Origin: an uncultured Clostridia bacterium
GTDB taxonomy: Bacteria; Bacillota; Clostridia; Christensenellales; CAG-314
DNA length: 49,141 nt
Assembly (NCBI GenBank): GCA_947623225.1
Contig: CANQGO010000014.1
Span: forward strand, 1 to 49,141
Reading direction: 5' to 3'
The position numbers were made by a program, and so were the translations under genes. The notes under the pieces are model-generated. The model had not been told where the DNA came from. It made no database searches and saw only the letters and a list, made by a program, of their open reading frames with translations. This document shows positions 1-49,141 of this stretch, in pieces (the first letter of the stretch is position 1; each line of letters starts with the position of its first letter).

Positions 1-179
1 GCAGCAGGTATCTGCTCCTGAGTAAGAGCCGCTCCTTCTGTGACCTCTACCGTAGAGACGGTAGTCTCGCCGTTTTTGAAGGTGACGGTGACCGTTTTGT
101 CCTTGCACGCGACGGTGACGCCGAGCGTAAGAGCCAAGACCACCATGACCGCAAGTACGGCAATGAATGTCTTTTTCAT
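1..179 (-). CDS. Putative surface lipoprotein, 5' part only
   Basis: Only the first 59 codons are inside the window; the gene runs off the left edge. The product begins with MKK, a hydrophobic stretch to about residue 24 and a cysteine at residue 25 (T-V-A-C), a slightly atypical lipobox, so it is probably exported and lipid-anchored. After the cysteine comes a threonine/valine-rich stretch (VTVTFKNGE, then TVEVTEGAAL) that resembles InlB B-repeat or Big-like surface modules common in gut Clostridia. The ATG at 177-179 is preceded by an AAGGAGG Shine-Dalgarno at 188-194 with an 8-nt spacer, which decides the start. It is transcribed from its own promoter at 258-287, whose spacer holds a nine-G run, so its expression may vary. 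Function beyond surface lipoprotein is unknown. Confidence 0.75.
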   Translation of the reverse strand, partial: MKKTFIAVLAVMVVLALTLGVTVACKDKTVTVTFKNGETTVSTVEVTEGAALTQEQIPA

Positions 180-257
180 AAATTTTCCCTCCTTGATATT
201 TTTATTTTGCGATGAAGATACGTTCGAAGCCACTGCACCGCATAGAATATTGGATAA

Positions 258-287
258 ATGATACCCCCCCCCGTGCGGTTTTGTCAA
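258..287 (-). promoter_or_regulatory. Promoter with poly-G tract in spacer (possible phase-variable switch)
   Basis: On the minus strand there is a perfect TTGACA (282-287) and TATCAT (258-263) separated by 18 nt. Nine of these spacer bases are an uninterrupted G run (264-272 read as C on plus) directly abutting the -10 box. A/T-rich DNA at about 288-325 could act as an UP element. The predicted start of transcription is near 251, giving a leader of about 70 nt before the lipoprotein ATG at 179. Loss of one G would give the ideal 17-nt spacer. This is the geometry known from phase-variable promoters such as Neisseria porA and opc; variation here is inference. Confidence 0.7.
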
Positions 288-323
288 ATGTTTGGATATA
301 ATTTATATAAAATAAATAAGCAA

Positions 324-360
324 CAAAAAAAGCCTCCCTCATCAAGTCAACGAGGGAGGC
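324..360 (-). terminator. Intrinsic terminator of the hpf-floA operon
   Basis: A 9-bp perfect GC-rich stem (332-340 with 352-360, loop of 11 nt) is followed on the minus strand by seven U residues (324-330 region). It lies 15 nt past the stop of the last operon gene and separates that operon from the poly-G promoter. Confidence 0.9.
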
Positions 361-374
361 AAATATGAAATTAT

Positions 375-827
375 TTAACGGCGCGGACCGCGATAAGGAT
401 GCTTGAAACGTGGCTCGTTCAATACTTCGCCGAGCACCATCGCTCTGACAGTCGCGGAGTAGTCACGCGCACCGTCGGGAGTAGTATCGTAAGCGGCGTC
501 GTGAGCGATGAGACGCACGCCGTCCAGATCGGCACAGCCCTCGTCGTTCACGTCGCCCAATGAGCCGACGATCTGCTCGTAGTGTTCTTCTTCGCCTTTG
601 TGTGAGTGGGCGCGAACGTCCGCCACATGAGCGGCATGGTCGGAAACATACGACCTGTTCGCAACGGGCGAATACTTACTTGCCACGCCACTGTGAACGT
701 TGTTCTGCCCTTCACTTTTGCGACGAGACTGCGCGGCCATGCGCACGAACACGATGATAAATATACTCACCACCAGTACCGTGACCCCTAGGCCGCATAT
801 CAGTGCTATCAAAAGATCATGATCCAT
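375..827 (-). CDS. Unnamed single-pass membrane protein, last gene of the floA operon
   Basis: The protein of 150 residues has one N-terminal membrane segment (about residues 5-29) followed by a positively charged stop-transfer patch (RKS) and a roughly 120-residue hydrophilic tail ending in a conserved-looking stretch (MVLGEVLNEPRFKH) and basic residues. I do not recognise the family. The ATG at 827 is chosen because a GGAG motif lies 11 nt upstream; a TTG at 836 would leave only 2 nt to that motif. It follows floA by 18 nt and precedes the operon terminator, so it is co-transcribed with hpf, nfeD and floA. Co-transcription and topology suggest a membrane-microdomain-associated protein, but this is inference only. 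Confidence 0.75.
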   Translation of the reverse strand: MDHDLLIALICGLGVTVLVVSIFIIVFVRMAAQSRRKSEGQNNVHSGVASKYSPVANRSYVSDHAAHVADVRAHSHKGEEEHYEQIVGSLGDVNDEGCADLDGVRLIAHDAAYDTTPDGARDYSATVRAMVLGEVLNEPRFKHPYRGPRR

Positions 828-845
828 CTTATACAATGCTCCGTG

Positions 846-1865
846 CTATTTCTTTGCGGGTTTATTGTCACTGCCGTCGCCGCTGCCGCTGATAGCCGTA
901 CGCATATTGGTATCCGCTTGGATATTCTGCATCTGATAGTAATCCATGATACCCAGACGGCCGCTACGCAGTGCTTCTGCCATCGCCTTGGGCACTTCCG
1001 CTTCTGCCTCGACCACCTTAGCACGCATTTCCTGCGTATGGGCTTTCATCTCCTGCTCGGTAGCGATAGCCATAGCGCGACGCTCTTCGGCATTGGCTTG
1101 AGCTATACGCTTGTCCGCCTCTGCCTGGTCCATCTGCAACTGTGCGCCTATATTGCGTCCGACGTCCACGTCGGCGATATCTATAGACAATATTTCGTAC
1201 GCGGTACCGGCGTCAAGTCCCTTTTTCAGCACTGTCTTGCTTATAAGATCGGGATTCTCCAGCACTTCCTTGTGATACTCTGAAGAACCGACGGTAGTGA
1301 CTATACCTTCGCCTACGCGGGCTATGATTGTCTCTTCGCCTGCGCCGCCGATAAGTCTGCTGATATTGGCACGGACGGTGACGCGCGCCTTGACGCGCAA
1401 CTCTATACCGTTTTTTGCTATGGCGGATATGACAGGCGTCTCGATGACCTTCGGATTTACGGACACCTTGACGGCGTTGAGCACGTCTCGACCTGCCAGG
1501 TCTATCGCCTTGGCAGACTGCAGAGATAGTTCGATATTCGCACTATGTGCGGAGATGAGCGCGTTGACTACGTTGCTGATATTACCGCCTGCCATGACAT
1601 GGCTTTCCAATTCCGTTATATCTATGTCCAGACCTGCCTTGCGGGCGCGGATATACACGTCTACAAGCATACGATACTTGATACGGCGCATTTTCATGCC
1701 GATCAAGCGACCCATAGACACATGAGCATTGCTTACAGCGGCGATAAACCAAGTGGGTATAGGCAAAAATATCAGTATGATCAACAGCAATACCGCCACT
1801 ACTATCAATGCTATAGCCCAACCTTGCAAAGCCGCCTCGGCGAGCATGGAATACAATACATTCAT
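846..1865 (-). CDS. floA: Flotillin-like protein FloA
   Basis: 339 residues, close to the usual 330 of bacterial FloA (YqfA). An N-terminal hairpin membrane segment (about residues 15-45, ending FLPIPTWF) is followed by the family hallmark region ([11 protein letters not shown]), an SPFH/band-7 domain, and an Ala/Glu-rich coiled coil (about residues 235-300, with repeated [13 protein letters not shown]-type heptads). Family members organise lipid microdomains in the inner leaflet and scaffold signalling and cell-wall proteins. An AGGAGG site sits 10 nt before the ATG at 1865. It lies 6 nt downstream of the NfeD-family gene, its standard partner. The C-terminal tail ([14 protein letters not shown]) is low-complexity and polar. 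Confidence 0.95.
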
Positions 1866-1871
1866 AAGTTT

Positions 1872-2429
1872 CTAACCTCCTATCTTTTCTACAACTACGA
1901 CGCGCTGACCCTCTACATTCACCACGACTATGGTGGTGCCTTCGGATATATAGCCGTCGCGTGCCACGACATCGACGGATTCGCCGTTGAAAGACGCCCG
2001 TCCTACGGGGTGCAAAGCTGTTTCCGCACATCCTTCACGGCCCAGTAGCGAAGAGAAATCCTTCGTTCCTTCCGTCGTGCCCGAAGGCAATGTGCTGTCT
2101 ATATGAAACAGGGCGGTGCGAGACAGACGGCTCTTGGTGATGATACGGCTGAGTACCCAAAACATGAGTATAAATAGTACAAGCGCAATCAACACCATAT
2201 AAAGCAACATAAGCAAGTCGCCGCCGGAGATCATACGCATGACTATGCCCGCGACTATAAGCACCACTCCCGTAATTCCGCAAACGCCGAAGTCGGGCAA
2301 ACACATCTCTATAATGCACAAGATCAGACCTATGGCAAATAGCGCGATCGTCCAGCCGTCCATCTGAGTGAACAAGCGTGCGAAGCTGCTATCTGCGAAG
2401 TCTTCAAGCAACATAAAACAGAGATCCAT
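1872..2429 (-). CDS. NfeD-family membrane protein (FloA partner)
   Basis: 185 residues. A short amphipathic N-terminus is followed by three or four membrane segments (about residues 28-110, including LFAIGLILCIIEMCLPDFG with the helix-breaking PDFG typical of NfeD proteins). A C-terminal soluble OB-fold-like domain follows (about residues 125-185, GREGCAETALHPVGRASFNG). NfeD proteins are encoded next to flotillins/stomatins and are thought to act with them at the membrane. This is the short form without the N-terminal ClpP-like protease domain. The start at 2429 is 11 nt after the hpf stop, consistent with co-transcription from the hpf promoter. Confidence 0.9.
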   Translation of the reverse strand: MDLCFMLLEDFADSSFARLFTQMDGWTIALFAIGLILCIIEMCLPDFGVCGITGVVLIVAGIVMRMISGGDLLMLLYMVLIALVLFILMFWVLSRIITKSRLSRTALFHIDSTLPSGTTEGTKDFSSLLGREGCAETALHPVGRASFNGESVDVVARDGYISEGTTIVVVNVEGQRVVVVEKIGG

Positions 2430-2439
2430 GATTCGCCTT

Positions 2440-2970
2440 CTACTCTACGTAAGGTTGGAGCAGACCTATTGTACCGTCCTTACGGCGATACACCGCCTCC
2501 ACATTGCCCGTTTCCGAATTGACGAACAAATAGAAGTCGTGATCTACCAACTCGAGGTTCTCCGCTGCCTCCACCGCGCTCATGCTCTCTACACGGAAGC
2601 TCTTGGTCTTGGCAATGGTCAACGGTGTGACGTCTACGTCGGAGACAAACTCGTATTCGCCGGGAGCAGCGGGTATGCGGTAAGATTGACTGAGTTTTTC
2701 ACGATGCTTGACAAGTTGACGTTCCAACTTGGGCAAGGCAACGTCGATATTGTAATACATAGTGTCCCCGACCACTTCCGAACGAATATGATTGCCACGG
2801 AAATTGATAGATATCTCCATCTTGCACTGTCTGCCCATATCCGTGAGCACGATCTTGCACGGAGTATTCGAATCGGGGAAATACTTGTCCAGACGGCGAG
2901 TCTTATTGTTAAGGATCTGTTCCAATCTGTCCGTAACACGATAGTTTTTGGAAATAATTTCAAGTTTCAT
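2440..2970 (-). CDS. hpf: Ribosome hibernation promoting factor, long form
   Basis: 176 residues, the length of long HPF. The N-terminal domain (about 1-100, MKLEIISKNYRVTDRLEQIL onwards) binds the 30S decoding centre in inactive ribosomes. The C-terminal domain (about 118-176, with KSFRVESMSAVEAAENLEL, DHDFYLFVN and YRRKDGTIGLLQP) mediates 100S ribosome dimerisation. First gene of an operon with nfeD, floA and an unnamed membrane protein. A strong promoter lies at 3035-3064. Pairing hibernation with membrane-microdomain genes in one transcript is a local feature, not a known functional link. Confidence 0.96.
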   Translation of the reverse strand: MKLEIISKNYRVTDRLEQILNNKTRRLDKYFPDSNTPCKIVLTDMGRQCKMEISINFRGNHIRSEVVGDTMYYNIDVALPKLERQLVKHREKLSQSYRIPAAPGEYEFVSDVDVTPLTIAKTKSFRVESMSAVEAAENLELVDHDFYLFVNSETGNVEAVYRRKDGTIGLLQPYVE

Positions 2971-3034
2971 AATGTATACCTCCGAATGTTACATTGGAAA
3001 ATATCGCATAAAGTTCGCGCTTTTTCCTATTCGT

Positions 3035-3064
3035 ATTATACCACAACCCCTATGGCAATTTCAA
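3035..3064 (-). promoter_or_regulatory. Promoter of the hpf-nfeD-floA operon
   Basis: TTGAAA (3059-3064) and a consensus TATAAT (3035-3040) with an 18-nt spacer on the minus strand. The expected transcription start is near 3028, about 58 nt before the hpf ATG. Confidence 0.75.
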
Positions 3065-3137
3065 TATTCCCCGAACTAAATTTTATACAAATTTCCTGCA
3101 ATTTGTGCAAGAAAAATATATAAAATACAGGAGACTT

Positions 3138-3170
3138 GTAAAAAATACAAATCCCCCGTAAAAAATACAA
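3138..3170. repeat. Two 13-bp direct repeats after the Clp gene
   Basis: The same 13 bases (gtaaaaaatacaa) occur at 3138-3150 and 3158-3170, a 20-bp period, directly after the Clp stop codon at 3174 on the minus strand. Outer parts (cttgta, tacaag) can also pair. It is not a canonical terminator; role unknown. Confidence 0.6.
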
Positions 3171-3173
3171 GAT

Positions 3174-5447
3174 TCAGTTGGCGCGAACGAAGTGCAGCAT
3201 TTTACCGTCGGTCTCCACCCGAACAGTGTCGCCCTTATTGATACGTCCGAGTAGCAACTGTTCGGCGAGAGCGTCCTCCACCTTGCGCTGAATGGTACGC
3301 TTGAGCGGACGTGCACCGTATGTCCTGTCGTATCCGTCAAGTGCGATGAAGCGTATAGCACTCTCGGTGAATTGCAAGTTGATGGTACCCTTCAGCCGTT
3401 TGTGCAAAGAGAAGCACATCAATTCGGCGATTTTAACCATTTCTTCTTTTCCGAGATAGTTGAATGTAACTATTTCGTCCAGTCTGTTGAGAAACTCGGG
3501 ACGGAAAAACTTACGTAGTGCGCTGTCGATATTCTTCTGCATGAGAACGAAGTCGCTCTGCACACCGAATCCTATCGAGGATGGAGATCCGTCGCCTACA
3601 CCGATATTGCTGGTCAAGATGATCACCGTATTGCGAAAATCCACCGTTTTGCCGTGAGAGTCCGTCAGACGACCTTCATCGAGAATCTGCAACAGCAGAT
3701 TAAATACGTCCGGGTGAGCCTTCTCGATCTCGTCAAACAACACTACGCTGTATGGACGACGAAGGACCTTTTCCGTAAGATAACCGCTTTCATCATAGCC
3801 TACGTATCCCGGAGGCGCGCCTATAAGTTTGGCAACGGAAGTCTTATCCATATACTCTGACATATCTATCCGAATGACTTCGCTGTTGCTGCCGAAAAGA
3901 CAATCGCTCAGTGCTTTGGCAAGTTCCGTCTTGCCCACGCCGGTGGGACCCACAAAGATAAAACTACCTATCGGACGATTCGGATCCTTGAGCCCCGCGC
4001 GCTGTCTGCGAACGGCTCGTGCCACGACGCTCACTGCTTCCGACTGTCCTATGACTCGACTGCCCAATTCTTCTTCCAAATGGACGAGTTTGTCCTTCTC
4101 GGCACGTGAAAGTTCCTCTACAGGGACTCCTGTCATCTGCGCGACCACTTTTTGTACGTATTCGGCGGTAAGTACACTGCCTCCTGCGCGGTAGTAGCTA
4201 TCCAATTTAAGTTTACTGCACGCCTCATCCAGTACATCAAATGCTTTGTCCGGCAAGAATCTGTCTGTGATATATCGCACGGACAAGCGGACCGCCGCTT
4301 CTATAGCCTCATCGGATATGGTCAGACCGTGATGAGTTTCATATTTATTTTTGACCCCACTCAGTATCTCCACTGCCAATTCCGACGACGGCTCGTCCAC
4401 CATTATAGGCTGAAAACGGCGTTCCAATGCGGGATCCTTCTCTATATACAGCCTATACTCACGCGTGGTAGTAGCACCTATGATATGCAACTCCCCCCGA
4501 GCGAGAGCGGGCTTCAAAATCTCCGCCGCATCCATAGCACCGTCGGAAGTTCCGCCTGCACCGACAAGATTGTGTATCTCGTCGATGAAGAGCAATATAT
4601 TCTTCTGCGCCGTCACCTTGGTTATAACTTCGGTCAGACGTTTTTCAAAGTCTCCGCGATAGCGCGTACCCGCGACCATACCGGCGATATCCAATTGTAT
4701 CAACCTGACGTCGCGCAATTCTTTAGGCACTTTACCGTTGACTATACTCGCGGCAAGTCCTTCCACCACAGCTGTCTTGCCCACGCCTGCTTCACCCACC
4801 AGAACGGGGTTGTTCTTCGTGCGGCGAGTCAGCGTCTGGATGACGCGCTCCGTTTCCTTTTCTCTGCCTATTACCGGGTCAAAACCCTGTGCACGGGCTT
4901 TCTCAGTCAAGTCCAGACCGTAAGGAATTTCATCCTCTTCTACGGACTGCTCATGTTGCTCTTCCGTGTATTCCCGTGTATCAGGCGAATGTACCACCGG
5001 GTCCGCAGAAGCATATACAGGCTGTGAAGCAGTCACCGCGGTTATTTCGGAAAGAGCATTGAATTTGGGATATGCCTTCAGTATGGCCTGGAATATAGTC
5101 TCGGGACCGTTTTCACCTAAACGGTATACGAGTTTGTCGTAGCCGTAAGTATTTTCCTGAACCAATATCGCGATGAGCATGTGCAGACAGTTGGTTTGAC
5201 CTTCTTTCATCTTTGCAGCAAACAAATCGGCATTGGCATTGAGTTCCGCAAGCTCATCTCTGCTTACAGGGTGCACGCCGACGCGAAGAGCGTCGTCATT
5301 GAGCCCGAACTCCGTAAGAAAATGTTTTGCCTCGTTGTCTACGCATATCAAAGCATATAGTATATGATGACTGCCGACGTTGCAATTTTGAGATCTTGCA
5401 AGCCTTTCGGCGAATCGCATAACCTGTTGAAGCGAATCTGACTGCAT
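3174..5447 (-). CDS. ClpA/ClpC-family Clp protease ATPase subunit lacking the M-domain
   Basis: 757 residues. Order: Clp N-domain repeats (about 1-130), acidic linker (150-175), first AAA+ domain with Walker A GEAGVGKT (218-225) and Walker B LLFIDE (285-290), second AAA+ domain with GPTGVGKT (500-507) and VVLFDE (568-573), and D2-small C-terminal domain. The tripeptide IGF at about 625-627 is the ClpP-docking loop, so it should feed substrates to ClpP as an unfoldase. Between the AAA+ modules (about 410-460) there is no coiled-coil M-domain or UVR motif as in ClpC/ClpB. In architecture and length it is ClpA-like, although Clostridia normally carry ClpC. No clpP, clpS, ctsR or mcsAB lies nearby. 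It stands alone under its own promoter at 5479-5507. Confidence 0.93.
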   Translation of the reverse strand: MQSDSLQQVMRFAERLARSQNCNVGSHHILYALICVDNEAKHFLTEFGLNDDALRVGVHPVSRDELAELNANADLFAAKMKEGQTNCLHMLIAILVQENTYGYDKLVYRLGENGPETIFQAILKAYPKFNALSEITAVTASQPVYASADPVVHSPDTREYTEEQHEQSVEEDEIPYGLDLTEKARAQGFDPVIGREKETERVIQTLTRRTKNNPVLVGEAGVGKTAVVEGLAASIVNGKVPKELRDVRLIQLDIAGMVAGTRYRGDFEKRLTEVITKVTAQKNILLFIDEIHNLVGAGGTSDGAMDAAEILKPALARGELHIIGATTTREYRLYIEKDPALERRFQPIMVDEPSSELAVEILSGVKNKYETHHGLTISDEAIEAAVRLSVRYITDRFLPDKAFDVLDEACSKLKLDSYYRAGGSVLTAEYVQKVVAQMTGVPVEELSRAEKDKLVHLEEELGSRVIGQSEAVSVVARAVRRQRAGLKDPNRPIGSFIFVGPTGVGKTELAKALSDCLFGSNSEVIRIDMSEYMDKTSVAKLIGAPPGYVGYDESGYLTEKVLRRPYSVVLFDEIEKAHPDVFNLLLQILDEGRLTDSHGKTVDFRNTVIILTSNIGVGDGSPSSIGFGVQSDFVLMQKNIDSALRKFFRPEFLNRLDEIVTFNYLGKEEMVKIAELMCFSLHKRLKGTINLQFTESAIRFIALDGYDRTYGARPLKRTIQRKVEDALAEQLLLGRINKGDTVRVETDGKMLHFVRAN

Positions 5448-5478
5448 TTGTCACCTGCACAGTAGTATTATTGACTGT

Positions 5479-5507
5479 ATTGTAACAAATTGTACGGATT
5501 TTTTCAA
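5479..5507 (-). promoter_or_regulatory. Promoter of the Clp ATPase gene
   Basis: TTGAAA (5502-5507) and TACAAT (5479-5484) with a 17-nt spacer on the minus strand. The start of transcription would be near 5472, about 25 nt before the ATG at 5447. No CtsR-type heptad repeat was seen around it. Confidence 0.7.
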
Positions 5508-5550
5508 GAGAACTGCACCTATTTATAAAAGTTTTATTATTTGCGCAAAC

Positions 5551-8112
5551 TCACTTATCCATACTCTTAGTTCTGCTACGCCAAGTGATACCGAGTTTTC
5601 CGCGTCTAAGCAAACGAGACACGCCGTGCGCAACGGTCGGTACCCACGAGAGAGCAAATGCCGCAAGATACATATACAAGGGCAATCGTGCCAAGCCGAA
5701 TATCCCATTCAGGAAAGGTACGCATGCAACTACAGCCACCATAGCAAATGATACCAACAGACTGATCATCATAAAGCATGTGATACCTCCGGAAAACAGA
5801 CCTCTGCTATTGCGCATCTCCAACACATATATAAGTTGCGATACGGACAACACCAGATATGCCATAGTGCACGCTTCGGCATAGCCTATCGTATTGCCCA
5901 AAGCATATCCTACGAGAGTGCACAATGCGAACAATGCCCCGCCTATAGCCACGCGCACTCCGCCGCCGTCACTGAAAAACGTATCGTTTTTACCTTTTGG
6001 TGGGCAAGACATGACATCCGCTTCCTGTTTATATATACCCAATGCCAAACCAGGCAGTCCGTCAGTAACAAGGTTGATCCACAACAATTGCATAGCGGAC
6101 AGCGGAGAGACATTCCATACCAACAACGCGACAAATACGGACAACACCTCGCCTATATTGCAAGTGAGCAGATATGTGACGGATTTTTTTATATTGCGAT
6201 ACACGCTGCGACCTAATGATACTGCATCCACCACTGTCGCAAAGTTGTCATCGGTCAGTATGATATCCGCCGCATCTTTCGCCACCTCGGTGCCGCTGCC
6301 CATAGCACAACCTATATCCGCAGCCTTCAATGCTGGAGCGTCATTGACACCATCGCCGGTCATCGCCACCACCGCGCCGCGTGCCTTCCAAGCGGATACT
6401 ATGCGCAACTTGTCCGACGGTGTGACTCTGGCATATACGGCAATATCGCCGACTCGCTCGTTCAGTTCGACATCGCTCATGACTGCAAGCATCTGCCCGT
6501 CGACGGCTTCGTCATTGACCCCGTATATACCGAGCGTGCGCGCTATCTCCGTCGCAGTATCCAGGTTGTCCCCGGTGATCATGACCGGGCGAATACCTGC
6601 ACTCTTACAGGTGGCGACAGCCTGCTTTGCTTCTTCGCGCGGAGGATCCGCTACCGTAAATAATGCAGACGGCGTCAGGTCCTTTTCCAATGCCTGCGAA
6701 CGAGGGAAGTTGTATCCGACCTCTTTGACAGACAGTGCCAATACACGCAAGCCGCGTTTAGTGCACATACGGTACGTCTTTTTCCATTCGTCTTTGCACA
6801 TATCTACGCCCATCGCTTCCGGACTGCCTTTGGTGACGGAGTAAAATTTCCCACCTGATCTGACTACTACCGTCATGAGTTTACGATTGCTGTCAAAAGG
6901 GATCTCATACAATCTGTCTGCCGTCGATGTCACATTGGCAAAAGAGGTCACGGCTATCTCCGTAGGGTCGCCCAACCATGCGCCATTTTCGCCCAAAACC
7001 GCATCCGAACACCAACAAAATGCCTGTATCAGAAAGTTACTTTTGTCCAGTCTGTCACTCAACGTGTATGTCTTGCCGTCAAACATTCCCACCAATGTCA
7101 TCTTGTTCTGTGTAAGCGTGCCCGTCTTGTCGGAACAAATAACCGTAGCACTGCCAAGTGCCTCTACTGCGGTGAGTCGCTTGACGACGGCATTTTTACT
7201 CGCCATACGTTCTATCCCCTTAGCAAGAACGACCGTCACAACAGCAGGCAAACCTTCGGGAATAGCGGCAACGGCAAGAGATACCGACGTAAGCAACACG
7301 TCCACGAATACTGTAGTAAGCGTGGAATTCTCTGACATATTGTGTATACCCTTGATAAAACCTATTACAAGCACAAGAAAACATACTGCAAGACAAATAA
7401 TGCCTATCACCTTGGACAACTGCTTGAGTTTCTGCTGCAACGGCGTCAATGTTCTGTCAGAGTCCAGCATGTCGGCTATTTTTCCCAGCTCCGTTCGACG
7501 TCCCGTCGCTATGACTGTCGCCACGCATTTGCCTTTGGTGACAAGGCTGCCGCTGTATATCCTATTTGCCTCTGTCTGTTTTTTGCCGGAAGCATGTACT
7601 GATTTCTCTACGGGTACACTTTCGCCGGTCAATGCAGACTGGTTGACAAACAGTCCTTCGCAAAAGAGCAATTCGCAATCTGCCGTCACGACGTCGCCCG
7701 CTTCAAACAAACATACATCTCCGACGACGAGCATGCTGCTGTCCGTCAACTGTACGCTGCCGTCTCTGACCGCTTTTGTCTTGGGAGAGGTGAGTTTTTT
7801 GAGCGCGTCCAACGAACGCTCGGCGCGGAATTCCTGTACGGCACCGAGTATAGCATTACACAACACAATAGCAATGATGATCAAGGGTTCCAGCAGATCC
7901 GCTTTGTCGCCTGTGTATATCGCCATTCCGAAGGACAGTGCCGCAGCGACAAGAAGAATAACTATCATCAAATCGGCAAATTGCGCAAAAAACTTACGTA
8001 TAAAACCATGTTTGACTCTGCGCTCCGCGACATTGGCTCCGTCCTCCGCCAGACGCCGTGCTGCTTCTGCCTCCGTCAATCCTTTGCTGAAAAAATCTTC
8101 GGTCTTAGCCAA
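5551..8112 (-). CDS. Calcium-type P-type ATPase (P2A family)
   Basis: About 853 residues. Visible in order: cation ATPase N-terminal domain, membrane pair M1-M2, actuator loop TGES (about 165), M4 motif AIPEGLPA (about 287), phosphorylation site DKTGTLT (about 331), GDGVNDAPAL hinge, and six C-terminal membrane helices with M5 NIGE and M6 NLVTDGLP. M4 PEGL plus M6 NxxTD resemble SERCA/PacL/YloB calcium sites, so it is a probable ATP-driven Ca2+ exporter in the plasma membrane; Mn2+ is possible. Start: the upstream GTG at 8121 directly abuts the GGAGG site, so the TTG at 8112, 9 nt downstream of GGAGG, is the more likely initiator. Monocistronic, between the Clp and MATE genes. Confidence 0.93.
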   Translation of the reverse strand: MAKTEDFFSKGLTEAEAARRLAEDGANVAERRVKHGFIRKFFAQFADLMIVILLVAAALSFGMAIYTGDKADLLEPLIIIAIVLCNAILGAVQEFRAERSLDALKKLTSPKTKAVRDGSVQLTDSSMLVVGDVCLFEAGDVVTADCELLFCEGLFVNQSALTGESVPVEKSVHASGKKQTEANRIYSGSLVTKGKCVATVIATGRRTELGKIADMLDSDRTLTPLQQKLKQLSKVIGIICLAVCFLVLVIGFIKGIHNMSENSTLTTVFVDVLLTSVSLAVAAIPEGLPAVVTVVLAKGIERMASKNAVVKRLTAVEALGSATVICSDKTGTLTQNKMTLVGMFDGKTYTLSDRLDKSNFLIQAFCWCSDAVLGENGAWLGDPTEIAVTSFANVTSTADRLYEIPFDSNRKLMTVVVRSGGKFYSVTKGSPEAMGVDMCKDEWKKTYRMCTKRGLRVLALSVKEVGYNFPRSQALEKDLTPSALFTVADPPREEAKQAVATCKSAGIRPVMITGDNLDTATEIARTLGIYGVNDEAVDGQMLAVMSDVELNERVGDIAVYARVTPSDKLRIVSAWKARGAVVAMTGDGVNDAPALKAADIGCAMGSGTEVAKDAADIILTDDNFATVVDAVSLGRSVYRNIKKSVTYLLTCNIGEVLSVFVALLVWNVSPLSAMQLLWINLVTDGLPGLALGIYKQEADVMSCPPKGKNDTFFSDGGGVRVAIGGALFALCTLVGYALGNTIGYAEACTMAYLVLSVSQLIYVLEMRNSRGLFSGGITCFMMISLLVSFAMVAVVACVPFLNGIFGLARLPLYMYLAAFALSWVPTVAHGVSRLLRRGKLGITWRSRTKSMDK

Positions 8113-8209
8113 AATGCACACCCTCCGAATTTACTCTACTTAGTATATGCCCTCGCAGTTTCGCTTAGAAGAGACCTCGTGCTATCTCAAAGGGTTGCGG
8201 CAAAGCCAT

Positions 8210-8237
8210 TCAATACAATATCAAATCATGTTGTCAA
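8210..8237 (-). promoter_or_regulatory. Possible promoter of the P-type ATPase gene
   Basis: Perfect TTGACA (8232-8237) and TATTGA (8210-8215) with a 16-nt spacer on the minus strand, leaving a leader of about 90 nt. A second -10-like TATACT lies nearer the gene (8142-8147) without a good -35 box. Confidence 0.4.
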
Positions 8238-8253
8238 AACAAAAATATACAAC

Positions 8254-8277
8254 AAAAAACTCCCAAAAAAGGAGTTT
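8254..8277 (-). terminator. Terminator after the MATE gene
   Basis: Stem of 7 bp (8257-8263 with 8271-8277), 7-nt loop, and a six-base U run on the minus strand (8254-8259 partly in the stem). It lies 30 nt past the MATE stop codon. Confidence 0.8.
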
Positions 8278-8306
8278 GAAACGAAAATCCATGCGGCAGA
8301 CATACG

Positions 8307-9830
8307 TCACTGCGCGTTGTGTACGGTACCTTCGGCGTACTGCTGAGCCTTGTAGCGAAACTGTTTGCGATAGTCGTGTATGGCAAACGGCAAATACACA
8401 ACAAGTGACATGACTTCCGCCACGGGATAGCAGAACCAGATACCCTGCTGCTGCCACAAATAGTTGAAGAGTATAGCGGAAGGAATGAGAAACAACAGCT
8501 GTCTGGACAAACTCATGAGCAGGCTGGACACCGGACAGTTGATAGACTGCAGCATATTGATCACAAGTATGCTGAATGCGGCAGGTATAAACGCTATGCT
8601 TATGGCGCGGAAAGCGTATGCACCCTCTTCCATTAGGATACGGTTGGCTGCATCCAATTGTTCCTGCGTCTGCCCGTCTGCCAATGCCCTGCTCTTGAAT
8701 ATAGACATGAGGGCGTCCGGCCAGATCTGAAACAGCAATGTACCGACCACCATAACGCCTAATGCTATATACAATCCCAACTTGAATGTATCATTGAAAC
8801 GTTTCTTTTCATTGGCACCATAGTTGTAACTCATGATAGGCATAGCACCTTGCATGAGTCCGAATACCGGCATAAATACAAACGACTGCACCTTGAAGTA
8901 AGCGGACAGCACCGTGATACCATTGGCATATCTGCGCAACATTATATTCAGAATGATCGTGACCACAGAGTTCATTGCATTCATGATGAAAGCGGGTAGC
9001 CCGATCTTGAATATACGCAGAAAATATTTTGTCTGAGGACGAAAACCTTTGAGCAAAATAGATACGTCTTGCTTTCTCACAAAGAATGCTATGATATCAA
9101 TGGCAGCGGCAGCCCACTGACCTATGACGGTAGCAAGAATAGCACCCAACACTCCCCACTTGCAACCCACTATAAATGCGGCGTCCAGAACTATATTGGT
9201 CCCCGCACCTACAAGTTGGGTGATCATGGGTATTTTCATATTGCCCGTGGCCTGCAGCATACGCGCACAGGTGATGTCCATTATTACGCCTATGCTCCCC
9301 AGCATATATATTTCCAGATACAGCGCACCTTGATTTATGACATACTGCTGGTCGGAAGCGTTTTCCTCGTTGACAAAGGCGCGCATAAAAGGTTTCGACA
9401 CTACAAATGCAAGCGCGACCATGACCAACCAGGATGCTATCACCATCACAATAGCTGTTTTGGCTGCCTTATCCGCATGCTTACGATTGCCTTCGCCGAG
9501 TTTGCGAGCAATGTACGCATTGGCACCCACGCCTATACCGATACCTATAGCCACCACTATCATGGTCATAGGCATGACAATACTGACTGCGTTGAAACTG
9601 TCTTGACCTATAGCATTGCCGATATATCCCTTTGGTTGATATGTGATACCCGTCAAAAACAATGAGTCCACGATGTTGTACATAGACTGCACCAACATGG
9701 ATATGATCGCAGGCAAACTCATAGTAAGCAGCAACTTACCTATGCGAGTATTGCGCATTTTATCCGATTGCAAATTCGACGGCTGTGCCGATATTTCCGA
9801 TTGAACGCTTTCTCCAGTAATTTCTTCCAT
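8307..9830 (-). CDS. MATE family efflux transporter
   Basis: 507 residues with about 12 membrane helices in two MatE halves. The first half starts with GKLLLTMSLPAIISMLVQSMYNIVDSLF, the classic MATE opening, and continues with GIGVGANAYIARKLGEGN. The protein would export drugs or metabolites using a sodium or proton gradient; the substrate is not predictable. An N-terminal tail of about 40 polar residues precedes helix 1. The ATG at 9830 is chosen; upstream TTG codons are weaker, and neither has a clear Shine-Dalgarno. A hairpin (9843-9868) occupies the leader, directly downstream of the promoter at 9873-9901. Located downstream of thyA-dfrA in the same direction, which might allow read-through. 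Confidence 0.92.
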   Translation of the reverse strand: MEEITGESVQSEISAQPSNLQSDKMRNTRIGKLLLTMSLPAIISMLVQSMYNIVDSLFLTGITYQPKGYIGNAIGQDSFNAVSIVMPMTMIVVAIGIGIGVGANAYIARKLGEGNRKHADKAAKTAIVMVIASWLVMVALAFVVSKPFMRAFVNEENASDQQYVINQGALYLEIYMLGSIGVIMDITCARMLQATGNMKIPMITQLVGAGTNIVLDAAFIVGCKWGVLGAILATVIGQWAAAAIDIIAFFVRKQDVSILLKGFRPQTKYFLRIFKIGLPAFIMNAMNSVVTIILNIMLRRYANGITVLSAYFKVQSFVFMPVFGLMQGAMPIMSYNYGANEKKRFNDTFKLGLYIALGVMVVGTLLFQIWPDALMSIFKSRALADGQTQEQLDAANRILMEEGAYAFRAISIAFIPAAFSILVINMLQSINCPVSSLLMSLSRQLLFLIPSAILFNYLWQQQGIWFCYPVAEVMSLVVYLPFAIHDYRKQFRYKAQQYAEGTVHNAQ

Positions 9831-9842
9831 AATACACAAACA

Positions 9843-9868
9843 AACGGTTGCCAATATCGACAACCGTT
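9843..9868 (-). terminator. Hairpin between dfrA and the MATE gene: terminator or leader stem
   Basis: Perfect 8-bp inverted repeat (9843-9850 with 9861-9868), 10-nt loop, followed on the minus strand by a T-rich stretch (TGTTTGTGT). It is 57 nt after dfrA, so it can end thyA-dfrA transcripts, and it would also form at the very 5' end of the MATE mRNA. The MATE ATG is 12 nt past the stem. Confidence 0.55.
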
Positions 9869-9872
9869 GATA

Positions 9873-9901
9873 ATTTTATCATAAAATTCCTATTCAGACA
9901 A
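9873..9901 (-). promoter_or_regulatory. Promoter of the MATE gene
   Basis: TTGTCT (9896-9901) and TAAAAT (9873-9878) with a 17-nt spacer on the minus strand; the predicted start near 9866 falls at the top of the hairpin 9843-9868. Confidence 0.55.
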
Positions 9902-9924
9902 CCGATTTATACCCATTGAGTTGA

Positions 9925-10413
9925 TCATAATTTAAATTTCTCATACCGACAAAATCTGATGGTATACCCGTTGTCCTCTGTCGGATCGCTTTGCGTTGCA
10001 AGCCGCCACTCGGGCAAGTTGTCCAGATTGGAGAAAAACTGTTCCGCATTTCCGTCGGCATCCACTTTCGTCACGAATATCTCGTCGCACTCGTCCAGCA
10101 ACAAGCCGTATACGCTCGCTCCTCCTATGACGAATACGTCATCCTTCGGATAACATGCAAGCAGATCGTGCAATTTCTCAACAGTATCCGCACTCTGAGC
10201 ATCCGGATATTGCTTTCCGCTGTCATCCAGCACTATATTGGTGCGTCGCGTCAATGCGCCATGCGGAAAACTCGAATAAGTGACTGCACCCATCACTACC
10301 ACTTTATCCAAGGTGGTTTGACGGAAAAAAGCCATATCCTTCGGCAGGTGAAACAGTAATTTGCCTTGTCTGCCTATACCCCAGTATCTGTCCACGACTA
10401 CTATCGCTTTCAT
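9925..10413 (-). CDS. dfrA: Dihydrofolate reductase
   Basis: 162 residues, standard for bacterial DHFR. The N-terminal fingerprint VVDRYWGIGRQGKLLFHLPKDM includes the Met20-loop WGIG and the acidic active-site residue D26. A NADPH-binding stretch VVVMGAVTYSS and the later FVIGGASVYG glycine pair are present. It reduces dihydrofolate to tetrahydrofolate with NADPH, regenerating the cofactor consumed by ThyA. The ATG overlaps the thyA stop (ATGA, 10410-10413), so translation is coupled to thyA. The usual G-R-x-T-xxS of the 40s region is altered (GAVTYSSFP), a modest divergence. The alternative symbol is folA. Confidence 0.95.
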   Translation of the reverse strand: MKAIVVVDRYWGIGRQGKLLFHLPKDMAFFRQTTLDKVVVMGAVTYSSFPHGALTRRTNIVLDDSGKQYPDAQSADTVEKLHDLLACYPKDDVFVIGGASVYGLLLDECDEIFVTKVDADGNAEQFFSNLDNLPEWRLATQSDPTEDNGYTIRFCRYEKFKL

Positions 10414-11240
10414 ATAGCCACCTCGAATTTGCCCTCAAATGGCTCATATTCGTAGTTCTTCAATGCAAAGTCATCTACTGAAAAATCATAAAAATTCTTT
10501 ATGTCCTTATTCATGACGAACTCCGGAGCGGGATGTTGAGTCCCCGCTATCAATGATCTCACCATTTCTTCATGACGATCGTATATGTGCGCGTCCGCTA
10601 TGACATGCACAAGTTCGCCCACTTGCAATCCGCTCACCTGAGCCATCATGTGTACAAGAACGGCGTATTGCACCACATTCCAATTGTTCGCCACTGCCAT
10701 GTCGTTCGAACGCTGATTCAGTATGGCATTCAGCTTGTCGCCGGACACATTGAACGTGACGGAATACGCACATGGATATAGATTCATCTCATGCAAATCG
10801 CTGTGCACATAGATATTAGTGATTATTCTCCTGGATAATGGATGATGCTTCAAGTCGTACAGTACACGATCCACCTGATCGAATTCACCTTCTGGATAGA
10901 TACTCTTCACTCCCATCTGATAACCGTATGCCTTGCCTATGCTTCCGCTCTCATCCGCCCAACTGTCCCATATATGACTATGCAGATCGTGAACGTTGTT
11001 GGACTTCTTCTGCCATATCCACAGCAATTCATCTATCGCCGACTTAAACGCCGTACGTCTGAGCGTAATGATGGGAAATTCCTCTTGCAGATCGTAACGG
11101 TTTACAATGCAAAAACACTTACGCGTATACGCGGGAGTGCCATCCGCCCAATGCGGACGCACGGCAGTGCCCGTGTCAACGGTGCCGTTTTGCAGAATGT
11201 CGGTAATATTACGCACAAATATTCTGTCTGCCTGACTCAT
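10410..11240 (-). CDS. thyA: Thymidylate synthase (ThyA, methylene-THF dependent)
   Basis: 276 residues. It converts dUMP to dTMP with methylene-tetrahydrofolate. The catalytic cysteine is in LYPCAYSVTF (C157); dUMP-binding parts are SRRIITNIY (R137, R138) and NQRSNDMAVANN followed by WNVVQYA. The C-terminus FEVAI is the usual closing motif. The PCA (instead of PCH) and VANNWN (instead of LGxPFN) variants fit the divergent ThyA subgroup common in Clostridia, so they are not signs of decay. First gene of a two-gene operon with dfrA. Good Shine-Dalgarno GGAG 7 nt before the ATG; promoter at 11265-11293. Confidence 0.96.
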   Translation of the reverse strand: MSQADRIFVRNITDILQNGTVDTGTAVRPHWADGTPAYTRKCFCIVNRYDLQEEFPIITLRRTAFKSAIDELLWIWQKKSNNVHDLHSHIWDSWADESGSIGKAYGYQMGVKSIYPEGEFDQVDRVLYDLKHHPLSRRIITNIYVHSDLHEMNLYPCAYSVTFNVSGDKLNAILNQRSNDMAVANNWNVVQYAVLVHMMAQVSGLQVGELVHVIADAHIYDRHEEMVRSLIAGTQHPAPEFVMNKDIKNFYDFSVDDFALKNYEYEPFEGKFEVAI

Positions 11241-11264
11241 CGCTATTCTCCGATAATAATACCA

Positions 11265-11293
11265 ATTTTAGCAAATCCATCCTGCCTCGTCAA
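11265..11293 (-). promoter_or_regulatory. Promoter of thyA-dfrA
   Basis: TTGACG (11288-11293) and TAAAAT (11265-11270) with a 17-nt spacer on the minus strand. Transcription would start near 11258, about 18 nt before the thyA ATG. Confidence 0.8.
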
Positions 11294-11363
11294 ACAAAAA
11301 AGGCAAATAAAATCCAATAAAAAAACTGAAATAATTTGTTAATTTATGCGGATAAAATGCATC

Positions 11364-11395
11364 AAAAAAAAACGGGAGGATCTCCCGTCCTCCCG
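11364..11395 (-). terminator. Terminator after the minus-strand XRE gene
   Basis: Perfect 8-bp GC-rich stem (11373-11380 with 11388-11395), 7-nt loop, followed on the minus strand by nine U residues (11364-11372). It is 12 nt past the XRE stop and also insulates thyA. Confidence 0.93.
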
Positions 11396-11406
11396 ACATA
11401 CAGCCA

Positions 11407-11745
11407 CTACTTATCCAGCATACTCAAAATTAAATTTTTGACTGCCTGTTGCTGTCTGGCGTCCAGCCTCTTGTAGTATTCCACCAACCGAGTCTCGTCC
11501 TCCGACAGCGGTCGCACCACGGTTATATTCCCTACGTCATCCTGCCTGTTCATGAGATAGTCCACCGAGCAGCCGAAAAAATCCGCGATTTTTTCCAATG
11601 CGACGAAATCAGGCAATCTGCCCAGGTTCGTCCACCCTACGACCGTAGGATACGGGATTCCGCTACGCTCGGCGAATTGTTTACGATTGAGCCCGTTTTC
11701 GCGCAAAAGTCTATACAGTATATCCGAGAATTTTGACCCATCCAT
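11407..11745 (-). CDS. XRE-family helix-turn-helix regulator
   Basis: 112 residues. The Cro/C1-type HTH spans about residues 4-65: FSDILYRLLRENGLNRKQFAERSGI, recognition helix YPTVVGWTN, then FVALEKIADFFGCSVDYLM. The C-terminal part (70-112, SEDETRLVEYYKRLDARQQQAV) is a helical segment typical of short phage-type or SinR-like repressors and probably dimerises. The start at 11745 follows family alignment; upstream in-frame codons to 11787 would add 14 unconserved residues. An extended -10 (11752-11760) places transcription start at the ATG itself, suggesting a leaderless message. Divergent from the membrane-bound XRE gene at 12098; it may bind the operators at 11781-11831. Confidence 0.88.
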   Translation of the reverse strand: MDGSKFSDILYRLLRENGLNRKQFAERSGIPYPTVVGWTNLGRLPDFVALEKIADFFGCSVDYLMNRQDDVGNITVVRPLSEDETRLVEYYKRLDARQQQAVKNLILSMLDK

Positions 11746-11751
11746 ATTGCT

Positions 11752-11760
11752 ACTATAACA
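11752..11760 (-). promoter_or_regulatory. Extended -10 promoter of the XRE gene
   Basis: TGT followed by TATAGT on the minus strand, with no recognisable -35. The hexamer end is 7 nt from the A of the start codon at 11745, so the transcript would be essentially leaderless. Confidence 0.45.
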
Positions 11761-11780
11761 CAATATTTCTTTTGAGATAC

Positions 11781-11831
11781 TTGACATTTCTATTTAGATA
11801 ACATAAAATTGTTATAAATTATCTATTTAGA
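11781..11831 (+). promoter_or_regulatory. Plus-strand promoter with palindromic operator over the -10 box and flanking direct repeats
   Basis: Perfect TTGACA (11781-11786), 17-nt spacer, TAAAAT (11804-11809). The -10 hexamer is the exact centre of a perfect inverted repeat (ataaca 11798-11803, tgttat 11810-11815). A 10-bp direct repeat (tctatttaga) lies in the spacer (11789-11798) and just past the start of transcription (11822-11831), 33 bp apart (three helical turns). This is a repressor-controlled promoter by layout; the repressor is probably one of the two adjacent XRE proteins. Confidence 0.75.
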
Positions 11832-12097
11832 AACTCGAAAGCAAGTTTACAACAAAAAGTTGCATTGCCGCAAAAACTTGACACAAATATTCTCAACCGG
11901 AAGTTGACAAGGGAAAAACTGCTCAACCGCAAGGCAATAAATCGGGTAAAAACGGCAAAAACAACCAAAAGTATCACAATTCAACTTTTGGTTGCAAAAA
12001 AAATCAGCACAACCGGCGTTTATTCTGCTACAATGATGGTGTCAAGCGAAAGGCGAATACGCCGTCCGTTTGAAAATACATTTTTGCGTGAGGGAAT
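11832..12097 (+). other. Long leader without a credible gene
   Basis: About 265 nt separate the operator promoter from the ATG at 12098. The stretch is A-rich and contains a strong hairpin (11962-11994). It also holds several copies of an AACCG-like element and a possible second start signal, an extended -10 TGC-TACAAT at 12026-12034. A 78-codon frame with a TTG start is present but unconvincing. Confidence 0.5.
11962..11994. repeat. Perfect 11-bp hairpin in the XRE-membrane gene leader
   Basis: caaccaaaagt (11962-11972) pairs perfectly with acttttggttg (11984-11994) across an 11-nt loop. On the minus strand it is followed by a T-rich run and resembles a terminator for leftward transcripts; on the plus strand it would be a leader stem. 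Confidence 0.7.
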
Positions 12098-12943
12098 ATG
12101 ACAAACTACGGGACAAAAATTGCGGAATTACGCACAGCTAACAAAATGACTCAAGCGCAACTCGGAGCCATGCTCAATGTCACGAGCCAAGCCGTATCCA
12201 AATGGGAGAATGGGCTATCTGAACCGGATATCGAATCCATTAAAAAAATGTGTCAGATATTCGGCATATCTTTTGACGAATTCTTCGGAGCGGAGCCAAG
12301 ATCGACGGACGCCGAACCCGAACCGCCCAAGACAGAGTCCTCGCCCGTTATACTCGCATACTGCGAAGTGTGCGATAAGGCAATGACCAATCCGAAAGAA
12401 TATCGGGTGAGCATAGTAGACGGCATCCAGCACACTACTTGCCTCGAATGTGCCGCCAAGCAAGACAAGGAGGCTCGTCAGCGCACTGCTCAGGAAAGAG
12501 CGGACAGAGAAGCACGACGCATCAGCGAAGGAAAACACCAACTGTTCAAAGGTATGCTGTGGGGAATACTCGGTGCAGTAATCCTTGCTGCGATAGCCTT
12601 GACGGTAGGTATCATAATGAAAGAACCGCTTATATACATTCTAGGTACTATACTGTGTGCGTACGGCGGATTCACTTTCGTTACACAGATGATATGGGAC
12701 AACAGCGTCTCTGATGTATTCTTATTCTTTTTGAGAACTTTGAAATTACCCGGCGTGATCTTTACACTGGATATAGATGGAATTCTCTTCCTCATATTCG
12801 TCAAAATACTTGGTGCCATAGTAAGCGCGCTCTTCACTACCCTGTGCTTCGTTGTCGGGATATTCGTCTCGGTGGCATACTCTATGATACTTTTCCCATT
12901 TGCTTTCATCAAGGAAATGAGAGATATAGTCAGAAACAGATAA
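12098..12943 (+). CDS. XRE regulator fused to zinc ribbon and membrane domain
   Basis: 281 residues in three parts. Residues 1-65: Cro/C1-type HTH (KMTQAQLGAMLNVTSQAVSKW, then IESIKKMCQIFGISFDEFF). Residues 85-120: a putative zinc site, C89-x2-C92 and C115-x2-C118. Residues 120-145: charged helix. Residues 148-275: four hydrophobic segments (about 152-173, 177-197, 219-235, 238-270). So it is a DNA-binding protein tethered to the membrane. GAGGG 4-5 nt before the ATG serves as Shine-Dalgarno. Only 60 nt separate it from the lipoprotein gene downstream, with no terminator or clear promoter between, so the two form an operon. Inference: a one-component sensor for redox, metal or membrane state; the signal is unknown. 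Confidence 0.85.
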   Translation: MTNYGTKIAELRTANKMTQAQLGAMLNVTSQAVSKWENGLSEPDIESIKKMCQIFGISFDEFFGAEPRSTDAEPEPPKTESSPVILAYCEVCDKAMTNPKEYRVSIVDGIQHTTCLECAAKQDKEARQRTAQERADREARRISEGKHQLFKGMLWGILGAVILAAIALTVGIIMKEPLIYILGTILCAYGGFTFVTQMIWDNSVSDVFLFFLRTLKLPGVIFTLDIDGILFLIFVKILGAIVSALFTTLCFVVGIFVSVAYSMILFPFAFIKEMRDIVRNR

Positions 12944-13002
12944 CGCTATCACCAAACAGTTGCGGTGTCTATCACCGTGACTGATTTCAAAAGGAGGAAC
13001 CA

Positions 13003-15522
13003 ATGAAACATTCGACTCTTGCAAAATATATTGCTGTCACAATGGCAATACTTGTGCTGGTCGCGTCGTTGGTACTTGCCGCTTGCAAGCCCGACACGCC
13101 CCAGAATCCAAATACTCCATCTACTCCGAGCACTCCGTCGACTCCCGACGAACCGGACACCCCAGACACACCGTCCACACCGGGCACCCCATCCAAAAAG
13201 GATATAACGGGCGTCACATTCCAATCAGTCACTGTCGAATATGACGGACAAGAACATGAGATAACCTTAAGCGGGACATGGCCCGACGATGTGAGCGTGA
13301 ATTATACCGGAAACAAGGGTACAGATGCCGGCGAGTACAATGCCACCGCCACCCTCAGCGGAGACGGGTACAATACTCTTACTCTGCGTGCCAAGTTGAC
13401 GATCACTAAAAAAGCATGGGATCATAGCGGCATCACATTCATTGACAAAACCGTCGAATATGACGCAAAGGAACACTCCATACAGATCGTAGGCAATCCT
13501 CCCAGTGGAATAACCGTCACATATCTGTATGATGGACAAGAGGCTACGGGCGTCACGGCTGTAGGCGTGCACGAGGTCACGGCGGTTCTGGGCGGCAAGA
13601 ATTTCGAAGAATACCGCCTTGTGGCAAAACTCACAATAAAAGCAACAGAGGAAATGTTGTATGCCGCATACTACAACGGCAAAATATATTTCCAGAACAA
13701 TCTGGACGGCAACAAACTCTACAGTGTCGGAACAAGCGGCAACGCGCTCAGCAAAGTCAGCAGCGATACGGCGCAATATCTGACCGTGATCAACAATGCC
13801 CTCTACTACTACAGCGGCAGCCTGTTTACGCAAACGATCAAATGTGTAAATTCTTCCGGTATCGGTAGCGTATACAGCCCGGGCAGAGCGACATATCTTA
13901 CCGGTGACGGACAATACATCTACTACGCCAAGACCAATCTCATCGACACCAAGAAAGAGAACGGAATATACAAATTGGAGGTGAAGGACGGCAATGCCCA
14001 AGCGGAAGCAGTCAGGATCTGCACGGATAAAGCAAGCGACCTGGCGTACTACAACGGATACATATACTATGTCAACAAGAGTGCCGACGACAAATTGTAC
14101 AGAGTTTCCGTCAACGGTACAGATGCAGTCGGGACGGTCGTTCTGGACAAAAAGGTCTCCGACCTGATCATCTCCGACGGGACTGCATACTTCACGCAGT
14201 ATGATACCACAGTGGGCAGTCTCTCCTATGCCGCTGCCATCTTCAAACTGAACTTGAACGGATCCGACGGCGCAGTCAAACTCACAGCCGACAAGGGCGC
14301 ATATCTTACCAAAATAGGCAACTATATTTACTATATCAACAAAGACGCTCTTACAAGTCACATATTCGGTAAAGGCATATACCGTGTGAATATCAATGAA
14401 AGCGGTAACCTCACAAGCGAAAAAGTACTCGAAGCGGATGAAGGCGACGGATATTACTCCCTCACCGGAGACGGAACAAATCTTTACTACTATCGTCTTG
14501 CCGACAAGCACTTATACAGACTCAATGCCAATCTGATAGGAACAAGTGAACCCACGGACCTGATGCGTTCTTTCACCGTTCCGGAAGATAAGCCGACAAT
14601 TACAGCGTACCCGTACAGTTTCGTCACAGAGCATGACGGAGAGATATACTATGCCAATCCTCTGGATCTCGGCACACTGTACAAGTACAATCCCACAACT
14701 AAGTTGAATGTCAAAGTATTGTCCGACAGTGTAAGCAGTGTCTACTTCAACGGCAACTATATGTACTATTGCACATATATATTGACCAATTACGCGTTGT
14801 GGAGAGTGGACCTGACCCAAACGGACCCCACGCCAGAGAAGATATCTCCTCACAGATATTCGTATCTCTACTTCGAAGGGGACTATTTATACGCAATGCG
14901 CATCACGTCTACTTACAATAATCGTATTGTAAAGATCGATCTGAACAACCTCGATGAAGAAGAAACAGAGATCTATCACGATAAGAATGTCCATGTGACT
15001 CAATTGTTTTACATAGACGGAATATTCTACTTCACCATCAATCCTACCGGGTCTGAACTTTTGAAGGGCAACAAACATATATACAGTTACGACCCCAAGC
15101 AAAATGACTTCGAAAAAGCTGTAGATACCAAACTTGTATCAGACAACTTCACTATATGCAACGGCAAATATTACTACTACAACGTGAAAGACAAGACTTT
15201 CAATGTGGCAAATCTTGACGGTACCGGCAGCAGTGAGATCAAGAACAAGGTGGAGATCACAGACATAATCGTTGCAGACGGAATTATATACTATACAAGC
15301 ACGTCTGCAGACAATACGGGAATATTTGCCTACAATACGCAGACTCAAACGACAGTCAATCTGACAAGCAAAGTAGGACACGGTCTGACAGTATACAATG
15401 GTAACTTGTACTTCATCAATCTCTCCATAACCTGGACAACAGACTACCCGCAAAATGGTACCGGTGACGGACATCTGTATCGCGTAAGCATAACGGGCGG
15501 TACAGCGGAAAAACTTGCTTGA
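13003..15522 (+). CDS. Large lipoprotein with MBG-like domains and beta-propeller-like repeats
   Basis: 839 residues. Signal peptide with lipobox L-A-A-C (cysteine 28), then a Pro/Thr/Ser spacer (about 30-65, repeated TPS and TPD units) that would hold the protein off the membrane. Two tandem MBG/Big-like domains of about 75 residues follow (68-137, 140-215; each has VEYD and ends KLTI). From about 218 to the end there are repeated units of the type YYNGKIYF, YYSG, YIYYVN, YLYAMR, resembling DUF5050-type beta-propeller repeats. GGAGG 5 nt before the ATG. It lies behind the membrane-bound XRE regulator, probably in one operon, and ends at a strong bidirectional terminator. Likely a cell-surface ligand or polysaccharide binding protein; no enzymatic motif was seen. 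Confidence 0.85.
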   Translation: MKHSTLAKYIAVTMAILVLVASLVLAACKPDTPQNPNTPSTPSTPSTPDEPDTPDTPSTPGTPSKKDITGVTFQSVTVEYDGQEHEITLSGTWPDDVSVNYTGNKGTDAGEYNATATLSGDGYNTLTLRAKLTITKKAWDHSGITFIDKTVEYDAKEHSIQIVGNPPSGITVTYLYDGQEATGVTAVGVHEVTAVLGGKNFEEYRLVAKLTIKATEEMLYAAYYNGKIYFQNNLDGNKLYSVGTSGNALSKVSSDTAQYLTVINNALYYYSGSLFTQTIKCVNSSGIGSVYSPGRATYLTGDGQYIYYAKTNLIDTKKENGIYKLEVKDGNAQAEAVRICTDKASDLAYYNGYIYYVNKSADDKLYRVSVNGTDAVGTVVLDKKVSDLIISDGTAYFTQYDTTVGSLSYAAAIFKLNLNGSDGAVKLTADKGAYLTKIGNYIYYINKDALTSHIFGKGIYRVNINESGNLTSEKVLEADEGDGYYSLTGDGTNLYYYRLADKHLYRLNANLIGTSEPTDLMRSFTVPEDKPTITAYPYSFVTEHDGEIYYANPLDLGTLYKYNPTTKLNVKVLSDSVSSVYFNGNYMYYCTYILTNYALWRVDLTQTDPTPEKISPHRYSYLYFEGDYLYAMRITSTYNNRIVKIDLNNLDEEETEIYHDKNVHVTQLFYIDGIFYFTINPTGSELLKGNKHIYSYDPKQNDFEKAVDTKLVSDNFTICNGKYYYYNVKDKTFNVANLDGTGSSEIKNKVEITDIIVADGIIYYTSTSADNTGIFAYNTQTQTTVNLTSKVGHGLTVYNGNLYFINLSITWTTDYPQNGTGDGHLYRVSITGGTAEKLA

Positions 15523-15542
15523 CCCAACATATTCAAAATACC

Positions 15543-15576
15543 AAATCCCGTTTGCTCAATTGAGCAAACGGGATTT
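15543..15576. terminator. Bidirectional terminator between convergent genes
   Basis: Perfect palindrome with 17-bp arms (15543-15559 and 15560-15576); T-rich on both outer sides (gattttcta on plus, GGATTTGGTA on minus). It separates the plus-strand lipoprotein (stop 15522) from minus-strand glmM (stop 15591). Confidence 0.9.
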
Positions 15577-15590
15577 TCTATGTCCGGATC

Positions 15591-16889
15591 TTAATTCGGC
15601 TTGGCGAAAGTAGCCACTACTTCTTTCAGCGCATCGGAGGCACTGTCTCCTTCGAGATATGCTCTGACTGCATTCTCCGTACCGCTCCGTCTCAATACAA
15701 TACGGCAGTCGGGGTACAACTCGCCTATACGTGACGCTGCCGCGGCAAGAGAAACATCCGTAGTCAAGCGGCTGTTCGCATGAGTAATGGGTATAGTTGC
15801 GGCAGCATATGGTTTTTCTTCACACTCGGCAGTATATTTCAATAGACCTCCCTTCTCTGACGCAATAACGCACACGAGTAGGGCGTTGACTATAGCGTCG
15901 CTACCCGTCGCATAGTCTGCTACGATATAGTGACCGCTCTCTTCTCCTCCGAGGTTCAGACCGAGTTCGACCATTTTATCGAATACATTCGTATCCCCCA
16001 CTGCCGAACGAACAAGGGATATACCTATTCTGCCGAGTGCCTGCTCTACACCTCCATTGGTGAGGACCGTGCCGCATACAGTATTCTTTGAAAGGACTCC
16101 CTTTTCCTTCAAATACTTGGCTATACCGTAAAAGACGCGGCTATTGCTGACCTGTTCCGCCCCCTCGAATACGGCAAGTCTGTCGGCGTCGCCGTCAAAA
16201 CAAAATCCCAATCTGCAGCCGTTGGAAAGCATTTTTTCCTTCAAAAATTCGGTATGAGTTGCTCCGCAAGCGACATTTATCTCAGAACCGACGCTCCTAT
16301 TGCAATAAGCGATCACTTCTGCCCCCGCCTTGGCAAATACCATAGGCGCGACCCTGTATGCCGCTCCGAAACAGCAATCCAGTGCAATTTTGATATATGG
16401 CAGGTGTACTTGGACGCTGCGCAAAATATCGTCACAGTATATATTCTCTATATCATAGAATACCGGCTCATATACCTTGATATCCTGTACTCTTTCGCCC
16501 GAAAGACGCTCCATCATGGAAGATACCGCAATTTGCTTGGACTTGCAAAGTTTTACTCCGTATCGGTCAAACACTTTCAGCCCATTGTCTTGCGGGGGAT
16601 TGTGACTTGCCGTTATCATCACTCCGTAGTCGCCGCCCAGTTTACGAACAAAGTGTCCTACCGCGCCGGTAGGTAATATGCCCAGATTTATCACATTGCC
16701 GCCGCCGGCATAGACGCCCTGCGCCAAAGCCGTGAACAATGCGTCGCCGGACACCCGCGTATCCCTGGCGACGACTATTATGGGACATTCTCCCAACAGA
16801 GCGAGACTCTTGCCGAGCAAAAAGGCAGTACTGTCCTTGAGGGTACTGCCATACGTTCCACGTATTCCATCCGTACCGAAAAAATTCAT
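15591..16889 (-). CDS. glmM: Phosphoglucosamine mutase
   Basis: 432 residues. It converts glucosamine-6-phosphate to glucosamine-1-phosphate for UDP-GlcNAc and cell-wall synthesis. Start MNFFGTDGIRG is the family opening. Catalytic serine S95 lies in ITASHNPPQDNG, metal loop GFCFDGDADR, sugar loop GGEESGHY, and phosphate loop RRSGTENAVR at the C-terminus; all four loops are intact. The ATG at 16889 has GGAG 8 nt upstream; an upstream in-frame extension is ignored. It follows trxB by 56 nt and probably shares its transcript. It is not beside cdaA/cdaR, its usual Firmicutes neighbours. Confidence 0.96.
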   Translation of the reverse strand: MNFFGTDGIRGTYGSTLKDSTAFLLGKSLALLGECPIIVVARDTRVSGDALFTALAQGVYAGGGNVINLGILPTGAVGHFVRKLGGDYGVMITASHNPPQDNGLKVFDRYGVKLCKSKQIAVSSMMERLSGERVQDIKVYEPVFYDIENIYCDDILRSVQVHLPYIKIALDCCFGAAYRVAPMVFAKAGAEVIAYCNRSVGSEINVACGATHTEFLKEKMLSNGCRLGFCFDGDADRLAVFEGAEQVSNSRVFYGIAKYLKEKGVLSKNTVCGTVLTNGGVEQALGRIGISLVRSAVGDTNVFDKMVELGLNLGGEESGHYIVADYATGSDAIVNALLVCVIASEKGGLLKYTAECEEKPYAAATIPITHANSRLTTDVSLAAAASRIGELYPDCRIVLRRSGTENAVRAYLEGDSASDALKEVVATFAKPN

Positions 16890-16944
16890 AAATATAACTC
16901 CGCAATTTATTTTTTTCTTCAGTAGGATATTTTGTATATCGACG

Positions 16945-17847
16945 CTATTTGATCGTAGCGGAATATGCCGCAGCGAATGCGCCTGCTTTTGCGCCATCGG
17001 CGCATGCCGTCACTATCTGTTTAAGGCTGCCGTTCGTCACGTCTCCGGCCGCATACAAGCCTTTGATACCGGTCTCGCACCTGTCATCCACCACCAGATA
17101 ACCGCGCATGCGTTCCAAGCCGTCTATGTGTATGAAATCAGTTACAGGAGCCGCACCAGTCGCCACGAAAAGTGCATTCACCGTCAACGTGCGCGGCTCT
17201 CCGTCTACAAACACTTTGATAGCCGCCACATTGCCATCTTGCTCCGCTATCTGTGACACCGAGGCATTGTATAGGATATCCACATTGTCATGCGCAAACA
17301 GCTCAACCAACATTTTTTCTTCTGCAGATAGTTGAGATCGAGCGCAAACAACATATACCTTTCGACATATATCTGCCAGATATATGGCTTCGCTGACCGC
17401 AGCCTTGCTTGCGCCAGCGACAGCAACGGGTTTGTCTCTGAAAAATGCACCGTCGCATGTAGCGCAATAACTTACTCCGTGCCCTACGTAGCCGTCTTCT
17501 ATGCCAAGTGTATTGTGACTTGTGCCCGTAGCCACAACGACTGCAGGGAATTCATACTCTTCGCCATCTGTGACCACGGTGAAGTATTCGCCGTGTTTTT
17601 GCAACGAAAGAACGCGCTTGCGCACGGTTTTCAGTCCCAAAGATCTCGCCTGCGCAGCGATATCCGAAGCGAGTTTCCACCCTTCCACCGACGAATGGGA
17701 TGGAAAGTTTTCTATCTTATCTATGGTCGCTACCTGACCGCCTAAGCCGAACTGTTCGAAAAGTGTGACCTCTGCTCCGCTGCGCAATGCATATATTGCC
17801 GCGGTCAGACCGGCGACTCCGCCGCCGATTATTGCTATTTTTTTCAT
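16945..17847 (-). CDS. trxB: Thioredoxin reductase-like FAD/NAD(P)-linked disulfide reductase
   Basis: 300 residues, slightly short for TrxB (about 310). FAD-binding GGGVAGLTAAIYALRSG near the N-terminus, redox-active CATC (about residues 133-136) in YCATCDGAFF, a second nucleotide fold starting at VAVAGASKAAVSEA, and C-terminal GLYAAGDVTNG. The second Rossmann motif is degenerate (GASKAAVSEA rather than GGGxxAxEEA), so nucleotide preference is uncertain. GGAG 4 nt before the ATG at 17847. No thioredoxin gene is adjacent. First gene before glmM; extended -10 signal at 17869-17877. Confidence 0.9.
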   Translation of the reverse strand: MKKIAIIGGGVAGLTAAIYALRSGAEVTLFEQFGLGGQVATIDKIENFPSHSSVEGWKLASDIAAQARSLGLKTVRKRVLSLQKHGEYFTVVTDGEEYEFPAVVVATGTSHNTLGIEDGYVGHGVSYCATCDGAFFRDKPVAVAGASKAAVSEAIYLADICRKVYVVCARSQLSAEEKMLVELFAHDNVDILYNASVSQIAEQDGNVAAIKVFVDGEPRTLTVNALFVATGAAPVTDFIHIDGLERMRGYLVVDDRCETGIKGLYAAGDVTNGSLKQIVTACADGAKAGAFAAAYSATIK

Positions 17848-17868
17848 ATTTCTCCTTAGTGTTGTATT

Positions 17869-17877
17869 ATTGTACCA
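17869..17877 (-). promoter_or_regulatory. Possible extended -10 promoter of trxB-glmM
   Basis: TGG followed by TACAAT on the minus strand, about 22 nt upstream of the trxB ATG; no clear -35 box. Confidence 0.4.
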
Positions 17878-17936
17878 AGCCATTCGGCAAGACATTTGCC
17901 AAAGCGTGTCGGCTTTATGGTAAAATTGTCATATAC

Positions 17937-18653
17937 TCACCACGCGAACCAACTGAACTTTTCTTCCGTGAGATCTTTACGCAAACGTCTGTTGATAAAG
18001 CACGTCAGTTCCCACAGCCCCCATACTGCCGCCGCGACCAGTATATACCAGATGATGACCCACCACCATCTGACTGTGAAAGACGGCCATATCGTGCAAA
18101 TGAGCGTTGCCTCCACCATCCCCGGGGATACGGGGTTGACGTTAGCATCATGAAATACGTGCACAGCCACTTCCGTATATACGGCAAAAAAGACGAGAAA
18201 AGCACATATAGGTATCAGGTCCCACTTAGACGTTCCGTACTGCCCGTACATCAACAAACTACCCGAGAACATTATGAGGTGCATAAACCAACTCAACCAT
18301 ACCCAATTTCCCGATACCATAGTGCCCACGACAGTATCCGGATAGAACAAGAAGGTACCGAGATATATCCCACCGGACAGGAAACAGCAAAATGCCGCAG
18401 TAGACTTGACGGGACGAAGCGGTACGAATACAGCCACGCCGAAAAGAAAATAGCAAAAATACGAAAACGCGATATAGAATACGCCCGTTGTCGCACATTG
18501 ATATCCTTGATATATAAGTACAAATGCACCCATCAAGTAGAGCATGATACGAGAGGTGATCTTATGCTTCACCGATTCCATCGCCGCCAATACTGCCAGC
18601 GCGACCACCATCATAGTGATCAATGCCAAGTACCAATTCTCTTTACTGAACAA
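17937..18653 (-). CDS. Unnamed polytopic membrane protein, paralog B
   Basis: 238 residues with six or seven hydrophobic segments. It starts MFSKENWYLALIT, has a central WLSWFMHLIMFSGSLLMYGQ segment with a membrane-embedded histidine, an RWWWVIIWYI aromatic belt near residue 195, and a basic C-terminus. Size, seven-helix look and central His recall the YwaF/TIGR02206 family, but I would not assign it firmly. It is a clear paralog of the gene at 18675-19394 (same SKxxWY start, FYPD loop, TWWW/RWWW belt, FINxRL tail) and lies 21 nt downstream of it, so the pair is an operon and probably arose by tandem duplication. Confidence 0.75.
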   Translation of the reverse strand: MFSKENWYLALITMMVVALAVLAAMESVKHKITSRIMLYLMGAFVLIYQGYQCATTGVFYIAFSYFCYFLFGVAVFVPLRPVKSTAAFCCFLSGGIYLGTFLFYPDTVVGTMVSGNWVWLSWFMHLIMFSGSLLMYGQYGTSKWDLIPICAFLVFFAVYTEVAVHVFHDANVNPVSPGMVEATLICTIWPSFTVRWWWVIIWYILVAAAVWGLWELTCFINRRLRKDLTEEKFSWFAW

Positions 18654-18674
18654 GTTCCACCTCGGTATTACATT

Positions 18675-19394
18675 TTACCATACAAGTTTACCCGGCATGA
18701 CGTTGTTGCCGTATGTGAGCAATCGTTTGTTTATAAATCTGATGAATTCCCATATACACCACAGCAATCCCACTACGGCGACATACCACAAGATATACCA
18801 CCACCAAGTGAGCTGCAGATCCGGGAACAATTCGTTTTTCAATGCCGAGCCTTCTATGACTCCCACCAAAAACTCATTCAGATCATTCCAATGGAATACA
18901 TATTTTCCCAACTCGGCGAACAGTACCACTATAGCGATAGCTCCGCCTACTATCAGCACGTCGTGACGTTTGACCTCGAACTGCGTATACATGAGCAATG
19001 CGCAGACAATAAGTATGTCATGCGTCAAGTAGCCGTTGAGATAACCTATATTGAACTCGCCCATGTGCGACATCATATCCGGATATATCAAAAACCCGCT
19101 GACATATATACAACCCGCCAGCAGACCGAATGCCGCCGACAGGCACTTGACCTCTCTCACGGGCACCAGCACGCCCACGACAATCAACCAATACGATATA
19201 GTAGAAAAGGCATAAGAAAAAGACTTGCTATCATATAACTGTTTGCTCTCGGTTATCAAAACGTATGCTGCCAATATCCACAACACTATACGAGACGCCC
19301 ATTTGCGCCGCGCCAGAAACAGTACGGCAAATACCTCCATAGCGACAAGCAATGCCGTCAATGTGCCTATGTACCAATAGTTTTTACTTAACAA
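18675..19394 (-). CDS. Unnamed polytopic membrane protein, paralog A
   Basis: 239 residues, six or seven membrane segments, starting MLSKNYWYIGTLTALLVAME. Shared landmarks with its downstream paralog: VPVREVK after the third helix (VPLRPVK there), LIYPD before the fourth, a central segment with T-H-D (H in the paralog's FMH), LTWWWYILWY near 195 and FINKRLL at the C-terminus. The start is TTG at 19394 with GGGAG 5 nt upstream. First gene of the pair, under the strong promoter 19444-19472 and divergent from a lipoprotein gene. Possibly YwaF-like; substrate or role unknown. Confidence 0.75.
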   Translation of the reverse strand: MLSKNYWYIGTLTALLVAMEVFAVLFLARRKWASRIVLWILAAYVLITESKQLYDSKSFSYAFSTISYWLIVVGVLVPVREVKCLSAAFGLLAGCIYVSGFLIYPDMMSHMGEFNIGYLNGYLTHDILIVCALLMYTQFEVKRHDVLIVGGAIAIVVLFAELGKYVFHWNDLNEFLVGVIEGSALKNELFPDLQLTWWWYILWYVAVVGLLWCIWEFIRFINKRLLTYGNNVMPGKLVW

Positions 19395-19443
19395 TTCTTC
19401 TCCCTATTCTTTCTTTTGCAATCGAAAAAATTTTTATATTTAT

Positions 19444-19472
19444 TTTATACTATAATAATCCTTTTTCGTCAA
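19444..19472 (-). promoter_or_regulatory. Promoter of the paralogous membrane protein pair
   Basis: TTGACG (19467-19472) and TATAAA (19444-19449) with a 17-nt spacer on the minus strand; leader of about 43 nt. Confidence 0.75.
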
Positions 19473-19475
19473 CCA

Positions 19476-19497
19476 AAAAGCCGAGCCGAAGGCTTTT
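19476..19497. repeat. Terminator-like hairpin between divergent promoters
   Basis: 7-bp stem aaaagcc (19476-19482) with ggctttt (19491-19497), 8-nt loop. It lies upstream of both neighbouring promoters, so it has no obvious transcript to end; it may be a relic or an insulator. Confidence 0.5.
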
Positions 19498-19587
19498 CCT
19501 GTGCAAAAATGTTACAGAATAAGGGTTTTTACCGTATAAAAATCGTCAAACACGAGCAATGTAAATTGACAAATTCCCTCATATCAC

Positions 19588-19616
19588 TTGACGGGCAAAT
19601 ATGGTTATGTTATGCT
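19588..19616 (+). promoter_or_regulatory. Promoter of the lipoprotein gene at 19666
   Basis: TTGACG (19588-19593) and TATGCT (19611-19616) with a 17-nt spacer on the plus strand; leader of about 43 nt. A second TTGACA lies 24 nt upstream without a matching -10. Confidence 0.65.
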
Positions 19617-19665
19617 TTTGTCGCAAAAAACAATTGCGTTATTTTACATTTCGGAGGTAAAAACA

Positions 19666-21339
19666 ATGCGAACGGCAAAAAGAATAACAGCCACCATCAT
19701 AGTAGCGGTATTGGCAATAAGCATGATCGCGGTCCTCGCTTCTTGCGATGGCAAATTTGACATAAAATGGGAAAATTACTTACTCACATCAGAGACTTAC
19801 ATCCAAAAGATCCATGGAAATTTTCCCGAATTGACTGAGGTTGAATTGCCCTTCAATGCTCGCGAAGTTGATCTGACCTACGCCGGATACGGACTGGTCA
19901 CTTACCAAACAAGTTCGACGTCCAACAATAACACTATAGGCTATCTGTATGCAAAAGGAAACACCATAGGCGACGATCTTCGCCTGTCTCAGCTGACAGC
20001 ACAGTCTATATCGGTAGACAATGGGGATGATCTGATCGTATATATTGGCAGGACCAGTGACAAAACGTATCTATTTGATATCGAAGGCAACAGCATAGCC
20101 AACTACAATGGAACCGTGGAATTCGGTGAGATCACTGTTAAAAAGGGTGTTAAATATGTAAGTGCCACTATCAACGACACCGAGACCGACACCGTGAACT
20201 TCGTTATCAACCAGGACGGAACATTGTCCGAAACCTCAGAGACTCTTGGCGGAACTTTGCCGGAAGAGGGCGGAACTTTTGATATGAGTACCACTTCTCT
20301 GAGCAGTTTCCTTCCTGTAACGTCATTGCTGACCGATAATAGCAGCGACAAATATCTCGATTACGAAGTAAGAACGTACAACCCTTATATGTACGGTTTC
20401 TACAACGAGGACGGCAAAGAGGTATCCGTGCTTACATTACCTACAGAAGCAAATATGCTCACATACCTCGATGGTAAAATAATATATTCCGTCAACACAC
20501 ATGTGGATGCATACGCCGCAAAAGGATACAACTTCATCAGCGACGGAGAGAAATATCTGCACAAACTTTACAGTTTCACCATCCGCAGCGGCAAAGTCGC
20601 CGAGATAAAAACCAACTATGTGATAGACAGCATCGATTACGTGCTCTACAACAATGAAAACAATGCCTACGATATCGCTCTGGCGACAGTCTATCCCATG
20701 GAAAACGGCGTCGCTCGCTCTGACAGTGCCGAAGATTCTGTCATCATCAACAGTAACGGATCCGTAGGTTTCAACCTCAGAGAGTCCAAATACGGCATGC
20801 CCATTCTGAAGATCGGCGACAACTATCTCACGACCGGTGCATATATAGTCGATGACGCCTACAAACTCGTGGCTTATCTCGGAGACTGTGAACCGAGCGC
20901 GATACTAAACGATACACTTCTGCTCAAATCCGGCAACAAAGTAGGGGTAGTCGACTTCGACGGCGTTGTGACCAGAGCGTTCGAAGAAATGAGAGTAATA
21001 GCTACTTCCGGCAACTATGTTGTGGTAACAAAAACAAGCGATGACGGCGAAACAATCACGTGTGTTCTCGATTTAACCAACAACGAAATAAAAACGCTGA
21101 ATTCGGTAACTGGCGTCATATCCAATTCCACTACCCTCACGTTGACAGGTAGCAACCTGCTAATAAAAGCCACGCCTTCCAATTACGGGCAATCCACATA
21201 TTATATGTTGGACGGTACAAAATTAGGTAGCGGCGACGAACTCACCGTGTCGGATGCCTTTGTCCGCGGAGGATCTGCCTACATGGCGATATGCCTCAGA
21301 TCATCTTCGTCATACGATCTCTATTACTTCACATTCTGA
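19666..21339 (+). CDS. Surface lipoprotein of unknown function
   Basis: 557 residues. N-terminal signal (MRTAKRITATIIVAVLAISM) with lipobox L-A-S-C, cysteine 27. The ATG at 19666 is preceded by GGAGG with an 8-nt spacer, which fixes the start. The mature protein is acidic and beta-rich, with recurring short units such as YLYAKGN, FVINQDGTL, MYGFYNEDGK and VGVVDFDGV spaced across the chain, compatible with a beta-propeller or WG-like repeat fold. No catalytic motif is visible. Divergent from the tandem membrane protein pair. It ends at the terminator 21356-21384. Probable extracytoplasmic binding protein. Confidence 0.8.
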   Translation: MRTAKRITATIIVAVLAISMIAVLASCDGKFDIKWENYLLTSETYIQKIHGNFPELTEVELPFNAREVDLTYAGYGLVTYQTSSTSNNNTIGYLYAKGNTIGDDLRLSQLTAQSISVDNGDDLIVYIGRTSDKTYLFDIEGNSIANYNGTVEFGEITVKKGVKYVSATINDTETDTVNFVINQDGTLSETSETLGGTLPEEGGTFDMSTTSLSSFLPVTSLLTDNSSDKYLDYEVRTYNPYMYGFYNEDGKEVSVLTLPTEANMLTYLDGKIIYSVNTHVDAYAAKGYNFISDGEKYLHKLYSFTIRSGKVAEIKTNYVIDSIDYVLYNNENNAYDIALATVYPMENGVARSDSAEDSVIINSNGSVGFNLRESKYGMPILKIGDNYLTTGAYIVDDAYKLVAYLGDCEPSAILNDTLLLKSGNKVGVVDFDGVVTRAFEEMRVIATSGNYVVVTKTSDDGETITCVLDLTNNEIKTLNSVTGVISNSTTLTLTGSNLLIKATPSNYGQSTYYMLDGTKLGSGDELTVSDAFVRGGSAYMAICLRSSSSYDLYYFTF

Positions 21340-21355
21340 TCATATACACATGACC

Positions 21356-21384
21356 AAGCGGTCGGACAACCAGTCCGACCGCTT
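21356..21384 (+). terminator. Terminator after the lipoprotein gene
   Basis: Perfect 12-bp stem (21356-21367 with 21373-21384), 5-nt loop, then ATTTGTTT on the plus strand; 17 nt after the stop codon. Confidence 0.88.
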
Positions 21385-21457
21385 ATTTGTTTCGGTAAAT
21401 TATTTTTTTCGAAGTGTTGCGCTGAGCAACGCATTACATACAACAAAGCCTCGACCA

Positions 21458-22259
21458 TCAATCCACATAGGATTGAAAGCTGTTTTCAAACTGCGTTTTT
21501 ACGGCTTCTTTGAGAGCAACGGCCACATCGAACGCACCGCCGATTTTAGCCGTCTCTTTGGAATGATCTCCTGATTCAAAGGCAAGATCATAGGCGGAGC
21601 GGAAGCTTTTATAGTAATTGAGTTCTGCGCCCGACGGGACACGGGCAAGCGCACCGCCCTTGACGGGTTCCATGACGATGACTTGTTTTCCGTGCTTGCG
21701 GATCAACTCATAGCATTTTTTCGACTGAATGAACGGCTCTTCCCAATCGTAATAGTTCAATACGATCTGCACGGCGTCCACCTCGGGGTGCTCAGTGAGA
21801 ATCCGGTCGAGGTGCTCGGCGTCGTCGTGGTAAGAGAAAGCAATGTGGCGGATCTTTCCAATTCTTCATGTAGTCGAACAAGTGACAGGCGTTCACTTCA
21901 TTTGGATAGAGATAGCGATTGAGGTTGTGTAATAGATAGTAGTCAAAGTATTCCACGCCGCACTTTTCAAGTTGTTCATTGAATATTTCTTCCACTCTGT
22001 CCTCCGCGGGCATTTGGAACGTGGGGAACTTCGACACAAGCAGGAAGCTGTCCCTCGGATGACGTTTTACGAGGGCTTCGCGGATCGCCGTCTCGAACGC
22101 GCCGTTATGGTAAACGTAGGACGTATCGAAGTAGGTAAATCCCCGTTCGAGAAAAAGGTCTACCATTTTCTTGAATTGTTCCATGTCGATGTCGGCTCCG
22201 TTTGCGCTGTTTTGTGGCAGTCGCATTAGTCCGAATCCCAATTTTTTAATTTCACTCAT
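21458..22259 (-). pseudogene. Aldo/keto reductase pseudogene (frameshift and replaced C-terminus)
   Basis: The N-terminal part (from MSEIKKLGFGLMRLP at 22259, GGAG Shine-Dalgarno) is a COG1453-type aldo/keto reductase: FLERGFTYFDTSYVYHNG, then EYFDYYLLHNLN. Near 21851-21861 the frame breaks after KNWK: the next frame resumes IRHIAFSYHDDAEHLDRIL and continues into DAVQIVLNYYDWEEPFIQ and VMEPVKGGALA. The first frame stops at 21792. The gap fits an 11-base loss between two AAAGA copies. After VPSGAE the expected barrel end and CxxCxxC cluster are absent; an unrelated 55-residue tail follows to the stop at 21458. So at least two lesions. Last gene of the ECF/DUF1893-TetR operon. Confidence 0.88.
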
Positions 22260-22276
22260 AGTTGTTTTCTCCTTAT

Positions 22277-23353
22277 TTATTTGACATTTCCGTTTAGGTA
22301 CTGCGTCATTATCGCGGGCAGAAACATCGTGCAAAACGTTTTGGTGCGCTCCTCAAAACTGTATGCTCCGCCCGACAAATCCCAGCAGAGCATTTCGCCG
22401 TAAATGACGTCCGTCAATGCATCGGCGAGCGCATCTATCGGCGTATCTTCTTTCAATTCGCCCCGTTCGACGCTCATTTTTATGATTCCTTTCATGGAAT
22501 CGTTGTCCATGCGGAGTTTTTCCTTGTCGTAGGGGTTCTCCACGAGATCGAGGTTAACGGTATTGCGCACCCATTCTTGGCAGAGTTTTAGTCCGTCCCG
22601 TTCAATATGTCCCGAAAACGTTACCATATAAAACGCCAACCGATCCATAAACGGTCCGTCGTAGCTTTTCGCTTCCTCGTAAATTTCACGAAACATATCG
22701 TGGCTTATCGCAAAGACCACATCTTCCTTGCGCTTGAAATAGGTATAAAATGTCCCGTTTGCAACACCGCACGCCTTTGTGATCTCCTCGACTGAGGTAT
22801 TGACAAGTTCCTTTTCGCGGATAATGACCGTTGCCGTATTGAGCAATTTTTTCCTCGTTTCCAAAGCGGCAAGTTTTCGATTCGTCATTTTTTCAGACAT
22901 ATGTCCTCCGTTTTCCTGCGCCGCACCTCGTAGCTGTTCGGCTTTCTTTGTGAGCGCGATATATGCCGCAAACGGTTCGTCTATCGTTAGAACATTCTGT
23001 TCCATTGGGCAAAGCCCGTTTCCGTCGCGGCTCTTGATATTTGACGTAAGTGTGGCGTATTCTGCATATATCCCGTGTTTTTTCAACACGGCAAGACCGC
23101 TTTCCGATATTACTTCGGCAAATACGCCTTTCACGCCCATCAGAACGTACAACATTGCAGCGGCTTTGCCCACGATCCTGTCTGCGGCGCAAGAACCGTG
23201 CAGATTTTCTCCCTGCCCGATCCAGTCCAAGAGAGGACGGATACCCCGCAACCTGCTGGTAAGGATACGGTCATCCTTTTGCACAATGCACGTCAGATTT
23301 TCTTCTTTGAGCCACTCACTGAGAGAAGCGAGCAATGTGGTTATTTCTGTCAT
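22277..23353 (-). CDS. DUF1893-TetR fusion regulator
   Basis: 358 residues. Residues 1-150 form a DUF1893-type domain (LSEWLKEENLTCIVQKDDRIL, GSCAADRIVGKAAAMLYV, and the cysteine-containing GLCPMEQNVLTI). Residues 152-358 form a complete TetR-family regulator: HTH ETRKKLLNTATVIIREKEL and VEEITKACGVANGTFYTYFKRKEDV, then a helical ligand domain. At the junction, codons E-N-G-G-H encode a perfect GGAGG (22905-22909) 4 nt before ATG 22900 (M152), so the TetR half may also be made alone; it looks like two genes joined by loss of a stop. First ATG at 23353 has AAAGGTG upstream. Between the ECF-S gene and the aldo/keto reductase relic; it probably represses its own operon. Confidence 0.88.
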   Translation of the reverse strand: MTEITTLLASLSEWLKEENLTCIVQKDDRILTSRLRGIRPLLDWIGQGENLHGSCAADRIVGKAAAMLYVLMGVKGVFAEVISESGLAVLKKHGIYAEYATLTSNIKSRDGNGLCPMEQNVLTIDEPFAAYIALTKKAEQLRGAAQENGGHMSEKMTNRKLAALETRKKLLNTATVIIREKELVNTSVEEITKACGVANGTFYTYFKRKEDVVFAISHDMFREIYEEAKSYDGPFMDRLAFYMVTFSGHIERDGLKLCQEWVRNTVNLDLVENPYDKEKLRMDNDSMKGIIKMSVERGELKEDTPIDALADALTDVIYGEMLCWDLSGGAYSFEERTKTFCTMFLPAIMTQYLNGNVK

Positions 23354-23363
23354 AACGCACCTT

Positions 23364-23942
23364 TTATTCCTTGTCTTTTATAAGAAGCAGGCGCAGTCCC
23401 ATAACAATGAAGGGTATGATAACGGCTTGTAAAACCATGCCCAAAAGTCCCGTCTGTATCTGCGACCAAACCACCGCCGCCGAGAGAGGAGAAACACTCT
23501 GGAAAATGGCGGCCATGGCGAGAAATACGAGCCTGCCCGAAACCTGCGCAAGGAGTACCGAAGGAAACGCCATCCAACCGTTTTTGGCAATACTGCGCGA
23601 AAAGAGTCCCGAAACAGCCGCGAATACCGCAAGTTCAACGATCATATAAGGTAGACGAACCAAAGCAGGCATGGGATTGCCGGCAAGCGAAGTTATCGCA
23701 AAACCAATAACGGGAGAGAGAATACCTACGCCCAAGCCCCATTTCCAACCGAGCAAGCAGCCGCAGAGAATAATGGGAAGATACATTGGCAACCATTGTA
23801 CGCCGCCGGGCGCGCCGAGGGCAAGATGCACGAGTTGCGGAAAAATTACCGCAAGCGCGATAATTCCAACTGAAATAAGCGTTTTTACCGTGATTTTAAC
23901 ACGAAGAGCCACGTTGTGGCGAGTTAGAACCTGTTCGATCAT
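23364..23942 (-). CDS. ECF transporter S component-like membrane protein
   Basis: 192 residues with six hydrophobic segments. Features of ECF S-components: an N-terminal charged tail, helix 1 (TLISVGIIALAVIFPQLVH), a GAPGGVQWLPMYLPIILCG loop-helix, a GWKWGLGVGILSPVIGFAIT segment, and later ALVRLPYMIVELAVFAAV. It would bind a vitamin or metal-type substrate and use a shared ECF module encoded elsewhere; the substrate is not predictable. GGAGG 9 nt before the ATG at 23942. First gene of the operon, 10 nt before the DUF1893-TetR gene. Isoleucine codons are mostly ATT/ATC, unlike the ATA-rich neighbours. Confidence 0.75.
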   Translation of the reverse strand: MIEQVLTRHNVALRVKITVKTLISVGIIALAVIFPQLVHLALGAPGGVQWLPMYLPIILCGCLLGWKWGLGVGILSPVIGFAITSLAGNPMPALVRLPYMIVELAVFAAVSGLFSRSIAKNGWMAFPSVLLAQVSGRLVFLAMAAIFQSVSPLSAAVVWSQIQTGLLGMVLQAVIIPFIVMGLRLLLIKDKE

Positions 23943-23968
23943 TGTATATTACCTCCAAACTATCGATA

Positions 23969-23999
23969 TTGTATACAACATTCGTTGAATGAAAGTCAA
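23969..23999 (-). promoter_or_regulatory. Promoter of the ECF operon with two palindromes
   Basis: TTGACT (23994-23999) and TATACA (23970-23975), 18-nt spacer, minus strand. The -10 lies within a perfect 10-bp palindrome TTGTATACAA (23969-23978), and the spacer holds CATTC-GTT-GAATG (23979-23991). Palindromes across the promoter suit a TetR-family repressor, probably the one encoded in this operon. Confidence 0.7.
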
Positions 24000-24181
24000 T
24001 GATTTTTAATCACTAACGCAAAAATTTTTCGTTTACGGTTAAATCACGAAAGTTCCCACTATAATAATTGCGGATTTTACACACTACGATTTACGCCCAC
24101 ATTACACTTGAACATAATAAAACAAGATAAAAGTTACGACGCAAAACGCGCAATATACAAAAAAACAGGCGATCCAAATGC
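24000..24181. other. Intergenic stretch without recognised content
   Basis: A/T-rich spacer between the ECF promoter and the terminator of the metallophosphoesterase operon. A 66-codon minus-strand frame overlaps the terminator and has no gene-like features. Nothing supported here. Confidence 0.5.
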
Positions 24182-24207
24182 AAAAAACGGCCGTTTTCAG
24201 CCGTTTT
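24182..24207 (-). terminator. Terminator of the dnaG-rpoD operon
   Basis: 8-bp stem (24184-24191 with 24200-24207), 8-nt loop, closing into TTTTTT on the minus strand (24182-24187); about 100 nt after the metallophosphoesterase stop. Confidence 0.7.
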
Positions 24208-24304
24208 GAACTTTATAGATTCTATTCTTGCTCCTATAGAGAAATAGTCATTTCGTCTTGTAACCCCATTTTCGGACTCATATAAAATCAAAGTGAGGAT
24301 CCTT

Positions 24305-25612
24305 TCATAGATAGTAACTATTCATCCTGTCATTGACAGAAAGCTGACCGTATGACGAGTCTTGCAACGATATTTCTATCACGGTCACTCCCTTTTCCAT
24401 CTGATTGCCCTGCTCATCCGTCCATAATTTAGCATTGTACAAGATTTTGTTCTTGAGGATCTTGGGATCGTTGAAAAACGGATACGTATGATAACCGCAA
24501 CACAGCCCATAGCCGAGATATATACCGTCAAAGTACCCTTTGAGATTATTCACGTGATCGTGACCGCAAAACAATGCTTTAGTACAATCCGACTGCTTGA
24601 TACAAGCAAAGACGTCGGGGTGGTCGGTTGAGCCTTCGGCATTACCTTGATAAAATATTCCTACCGTATACCCGTCGTCGCCATATACATATTCATCCTG
24701 TGATTTGTCACTTTCGCGCACGACTCCTTTCACATCGGAGATGGTCACTTGCGGCAACTTGTCCCTGACCGCATCCGGTATCTCATTGCCTTTTTCCAAC
24801 TCATGGAGGTAATACATATCAGCGAATTGTCTGATCGGAATGTGGAAGAACATACTGCTCTGCACGTCAGGATTGCATGTTCTGATGCCGTCAACAGCCC
24901 ACTTGTACCAATCCATCTGATCATTGCGTATCCAGTCGTATGTCCAGTCTGTCAATGAAGCATTGTCTCCTTCGGGATACATACCGCTATCCAGACACAC
25001 CAAGCTGTAAACGAGATTTTCCGCAGACTTGCTGCCGCTGAATATATTGACCAAAAAATTACTCTTGCCGTGAATATCGCTCGGTCCCGCGTCGAACAGG
25101 CAATAGTCGTATCTGTCCAGCAGTTGACAAATAGTATATTTACTGCAGTCAAACTGGGCATCGTGATTGCCGAAAACAAAAGTCCAATATTGCTGACGTG
25201 CCTCCATGAAGTCGGCAAAGTATCTGAATGCATCGTATGTAAATATCGACAATGTCAAATCGCCTGTCACGACGCATATGTCCGGCTGTTCCTTTTTTAT
25301 CGCTCGATCCAGCAAGTCCATAGTCTTGGTGTCCCTGGTGAAACTGCCGAATTTTATCTGCGGGTCGGCAATTTGCATAATTTTTATTTGCGACGCATCT
25401 TTATTCAGTACCAAGTATGGGAACAGGTCTATATCGAAATTCGTTTCTCCGTTGTTAAATGCATAACTTCCCCAATCTGTATCCGGAGATTTTTTGTGTA
25501 CGGCAGCGCGTATGCCGAATACCGCCGCGACAATAAGCAACGCGGCAAGCAGACAGCCGAGTATCGACCATACTATCGTACGGCGTCTTTTATGTGCATA
25601 TGTCCCGGACAT
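24305..25612 (-). CDS. Membrane-anchored metallophosphoesterase
   Basis: 435 residues. Basic N-terminus and one membrane segment (about 13-37), then a calcineurin-like phosphoesterase domain on the outside: motif 1 IMQIADPQIKFG, motif 2 VVTGDLTL, motif 3 FVFGNHDA, motif 4 FFHIPIRQF and motif 5 CGHDHVNN. The first motif is D-P-Q instead of D-x-H, as in the Dcr2/PhoD-like purple-phosphatase subgroup, so metal site I is slightly altered. It likely cleaves phosphomonoesters or diesters at the cell surface; the substrate is unknown. GGAG 5 nt before the ATG; 38 nt behind the zinc-ribbon gene and probably the last gene of the dnaG operon. Confidence 0.87.
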   Translation of the reverse strand: MSGTYAHKRRRTIVWSILGCLLAALLIVAAVFGIRAAVHKKSPDTDWGSYAFNNGETNFDIDLFPYLVLNKDASQIKIMQIADPQIKFGSFTRDTKTMDLLDRAIKKEQPDICVVTGDLTLSIFTYDAFRYFADFMEARQQYWTFVFGNHDAQFDCSKYTICQLLDRYDYCLFDAGPSDIHGKSNFLVNIFSGSKSAENLVYSLVCLDSGMYPEGDNASLTDWTYDWIRNDQMDWYKWAVDGIRTCNPDVQSSMFFHIPIRQFADMYYLHELEKGNEIPDAVRDKLPQVTISDVKGVVRESDKSQDEYVYGDDGYTVGIFYQGNAEGSTDHPDVFACIKQSDCTKALFCGHDHVNNLKGYFDGIYLGYGLCCGYHTYPFFNDPKILKNKILYNAKLWTDEQGNQMEKGVTVIEISLQDSSYGQLSVNDRMNSYYL

Positions 25613-25650
25613 AACTTCTCCTCTGTAACTAACCGATCGCCTTCAAGCGT

Positions 25651-26358
25651 TCATTCATCTTTGAAAATAATTCGACCGCAGTGTTCGCATTTCATATACG
25701 GTTTATCTGCAAACTGCGCATCCACGACGGCACGAGGCATCTCCATGCGGCATCCTCCGCAACGGGCACCATCCTCCAACGGTACAAATACGGGGTACAA
25801 ACCGCCGTCGAATATCTTTTTGTACACGTCATATATCTGATCGTCGATACTCTTGCGAAGTTCCGCCTGCTTCGCACGGATCTCATTGACGCGAGGTTTC
25901 AGCTCCGCTGCCGAGCGGTTGAATTCCTCATCATACTTACGGTATCCCGCTATCAGACGAGGCAATTTGGCTGCAGCCTCGTCAAAAGCCTTGACTATAT
26001 CTTCACATTCACGAAGTATTCTCTTGACCTCTTTCTCGGCGGCGTTCAGCTCGGATATCTGCTCGTTGAGCTTTTTATTCATGTAGTTGAGCTCGTCTTC
26101 GTCCTCGAGAGTGCCGATTTCGCGAGAGTGCTCTTCTATGACTTCTTCCGTCTTTTGTACCGCTTGTTGCGCTATGGCAAGTTGCGCTTTCAACTCCGCT
26201 GCCCTAGCGTCCAGACGGGCAATAGTCTCTTCACATTCCTGTCGAGCAGCTTTATACTGTCTGCGCTTTACGAAATTTTCATTTTTGCGCAACTCTCTGT
26301 CTATACGTCTGAGTTCGCCATCCAACTGTTGGTAAGTCAACATTTCTTTCTGAATCAT
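25651..26358 (-). CDS. Coiled-coil protein with C4 zinc ribbon (COG1579 type)
   Basis: 235 residues. Residues 10-180 are a long antiparallel coiled coil, rich in Glu, Lys and Ala heptads. The C-terminus carries a zinc ribbon, C200-x2-C203 and C224-x2-C227, within GARCGGCRMEM and YMKCEHCGRI. This is the COG1579 family, whose Helicobacter and Chlamydia members are nucleic-acid-binding or secretion-related; the exact role is unknown. Its ATG overlaps the trmK stop (ATGA, 26355-26358), so translation is coupled. In many Firmicutes a nif3 (DUF34) gene sits between trmK and this family; here it is absent. Confidence 0.9.
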   Translation of the reverse strand: MIQKEMLTYQQLDGELRRIDRELRKNENFVKRRQYKAARQECEETIARLDARAAELKAQLAIAQQAVQKTEEVIEEHSREIGTLEDEDELNYMNKKLNEQISELNAAEKEVKRILRECEDIVKAFDEAAAKLPRLIAGYRKYDEEFNRSAAELKPRVNEIRAKQAELRKSIDDQIYDVYKKIFDGGLYPVFVPLEDGARCGGCRMEMPRAVVDAQFADKPYMKCEHCGRIIFKDE

Positions 26359-26996
26359 TTTATTCCTCCTACTGCCGCAATTGCCTGCTCCACAAGTGCA
26401 AGTCTACACTGTACTTTGGCATCATTGCAGCCATCAAGTATTTTAATAAGTTTTGCTTTTTCGCATTTCAAATACAACACGAAGTCATCCGTAGGCTCCA
26501 GTAAATCGGATGATCCGAATTGTCTTTGCAATTCCGTCAGTTCCATGCCGCCGTCGGCGCGCTCGGCAACTATCATATTATAGAATTTGCCATCGGCAAC
26601 GATCCTGTCGTAACATATTCGATAAAATGCGGATATGTACTCGCGTACTTCCGGCGCATTACGGTTAGGTTGCAACACAAGCGTCCGCGGAAGATATTTC
26701 GCATCTCGCAAAATGGATATGATTTCCAATCCGCCCATGCCGGCGATAACTACGCAATCGGCAGATATGTCTCCCAGCCCGTCTCTGCATATAAAATCTG
26801 CTCTTTCTCGCAACTCTTCGGGACAATTTGCCCGTGCCTTCGCCAGACTCTGTGCGGACACATCCACAAAAAGAACTTTTTGGGCTCTCTTGTACCGCAA
26901 TGCCGCTATTCCCACATATCCATGATCGCATCCAACATCGGCAAGTAACTCGCATTCCGGAATAAGTGCTGTAAGTTTGTCCAGACGTTTGCTCAT
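26355..26996 (-). CDS. trmK: tRNA (adenine(22)-N1)-methyltransferase
   Basis: 213 residues. Class I SAM-dependent methyltransferase: motif I LLADVGCDHGYVGIAAL (about 18-34), acidic motif II VLFVDVSAQSL, motif IV-like VVIAGMGGLEI, and LVLQPNRNAPEVREYI, all hallmarks of TrmK (YqfN), which methylates N1 of A22 in tRNA. The ATG at 26996 overlaps the rpoD stop by one base (TGATG). The next gene overlaps its stop by four bases. Position after rpoD is the standard Firmicutes arrangement. Confidence 0.93.
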   Translation of the reverse strand: MSKRLDKLTALIPECELLADVGCDHGYVGIAALRYKRAQKVLFVDVSAQSLAKARANCPEELRERADFICRDGLGDISADCVVIAGMGGLEIISILRDAKYLPRTLVLQPNRNAPEVREYISAFYRICYDRIVADGKFYNMIVAERADGGMELTELQRQFGSSDLLEPTDDFVLYLKCEKAKLIKILDGCNDAKVQCRLALVEQAIAAVGGIK

Positions 26997-28045
26997 CAAT
27001 CAAGATAATCGCGCAACTTTTTAGACTTGGTGGGATTGCGAAGTTTTCTCAAAGCCTTAGCCTCTATCTGACGAATGCGCTCACGAGTGACATTGAATTC
27101 TCTGCCCACTTCTTCAAGCGTGCGTTGCTTACCGTCATCCAAGCCGTATCTGAGTCGGATCACCTTCTCTTCACGAGGTGTGAGCTTGTGCAAAGCCTGT
27201 ATCAGTTGCTCTCTCAGCATGGACTGTGCCGCCACGTCGCTGGGCGGAGCGGCTTTGGTATCTTCTATAAAGTCTACAAGGTGGCTGTCCTCTTCTTCAC
27301 CTATGGGCGTTTCCAGACTGACGGGATCCTGAGCAATTTTTTGTATCTCTACCACCTTTTCTACTGGTATGCCCATGTAGTCCGCAATTTCCTGCGGCGT
27401 GGGTTCACGTCCAAGATCCTGCAACAGCGCACGTTGTGCACGTACTTGCCTGTTGATAGTCTCCACCATGTGCACAGGTATGCGGATCGTACGCGCCTGA
27501 TCAGCTATAGCGCGTGTAATTGCCTGACGTATCCACCAGGTGGCGTATGTACTGAATTTGAATCCCTTGGTGTAGTCGAACTTTTCTACCGCCTTCATAA
27601 GGCCCAGATTGCCTTCTTGTATCAAATCCAAAAACAGCATCCCGCGTCCGACATACCTCTTGGCTATCGACACTACAAGGCGCAGGTTCGCTTCGGAAAG
27701 TTTGCGCTTGGCGTCCTCGTCGCCTTCCAGCATACGTTTTGCCAATTCCGTTTCTTCCTCACTGGTAAGCAGCGGCACTTTGCCTATATCCTTCAGATAC
27801 ATCTTGACAGGGTCATCCACCGCGACATCTCCGATATTGCGATAAAGCGCGGAATTATCCCTTTCGAAGGTATCCACGATCTTGATACCGTTTTGTTCGA
27901 GGAATCGATATATCTCGGCATTTTGCTCGGGAGTCAGTTCGGCATTTTCCAACCGCGCCTCTATCTCATCGTATGATATCTTTGTAGTGCCTCCGCTCTT
28001 GATATCCTCCAACAGTCCCTGAAGATACTTTTGAGTAATTTCCAT
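26996..28045 (-). CDS. rpoD: Primary RNA polymerase sigma factor (RpoD/SigA)
   Basis: 349 residues. A short region 1.1 (about 1-75), region 1.2 ([18 protein letters not shown]), region 2 with [38 protein letters not shown] and [16 protein letters not shown], region 3, and region 4 with the -35 recognition HTH ([19 protein letters not shown]). Invariant residues of a housekeeping sigma are present, so promoters in this genome should be TTGACA/TATAAT-like, as used in this annotation. GGAGG 4 nt before the ATG; 12 nt after dnaG, so co-transcribed with it. Confidence 0.98.
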
Positions 28046-28057
28046 TTTCCCTCCTGA

Positions 28058-29818
28058 CTAACCTATATCGGTTATTTTTTTGCTGAGTTCTCCGAGTTGT
28101 GTAAGCAATCCCGCATTGCTCGGATCATTCTTTATTTGTTGCATCAACTCTTCTCGTTTGAGTTTGAGTTTTTCTACAGTGATAAGCCTTTTGCATTCTG
28201 CGAAAGTGCGTTCATTTACGGCGCGCCTATCTGCAGATAAGTTCGGCTCCAATATCTCCGCAAACTGTTCGCTTGACGCATCCGGGCACAAAGTGTACAT
28301 CATATCCACCGATGGCTTTTCACCTTTTGCCCTGCACTCCAACAAGTAATCGTATATAACGGATAAAAACACCGTATTGCAGACCGGTTTCTCATCTATC
28401 GAGGCATATCCTTCACCGCGCAGTATACATGCCGCCACGAAATATTTGGCTTTATCCTCGGGCGAAAGTTCGTCCGTAGTATTGTCCGATATTTCTTCTT
28501 CCGTCGAATTCAATTTTCGACGCAGAAAATCCTCACTGTATCCCGTTTTCAATGAAACAGAAGTTATATACCTGGCCTGGCTCACGTCATCCAGGGACTT
28601 CAGCATCTTGAGCGCACCCTTTATATACTTGGGTAAAGCATTGTTGCGTTGAGTAATATCGCCACTGCTTATAGGAAAAGCGTTCTCCAATAATTGTAAC
28701 TTGTAATCCGGCAACGGCATAGCCTGTCCGATCAGTTCTTCGAATGCGGAAGCACCATACTTCTTAATGTACTCGTCCGGGTCCAATCTTTCCGGCACAG
28801 TCATCACGCGTACTTCCAACCCGGCACGATCCAGTATATCCATTCCGCGCACAGTGGCTTTCTGACCTGCGGCATCCCCGTCGTAGCAAATATACACCGT
28901 GTCGCTCAATCGTGACAGCCACTTGGCCTGTTGCTCAGTGAGTGAAGTGCCCATGCTCGCGACAGCACCCTTGAAGCCCGCCTGATACATTGCGATCACG
29001 TCCATATATCCTTCTACGACCACAAGATAGGGCAATGCCGTTTGTTGCTTCTGCTCTTTTGCAATATTGATGGCGAACAAGCAATCTTTTTTTACAAAAA
29101 GCGAAGTCTCTGTAGTATTTTTGTACTTACCATGCGATATTGTATAATCGTCAAGTCCTCTGCCGCCAAACGCTATAACCTGACCTTGCATATTGAAAAT
29201 GGGTATAATCAACCTGCCGCAGAGAGCATCTACGACGCCGCGTGTCGTTTGTTGCAAAACTCCGCACTTTATACAATCTTCTTCGGAAAAGCCTTTGCTT
29301 CTCAGATACTCCGGCAAAGACCGACTGTCCGGAGAGTACCCTATGCCGAACTTTTTGACTGTAGCCTCGTCGAATTCCCTCTTTGCAACATAGTCACGGG
29401 CGATTTTGCCTGCACCGCCGTAATAAGCACGGTAATAGAACCGAGCCGTTTCGCGGCATATGGCAAGATATATATCGCGCTTTTTCTTCCGTTCGTGGAG
29501 TTGTTCCTTCTCCCCGTCGGAAGCCGTTTCCGGCATAGGTATACCTGCGCGCTTGGCAAGGATCTCACATGCTTCCACGAAAGTGCAGGATTCGTATTTT
29601 TGCACAAACTTGATGACGTCGCCGCTTTCACCGCAACCGAAACATTTATATATCTGCATATTGCGGTTCACATTGAAACTGGGTGTTTTCTCCCCATGGA
29701 AAGGACAGCGTGCCATAAAATTGGAGCCGCTTCTACGCAGTTCGAGATAACTTCCTATGACATCCACGATATCATTATCTCGCTTTAGTTGTTGAATAAA
29801 TTCCGTCCAATCCGTCAT
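28058..29818 (-). CDS. dnaG: DNA primase
   Basis: 586 residues. N-terminal CHC2 zinc finger (C38, H41, C59, C62, in MARCPFHGEKTPSF and KCFGCGESGD), catalytic core with Toprim motifs VVEGYMDVIAMYQAG (about 255-270) and YICYDGDAAGQKA (about 303-315), and a C-terminal helicase-interacting region. It makes RNA primers at the replication fork with DnaB. First gene of dnaG-rpoD-trmK-zinc ribbon-phosphoesterase, the macromolecular synthesis operon without rpsU. The Shine-Dalgarno is weak (GGGA, 11 nt upstream); the start is supported by the family opening. Confidence 0.97.
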   Translation of the reverse strand: MTDWTEFIQQLKRDNDIVDVIGSYLELRRSGSNFMARCPFHGEKTPSFNVNRNMQIYKCFGCGESGDVIKFVQKYESCTFVEACEILAKRAGIPMPETASDGEKEQLHERKKKRDIYLAICRETARFYYRAYYGGAGKIARDYVAKREFDEATVKKFGIGYSPDSRSLPEYLRSKGFSEEDCIKCGVLQQTTRGVVDALCGRLIIPIFNMQGQVIAFGGRGLDDYTISHGKYKNTTETSLFVKKDCLFAINIAKEQKQQTALPYLVVVEGYMDVIAMYQAGFKGAVASMGTSLTEQQAKWLSRLSDTVYICYDGDAAGQKATVRGMDILDRAGLEVRVMTVPERLDPDEYIKKYGASAFEELIGQAMPLPDYKLQLLENAFPISSGDITQRNNALPKYIKGALKMLKSLDDVSQARYITSVSLKTGYSEDFLRRKLNSTEEEISDNTTDELSPEDKAKYFVAACILRGEGYASIDEKPVCNTVFLSVIYDYLLECRAKGEKPSVDMMYTLCPDASSEQFAEILEPNLSADRRAVNERTFAECKRLITVEKLKLKREELMQQIKNDPSNAGLLTQLGELSKKITDIG

Positions 29819-29844
29819 TTGTCTTTATGTCCCAGTTGCATCTT

Positions 29845-29872
29845 ATCGTACGCAGACACTTTCTCTGTACAA
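29845..29872 (-). promoter_or_regulatory. Possible promoter of the dnaG operon
   Basis: TTGTAC (29867-29872) and TACGAT (29845-29850) with a 16-nt spacer on the minus strand, about 20 nt before dnaG. Further A/T-rich DNA upstream (29885-29965) shows no better match. Confidence 0.4.
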
Positions 29873-29978
29873 AATTTACAAAAAATCCTTCCTATTATTA
29901 AATACACTCAAAAAAATAAAAATCCCCTAAAAAATAAAAAGTTTTATCAAAAAATTTTTTATTCGGTAATTTTATGGC

Positions 29979-29999
29979 AAAACCCGCCTTATAGGCGGG
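29979..29999 (-). terminator. Terminator of the V-ATPase operon
   Basis: 6-bp GC stem (29983-29988 with 29994-29999), 5-nt loop, then TTTT (29979-29982) on the minus strand; 16 nt after the ntpD stop. Confidence 0.85.
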
Positions 30000-30015
30000 C
30001 TTCGATCACATTACT

Positions 30016-30639
30016 CTATGAATCTATGATATCTTTGACTTTCATCAACCTTACGGTTGCCGCACGTTCGCTCTCGTCCAGCTTCATTCTGATATACTTG
30101 ATAGTTTCGGTCAGTTGCGGTATCATGATATTTTCCAAAGCATTGACACGGCGTTTGTTTTTTTCTATTTCTTCCGCCAGCATATTACATGTTTTTTCCG
30201 TCTGAGCCAATTGTACCAATTTAAGTAAAACGTCGTTAAGTCCACGTAGACTTGCGTCCAACTTAGGCGTAGTTGTGAGCAGACTGTACGGATACAGCTC
30301 ACCCCCATTATCTGTGACTTCCATCGCGGGGACATCCACGCCCATCACTTTCCGCGTAGAGCATGTCAGACTTACGCTGCGTGAAGGCATAAGTATAGCC
30401 TCCTCTGTCACTCTGGCGTCCGCAGCGGCGCGCGCTTCGGAAAAAGCCGTCAATGCCATACAGAGTTCACGTTCCGTTTCTTCTCTCAGGCGTTTATTTT
30501 CTTCCGCCAGTCCGATGAAGCGACGTATCATTTCGTCCGTTTTATCTTTTAGCAATTTGTGCCCACGAGTAGCCGTTTTCAAACGTTCAGAGAGACGTTT
30601 CATCTCCATACGGGTGGGGTTGACATTCATTATAGCCAT
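30016..30639 (-). CDS. ntpD: V-type ATPase subunit D
   Basis: 207 residues, nearly all helical. N-terminal NVNPTRMEMKRLSERLKTATRGHKLLKDK is the family signature. N- and C-terminal helices pair into the central rotor shaft, turning inside the A3B3 head; the middle (VMGVDVPAME region) is the small beta domain that contacts F. The start codon lies 1 nt after the ntpB stop. A second ATG three codons downstream would remove only MAI. Last gene of the operon, followed by a terminator. Confidence 0.96.
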   Translation of the reverse strand: MAIMNVNPTRMEMKRLSERLKTATRGHKLLKDKTDEMIRRFIGLAEENKRLREETERELCMALTAFSEARAAADARVTEEAILMPSRSVSLTCSTRKVMGVDVPAMEVTDNGGELYPYSLLTTTPKLDASLRGLNDVLLKLVQLAQTEKTCNMLAEEIEKNKRRVNALENIMIPQLTETIKYIRMKLDESERAATVRLMKVKDIIDS

Positions 30640-30640
30640 A

Positions 30641-32023
30641 TCAGTCCGATACTGCCGGCTTGTAGTACTTATCCAGCATGTCCTCCGAAATACGTTTTAA
30701 TTCACTACGCGGCAATATACCCAACAGTTCCCAGCCAAGATCCAATGTCTCTTCTATAGACCGATTTACGTTAAATCCTTGAGCAATGTAGCGTTTCTCG
30801 AACTCTGCCGCAAATTTGGCGTACAATTTATCCACATCGGACAGAGCGGCTTCGCCCAGAATGGCAGAAAGTTCTTTCGCTTCTTTTCCCTGTGCGTAAG
30901 CGGAAAACAGCTGGTTCATCGTACCTGCGTGATCCTCACGTGTTTTACCCGCGCCTATACCTTTATCTTTCAAACGGGACAGACTGGGCAAGACGTCTAT
31001 GGGCGGATTGTAACCGCGCTTATACAGTTCGCGGGAAAGAATGATCTGACCTTCGGTTATGTATCCCGTCAGATCCGGAATTGGGTGAGTTTTGTCATCT
31101 TCCGGCATACTCAGTATAGGTATCTGCGTGATACTTCCTTTGAGACCGTGTATGCGCCCTGCGCGCTCGTACAACTGTGCCAGGTCTGTATACATATATC
31201 CCGGATATCCGCGACGACCGGGCACCTCTTTGCGCGCGGCGGAAGTTTCCCTGAGTGCTTCTGCATAGTTAGTGATATCCGTCAGTATGACCAACACCTG
31301 CATACCCTTTTCAAAAGCAAGATATTCAGCGGCCGTCAATGCCATACGAGGTGTTCCTATACGCTCTATCGCAGGGTCGTTGGCGAGATTGATAAACATC
31401 ACCGTACGCTCTATGGCTCCGGTTTTATTGAAGTCCTTGATAAAGTAGTCCGCCTCTTCGTATGTGATACCAATGGCACCGAATACGACGGCGAACTTCT
31501 CGTCGTCACCCAGTACACGAGCCTGACGGGCTATCTGAGCGGCGAGTTGTGCATGCGGCAATCCGCTGGCGGAGAATACCGGCAACTTTTGCCCGCGAAC
31601 AAGAGTATTCAAACCGTCTATTGCGGATATGCCCGTCTGTATAAACTCATTCGGGTAATCACGCGCATAGGGATTGATGGGTTGCCCGTTGATATCCAGA
31701 CGCTCGTCCGCTATGATCGGGGCACCGCCGTCTATAGGCTCGCCCATTCCGTTGAACACACGTCCGAGCATATCTTCGCTTACGGCAAGTTCCAGACTTC
31801 TACCCAAAAAGCGAGCCTTTGCCGTGGAAATTTTCAGTCCCTGAGTACCTTCGAACAGCTGCACCAACGCACGGTCTCCGTTGACTTCCAATACTTTACC
31901 GCGGCGTATATCACCGTTTTCCTGCTTGATCTCCACAAGTTCGTTGTAACCCACACCTGCGACATGATCTACCAGCATCAGCGGTCCTACCACTTCCCGA
32001 ATAGTCTTGTATTCTTTAAGCAT
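30641..32023 (-). CDS. ntpB: V-type ATPase subunit B
   Basis: 460 residues, the usual length. Non-catalytic nucleotide-binding-fold subunit alternating with A in the soluble head: beta-barrel N-terminus ([14 protein letters not shown]), central domain with [18 protein letters not shown] in place of a functional P-loop, then [17 protein letters not shown] and [15 protein letters not shown]. The ATG overlaps the end of ntpA by 8 nt, with GGAG 6 nt upstream. Translationally coupled to ntpA, giving the 1:1 A:B ratio. Confidence 0.98.
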
Positions 32024-33773
32024 TGGCTTCTCCTTTGCTTATCAAAGCATTTATTTCCTTCTTGATATTGCGCTGTATTTCGTCAAAACGGTCTATATGC
32101 GCTTCTTCGATATACTTGCTTCTGCCTATTTGTTCTCTTACAGGCAATGTGAGCAAATCGTTCAATTCCACACCACTGTCCAGCGCATTGACGGCCTCAT
32201 GATAAAACCCGAGTATAAGTTTCATCATCCGATATTGCTTTTCCAGAGACGTATACGTGTCCACTTCGTGAAAAGCATTCTGATGCAGATAGTCTTCTCT
32301 GATGGACTTTGCGGCTTCCATTGTCAGCCTGTCCTTCGCGCCAAGCGCGTCCATACCCACGAGTCGCACTATCTCGTTCAGCTGGTTTTCTTCCTGCAAT
32401 ATATAACTGAGTTCCGTCTTGAGTTTATTGAAATCTTCGGCGACGTGTTCCGAGTACCAATCGGACAGTGAACTGTCGTATAGCGAATAACTCGTCAGCC
32501 AATCTATCGCAGGGAAATGACGTCTGTATGCAAGTTGTGCGGACAATCCCCAAAATACCTTGACGATTCGCAACGTGCCCTGACTGACGGGTTCGGACAG
32601 ATCACCGCCAGGAGGAGATACCGCACCTATTGCGGAAATCGCACCTATCGAATTACCCGAGCCGAGAATATGTACTATTCCGGCACGTTCATAGAACTCG
32701 GCAATACGACTGGCAAGATATGCAGGATAGCCTTCTTCGCCCGGCATTTCTTCCAGACGTCCGCTCATCTCACGCAGAGCCTCCGCCCAACGAGAGGTAC
32801 TGTCCGCCATAATAGCGACAGTGTAACCCATATCGCGGAAGTATTCGGCGATAGTTATACCGGTATATATGCTCGCCTCACGAGCGGCGACAGGCATATC
32901 GCTGGTATTTGCGATAAGTACCGTACGTTTCATAAGCGGTTCGCCGGTACGAGGATCTTTCAACTCCGGAAATTCACGCAAAACGTCCGTCATCTCATTG
33001 CCGCGTTCGCCGCAGCCAACGTACACTATGATATCTGCGTCCGCCCACTTGGCAAGTTGGTGCTGCACTACCGTCTTACCACTGCCAAACGGACCGGGCA
33101 CCGCTGCCACTCCGCCTTTGGCTATGGGAAACAGCGTATCGATGACGCGTTGACCTGTGACCATAGGCAGATCCGGCGCCATTTTCGACTTGTACGGACG
33201 TCCCTTACGCACGGGCCAACGTTGCATCATAGTAAGATCGCGTCCATCCACTATCGCTATAAGTTCCGCGACCGTATAGTCTCCTTCTTCGGCAATGAAG
33301 TCCACTTCACCTTGTACTCCGACCGGCACCAAGATCTTGTGCAATACGACTTTGGTCTCTTGTACGGTACCCAGCACGTCGCCTGCGACCACTGTATCCT
33401 TGACCTTGACGGAAGGAACAAAGTGCCATTTACGATTTCTATCCAGCGAGTTCACCTCTATACCGCGTGCGATACGGTTGCCGGAAAATTGCATAAGTAC
33501 ATTCAATGGACGCTGAATGCCATCGAAAATACTTTCGATCAATCCGGGACCAAGTTCCACCGACAGCGGAGCACCGGTACTGACCACTTCGTCGCCTACT
33601 TTAAGTCCGCTTGTTTCTTCGTAAACCTGTATGCTCGCTCTGTCTCCGCGTAGCTCTATAACTTCGCCGATAAGTTTCTTGTCAGACACCTTGACGACGT
33701 CATACATTTCGACATCTGCAAGCCCTTCCGCCACTATAAGCGGTCCGCTGACTTTAACGATTTTTCCTATCAT
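32016..33773 (-). CDS. ntpA: V-type ATPase catalytic subunit A
   Basis: 585 residues, including the V-type non-homologous insert (about 110-190) that distinguishes A from F-type beta. P-loop GPFGSGKT (227-234), catalytic glutamate in [11 protein letters not shown] (about 256), Walker B region [20 protein letters not shown] binding and hydrolysis drive the D/F rotor. The ATG overlaps the ntpG stop by 4 nt, so the two are coupled. All catalytic residues look intact. Confidence 0.98.
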
Positions 33774-34108
33774 TGTTTATCCTCTTTGTTGAATATTATG
33801 TCTACACCGATCGCCTTTTCGACATCGCTCTTTATACCCTGCATGCCGAATCCGCTCGGTTCTCTGCCTGTAGGTATAGGCACCACCGCAGGATACGTCT
33901 GCAATTTGGCTTTGGCGAGAGTCTCTGGAATCTGCTCGGCAAGCGACTCCGCGATAAATACCACTGCATATCGCTCTGTTGTGAGTTTTCTTAGCAATGC
34001 TTGCGCTTCGGTGGCGGATGCGGCGTCGAAAACTTCCACTCCTACCGCTTTGAAAGCGAGTACGCTGTCTTTATCTCCGATAACTGCAATCTTGTTAGGC
34101 ATGGGCAT
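33770..34108 (-). CDS. ntpG: V-type ATPase subunit F (NtpG)
   Basis: 112 residues, Rossmann-like small rotor subunit that caps D. Family pattern [22 protein letters not shown], then [16 protein letters not shown], and [16 protein letters not shown] before the flexible C-terminal helix. It starts within the end of ntpC (14-nt overlap), with AAGGA 8 nt before the first ATG; a second ATG two codons later lies too far from it. Confidence 0.93.
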
Positions 34109-35033
34109 TTATCTTTTCCTTTATTTTATCTTTATCGTTGCAATTCTTGACTTCTACAAGTATACAACGCAAAAGTTCCGTCTCACTCTGCTTAGCGAAA
34201 AAGTACTGTATCGCAGGTTGAATAGTCAACGGATCTGCATATTCTTCTATGATCTGCTTGCGCATAGCGGAAAATACCGTTTCGGCACTGTCACAATCGC
34301 ACAAACGCCTGTACTCGGGCATCAACCGACTTGTATCTCCGTCTGTACATAGTTGCATTATCACGTCTTTTCCTACGCTTCCTCCATCCACAAACCAAAG
34401 AGACGCTTGTTCCGGATCTCCGCCCGCCGAATGCAGACGTTTCGCGAGCGTGATATTGGCAAAATCCGCTGTCAACTCGTACAACTTCATCAGCAATTTC
34501 GAAAACGATCTCGTTGCATAGCGACGCAGATCGGCAAAGTACGCTTTATCCAACAGTCTGTCTATGATTTGCGGACTACGGTGTCCTTCGGCGAATTGCA
34601 TGTCTATCTCGTCGCACGCCTCCGCCATACGTACCGTATATGCATGGTAATCGTCCAAAGCGAAATCCTGCCGCATTTGCTCCGGGATATAGGACGCATT
34701 GACAAAACAGTACTCGCAGAAGTCCTCGCGCATATACTTGCCCTTCATGAGCACTTTGGCATTGTGATAGTCAAATACGCACAACAAGTATTTCATCGCA
34801 TTGGCGGAAAGGCAAAGTTCTTTGACCTCTTCTAACGTCTTGTCCATTTCCTCTCTGAGTACCTGTTCGTACAGAGAAACATCCGCCACTGTGCCGTAAC
34901 CGTACTCCGAAAGAATTTTAAGTGCCTCCGCCAACGTCCCGCTTTCGGCAATACGCAAATACTTGTCCTTATTCAGCAACCGTGTGGAAAGGACGGCTAT
35001 TCTGCCATTGGCAAAAAGTTGCTCACTGCTCAT
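34095..35033 (-). CDS. ntpC: V-type ATPase subunit C
   Basis: 312 residues, almost entirely alpha-helical funnel-shaped subunit (archaeal/NtpC, d-type) that links the central shaft to the membrane proteolipid ring. Signature parts: RIAVLSTRLLNKDKYLRIAE near the N-terminus, VFDYHNAKVLMKG in the middle, and a C-terminal LTIQPAIQYFFAKQSETELLR. GGGAG 6 nt before the ATG. It overlaps the ntpE end by 11 nt and the ntpG start by 14 nt. Confidence 0.93.
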   Translation of the reverse strand: MSSEQLFANGRIAVLSTRLLNKDKYLRIAESGTLAEALKILSEYGYGTVADVSLYEQVLREEMDKTLEEVKELCLSANAMKYLLCVFDYHNAKVLMKGKYMREDFCEYCFVNASYIPEQMRQDFALDDYHAYTVRMAEACDEIDMQFAEGHRSPQIIDRLLDKAYFADLRRYATRSFSKLLMKLYELTADFANITLAKRLHSAGGDPEQASLWFVDGGSVGKDVIMQLCTDGDTSRLMPEYRRLCDCDSAETVFSAMRKQIIEEYADPLTIQPAIQYFFAKQSETELLRCILVEVKNCNDKDKIKEKINAHA

Positions 35034-35604
35034 TGCGCACTCCCAAAAGTACCGCCACGCGGGCTTCTGTCCTTTCTTTCAGATATTGTACGACACGCTT
35101 CAAGGTAAGGTCCTTTTCATATCCTTCACCTTCCAACACCACTCCGCCGTCTGCACGAATGTACCTGTTGCCAAGCGTAAGGTGCTTCTCGAAGCCATTC
35201 AGCCACATCTGCGTCACCGAAACCGAATCTGTCTTGGTAATATACACCGTCTCGCCATCCTCGGCATAGCGCGTAAGCAACTCACCTATAAAGTCCAATC
35301 TGTCCTCTTTATCCATAGCGGCAATTTGCTTATACGCCTGATCGTAACAGTCGGAAACCAATTGCTGACGAACAGCCAAACGGTACTTCTTCGCTTCCAA
35401 TTCGGCATTAGCACGAGCATTGCGAATACGTTCCTCGCGCATAGACGCTATGCGTCGATCCAGAGACTCTTTCTCTGTACGAACGCTTTCGCCTGCCGAG
35501 CACACGACTTCTGCGGCATTATTTTCGGCGGCAGACAGTATTTGTGCGCAGCGAGCATCCGCATCGGACAGAATTTTGTTTATTATACTTTCCTTACCGT
35601 TCAT
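35023..35604 (-). CDS. ntpE: V-type ATPase subunit E (peripheral stalk)
   Basis: 193 residues. The N-terminal half is a long charged coiled coil (INKILSDADARCAQILSAAE, then EKESLDRRIASMREER) that pairs with NtpF to form the peripheral stalk; the C-terminal half is a globular domain contacting the A/B head (GGVVLEGEGYEKDLTLKRVV). Sequence is poorly conserved in this family; identity rests on size, coiled coil and operon position between K and C. GAGGG upstream of the ATG. Confidence 0.9.
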   Translation of the reverse strand: MNGKESIINKILSDADARCAQILSAAENNAAEVVCSAGESVRTEKESLDRRIASMREERIRNARANAELEAKKYRLAVRQQLVSDCYDQAYKQIAAMDKEDRLDFIGELLTRYAEDGETVYITKTDSVSVTQMWLNGFEKHLTLGNRYIRADGGVVLEGEGYEKDLTLKRVVQYLKERTEARVAVLLGVRNEQ

Positions 35605-35624
35605 TTTGCCCTCAAAAGAGTCGC

Positions 35625-36194
35625 TCAGGCCACCAGTGCGCCTACAAACGCGGCAGCTTCTTCTACTGTCTTCTGTACTTCCGGACGAGTGACGATATTG
35701 CTCACATTGTCTACGGGGAAGTAGTTGAACATCATTATCGATACCACCATGCCCAAAAGCGCGTAGAACTCTATCATAGCAGGGAATATGATGGATTTTG
35801 CTGCGATTTCGCTACGTTTGCCCACCGCTACGATCGTCGTGGCTGCACTGCGTCCTTGGAGAATAGCCGAGACCGTGCCGCCCAGCATCATGGGGACACA
35901 CGCAAAAAACACATACCATCCTTGCGCATTTATTTGCGCGTATGTCACACTTTGACTGCCGAGGTTCGCCACTGTCGGCAGAGCGTTTGCTCCGAGAATG
36001 GCGATCAGAAAGCCGTATATGCCTTGTGTGGCCGGCAAAAGCGAAAGCACGATGACTTTACTGAATTTGCTGCTATCTTCCGCCAGAACGCCCGCCGCGG
36101 CTTTTCCCGTGAATCTGAGTCCCAAGCCCGAGCCGACGCCGCACAGCAAGACGGTAAGTGCCAGACCGATAATGCCTATTGTTAAACCTGTCAT
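35625..36194 (-). CDS. ntpK: V-type ATPase proteolipid subunit K, sodium-type signature
   Basis: 189 residues, four membrane helices (about 3-25, 45-70, 92-115, 135-158), a doubled c-subunit as in Enterococcus NtpK. Ion-site residues visible: L53, T56, Q57 in LLPATQGIYGF, Q113 in ILQGR, and the carboxylate E142 in PAMIEFYALLG. These match the Na+-coordinating set of Enterococcus hirae NtpK (L61, T64, Q65, Q110, E139), so sodium coupling is likely. Unusual is a hydrophilic tail of about 30 residues after helix 4 (DNVSNIVTRPEVQ to the end); Enterococcus NtpK stops soon after helix 4. GGAGG 10 nt before the ATG. Confidence 0.95.
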   Translation of the reverse strand: MTGLTIGIIGLALTVLLCGVGSGLGLRFTGKAAAGVLAEDSSKFSKVIVLSLLPATQGIYGFLIAILGANALPTVANLGSQSVTYAQINAQGWYVFFACVPMMLGGTVSAILQGRSAATTIVAVGKRSEIAAKSIIFPAMIEFYALLGMVVSIMMFNYFPVDNVSNIVTRPEVQKTVEEAAAFVGALVA

Positions 36195-36237
36195 TTTTGT
36201 CTTTCCTCCGTTAGGAATTTTTTTTGATATTTACATA

Positions 36238-36252
36238 CCGAGCAAAACTCGG
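36238..36252 (-). repeat. Small hairpin in the ntpI-ntpK gap
   Basis: ccgag (36238-36242) pairs with ctcgg (36248-36252), 5-nt loop, in the only sizeable gap (67 nt) of the V-ATPase operon, just upstream of the proteolipid gene whose product is needed in about ten copies. Possible RNA processing or stability site; no U-run. Confidence 0.45.
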
Positions 36253-36261
36253 TTATTGCCG

Positions 36262-38295
36262 TTATTTTACCAGACTGTACTTGGTATCGCTTCCGAAAGG
36301 TACAAATAGTTGTCCGTCACCCGTATAGAACTTGCCGAAAAACTCCACATACTGCAATCTGCCGTTATGGATATATACGCTCAGCACGCCCATGACCAGA
36401 TTGAACAGGTGGGCAAATACCAACACCAATGCCGCCAGCACATACCCGAAGCCTCCGCTACCGCTTACCATTGCTCCGAGTTGATTTACAACGGACGCCA
36501 TGATGGCGGAACTGAGCATCAGACCGAACACGCGGATATAACTCATGATATCGCTGAAGTAGTTGATAATGCCGTATGCACTGCCGAAGCTCTTCACTAC
36601 CTTGCCCAGAAAACCTTTAGTACCCAAGCCTGCGCAAATAAGTGCCGTAGCCAATGCGACAAGACATACATAGAGAGATATTTTGGATACTATCGTCGGC
36701 AGGCGCAACACTTCATATGGTCCGTAATCCGCCATGTCCAATGCGGAATTGAATATAGCCAACACGAAACAAGCGAAAACTATTATCCACGGGAAGTCCG
36801 CCAACCATGCGGAAAGATACTGCTTATGCTTGATCTTGACCGCCATGTTGCATCCTATCCCGGCAGCAAGGTGCACCACTCCGAAAAGTAAACTGAGTAT
36901 CATCATGACCATCGGGTAATCTGCCGGATTGGGTATGATACCGTTGTGCAAGGGATGCGATGCGTCCGGGAATATCTTATCCCACAAAGTATAGCCGAAT
37001 ACGCTGCCGAACAGCACACCGACTATGATAGCAGATATCCCGCATATACCGAACATTTGCAGCATGACTTTCAGCCCGGTTTTCTGCTTGATGGCAAACG
37101 TGGCAAACAAGCCTAACGCCACCAATATGAGACCGTAACCAATATCCGCCACCATCAAGCCGAATATTATAAAATAGAATATCGACATGACGGGATTGGG
37201 GTCTATCTCGCGGTAGTCCGGTACCGAGTATGAATTGGTGACAAACTCAAATGGTTGTGTAAATTTGTTGTTTTTGGTAAGCGTAGGAGCGAACTCGCCT
37301 TCCGCTATATCTTCAAATACCAGCACGATACTGTCGGATACGTTTCTGATGGCGTCGTTGACTTTTTGTTCTTCTTCCTCCGGGCAATAACCTTCCAGTA
37401 CAAACGTAGCCGCTGTCTGCTGTACGTCGCCGTCTGCAGCGAGTTTCTTTTCTTTGAGCAAAAGCCAATCTATATATACTTTCCACTCGGGGATTTGCTC
37501 GGCATATTGTGCCGCTTTCGCGGTATATGTGGCGATTTCTTCAGACAAACCGTTTATTTGACGCTCGAGATTTTCCGCTTGTATACGCGGCAGTACATCT
37601 CCCGACAGAGAACAGCCCGTCACGCCAAGTGCGGCGGCGCGTTGCACAAATTCGCTTTCACTCTTATGCAATACTATCGCGATGACCGACGTATTTGCAT
37701 CTCCGCCAAGATTTTCGACGGTCACGGTAGAATACTCCTCAGCCAACTTATTCAGGTTGTCTGATTGTGAAGAGGGCATCTGACAAAGTTGAACAATAGT
37801 CGTCTCGGTATTGCGATACCAGTCGGCAGGGTGCGTCAATTCACGATATATTCGCAAATTGGATAACTCCGTCTGTTTTTGCACGATCGCACCGTTCAAC
37901 GCGGATATCTTATCTTTTATCTCATATACCGTTGCAATATTGGTCTCTATAGTAGCGGCACGCTCACCGAAACTCAGAAAATAATCAAAGTCTATTTCCG
38001 TTTTGGGACGGGCAAAACTGTTTTTGTCTATCTCTATCCGAGCGTCTTTCTCTTTCTTGTGAGAGGCATTGTATCTTTCCGTGATTTCGGTAACGTAAGC
38101 GATGGCTTCCTCCGCTTTGGAAACCTGCTGCAGCACACTTTCTCGGGCCTGTGACTCATCCACGTCCACAAAACTGTCTATATCCGCACTGCGTTTGAGT
38201 TGCACCGCTTGACTGCGGACGATAGCGTTGTAGATATTGTCTCTGTCGGCATTGAGTGCCAACAGAGTAAGTTTTTTCATTTTGACTATTGCCAT
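36262..38295 (-). CDS. ntpI: V-type ATPase subunit I (a-subunit)
   Basis: 677 residues. Residues 1-350 are a soluble arm with two coiled coils (KAEEAIAYVTEITERYNASH; NLERQINGLSEEIATY). The rest holds seven to eight membrane helices, with the ion-channel arginine in SDIMSYIRVFGLMLSSAIMA and a conserved GLMVADIGYGLILVALG. It forms the stator half-channels next to the K ring and anchors the peripheral stalks. It follows ntpF by 6 nt. Length and domain order are as in other bacterial and archaeal subunit I proteins. Confidence 0.97.
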   Translation of the reverse strand: MAIVKMKKLTLLALNADRDNIYNAIVRSQAVQLKRSADIDSFVDVDESQARESVLQQVSKAEEAIAYVTEITERYNASHKKEKDARIEIDKNSFARPKTEIDFDYFLSFGERAATIETNIATVYEIKDKISALNGAIVQKQTELSNLRIYRELTHPADWYRNTETTIVQLCQMPSSQSDNLNKLAEEYSTVTVENLGGDANTSVIAIVLHKSESEFVQRAAALGVTGCSLSGDVLPRIQAENLERQINGLSEEIATYTAKAAQYAEQIPEWKVYIDWLLLKEKKLAADGDVQQTAATFVLEGYCPEEEEQKVNDAIRNVSDSIVLVFEDIAEGEFAPTLTKNNKFTQPFEFVTNSYSVPDYREIDPNPVMSIFYFIIFGLMVADIGYGLILVALGLFATFAIKQKTGLKVMLQMFGICGISAIIVGVLFGSVFGYTLWDKIFPDASHPLHNGIIPNPADYPMVMMILSLLFGVVHLAAGIGCNMAVKIKHKQYLSAWLADFPWIIVFACFVLAIFNSALDMADYGPYEVLRLPTIVSKISLYVCLVALATALICAGLGTKGFLGKVVKSFGSAYGIINYFSDIMSYIRVFGLMLSSAIMASVVNQLGAMVSGSGGFGYVLAALVLVFAHLFNLVMGVLSVYIHNGRLQYVEFFGKFYTGDGQLFVPFGSDTKYSLVK

Positions 38296-38301
38296 AGGAT
38301 C

Positions 38302-38607
38302 TTACAATGACTCCAAGATAAACTTTACCGCACTATCCATATTTTTTCTGAGTTGTTCCGTTTCCGCATCCGCTTCTTTTTTGCGCATGGAAAGCAATTC
38401 GTCCGCAATTCGTTTGGCTTCTTCATCCGCCCGAGCGAGTTCCGTTCTGAGATGGTCTTTCGCTTCGTCCGCTCCTGTATGCCGTATTTGTTCCGCCTCG
38501 TGCTCTGCCTGAGAGATTATATCTGCGGCTTGCTCCTCCGCATGCTGCACACGACGTTTCGCTTCGTCCTCGGCTTCTATTATAGAATTCACTACCTCGT
38601 CAATCAT
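38302..38607 (-). CDS. ntpF: V-type ATPase peripheral stalk subunit (NtpF/AhaH)
   Basis: 101 residues, one continuous charged coiled coil (EAEDEAKRRVQHAEEQAADI, then EQIRHTGADEAKDHLRTEL) ending LRKNMDSAVKFILESL. Pairs with NtpE as the stator stalk. The ATG at 38607 is preferred because GAGG lies 5 nt upstream; the ATG at 38622 lacks a Shine-Dalgarno. First gene of the V-ATPase operon, 63 nt after sua5. A weak promoter-like pair (TTGACG at 38652-38657 with TACTAA) is present, but read-through from sua5 is equally possible. Confidence 0.9.
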   Translation of the reverse strand: MIDEVVNSIIEAEDEAKRRVQHAEEQAADIISQAEHEAEQIRHTGADEAKDHLRTELARADEEAKRIADELLSMRKKEADAETEQLRKNMDSAVKFILESL

Positions 38608-38670
38608 ATTTACCTCTGTCATGGTTCTGTCTTAGTACGGAGAGCATACGCTCGTCAACTCATGCTGTGC

Positions 38671-39675
38671 TCAGATGAATGTATGTCCGCATGCTCGGAT
38701 AAGCCTGTCCTCTACTCCCTGTCCCGCAGGACCGTCATAGCAGGGCGATCTCCGACAAAAACTTGCTATTATGAAATCGTATTGCGTTTCCAGTTTACGC
38801 ATAGTTTCAAACATTTTATTTGCAACGTCGCCATCGTCCAGTCCCATCTCTACGGCATTGCGCCCTCCGAAACGTAATGGTTCGTGTACCCACAGCACAG
38901 GATGATACCCTTCTGCCGTTTTCTCGTCAAAATAACGGCAAAGTTTCTCCACGTCGTCGTTCTGTTCCAATACCATAGGCACTTTCGGCGCGTAATGTCT
39001 GTATCTGATCCCGGGACTGTTTACTTTGGAAGTGGGATCGTTCAAAACATACACTTGCTTGCCCAGCAATCGACTCAGGTACTCTGCCGACACTGCGCCC
39101 GGTCGGAGGATACGCGGCTCATCGGACAGGTCCAGCACCGTAGATTCTATTCCCACGCGGCAAGGCTCGCCGCACATGACGGCAGATATCTTGCCATCCA
39201 TATCTTCCTTGACGCGTTGCCAATTGGTAGGACTGGGACGGCCGCTTATATTGGCACTCGGTGCCGTCACGGGAACGCCTGCGGCACGCAGAAATTGCCT
39301 CGCTTCTTCCGAAAGCGGCATGCGTATCGCCACCGTAGGCAGACCAGCAGTTATAGTGTCGCTTATCACAGCCCGTTTGGGTAATACTATGGTAATAGGC
39401 GCAGGCATGACGTCGTCTATGACTTTGCGCGCGTCGTCACTGATCTGCTCCGCTATATCGTAGATTTGAGATTTATCATAGATATGTACGATGAGCGGAT
39501 TGTCCGACGGACGCCCCTTGGCGGCATATGTCTTGCTTACCGCTTGCAAGTCCAGTGCATTCGCTCCCAATCCGTATACGGTTTCGGTAGGAAATGCCAC
39601 AAGTTCGCCCTTACGTATCAACCTTCCCGCCGTGTCAAGGTCGCGTTCATTAAAATGTAAATATTTGGTTTTCAC
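38671..39675 (-). CDS. sua5: L-threonylcarbamoyladenylate synthase (Sua5 type)
   Basis: 334 residues. YrdC domain (about 10-200) with KGELVAFPTETVYGLGANA, KTYAAKGRPSDNPLIVHI and SANISGRPSPTNW, plus the C-terminal Sua5 domain (about 225-334) after the VNSPGIRYRHYAPKVPM linker. It makes threonylcarbamoyl-AMP from threonine, bicarbonate and ATP for t6A37 in tRNA. The promoter places transcription start about 4 nt before the GTG at 39675, so a nearly leaderless mRNA starting at GTG is the best fit; the TTG at 39681 would lie before the transcript. Also known as ywlC or tsaC2. Confidence 0.94.
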   Translation of the reverse strand: MKTKYLHFNERDLDTAGRLIRKGELVAFPTETVYGLGANALDLQAVSKTYAAKGRPSDNPLIVHIYDKSQIYDIAEQISDDARKVIDDVMPAPITIVLPKRAVISDTITAGLPTVAIRMPLSEEARQFLRAAGVPVTAPSANISGRPSPTNWQRVKEDMDGKISAVMCGEPCRVGIESTVLDLSDEPRILRPGAVSAEYLSRLLGKQVYVLNDPTSKVNSPGIRYRHYAPKVPMVLEQNDDVEKLCRYFDEKTAEGYHPVLWVHEPLRFGGRNAVEMGLDDGDVANKMFETMRKLETQYDFIIASFCRRSPCYDGPAGQGVEDRLIRACGHTFI

Positions 39676-39685
39676 AATCAAAGTT

Positions 39686-39714
39686 ATTTTAGCACATTGT
39701 ACAATTTTTGTAAA
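39686..39714 (-). promoter_or_regulatory. Promoter of sua5 (and possibly the V-ATPase operon)
   Basis: TTTACA (39709-39714) and TAAAAT (39686-39691) with a 17-nt spacer on the minus strand, with TGC directly before the -10 (extended). Start near 39679. Confidence 0.75.
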
Positions 39715-39760
39715 TGGATAATTTTTACTTTGTACTGTCGCTTATGTAAAGATTTTCATC

Positions 39761-39784
39761 AAAAAACTCCCTCGTATGAGGGAG
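39761..39784 (-). terminator. Terminator of the nadD-rsfS operon
   Basis: Perfect 7-bp stem (39767-39773 with 39778-39784), 4-nt loop, followed by TTTTTT on the minus strand (39761-39766); 17 nt after the TSCPD gene. Confidence 0.92.
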
Positions 39785-39800
39785 CAGTTGTTTTGACAAG

Positions 39801-40049
39801 TCAGCGCACATTGGCGAGATATTCTTCCAGTGCGCAAGCCAGTTGGTCGGGGCAAGACGTCGGTCTGCCGTTGCAACTGATACCTTTCAGACGTCGAATA
39901 GCCTCGTGCACGTCCATGCCTTCCACCAACGACGCTATACCTTGCGTATTGCCGTTGCATCCGCCCAAAAATTGTACATTTGTGACTTTGTCATCCGTCA
40001 CGTCAAAAGTGATACGGCGCGAACAAACGCCGCTTGTTTTATACTCCAT
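39801..40049 (-). CDS. TSCPD domain protein (TIGR03905 type)
   Basis: 82 residues. Cysteine-rich small domain: TSGVCSRRITFDV, FLGGCNGNTQGIASLVEGM, and the eponymous RPTSCPDQLACALEE. Free-standing versions of this domain are common in Clostridia and resemble the C-terminal domain of some ribonucleotide reductases; their function is not established. GAGG 10 nt before the ATG. It is 44 nt after rsfS and followed by a terminator, so it ends the nadD operon. Confidence 0.92.
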   Translation of the reverse strand: MEYKTSGVCSRRITFDVTDDKVTNVQFLGGCNGNTQGIASLVEGMDVHEAIRRLKGISCNGRPTSCPDQLACALEEYLANVR

Positions 40050-40093
40050 ATTGCGTAAACCTCTATATTATTTTATTTTCGATACTCTTTGAA

Positions 40094-40456
40094 TTATTCT
40101 GCTTTGTAGTCCGTGACGTTGGACCCATTGTTCCACAGATTGTCCAAGCCGTACACTTCGCGAGTGTCTTTATGGAATATGTGCACTATTATCTCTCCAT
40201 AGTCCACCGCTATCCATCTTCCTTCGGAATATCCCTCTTTTCTGACGGCAAATTTGCCTTGCTTTTCCAATTCTTCTTCCAGATGATCAAATATAGCCTT
40301 CACCTGCGGTATACTGCGTCCCGAGCAGATGATAAAGTAATCACCGAGATTGCTTATCCCGCCTATCTCAACGATCTTTATATCCGTCGCTTGCTTTTCT
40401 GCGAGCACCTGGCATATACGGCATACGGTTGAATAGGTCTCTTTTGTTGCTGTCAT
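40094..40456 (-). CDS. rsfS: Ribosome silencing factor RsfS
   Basis: 120 residues. Family core: AEKQATDIKIVEIGGISNLG, DYFIICSGRSIPQVKAIFDH, then EGRWIAVDYGEIIVHIF and REVYGLDNLW. It binds uL14 on the 50S subunit and blocks subunit joining under starvation. The ATG at 40456 (GGAG 9 nt upstream) overlaps the stop of the nadD-yqeK gene by 4 nt (ATGA). The standard neighbour of nadD and yqeK. Confidence 0.95.
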   Translation of the reverse strand: MTATKETYSTVCRICQVLAEKQATDIKIVEIGGISNLGDYFIICSGRSIPQVKAIFDHLEEELEKQGKFAVRKEGYSEGRWIAVDYGEIIVHIFHKDTREVYGLDNLWNNGSNVTDYKAE

Positions 40457-41625
40457 GTAGTTTTTCTCCTTATCTTGTTTATTTCTTGTTGTAGATCCTC
40501 CGCTGTCAGCGGTTCCAGCCCGAAGTCGGCGGCACAGTACCACCTTACAGTCAATTCACTCAGAGGACATAGGCTGTCGCAGTGCCTTTTGAGACATACT
40601 CTGTAGGCTTCTTTGAGACATGCTACGAACTGCTCATCAAGCGACCCTTGCTTCAGATGCTCCAGCGGATACGGACGGCTGTCCTCTGTCTTGTCGGCGA
40701 CATACACTATCTTTTCCAACTCCGTCATGTCCGGTCTCCCCGTGGTGTGATAGGCTATCGCATTCAGTATCTCTTCGTCCTCTATATCGAAATCCTGCCG
40801 TGCGACATGACTGCCCAGAAAGGAATGTACTACCGAGTCGGGTAGGTCGCCCTGCTCGAAACCGTAACAGATATAATCTTGCTGCGGTATGTACTTGGCT
40901 ACGTCATGTAGCAGGCAAGCCAGGAATGCTTTATCCTTCAACTCGTCGCGAGCCAGTTCCTGACCTCTCTTGACCACGTAGAAGGTATGGTTGAACCGTT
41001 GCGGGATCAGATATTTTTTCAAAGTCTGTATCATCGCGCTGTATTTACTATACAATTTGTGGATAAATACATAATTGTCCACCTCTGCAGGCACAAGCGA
41101 ACCGTTGTCCATACCGAATTCGTAACGCAGACGGATATCTGTGGAACTGAGCTGCGTAGGGCTGAAAGTCAATGTGACCGCATCGGCACCGTATACCTCA
41201 CGCAGCTGACGCAACGGTTGTTCGAGAGATTCTTCGTCATCCCGACACACCGCCGCTACCGTGCACATCCCGACTATCCGCTCCGGACAATACCATTTGC
41301 CAAAGTCCCTCACGCTGTCGCCGCCTATTATAAGATACAATTTCGCGTCCGGATACAGTTGCCTGTAATGAGCCAATGTCTCCGCGGTATAGCTCTTGCT
41401 CTCTTTGTTTATCTCATAGTCGTCCACCTGTGCAAAGTTGCCGAAAGCAGCCCTCGCCAATTGCAAACGTACCTGAGCAGACACGTCACATTGCTTGTGC
41501 GGCGGATCTCCGCATGGAACGACGATGAGTCTGTCCAAGCCCAATTGTGCTATCGCTTCACGCGCCAACGCCACATGTGTATTGTGCGGCGGGTTGAATG
41601 TCCCGCCGAAAATGCCTATTTTCAT
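40453..41625 (-). CDS. nadD: NadD-YqeK fusion: nicotinate-nucleotide adenylyltransferase plus HD-domain Ap4A hydrolase
   Basis: 390 residues. Residues 1-195 are NadD: GIFGGTFNPPHNTHVALA (nucleotidyltransferase signature with T-H instead of G-H), PPHKQ, and FSPTQLSSTDIRLRY near 155-170. It adenylates nicotinate mononucleotide in NAD synthesis. Residues 200-390 are YqeK: LACLLHDVAKYIPQQD (HD motif), NAIAYHTTGR and YVADKTEDSR, a symmetrical Ap4A hydrolase family. In most Firmicutes they are separate adjacent genes; here they are one continuous frame. First gene of the operon; promoter 41632-41660 leaves a leader of only a few bases. Confidence 0.95.
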   Translation of the reverse strand: MKIGIFGGTFNPPHNTHVALAREAIAQLGLDRLIVVPCGDPPHKQCDVSAQVRLQLARAAFGNFAQVDDYEINKESKSYTAETLAHYRQLYPDAKLYLIIGGDSVRDFGKWYCPERIVGMCTVAAVCRDDEESLEQPLRQLREVYGADAVTLTFSPTQLSSTDIRLRYEFGMDNGSLVPAEVDNYVFIHKLYSKYSAMIQTLKKYLIPQRFNHTFYVVKRGQELARDELKDKAFLACLLHDVAKYIPQQDYICYGFEQGDLPDSVVHSFLGSHVARQDFDIEDEEILNAIAYHTTGRPDMTELEKIVYVADKTEDSRPYPLEHLKQGSLDEQFVACLKEAYRVCLKRHCDSLCPLSELTVRWYCAADFGLEPLTAEDLQQEINKIRRKTT

Positions 41626-41631
41626 ACTGTT

Positions 41632-41660
41632 ATTTTACAATATTTTCTCAAACTTATCAA
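41632..41660 (-). promoter_or_regulatory. Promoter of the nadD operon
   Basis: TTGATA (41655-41660) and TAAAAT (41632-41637) with a 17-nt spacer on the minus strand. The start falls at about 41625, the first base of nadD, so the message would be nearly leaderless. Confidence 0.65.
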
Positions 41661-41693
41661 TAAAAATACACTAAAAATGTCAATAATCATTGT

Positions 41694-42479
41694 ATGGCTA
41701 AAATATTGAATACATTATTCGGCTCTTTTGGAGTCTTTGCTCTGTGTTTCGTGTGGATCGTGTACTGCACGAGCGACAGTTCGCTCGCGCTTTGGCTGTC
41801 CGTAGTGACTGCAGCGGCAGCGGGATATCTTGTGTATCGCTGCCAATGCGCCTACGATTCGCGTAAACGGTCTAAGCGTATCCGTGCCGCACAGATCTCA
41901 TCTCTCGCAGATACACTTCGTTACGGACAAAACAACGCGGCACTTTTTTCACAGATGCTGCAATTTTATCGCTTCACCACCGAGCAAGTGGACTTTGACG
42001 ATCTCATAGCAGAAAAAAATGGTAAAAAATCATACGTGGCTCTGCGCTATACGTCGGACAATGTCTCACGCGAAGAACTCGCCCGCACAGTCGTACAGGC
42101 ACTGCGCTGCAATTGCGACGGGATATACCTGTTTGCGCACAAGGTGGACAGCACAGCACTGCTGTCGGCACAGAGACATATAGATATCACCTTCGCGGAT
42201 ATTGCCAACGTATACACGTTGTTGGACCGGTGCGGTAAACTTCCTCCGCCTTCCAGCAAAGATATACGCGCGCAGCCCCACTTCGCGGCAAGGATCGTAT
42301 TCGCCCGCAGACGCTTCGGTATGTATCTCGGCATGTCCCTATTCATGACTCTCCTGTCGGCTGTATCTCTCGTGAAGTGGTATACCCTCACTTGGGCTAC
42401 CGTAGGCATGATAGCCGCCTTCTATTGCCTGCTGAACCGCCGTTTCAATACTCCTCCCACTGCCGTCACTTTGAGTTGA
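41694..42479 (+). CDS. Unnamed membrane protein with soluble core between two helix pairs
   Basis: 261 residues. Two N-terminal membrane helices (about 7-28, 31-48), a soluble core (about 55-190), two C-terminal helices (about 212-228, 232-247). The core has a pattern reminiscent of restriction-endonuclease-like (Mrr/NERD type) folds: VDFDDLIAEKNGKKSYVALRY followed by a helix and CNCDGIYLFAH; but the catalytic lysine position looks replaced (VALRY), so a non-catalytic role is likely. No Shine-Dalgarno is obvious. It is divergent from nadD (68-bp gap) and its 3' end overlaps spoIVFB by 14 bp in convergent orientation. Function unknown. Confidence 0.75.
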   Translation: MAKILNTLFGSFGVFALCFVWIVYCTSDSSLALWLSVVTAAAAGYLVYRCQCAYDSRKRSKRIRAAQISSLADTLRYGQNNAALFSQMLQFYRFTTEQVDFDDLIAEKNGKKSYVALRYTSDNVSREELARTVVQALRCNCDGIYLFAHKVDSTALLSAQRHIDITFADIANVYTLLDRCGKLPPPSSKDIRAQPHFAARIVFARRRFGMYLGMSLFMTLLSAVSLVKWYTLTWATVGMIAAFYCLLNRRFNTPPTAVTLS

Positions 42480-43311
42480 CGATCTCTTTCAATGTGGCGG
42501 TAAGCGGCTTTGTCAGTACTATGCTCTCCAGCTGCGCTATATCGAACGTGACAAGCGTATGCATATCCTCGTCTACCACTTCCAGACAGTACAGGTAGTT
42601 GCCTTGCATGCGTTTTGCTACGTCGGCAAGCGTATTGTCCGTGCCGAAAACCAATATTTTCTTTTCCATACCCCTTCTGTCGAAATACTTTCTATTGACC
42701 AATGCCGCTCTCTCGTAAGTTTCCTTACCCTTGACGAACGCTCCGGAAAACAGCCCAATGGCAAACGATCCCAATGTAAAGAGTTTTGTATCTGTAAACA
42801 ATGAGCATACGAATACGGCAAATACCGCCAGAGATATGCCGACGGTGCACTTCTTGGTGATGGCGAGTGCCTTGTTGCCCAATTTGCCTTCCAGTACTCC
42901 CGTCAATACACGTCCGCCGTCCAGCGGATAGCACGGTAGCAGATTCACGCAAGCCATAGTGAGATTGGCAGTGAAAAATACTTCCGTATAGTAGTAGCTG
43001 TCCGGCAATATCCACCACAGGGCGAGACACACCAGACACAGGCACATATTGGCTGCCGGTCCGGCAAGTGCTATTCTGATACGGTCCGGTCCGCTTATAT
43101 CACGAAAGTCGCCGTACAGCACCGCCCCGAACAGATCCAACCGTATCTCCCGACAACGGTAAAACAACCTGCTCGCCGTGACGTAATGCGCTATCTCATG
43201 CAAAATGACCGCAATAGCATACATGGCGGCGAAGTATCCCCGTCGGAATACAGTCGCCACCACTGCAAACAGCCAAAAACTCGGTTGGATGGTTATTTTC
43301 AGACGTTCCAC
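42466..43311 (-). CDS. spoIVFB: Site-2 protease family membrane metalloprotease (SpoIVFB-like)
   Basis: 281 residues, M50 family. Zinc ligands H38-E39-x2-H42 in VILHEIAHYVTA and the distal aspartate D131 in NLLPCYPLDGGRVL. About six membrane helices, and a C-terminal CBS-like domain (about 210-281: FGTDNTLADVAKRM, DEDMHTLVTFD). SpoIVFB cleaves pro-sigma K in the forespore membrane of spore formers. GTG start at 43311, overlapping the upstream gene by 13 nt (coupled). Gene order minD-minE-spoIVFA-spoIVFB matches Clostridia. Whether this organism sporulates cannot be decided from this window. Confidence 0.88.
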   Translation of the reverse strand: MERLKITIQPSFWLFAVVATVFRRGYFAAMYAIAVILHEIAHYVTASRLFYRCREIRLDLFGAVLYGDFRDISGPDRIRIALAGPAANMCLCLVCLALWWILPDSYYYTEVFFTANLTMACVNLLPCYPLDGGRVLTGVLEGKLGNKALAITKKCTVGISLAVFAVFVCSLFTDTKLFTLGSFAIGLFSGAFVKGKETYERAALVNRKYFDRRGMEKKILVFGTDNTLADVAKRMQGNYLYCLEVVDEDMHTLVTFDIAQLESIVLTKPLTATLKEIVNSK

Positions 43312-43907
43312 GTCAACTGCGTATCGCTACCTATCACGTCTACCACGTTGCCGTTGACCGCTATAGACGCGGTGAACGTCCCGTCATACTTGGCAAGCAA
43401 TGAATTCACGCTTACCGTGTCGCCTGCCGCCACATATATGTCTGTGAGGCCACCGTACACTATAGCCGTAGCGTCATCTATTGCCACACGCACACTGCCA
43501 TCGCCCACCTCGGCGACAGTACCCGCAGTGAAGGAAAGAGCCGCTCTGCCCCCTTCGAATGTCGCTACTCCGTCCGTCAGATCCACCAGCTCTATATTGC
43601 TCGGCAACGCCACCGATACCGTGGTAGGCTGCTGTTGTGCCTTGTCGAATACCGTAGCGGACCATGCCGCTTTTGCCGTCTGAAATACGTCCTTGGCAAA
43701 CTGCCCGTCTATGAACAGCAATGCCGAAAGCAACGCCACGCACAGCAATACTATCGCCGTGATCCTGAGCGGCTTGTTGAGCCGTATGTTGACGCGCGGC
43801 TTACTGCTCTTCTTCGGAGCGACATAGTTGCGCTCCGAGTAGGATATGTCCAACCAATCACTCTCTTCCGCATCGCATATTATGCTGTCTACACCGTCGT
43901 AATCCAT
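43299..43907 (-). CDS. spoIVFA: SpoIVFA-like membrane protein with degenerate LytM domain
   Basis: 202 residues. Cytoplasmic N-terminus (1-47), one membrane helix (about 48-66), extracytoplasmic part with a degenerate M23/LytM fold (about 125-180: GTVAEVGDGSVRVAIDD, then TDIYVAAGDTVSVNSLLAKYDG). The zinc-binding histidines of active LytM enzymes are absent, as in SpoIVFA. By analogy it would hold SpoIVFB inactive and be cleaved to release it. GGAGG 9 nt before the ATG at 43907; directly upstream of and overlapping spoIVFB. Assignment rests on fold pattern plus position, not on strong sequence identity. Confidence 0.75.
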   Translation of the reverse strand: MDYDGVDSIICDAEESDWLDISYSERNYVAPKKSSKPRVNIRLNKPLRITAIVLLCVALLSALLFIDGQFAKDVFQTAKAAWSATVFDKAQQQPTTVSVALPSNIELVDLTDGVATFEGGRAALSFTAGTVAEVGDGSVRVAIDDATAIVYGGLTDIYVAAGDTVSVNSLLAKYDGTFTASIAVNGNVVDVIGSDTQLTWNV

Positions 43908-43956
43908 TTGTTTTCACCTCCGTTACTCACAATACCATACGCCGTGCGTTGAGGTA

Positions 43957-44169
43957 TTATACCTGAATACGCCAAGTCGGTTTAACTTTTTTCACAGATA
44001 CCGTCACTATCAGATTGGCATGCGAACCGCGCGTCAGACTCACCGTCAGCGCGTCATAGTCCATGTAGGCGGATATGACTCTCGCCAACTCCGCCGTGAA
44101 TTCGTCCGCACGCATACCGAACTTGTCCGAGCACACCATTGCTTGCGCTCTGTCATACTGTCTCGACAT
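43957..44169 (-). CDS. minE: MinE-like topological specificity factor
   Basis: 70 residues. The pattern SRQYDRAQAMVCSDKFGM, EFTAELARVISAYMDYD and ALTVSLTRGSHANLIVTVSV follows the MinE layout: anti-MinCD helix, linker, then the alpha-beta dimer domain with YxxxD. It is short and divergent (MinE is usually 80-90 residues). Start: ATG 44169 with AGAGG 4 nt upstream is preferred; the GTG at 44181, overlapping the minD stop, has no Shine-Dalgarno. It would drive MinD off the membrane by stimulating its ATPase. Position between minD and spoIVFA supports the call. Confidence 0.75.
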   Translation of the reverse strand: MSRQYDRAQAMVCSDKFGMRADEFTAELARVISAYMDYDALTVSLTRGSHANLIVTVSVKKVKPTWRIQV

Positions 44170-44177
44170 ATATCCTC

Positions 44178-44936
44178 TCACACATTACGCTTCAGCTTGC
44201 GACGCAGTCTGCCGAATACGCCCTTGTACTGCGATTCGCAATCGTACAAGCGGCACTTGCCTGTCAGGAGATTGTCCGCCAATATCGCAAATGCCTCGCT
44301 TTGACGGCGAATATTGCAATTCACGTCGTCGTTTTCCGGCAACACGCCCAGCGCGTTTTGCCCCAGCAAGCTGAAAACTTCAAAAGGCGACAGCATCTCT
44401 CCTCCCGCTACGAGATCGCCGCGCACACGGTTCACTACCACATTGACTACGGTATTCCCCACCAACTCCGATACCGTCTTGTCCGCGTCTCGTACGCTGG
44501 CAAGATGCGGAGTGACTACCACTATCGCTTCATCCGCACACGCCACCGCCCTGCGAAAGCCGCTGTCTATGCCGGCAGGACAGTCTATGAGTACAAAGTC
44601 GAAGTTATCCTCACTGCGAGATACCACCTTCTTCACCTGATCGACGCTTATCTGCCTCTTGGCAAGGTGACAACTGGGCATAACGTACAACGTAGGCTCT
44701 TCTACGTCCTGTATGAGTGCCTGCGAAGGTCTGCAACGATTCTCCACAATGTCCACCAGGTCATATACCACCTTGTCCTCTACCTGCATAGCCACGTCGA
44801 GATTGTTCAAGCCTATATCCAGATCCATGAGCAGCACCCGCTTGGATCTGTGTGCCAATGCTATCCCGAGATTGGCGCATACGGTGGTCTTGCCCACTCC
44901 GCCCTTACCGCCTGTCACGACTATTTTTCGAGCCAT
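44178..44936 (-). CDS. minD: Septum site-determining ATPase MinD
   Basis: 252 residues. Deviant Walker A GGKGGVGKTT (9-18; signature K11), switch I LMDLDIGLNNLDVAM, switch II VLIDCPAGIDSGFRRAV, and a C-terminal amphipathic membrane-targeting helix (FGRLRRKLKRNV). It positions the division septum by membrane-dependent ATP cycling. AGGTGAGG precedes the ATG; a TACAAT hexamer at about 44968 is the best -10 candidate upstream. minE follows; no minC is seen in the visible sequence, where a surface protein gene occupies the upstream side. Confidence 0.95.
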   Translation of the reverse strand: MARKIVVTGGKGGVGKTTVCANLGIALAHRSKRVLLMDLDIGLNNLDVAMQVEDKVVYDLVDIVENRCRPSQALIQDVEEPTLYVMPSCHLAKRQISVDQVKKVVSRSEDNFDFVLIDCPAGIDSGFRRAVACADEAIVVVTPHLASVRDADKTVSELVGNTVVNVVVNRVRGDLVAGGEMLSPFEVFSLLGQNALGVLPENDDVNCNIRRQSEAFAILADNLLTGKCRLYDCESQYKGVFGRLRRKLKRNV

Positions 44937-45054
44937 ACCTCACCTCTCTTTGATACCCATTGTACCACCTATACGCACCTCCAAACTGCCTTCGACAAAA
45001 CTTTCGCATGCGGATCGTGACAATTTTTGCAACAAAATGCCGCTTGCCATATAC

Positions 45055-45091
45055 AAAAAATCTCTCCCCACCGCACCGCAGCAGGGAGAGA
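45055..45091 (-). terminator. Terminator of the GLUG surface protein gene
   Basis: 8-bp stem (45061-45068 with 45084-45091), 15-nt loop, followed by TTTTTT on the minus strand (45055-45060); about 60 nt after the stop codon at 45151. Confidence 0.88.
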
Positions 45092-45150
45092 CCGTTGCTA
45101 ACTCATTTCACTTTCGGGAGAGTCACACCCAACTACCTGACATATATGTC

Positions 45151-48100
45151 TCAGTGTTTTTGTTGGTAATCTTTATCGAATTCCGAAGCTTTTTCCGGTC
45201 CGCTTACAATGTTCTCGTATGTCACTACGACTTTGCTATCATCGCTTGTATTGTCGACGCTGTATCCATACAGAGTATTCCGGTATTCGCAATCTCTGAT
45301 GGTGATGCTTACAAGGCTTTTTTCTGCAGTGATGGGATTGCAATAGATAGCGCAATACATGTCCTCGAAAATGCAATTCTCAAACGTTACATTGACATTG
45401 GCGTCAAAGCCGATCGTCATAACGTAACAATCCGCACCACGTCCTATGAAGTGCACATTGCGGATGATGATCGTTCCGGTCTTGATACCTTCCAATCCAT
45501 CGTGATGGTTGAAAGCGGTATGTTCGAAATTTATGGTCATCAAACTTCCGTCAGCTTGTTTGCCGTCGATAGTGAGAATACCGGAGGTGTTGAGGTCTGT
45601 TCCGTTATCGGCATAACCGGGGATATTAGCGATACCTTCGTCTTTCGTATTCATGCTTTCGGGTCCATTCACCGTGATATCACCGGTACTGCCGTTGGCG
45701 AAATCAAGTGCGCCTGCAAATTCGCTGTCCGTTGTCGGTGCGAAACTAGCCTCTCTGGAAATAGACCATTTGCCAGATTCCTGGCTAACAGTCATTTTAA
45801 GCACGCTCGTCGCACCTGCATTTTCTCCGTATACGTCGCGAAGTTCCATACCGGATACGATCTGTTCGCCGTTGTTGCGTATCACGTCTACACCCTCAGG
45901 ATCACCGGAAGGTCTCTCGGAGTAAATGAGACCTCTGCCGAACAGGCAAGAGTCGAAGTCTATAGAGATATCGCTGTGTCTCAAGTAATCATAACCTGAT
46001 CCGTACATGATACCGATATCGCCCCAATGGTTCAATGCCACTGTCGTGAGATTGGTGAATTTAACGTCCGTCGCCATCGCTATAGAGATAGCGCACTTGC
46101 CGTAATCTCTTATCGCCACATTGTCGATCGTGGCTCTTTCTACACCGTGAAGATTCAGACCGTGTCCCTTGCAACCGATGATGATAGCGTCTCTCAGCGT
46201 GAAGTCTTTGGGAATGTTCAATTCTTCATAAGTAGTATATGTTCCCGCATTATTTCTGAATGTCACTTTGAGTGCAGAGAAGTTACCTGCCGGTTCTACA
46301 CCGATTTGTTCGGATATCTCCGTCTTGATCGTGACACCGCTGATGGTCACATTGCTACCGTTCACTTCCATAGCAGCCATGCCTGCAGAGAATGTCTTGC
46401 CGTTGATGATCGTATTGTTCTTGTCTTCGCCGATAAGCGTCACGTTTGAAGCGGTGATCTTGAATTGTTCTGTAGAAGATGGCTCATACTCGCCTACCGT
46501 GAGGCGCACCGTAGCCTCGAGGTATCTGTTTGTGTTGATATCCGCAAGCACCTTGATAAGTTCTTCGGAAGTGCTCACCGTCGTGTCGAGTATGGGTTTC
46601 ATTGCCCATCCACCATTTTCGGCGGATATCATTCTCAATTGGATATCATCTGCAGTGGGAACTACGTCTCCGTTGCCGAGTTGTCTGCCGTTATAGGAGA
46701 TGACGTCTCTGTCGCTCGGGAGTTTACGCTCACTATATATAGACCCGTTTCCGAAATGGCAAGACGCGAAGTCAATGGATATATCACTGTGACGTGCGTA
46801 AGCAGGGTCGTTCTCTTTATACATGAAGCCAATATCTGCCCAGCCACCGGCCACCGTAGTAAGTCCGGAGAAGCGTACATTAATATTCTGAGCAAGCGAG
46901 ATACCGACTTTGCCATACTTGTTCACGGTTACATTCTCGACCACACCGTCTTGAACGCCGTTAATCGCAAGTCCGCTGCCCGCTACGCTCTCTACGATAA
47001 GATTGCGCAAGACAAGGTTGAGAGCGAGATCGCCGTTCTCTTTTAAGGTAGACGCCTTCAGTGCCGTGATATTACCGTTGGTACTGTCGTTTGTAAATTT
47101 GATATTTTCGACAGTGACATTGTGGCTACTAATCAAGAAACCTGCCTGATCACTTACAGTATGCTCGCCGGCAGCAATGGTCGTCGTAGACACACCGTTT
47201 TCATCTACAGAGCCTCTGAGCGTTACGTTGTTTCTTTCGATTCTGAAGTTCTCATTAGCCGTCGGGACGTAGGTGCCTGCAGCGAGGTTGATGGTCGTCG
47301 ACGTAAGTCCGCCCTCTGCCGTGAGTTTGTTGATAAGCGGAAGCGCGGTATCCAGAGGTTTATACGCCTCATCATCGTCATACTTGGCGAGATTCAATAC
47401 CAGCGTCACACCATTGTAGGTATTGTTTGTATAGGTAATATTTCCATTGTAACGATTACCACCAACGAGAAGAACGCAAGCATTTTGATTCGCAAGTGCA
47501 TGCAGCTCATTGGCAACTATAGTGATATTTTGAATGCTACTATTTTCAAGAGCAACTGAGTTGGCTTCATATTCACCTATAATGCCGCTAATGAACAATT
47601 TTGTATGTTCATTCTTTTTATATTCATCATTGGCATTGCAACGAACAGTGCCGTTCTTGTATGTGCTATTTGTTACAGTACATTCGCTTGCATATCCAAT
47701 AACACCTCCGACTTTGCGCGTTCCTTCGATATCTACGCCGCTTACAGTCAGATTTTCAAACTTAAATGTGCTGTTATTGTCCATCGTGAAACCAATTATA
47801 CCACCGACAGCATCTCCTTCGAGATCAGTTTCTATGTATTTGCCGGATATGGTTCCTTGTCCTTCCACAGAGCTGTTTTGAATAGTTACGCCGTTTGCGT
47901 GACCGACGAGACCGCCTGTGTAGTGACTACCTGTTACGTTGATACTTCCAATAACGTGGCAGTCAGATATTATTGTACCGTCCACATTTCCTGCAAGTAC
48001 ACCTACATATTGTTGACCTGTGACATTGGCGTTAACTATGGTAAGGTTTTTAATCTCGTTGTAATTTCCTCTTGACACTTCATAGGACGTACGGAAGAAA

Positions 48101-49141
48101 CCAACATTTTTTATTTCCGGTTGATTGATATACAGGTTGGAGATCCTGTGTCCGTTGCCGTCAAATGTTCCTTTGAATGACGTTGTATCTGTTCCGATAG
48201 GCGTCCACTCTCTTCCTGCAAGGTCTATGTCGTGAGTAAGTTCTACCAACTGACCTGCATATGATTTATCTTCGGGGGCTATGCTCGTGTCTCTGAGTAC
48301 AACAGGAGCACCGAGCGCATGACCAGTTATGGAAGAACCATTTACCGTTGCTGCGAACTCTTGCAGACCATCTGCGTTATTAGCCTGCCAAGCCACTTCC
48401 GTGTTACCTTCCGCGTCCCAGGTGCAGCGTTTGCCGAAGTCTTGGTCCAGACGAAGTGTCACGTCGCTGATAGTAACGGCTTCACCTGCGCCGGATACAA
48501 ATGTAGTGGGATCGCCGTCCTTGAAGGAAATGGTATGGCCGTTACCTTCAAATGTGGAACCTGCTACAAGATTCAACGCATTCCAAGCGTCTTTACCAAG
48601 ATCTATGTCGTTGAGCAGGTAGATCTGTTGCGGATCTTCTGTGTCCTCGAGCATTTCGTTCAGCTTTTCCACGTCAAATACTTCGTGAAGGTTTATTTTG
48701 TCGGGTTTCGGGTCTGTCGTATCGGCGTTAGCCTGGATAGCGGTGACTGTAAGGATAAGTTTGAGGTCTGTCAGACCCTCTACGTCCTTTTTCTCGACAG
48801 TAGTCGGCATGGAGATCTTAACAGAAATAGGATCCAAAGCCGTCTGCCAAGCACTCAACTGTGCCTTGCCGCTTTCTACGAGTTCGAACTCCCCGTACGT
48901 GACATTCAGCAGTTGAAGGAACTTGATATGTTCTTCGCTTTCCACGGCTACAGAGAGTTGCCACTTGACGGGAATAGTACTTTCATTTTCGAAAACCAGG
49001 TCAAATGTGACATAGTCTCCGGGAGCCATGTTTGAGACAGTCAATGTGCTGTCTCCAAGTTCTGCACTTCCCATAGGTGCGTAATCCTTCTTTTCACCTG
49101 GAAGTTCACTCTTCATCTCAACTTTTGAGATGTTTGCCTTG
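45151..49141 (-). CDS. Giant surface protein: TasA/SipW-type domain, GLUG repeats, duplicated beta-helix modules (5' partial)
   Basis: More than 1320 codons, open to the right edge, so the true start and signal peptide are missing. An internal ATG at 49116 is not the start: the frame stays open upstream. Visible order, numbered from that ATG: TasA/camelysin-like beta domain (about 5-120: VSNMAPGDYVTFDLVFENES, typical of SipW-processed proteins); linker (ADTTDPKPDK); GLUG-type units near 372, 402, 439 and 470 (VGVLAG, YTGGLVG, VGGIIGF, VGGVIGY); two homologous right-handed beta-helix modules (about 622-835 and 882-1090, each with HSDISIDF and IYSER); a third beta-helix tail. No sortase motif or membrane anchor at the C-terminus. 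Probably a secreted or matrix adhesin. Confidence 0.88.
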   Translation of the reverse strand, partial: KANISKVEMKSELPGEKKDYAPMGSAELGDSTLTVSNMAPGDYVTFDLVFENESTIPVKWQLSVAVESEEHIKFLQLLNVTYGEFELVESGKAQLSAWQTALDPISVKISMPTTVEKKDVEGLTDLKLILTVTAIQANADTTDPKPDKINLHEVFDVEKLNEMLEDTEDPQQIYLLNDIDLGKDAWNALNLVAGSTFEGNGHTISFKDGDPTTFVSGAGEAVTISDVTLRLDQDFGKRCTWDAEGNTEVAWQANNADGLQEFAATVNGSSITGHALGAPVVLRDTSIAPEDKSYAGQLVELTHDIDLAGREWTPIGTDTTSFKGTFDGNGHRISNLYINQPEIKNVGFFRTSYEVSRGNYNEIKNLTIVNANVTGQQYVGVLAGNVDGTIISDCHVIGSINVTGSHYTGGLVGHANGVTIQNSSVEGQGTISGKYIETDLEGDAVGGIIGFTMDNNSTFKFENLTVSGVDIEGTRKVGGVIGYASECTVTNSTYKNGTVRCNANDEYKKNEHTKLFISGIIGEYEANSVALENSSIQNITIVANELHALANQNACVLLVGGNRYNGNITYTNNTYNGVTLVLNLAKYDDDEAYKPLDTALPLINKLTAEGGLTSTTINLAAGTYVPTANENFRIERNNVTLRGSVDENGVSTTTIAAGEHTVSDQAGFLISSHNVTVENIKFTNDSTNGNITALKASTLKENGDLALNLVLRNLIVESVAGSGLAINGVQDGVVENVTVNKYGKVGISLAQNINVRFSGLTTVAGGWADIGFMYKENDPAYARHSDISIDFASCHFGNGSIYSERKLPSDRDVISYNGRQLGNGDVVPTADDIQLRMISAENGGWAMKPILDTTVSTSEELIKVLADINTNRYLEATVRLTVGEYEPSSTEQFKITASNVTLIGEDKNNTIINGKTFSAGMAAMEVNGSNVTISGVTIKTEISEQIGVEPAGNFSALKVTFRNNAGTYTTYEELNIPKDFTLRDAIIIGCKGHGLNLHGVERATIDNVAIRDYGKCAISIAMATDVKFTNLTTVALNHWGDIGIMYGSGYDYLRHSDISIDFDSCLFGRGLIYSERPSGDPEGVDVIRNNGEQIVSGMELRDVYGENAGATSVLKMTVSQESGKWSISREASFAPTTDSEFAGALDFANGSTGDITVNGPESMNTKDEGIANIPGYADNGTDLNTSGILTIDGKQADGSLMTINFEHTAFNHHDGLEGIKTGTIIIRNVHFIGRGADCYVMTIGFDANVNVTFENCIFEDMYCAIYCNPITAEKSLVSITIRDCEYRNTLYGYSVDNTSDDSKVVVTYENIVSGPEKASEFDKDYQQKH

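Follow-up and report, generated by a model that had tools for sequence, protein, structure and literature searches.

Poly-G tracts in promoter spacers as probable slippage switches of surface-protein genes in an uncultured Clostridia genus

Results and Discussion

The minus-strand promoter at 287-258 of a contig from an uncultured Clostridia bacterium has an unbroken run of nine G in the spacer between its -35 and -10 boxes, and, judged from its sequence and from that of its relatives, it is very probably a phase-variable, slippage-controlled promoter of the sigma-70 type. About 100 promoters of the same build occur in one clade, and the surface genes behind them are therefore probably switched by slips in the copying of the G run; slippage-based transcriptional phase variation appears to be the best explanation for what we observe in at least 17 species of one uncultured Clostridia genus. 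In gut Clostridia, invertible promoters are the main known route to phase variation. If the reading is true, species abundance or gene presence in a metagenome would be a poor guide to the surface proteins actually expressed, and the tract lengths in existing metagenomic reads would be a readable record of expression state.

Anatomy of the window promoter

The window, by which we mean the whole stretch of 49,141 nucleotides that was analyzed, is a complete contig (G000:C14). Its features at the promoter end are as follows.

1..173, minus strand: N-terminus of the lipoprotein gene (MKKTFIAVLAVMVVLALTLGVTVAC...), ATG at 173, with signal peptide and lipobox VTVAC
174..257, minus strand: 5' untranslated region of about 80 nt with an RBS of the AGGAGG / GGAGGG type, from the sequence
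258..263, minus strand: -10 hexamer TATCAT, 5/6 consensus, TATCAT in the G019 ortholog too
264..272, minus strand: G9 tract, the proposed slippage site, from the sequence; G9 also in G019 and G012
273..281, minus strand: non-repeat part of the spacer, AAACCGCAC, by direct sequence reading
282..287, minus strand: -35 hexamer TTGACA, perfect consensus
332..360, minus strand: intrinsic terminator of the upstream floA/hypothetical operon, with a 13-bp stem (7 GC pairs), a loop of 3 and a T tail

Read directly, positions 287-258 (minus strand) give TTGACA-AAACCGCAC-GGGGGGGGG-TATCAT with a spacer of 18 nt, of which the G9 run (272-264) adjoining the -10 box makes up half, exactly as the first-pass annotation of this DNA had described it. 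That annotation had also called this the only such C/G run in the window, and G9 is indeed the single G/C run of at least 8, with all others at most 6 and the runner-up being one run of 6. The terminator that it had placed just upstream was recovered as an intrinsic terminator by a scan (360-332, minus strand), and it insulates the promoter from the upstream floA/hypothetical operon. A promoter scan scored the 287-258 site 11/12, higher than any other promoter-like site within the initial 3 kb. The promoter thus has a homopolymer of at least 8 between its -35 and -10 boxes, as in the porA and tp0126 type, and its 18-nt spacing lies inside the range of 16-19 in which one unit would alter promoter quality. 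When the window was shuffled, two or more G8 matches were found in 14% of the shuffles; the G9 run by itself is not very improbable, and its position within a promoter is.

The downstream gene leaves the contig at base 1, with about 57 codons remaining. Its earlier description as a surface lipoprotein gene agrees with the signal peptide and lipobox VTVAC in the MKKTFIAVLAVMVVLALTLGVTVAC start, and this lipobox, together with the enrichment among sister genes reported below, marks the controlled product as surface-exposed or exported. The G019 ortholog occupies the same place, after floA, and both it and the G012 homolog carry Listeria-Bacteroides (InlB B-type) repeats (PF09479). The two homologs have the same promoter build with a G9 tract, and the non-repeat part of the spacer reads AAACGGCAT in G019 and AATCAACAC in G012 vs AAACCGCAC in the window. 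No length variant was seen at the window locus among these three genomes, all of which have G9. A second lipoprotein gene (DUF5050) lies at 13003-15522 on the plus strand of the window, without a poly-G promoter.

Recurrence of the promoter build

The first-pass annotation had suggested a genome-wide check for other poly-G spacers, and in the 1.48-Mb draft of the same genome we found seven G8+TATNNT sites, with BspA-type leucine-rich-repeat lipoproteins among the further targets. Five of the seven have a perfect TTGACA. Among the G runs of this genome, five begin 9 bases past TTGACA, one follows TTTACA and one is placed closer to the -35 box; the runs on C37 and C51, two of the five, belong to promoter copies that share one flank, with G9 in both. 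G8-10 tracts also occur in coding sequence of this genome, in genes for large surface proteins and in one that resembles a permease gene. At one of these (L263, G000:C4, ~18417), a 537-aa surface-type frame stops just past a G10 and is followed at once, in a different frame, by one of 333 aa, making this a candidate coding phase-variable gene. Both mutS (mutS1) and mutL are intact in this genome, so that slippage is not boosted there by mismatch-repair loss, and missing mismatch repair as a cause is ruled out for it.

Among the 61 related genomes, TTGACA-N9-G7+ matches 91 sites in 20 genomes, and G8+TATNNT matches 125 sites in 18 of the 25 congeners, each with a single match for the reversed-pattern control. 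The recurrence is far above control and hence not due to chance. A floA tree of 24 congeners, a single-gene tree rooted at its midpoint, shows the tracts concentrated within one of its two halves: of the 17 species there, 16 carry 2-14 sites with an abutting -10 box, against 0-2 in the seven remaining species. Poly-C at the equivalent promoter place is found a few times, hardly above control, and was set aside on these counts. Four congeners have TTGACA followed directly by C9 (G016:C41:14795, G015:C67:8205, G022:C42:61069 and G009:C27:29779), and these four have few or no poly-G promoters.

Outside the genus, a sample of the class had 5 positive genomes among 390 others and a sample of the phylum had none among 397, which rules out a universal feature of either. 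Across 84,980 species genomes, the pattern TTGACA-N9..12-G8-TATAAT matched at least 116 stretches, against an estimate of about 2 expected under uniform base composition. The matches listed come mostly from host-associated Clostridia and Bacilli and also from Saccharibacteria, Streptobacillus, Helicobacter, Streptococcus, Gemella and spirochaetes, and 84 of the 110 genes assessed among them encode a hydrophobic N-terminus. In several uncultured Bacilli (L110, L104, L100, L178) and in Streptobacillus notomytis (L089/L135), adjacent paralogous exported proteins each have their own poly-G promoter, and tract lengths differ in some of the adjacent pairs (e.g., G9 vs G10 in L100). We think it somewhat likelier than its contrary that poly-G spacers form a large transcription-based phasome, being the standard randomizer of surface-protein expression in the Clostridia clade (~2-14 promoters per genome) and, independently, in many other host-associated Bacilli, Clostridia, Saccharibacteria, spirochaetes and Streptobacillus.

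Genes downstream of poly-G promoters

Lipoproteins and exported proteins are enriched downstream of poly-G promoters. A lipobox is encoded by 34 of 82 downstream genes vs 3 of 42 window genes (P = 5 × 10-5), and a hydrophobic N-terminus by 58 of 82 vs 12 of 42 (P = 9 × 10-6). The downstream genes include a minority of another kind, with ABC-transporter ATPases, an accessory sugar operon and metabolic genes. Accessory aldolase promoters of four species keep a G8-9 tract at registers in the spacer that differ. Phase variation of core glycolysis is ruled out, since the aldolase gene behind the tract is an accessory paralog and the core aldolase promoters that were checked have no tract.

Tract length and spacing

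The 89 distinct sites from congeners and the family have G lengths of 8 (5 sites), 9 (47), 10 (30), 11 (3), 12 (2), 15 (1) and 18 (1), with a mode of 9, and the total spacer is 16-19 nt in 80 of the 84 sites with an abutting -10 box, the modal total being 18. In 667 kb of congener sequence, the G/C runs number 1409 at length 4, 211 at 5, 6 at 6, none at 7, 11 at 8, 57 at 9 and 30 at 10; the long runs in this set are partly ascertained, and the unbiased list from the own genome has the same gap at 7 (18 G runs of at least 7: none of 7, four of 8, eleven of 9 and three of 10). Tract lengths are therefore bimodal: runs of 6-7 are nearly absent, lengths peak at 9-10, and the longest reaches 18. 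Tract length is independent of the size of the remaining spacer and does not offset it (rho = -0.11, P = 0.30), being mostly 9-10 whether that remainder is 7, 8 or 9 nt; because of this independence, tract length looks as if it were set by a mutational equilibrium rather than tuned to spacing.

Ortholog groups retain the tract with total spacers of mostly 16-20 nt, for example 17, 18 and 19 in one exported protein family and 16 and 18 for a membrane protein. Near-identical promoters within one genome can differ in tract length (G9 vs G12 in G005; G9 vs G10 in G001), and others are alike, as in four copies in G006 and three in G014, all with G10. Length differences between related copies with conserved flanks thus occur among paralogs and orthologs, at loci other than that of the window; these comparisons use one assembly per species, in which the consensus may misstate homopolymer length. 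The longest promoter tract, G18 (L250), is in G019, a 97% complete genome in which no mutS1 and no mutL were found. This is consistent with longer tracts after mismatch-repair loss, and concerns one genome only.

We considered whether the G run could instead be a fixed regulatory element, selected for DNA shape, for promoter strength or for a dedicated protein, with no switching of length. The strong coding-strand bias towards G, as opposed to C, the placement of most tracts against the -10 box, the modal total of 18 and the presence of tracts before metabolic and ABC-transporter genes would all suit such an element. Against it, the remaining spacer is not conserved, the register of the tract shifts among orthologs, lengths run from 8 to 18 uncompensated, and a single genome can hold copies of unequal length. 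Coding sequence, where a promoter role is unexpected, also contains tracts of this size, one of them out of frame. We regard a fixed element as unlikely. The strand preference is not predicted by slippage alone; a G at -14 beside the -10 box, as in an extended -10, may aid promoter recognition and may explain why the run is G rather than C.

An artefact of sequencing or assembly, through two-colour poly-G or homopolymer error, is very improbable. G runs are difficult to read (PMC9187656), and some contigs do end at or inside tracts (G018:C15, G000:C32), but most tracts are internal with specific -35 and -10 boxes on both sides, they recur at orthologous positions across many genomes, with a concentration in a sub-clade, and the build is present in isolate genomes among the matches listed, such as those of Streptobacillus notomytis and Streptococcus henryi. 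That a G run and a promoter met by chance, a reading favoured by the fact that a single G9 is only slightly unexpected in 49 kb, has a negligible probability and is refuted by the reversed-pattern controls (91 vs 1 and 125 vs 1). The reading of the spacer as prone to slippage, first proposed from the window alone, is supported by the recurrence, the bimodal lengths and their lack of compensation, the orthologs and paralogs, the exported targets and the coding tracts, all of which are sequence evidence.

Proposed mechanism and known systems

Under slippage, the G9 tract would gain or lose one G during replication, and the 18 nt between the -35 and -10 boxes would become 17 or 19; the altered distance would in turn change RNA polymerase binding and hence transcription of the lipoprotein gene. 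Switching would be reversible and random from cell to cell, with a presumably high rate of slippage in the living population. By analogy with porA and tp0126, the effect on expression would depend on length, with 17 nt best, and the window promoter at 18 nt would then be one contraction away from the optimum and one expansion away from a poor 19. The likely benefit would be surface diversity in the host gut.

The mechanism is already known. In Neisseria meningitidis porA, as summarized in PMC7864442, a poly-G separates the -35 and -10 boxes and transcription is strongest at 17 nt, and Treponema pallidum tp0126, encoding an OmpW homolog, has a poly-G in a spacer with an optimum total of 17, measured with a reporter (PMC7864442, citing Giacani 2015). 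The window promoter shares with porA the poly-G in the spacer, the setting of the -35/-10 distance by its length and a surface protein as product. However, porA is the outer-membrane porin of a Betaproteobacterium at a single locus, whereas several loci per genome, mostly for lipoproteins and exported proteins, are found here, and for the window clade the effect on expression is a predicted one. The tp0126 promoter, likewise with poly-G between -35 and -10, is that of a spirochaete and has reporter-measured expression, in contrast to the effect predicted for the window promoter. The first-pass annotation had named porA and opc as parallels: porA stands, but Neisseria opc is not a clean one because its tract, a poly-C, overlaps the -35 box and does not lie in the spacer (PMC7864442), the common point being that the length of a promoter homopolymer controls transcription. 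Bifidobacterium breve is a gut commensal with G tracts of a similar kind, G10-12 in sortase-pilus genes, for which slippage was shown in mice (PMC9187656); those tracts are intragenic and work through the reading frame instead of promoter spacing, resembling in this the coding tracts found in the own genome. In Clostridia, transcriptional phase variation is described for Clostridioides difficile loci such as pdcB and pdcC, where it works by invertible promoters and recombinases and not by slippage, and the passages found in a 2025 review name invertible promoters for this species and contain no case of slippage in Clostridia (PMC11868660). The literature searched, with subscription journals mostly outside its range and therefore as weak evidence, gave no description of poly-G promoter spacers in Clostridia; the taxon and the scale look unreported there.

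Near-identical copies of poly-G promoters were also observed as sets within genomes (G006:C10/C30/C33/C38, G014:C24/C40/C49, G005:C1/C2/C17 and G000:C37/C51). Such copies are often at contig ends, and different lipoprotein genes share 5' ends; duplication or recombination of the promoter and leader among surface genes is possible.
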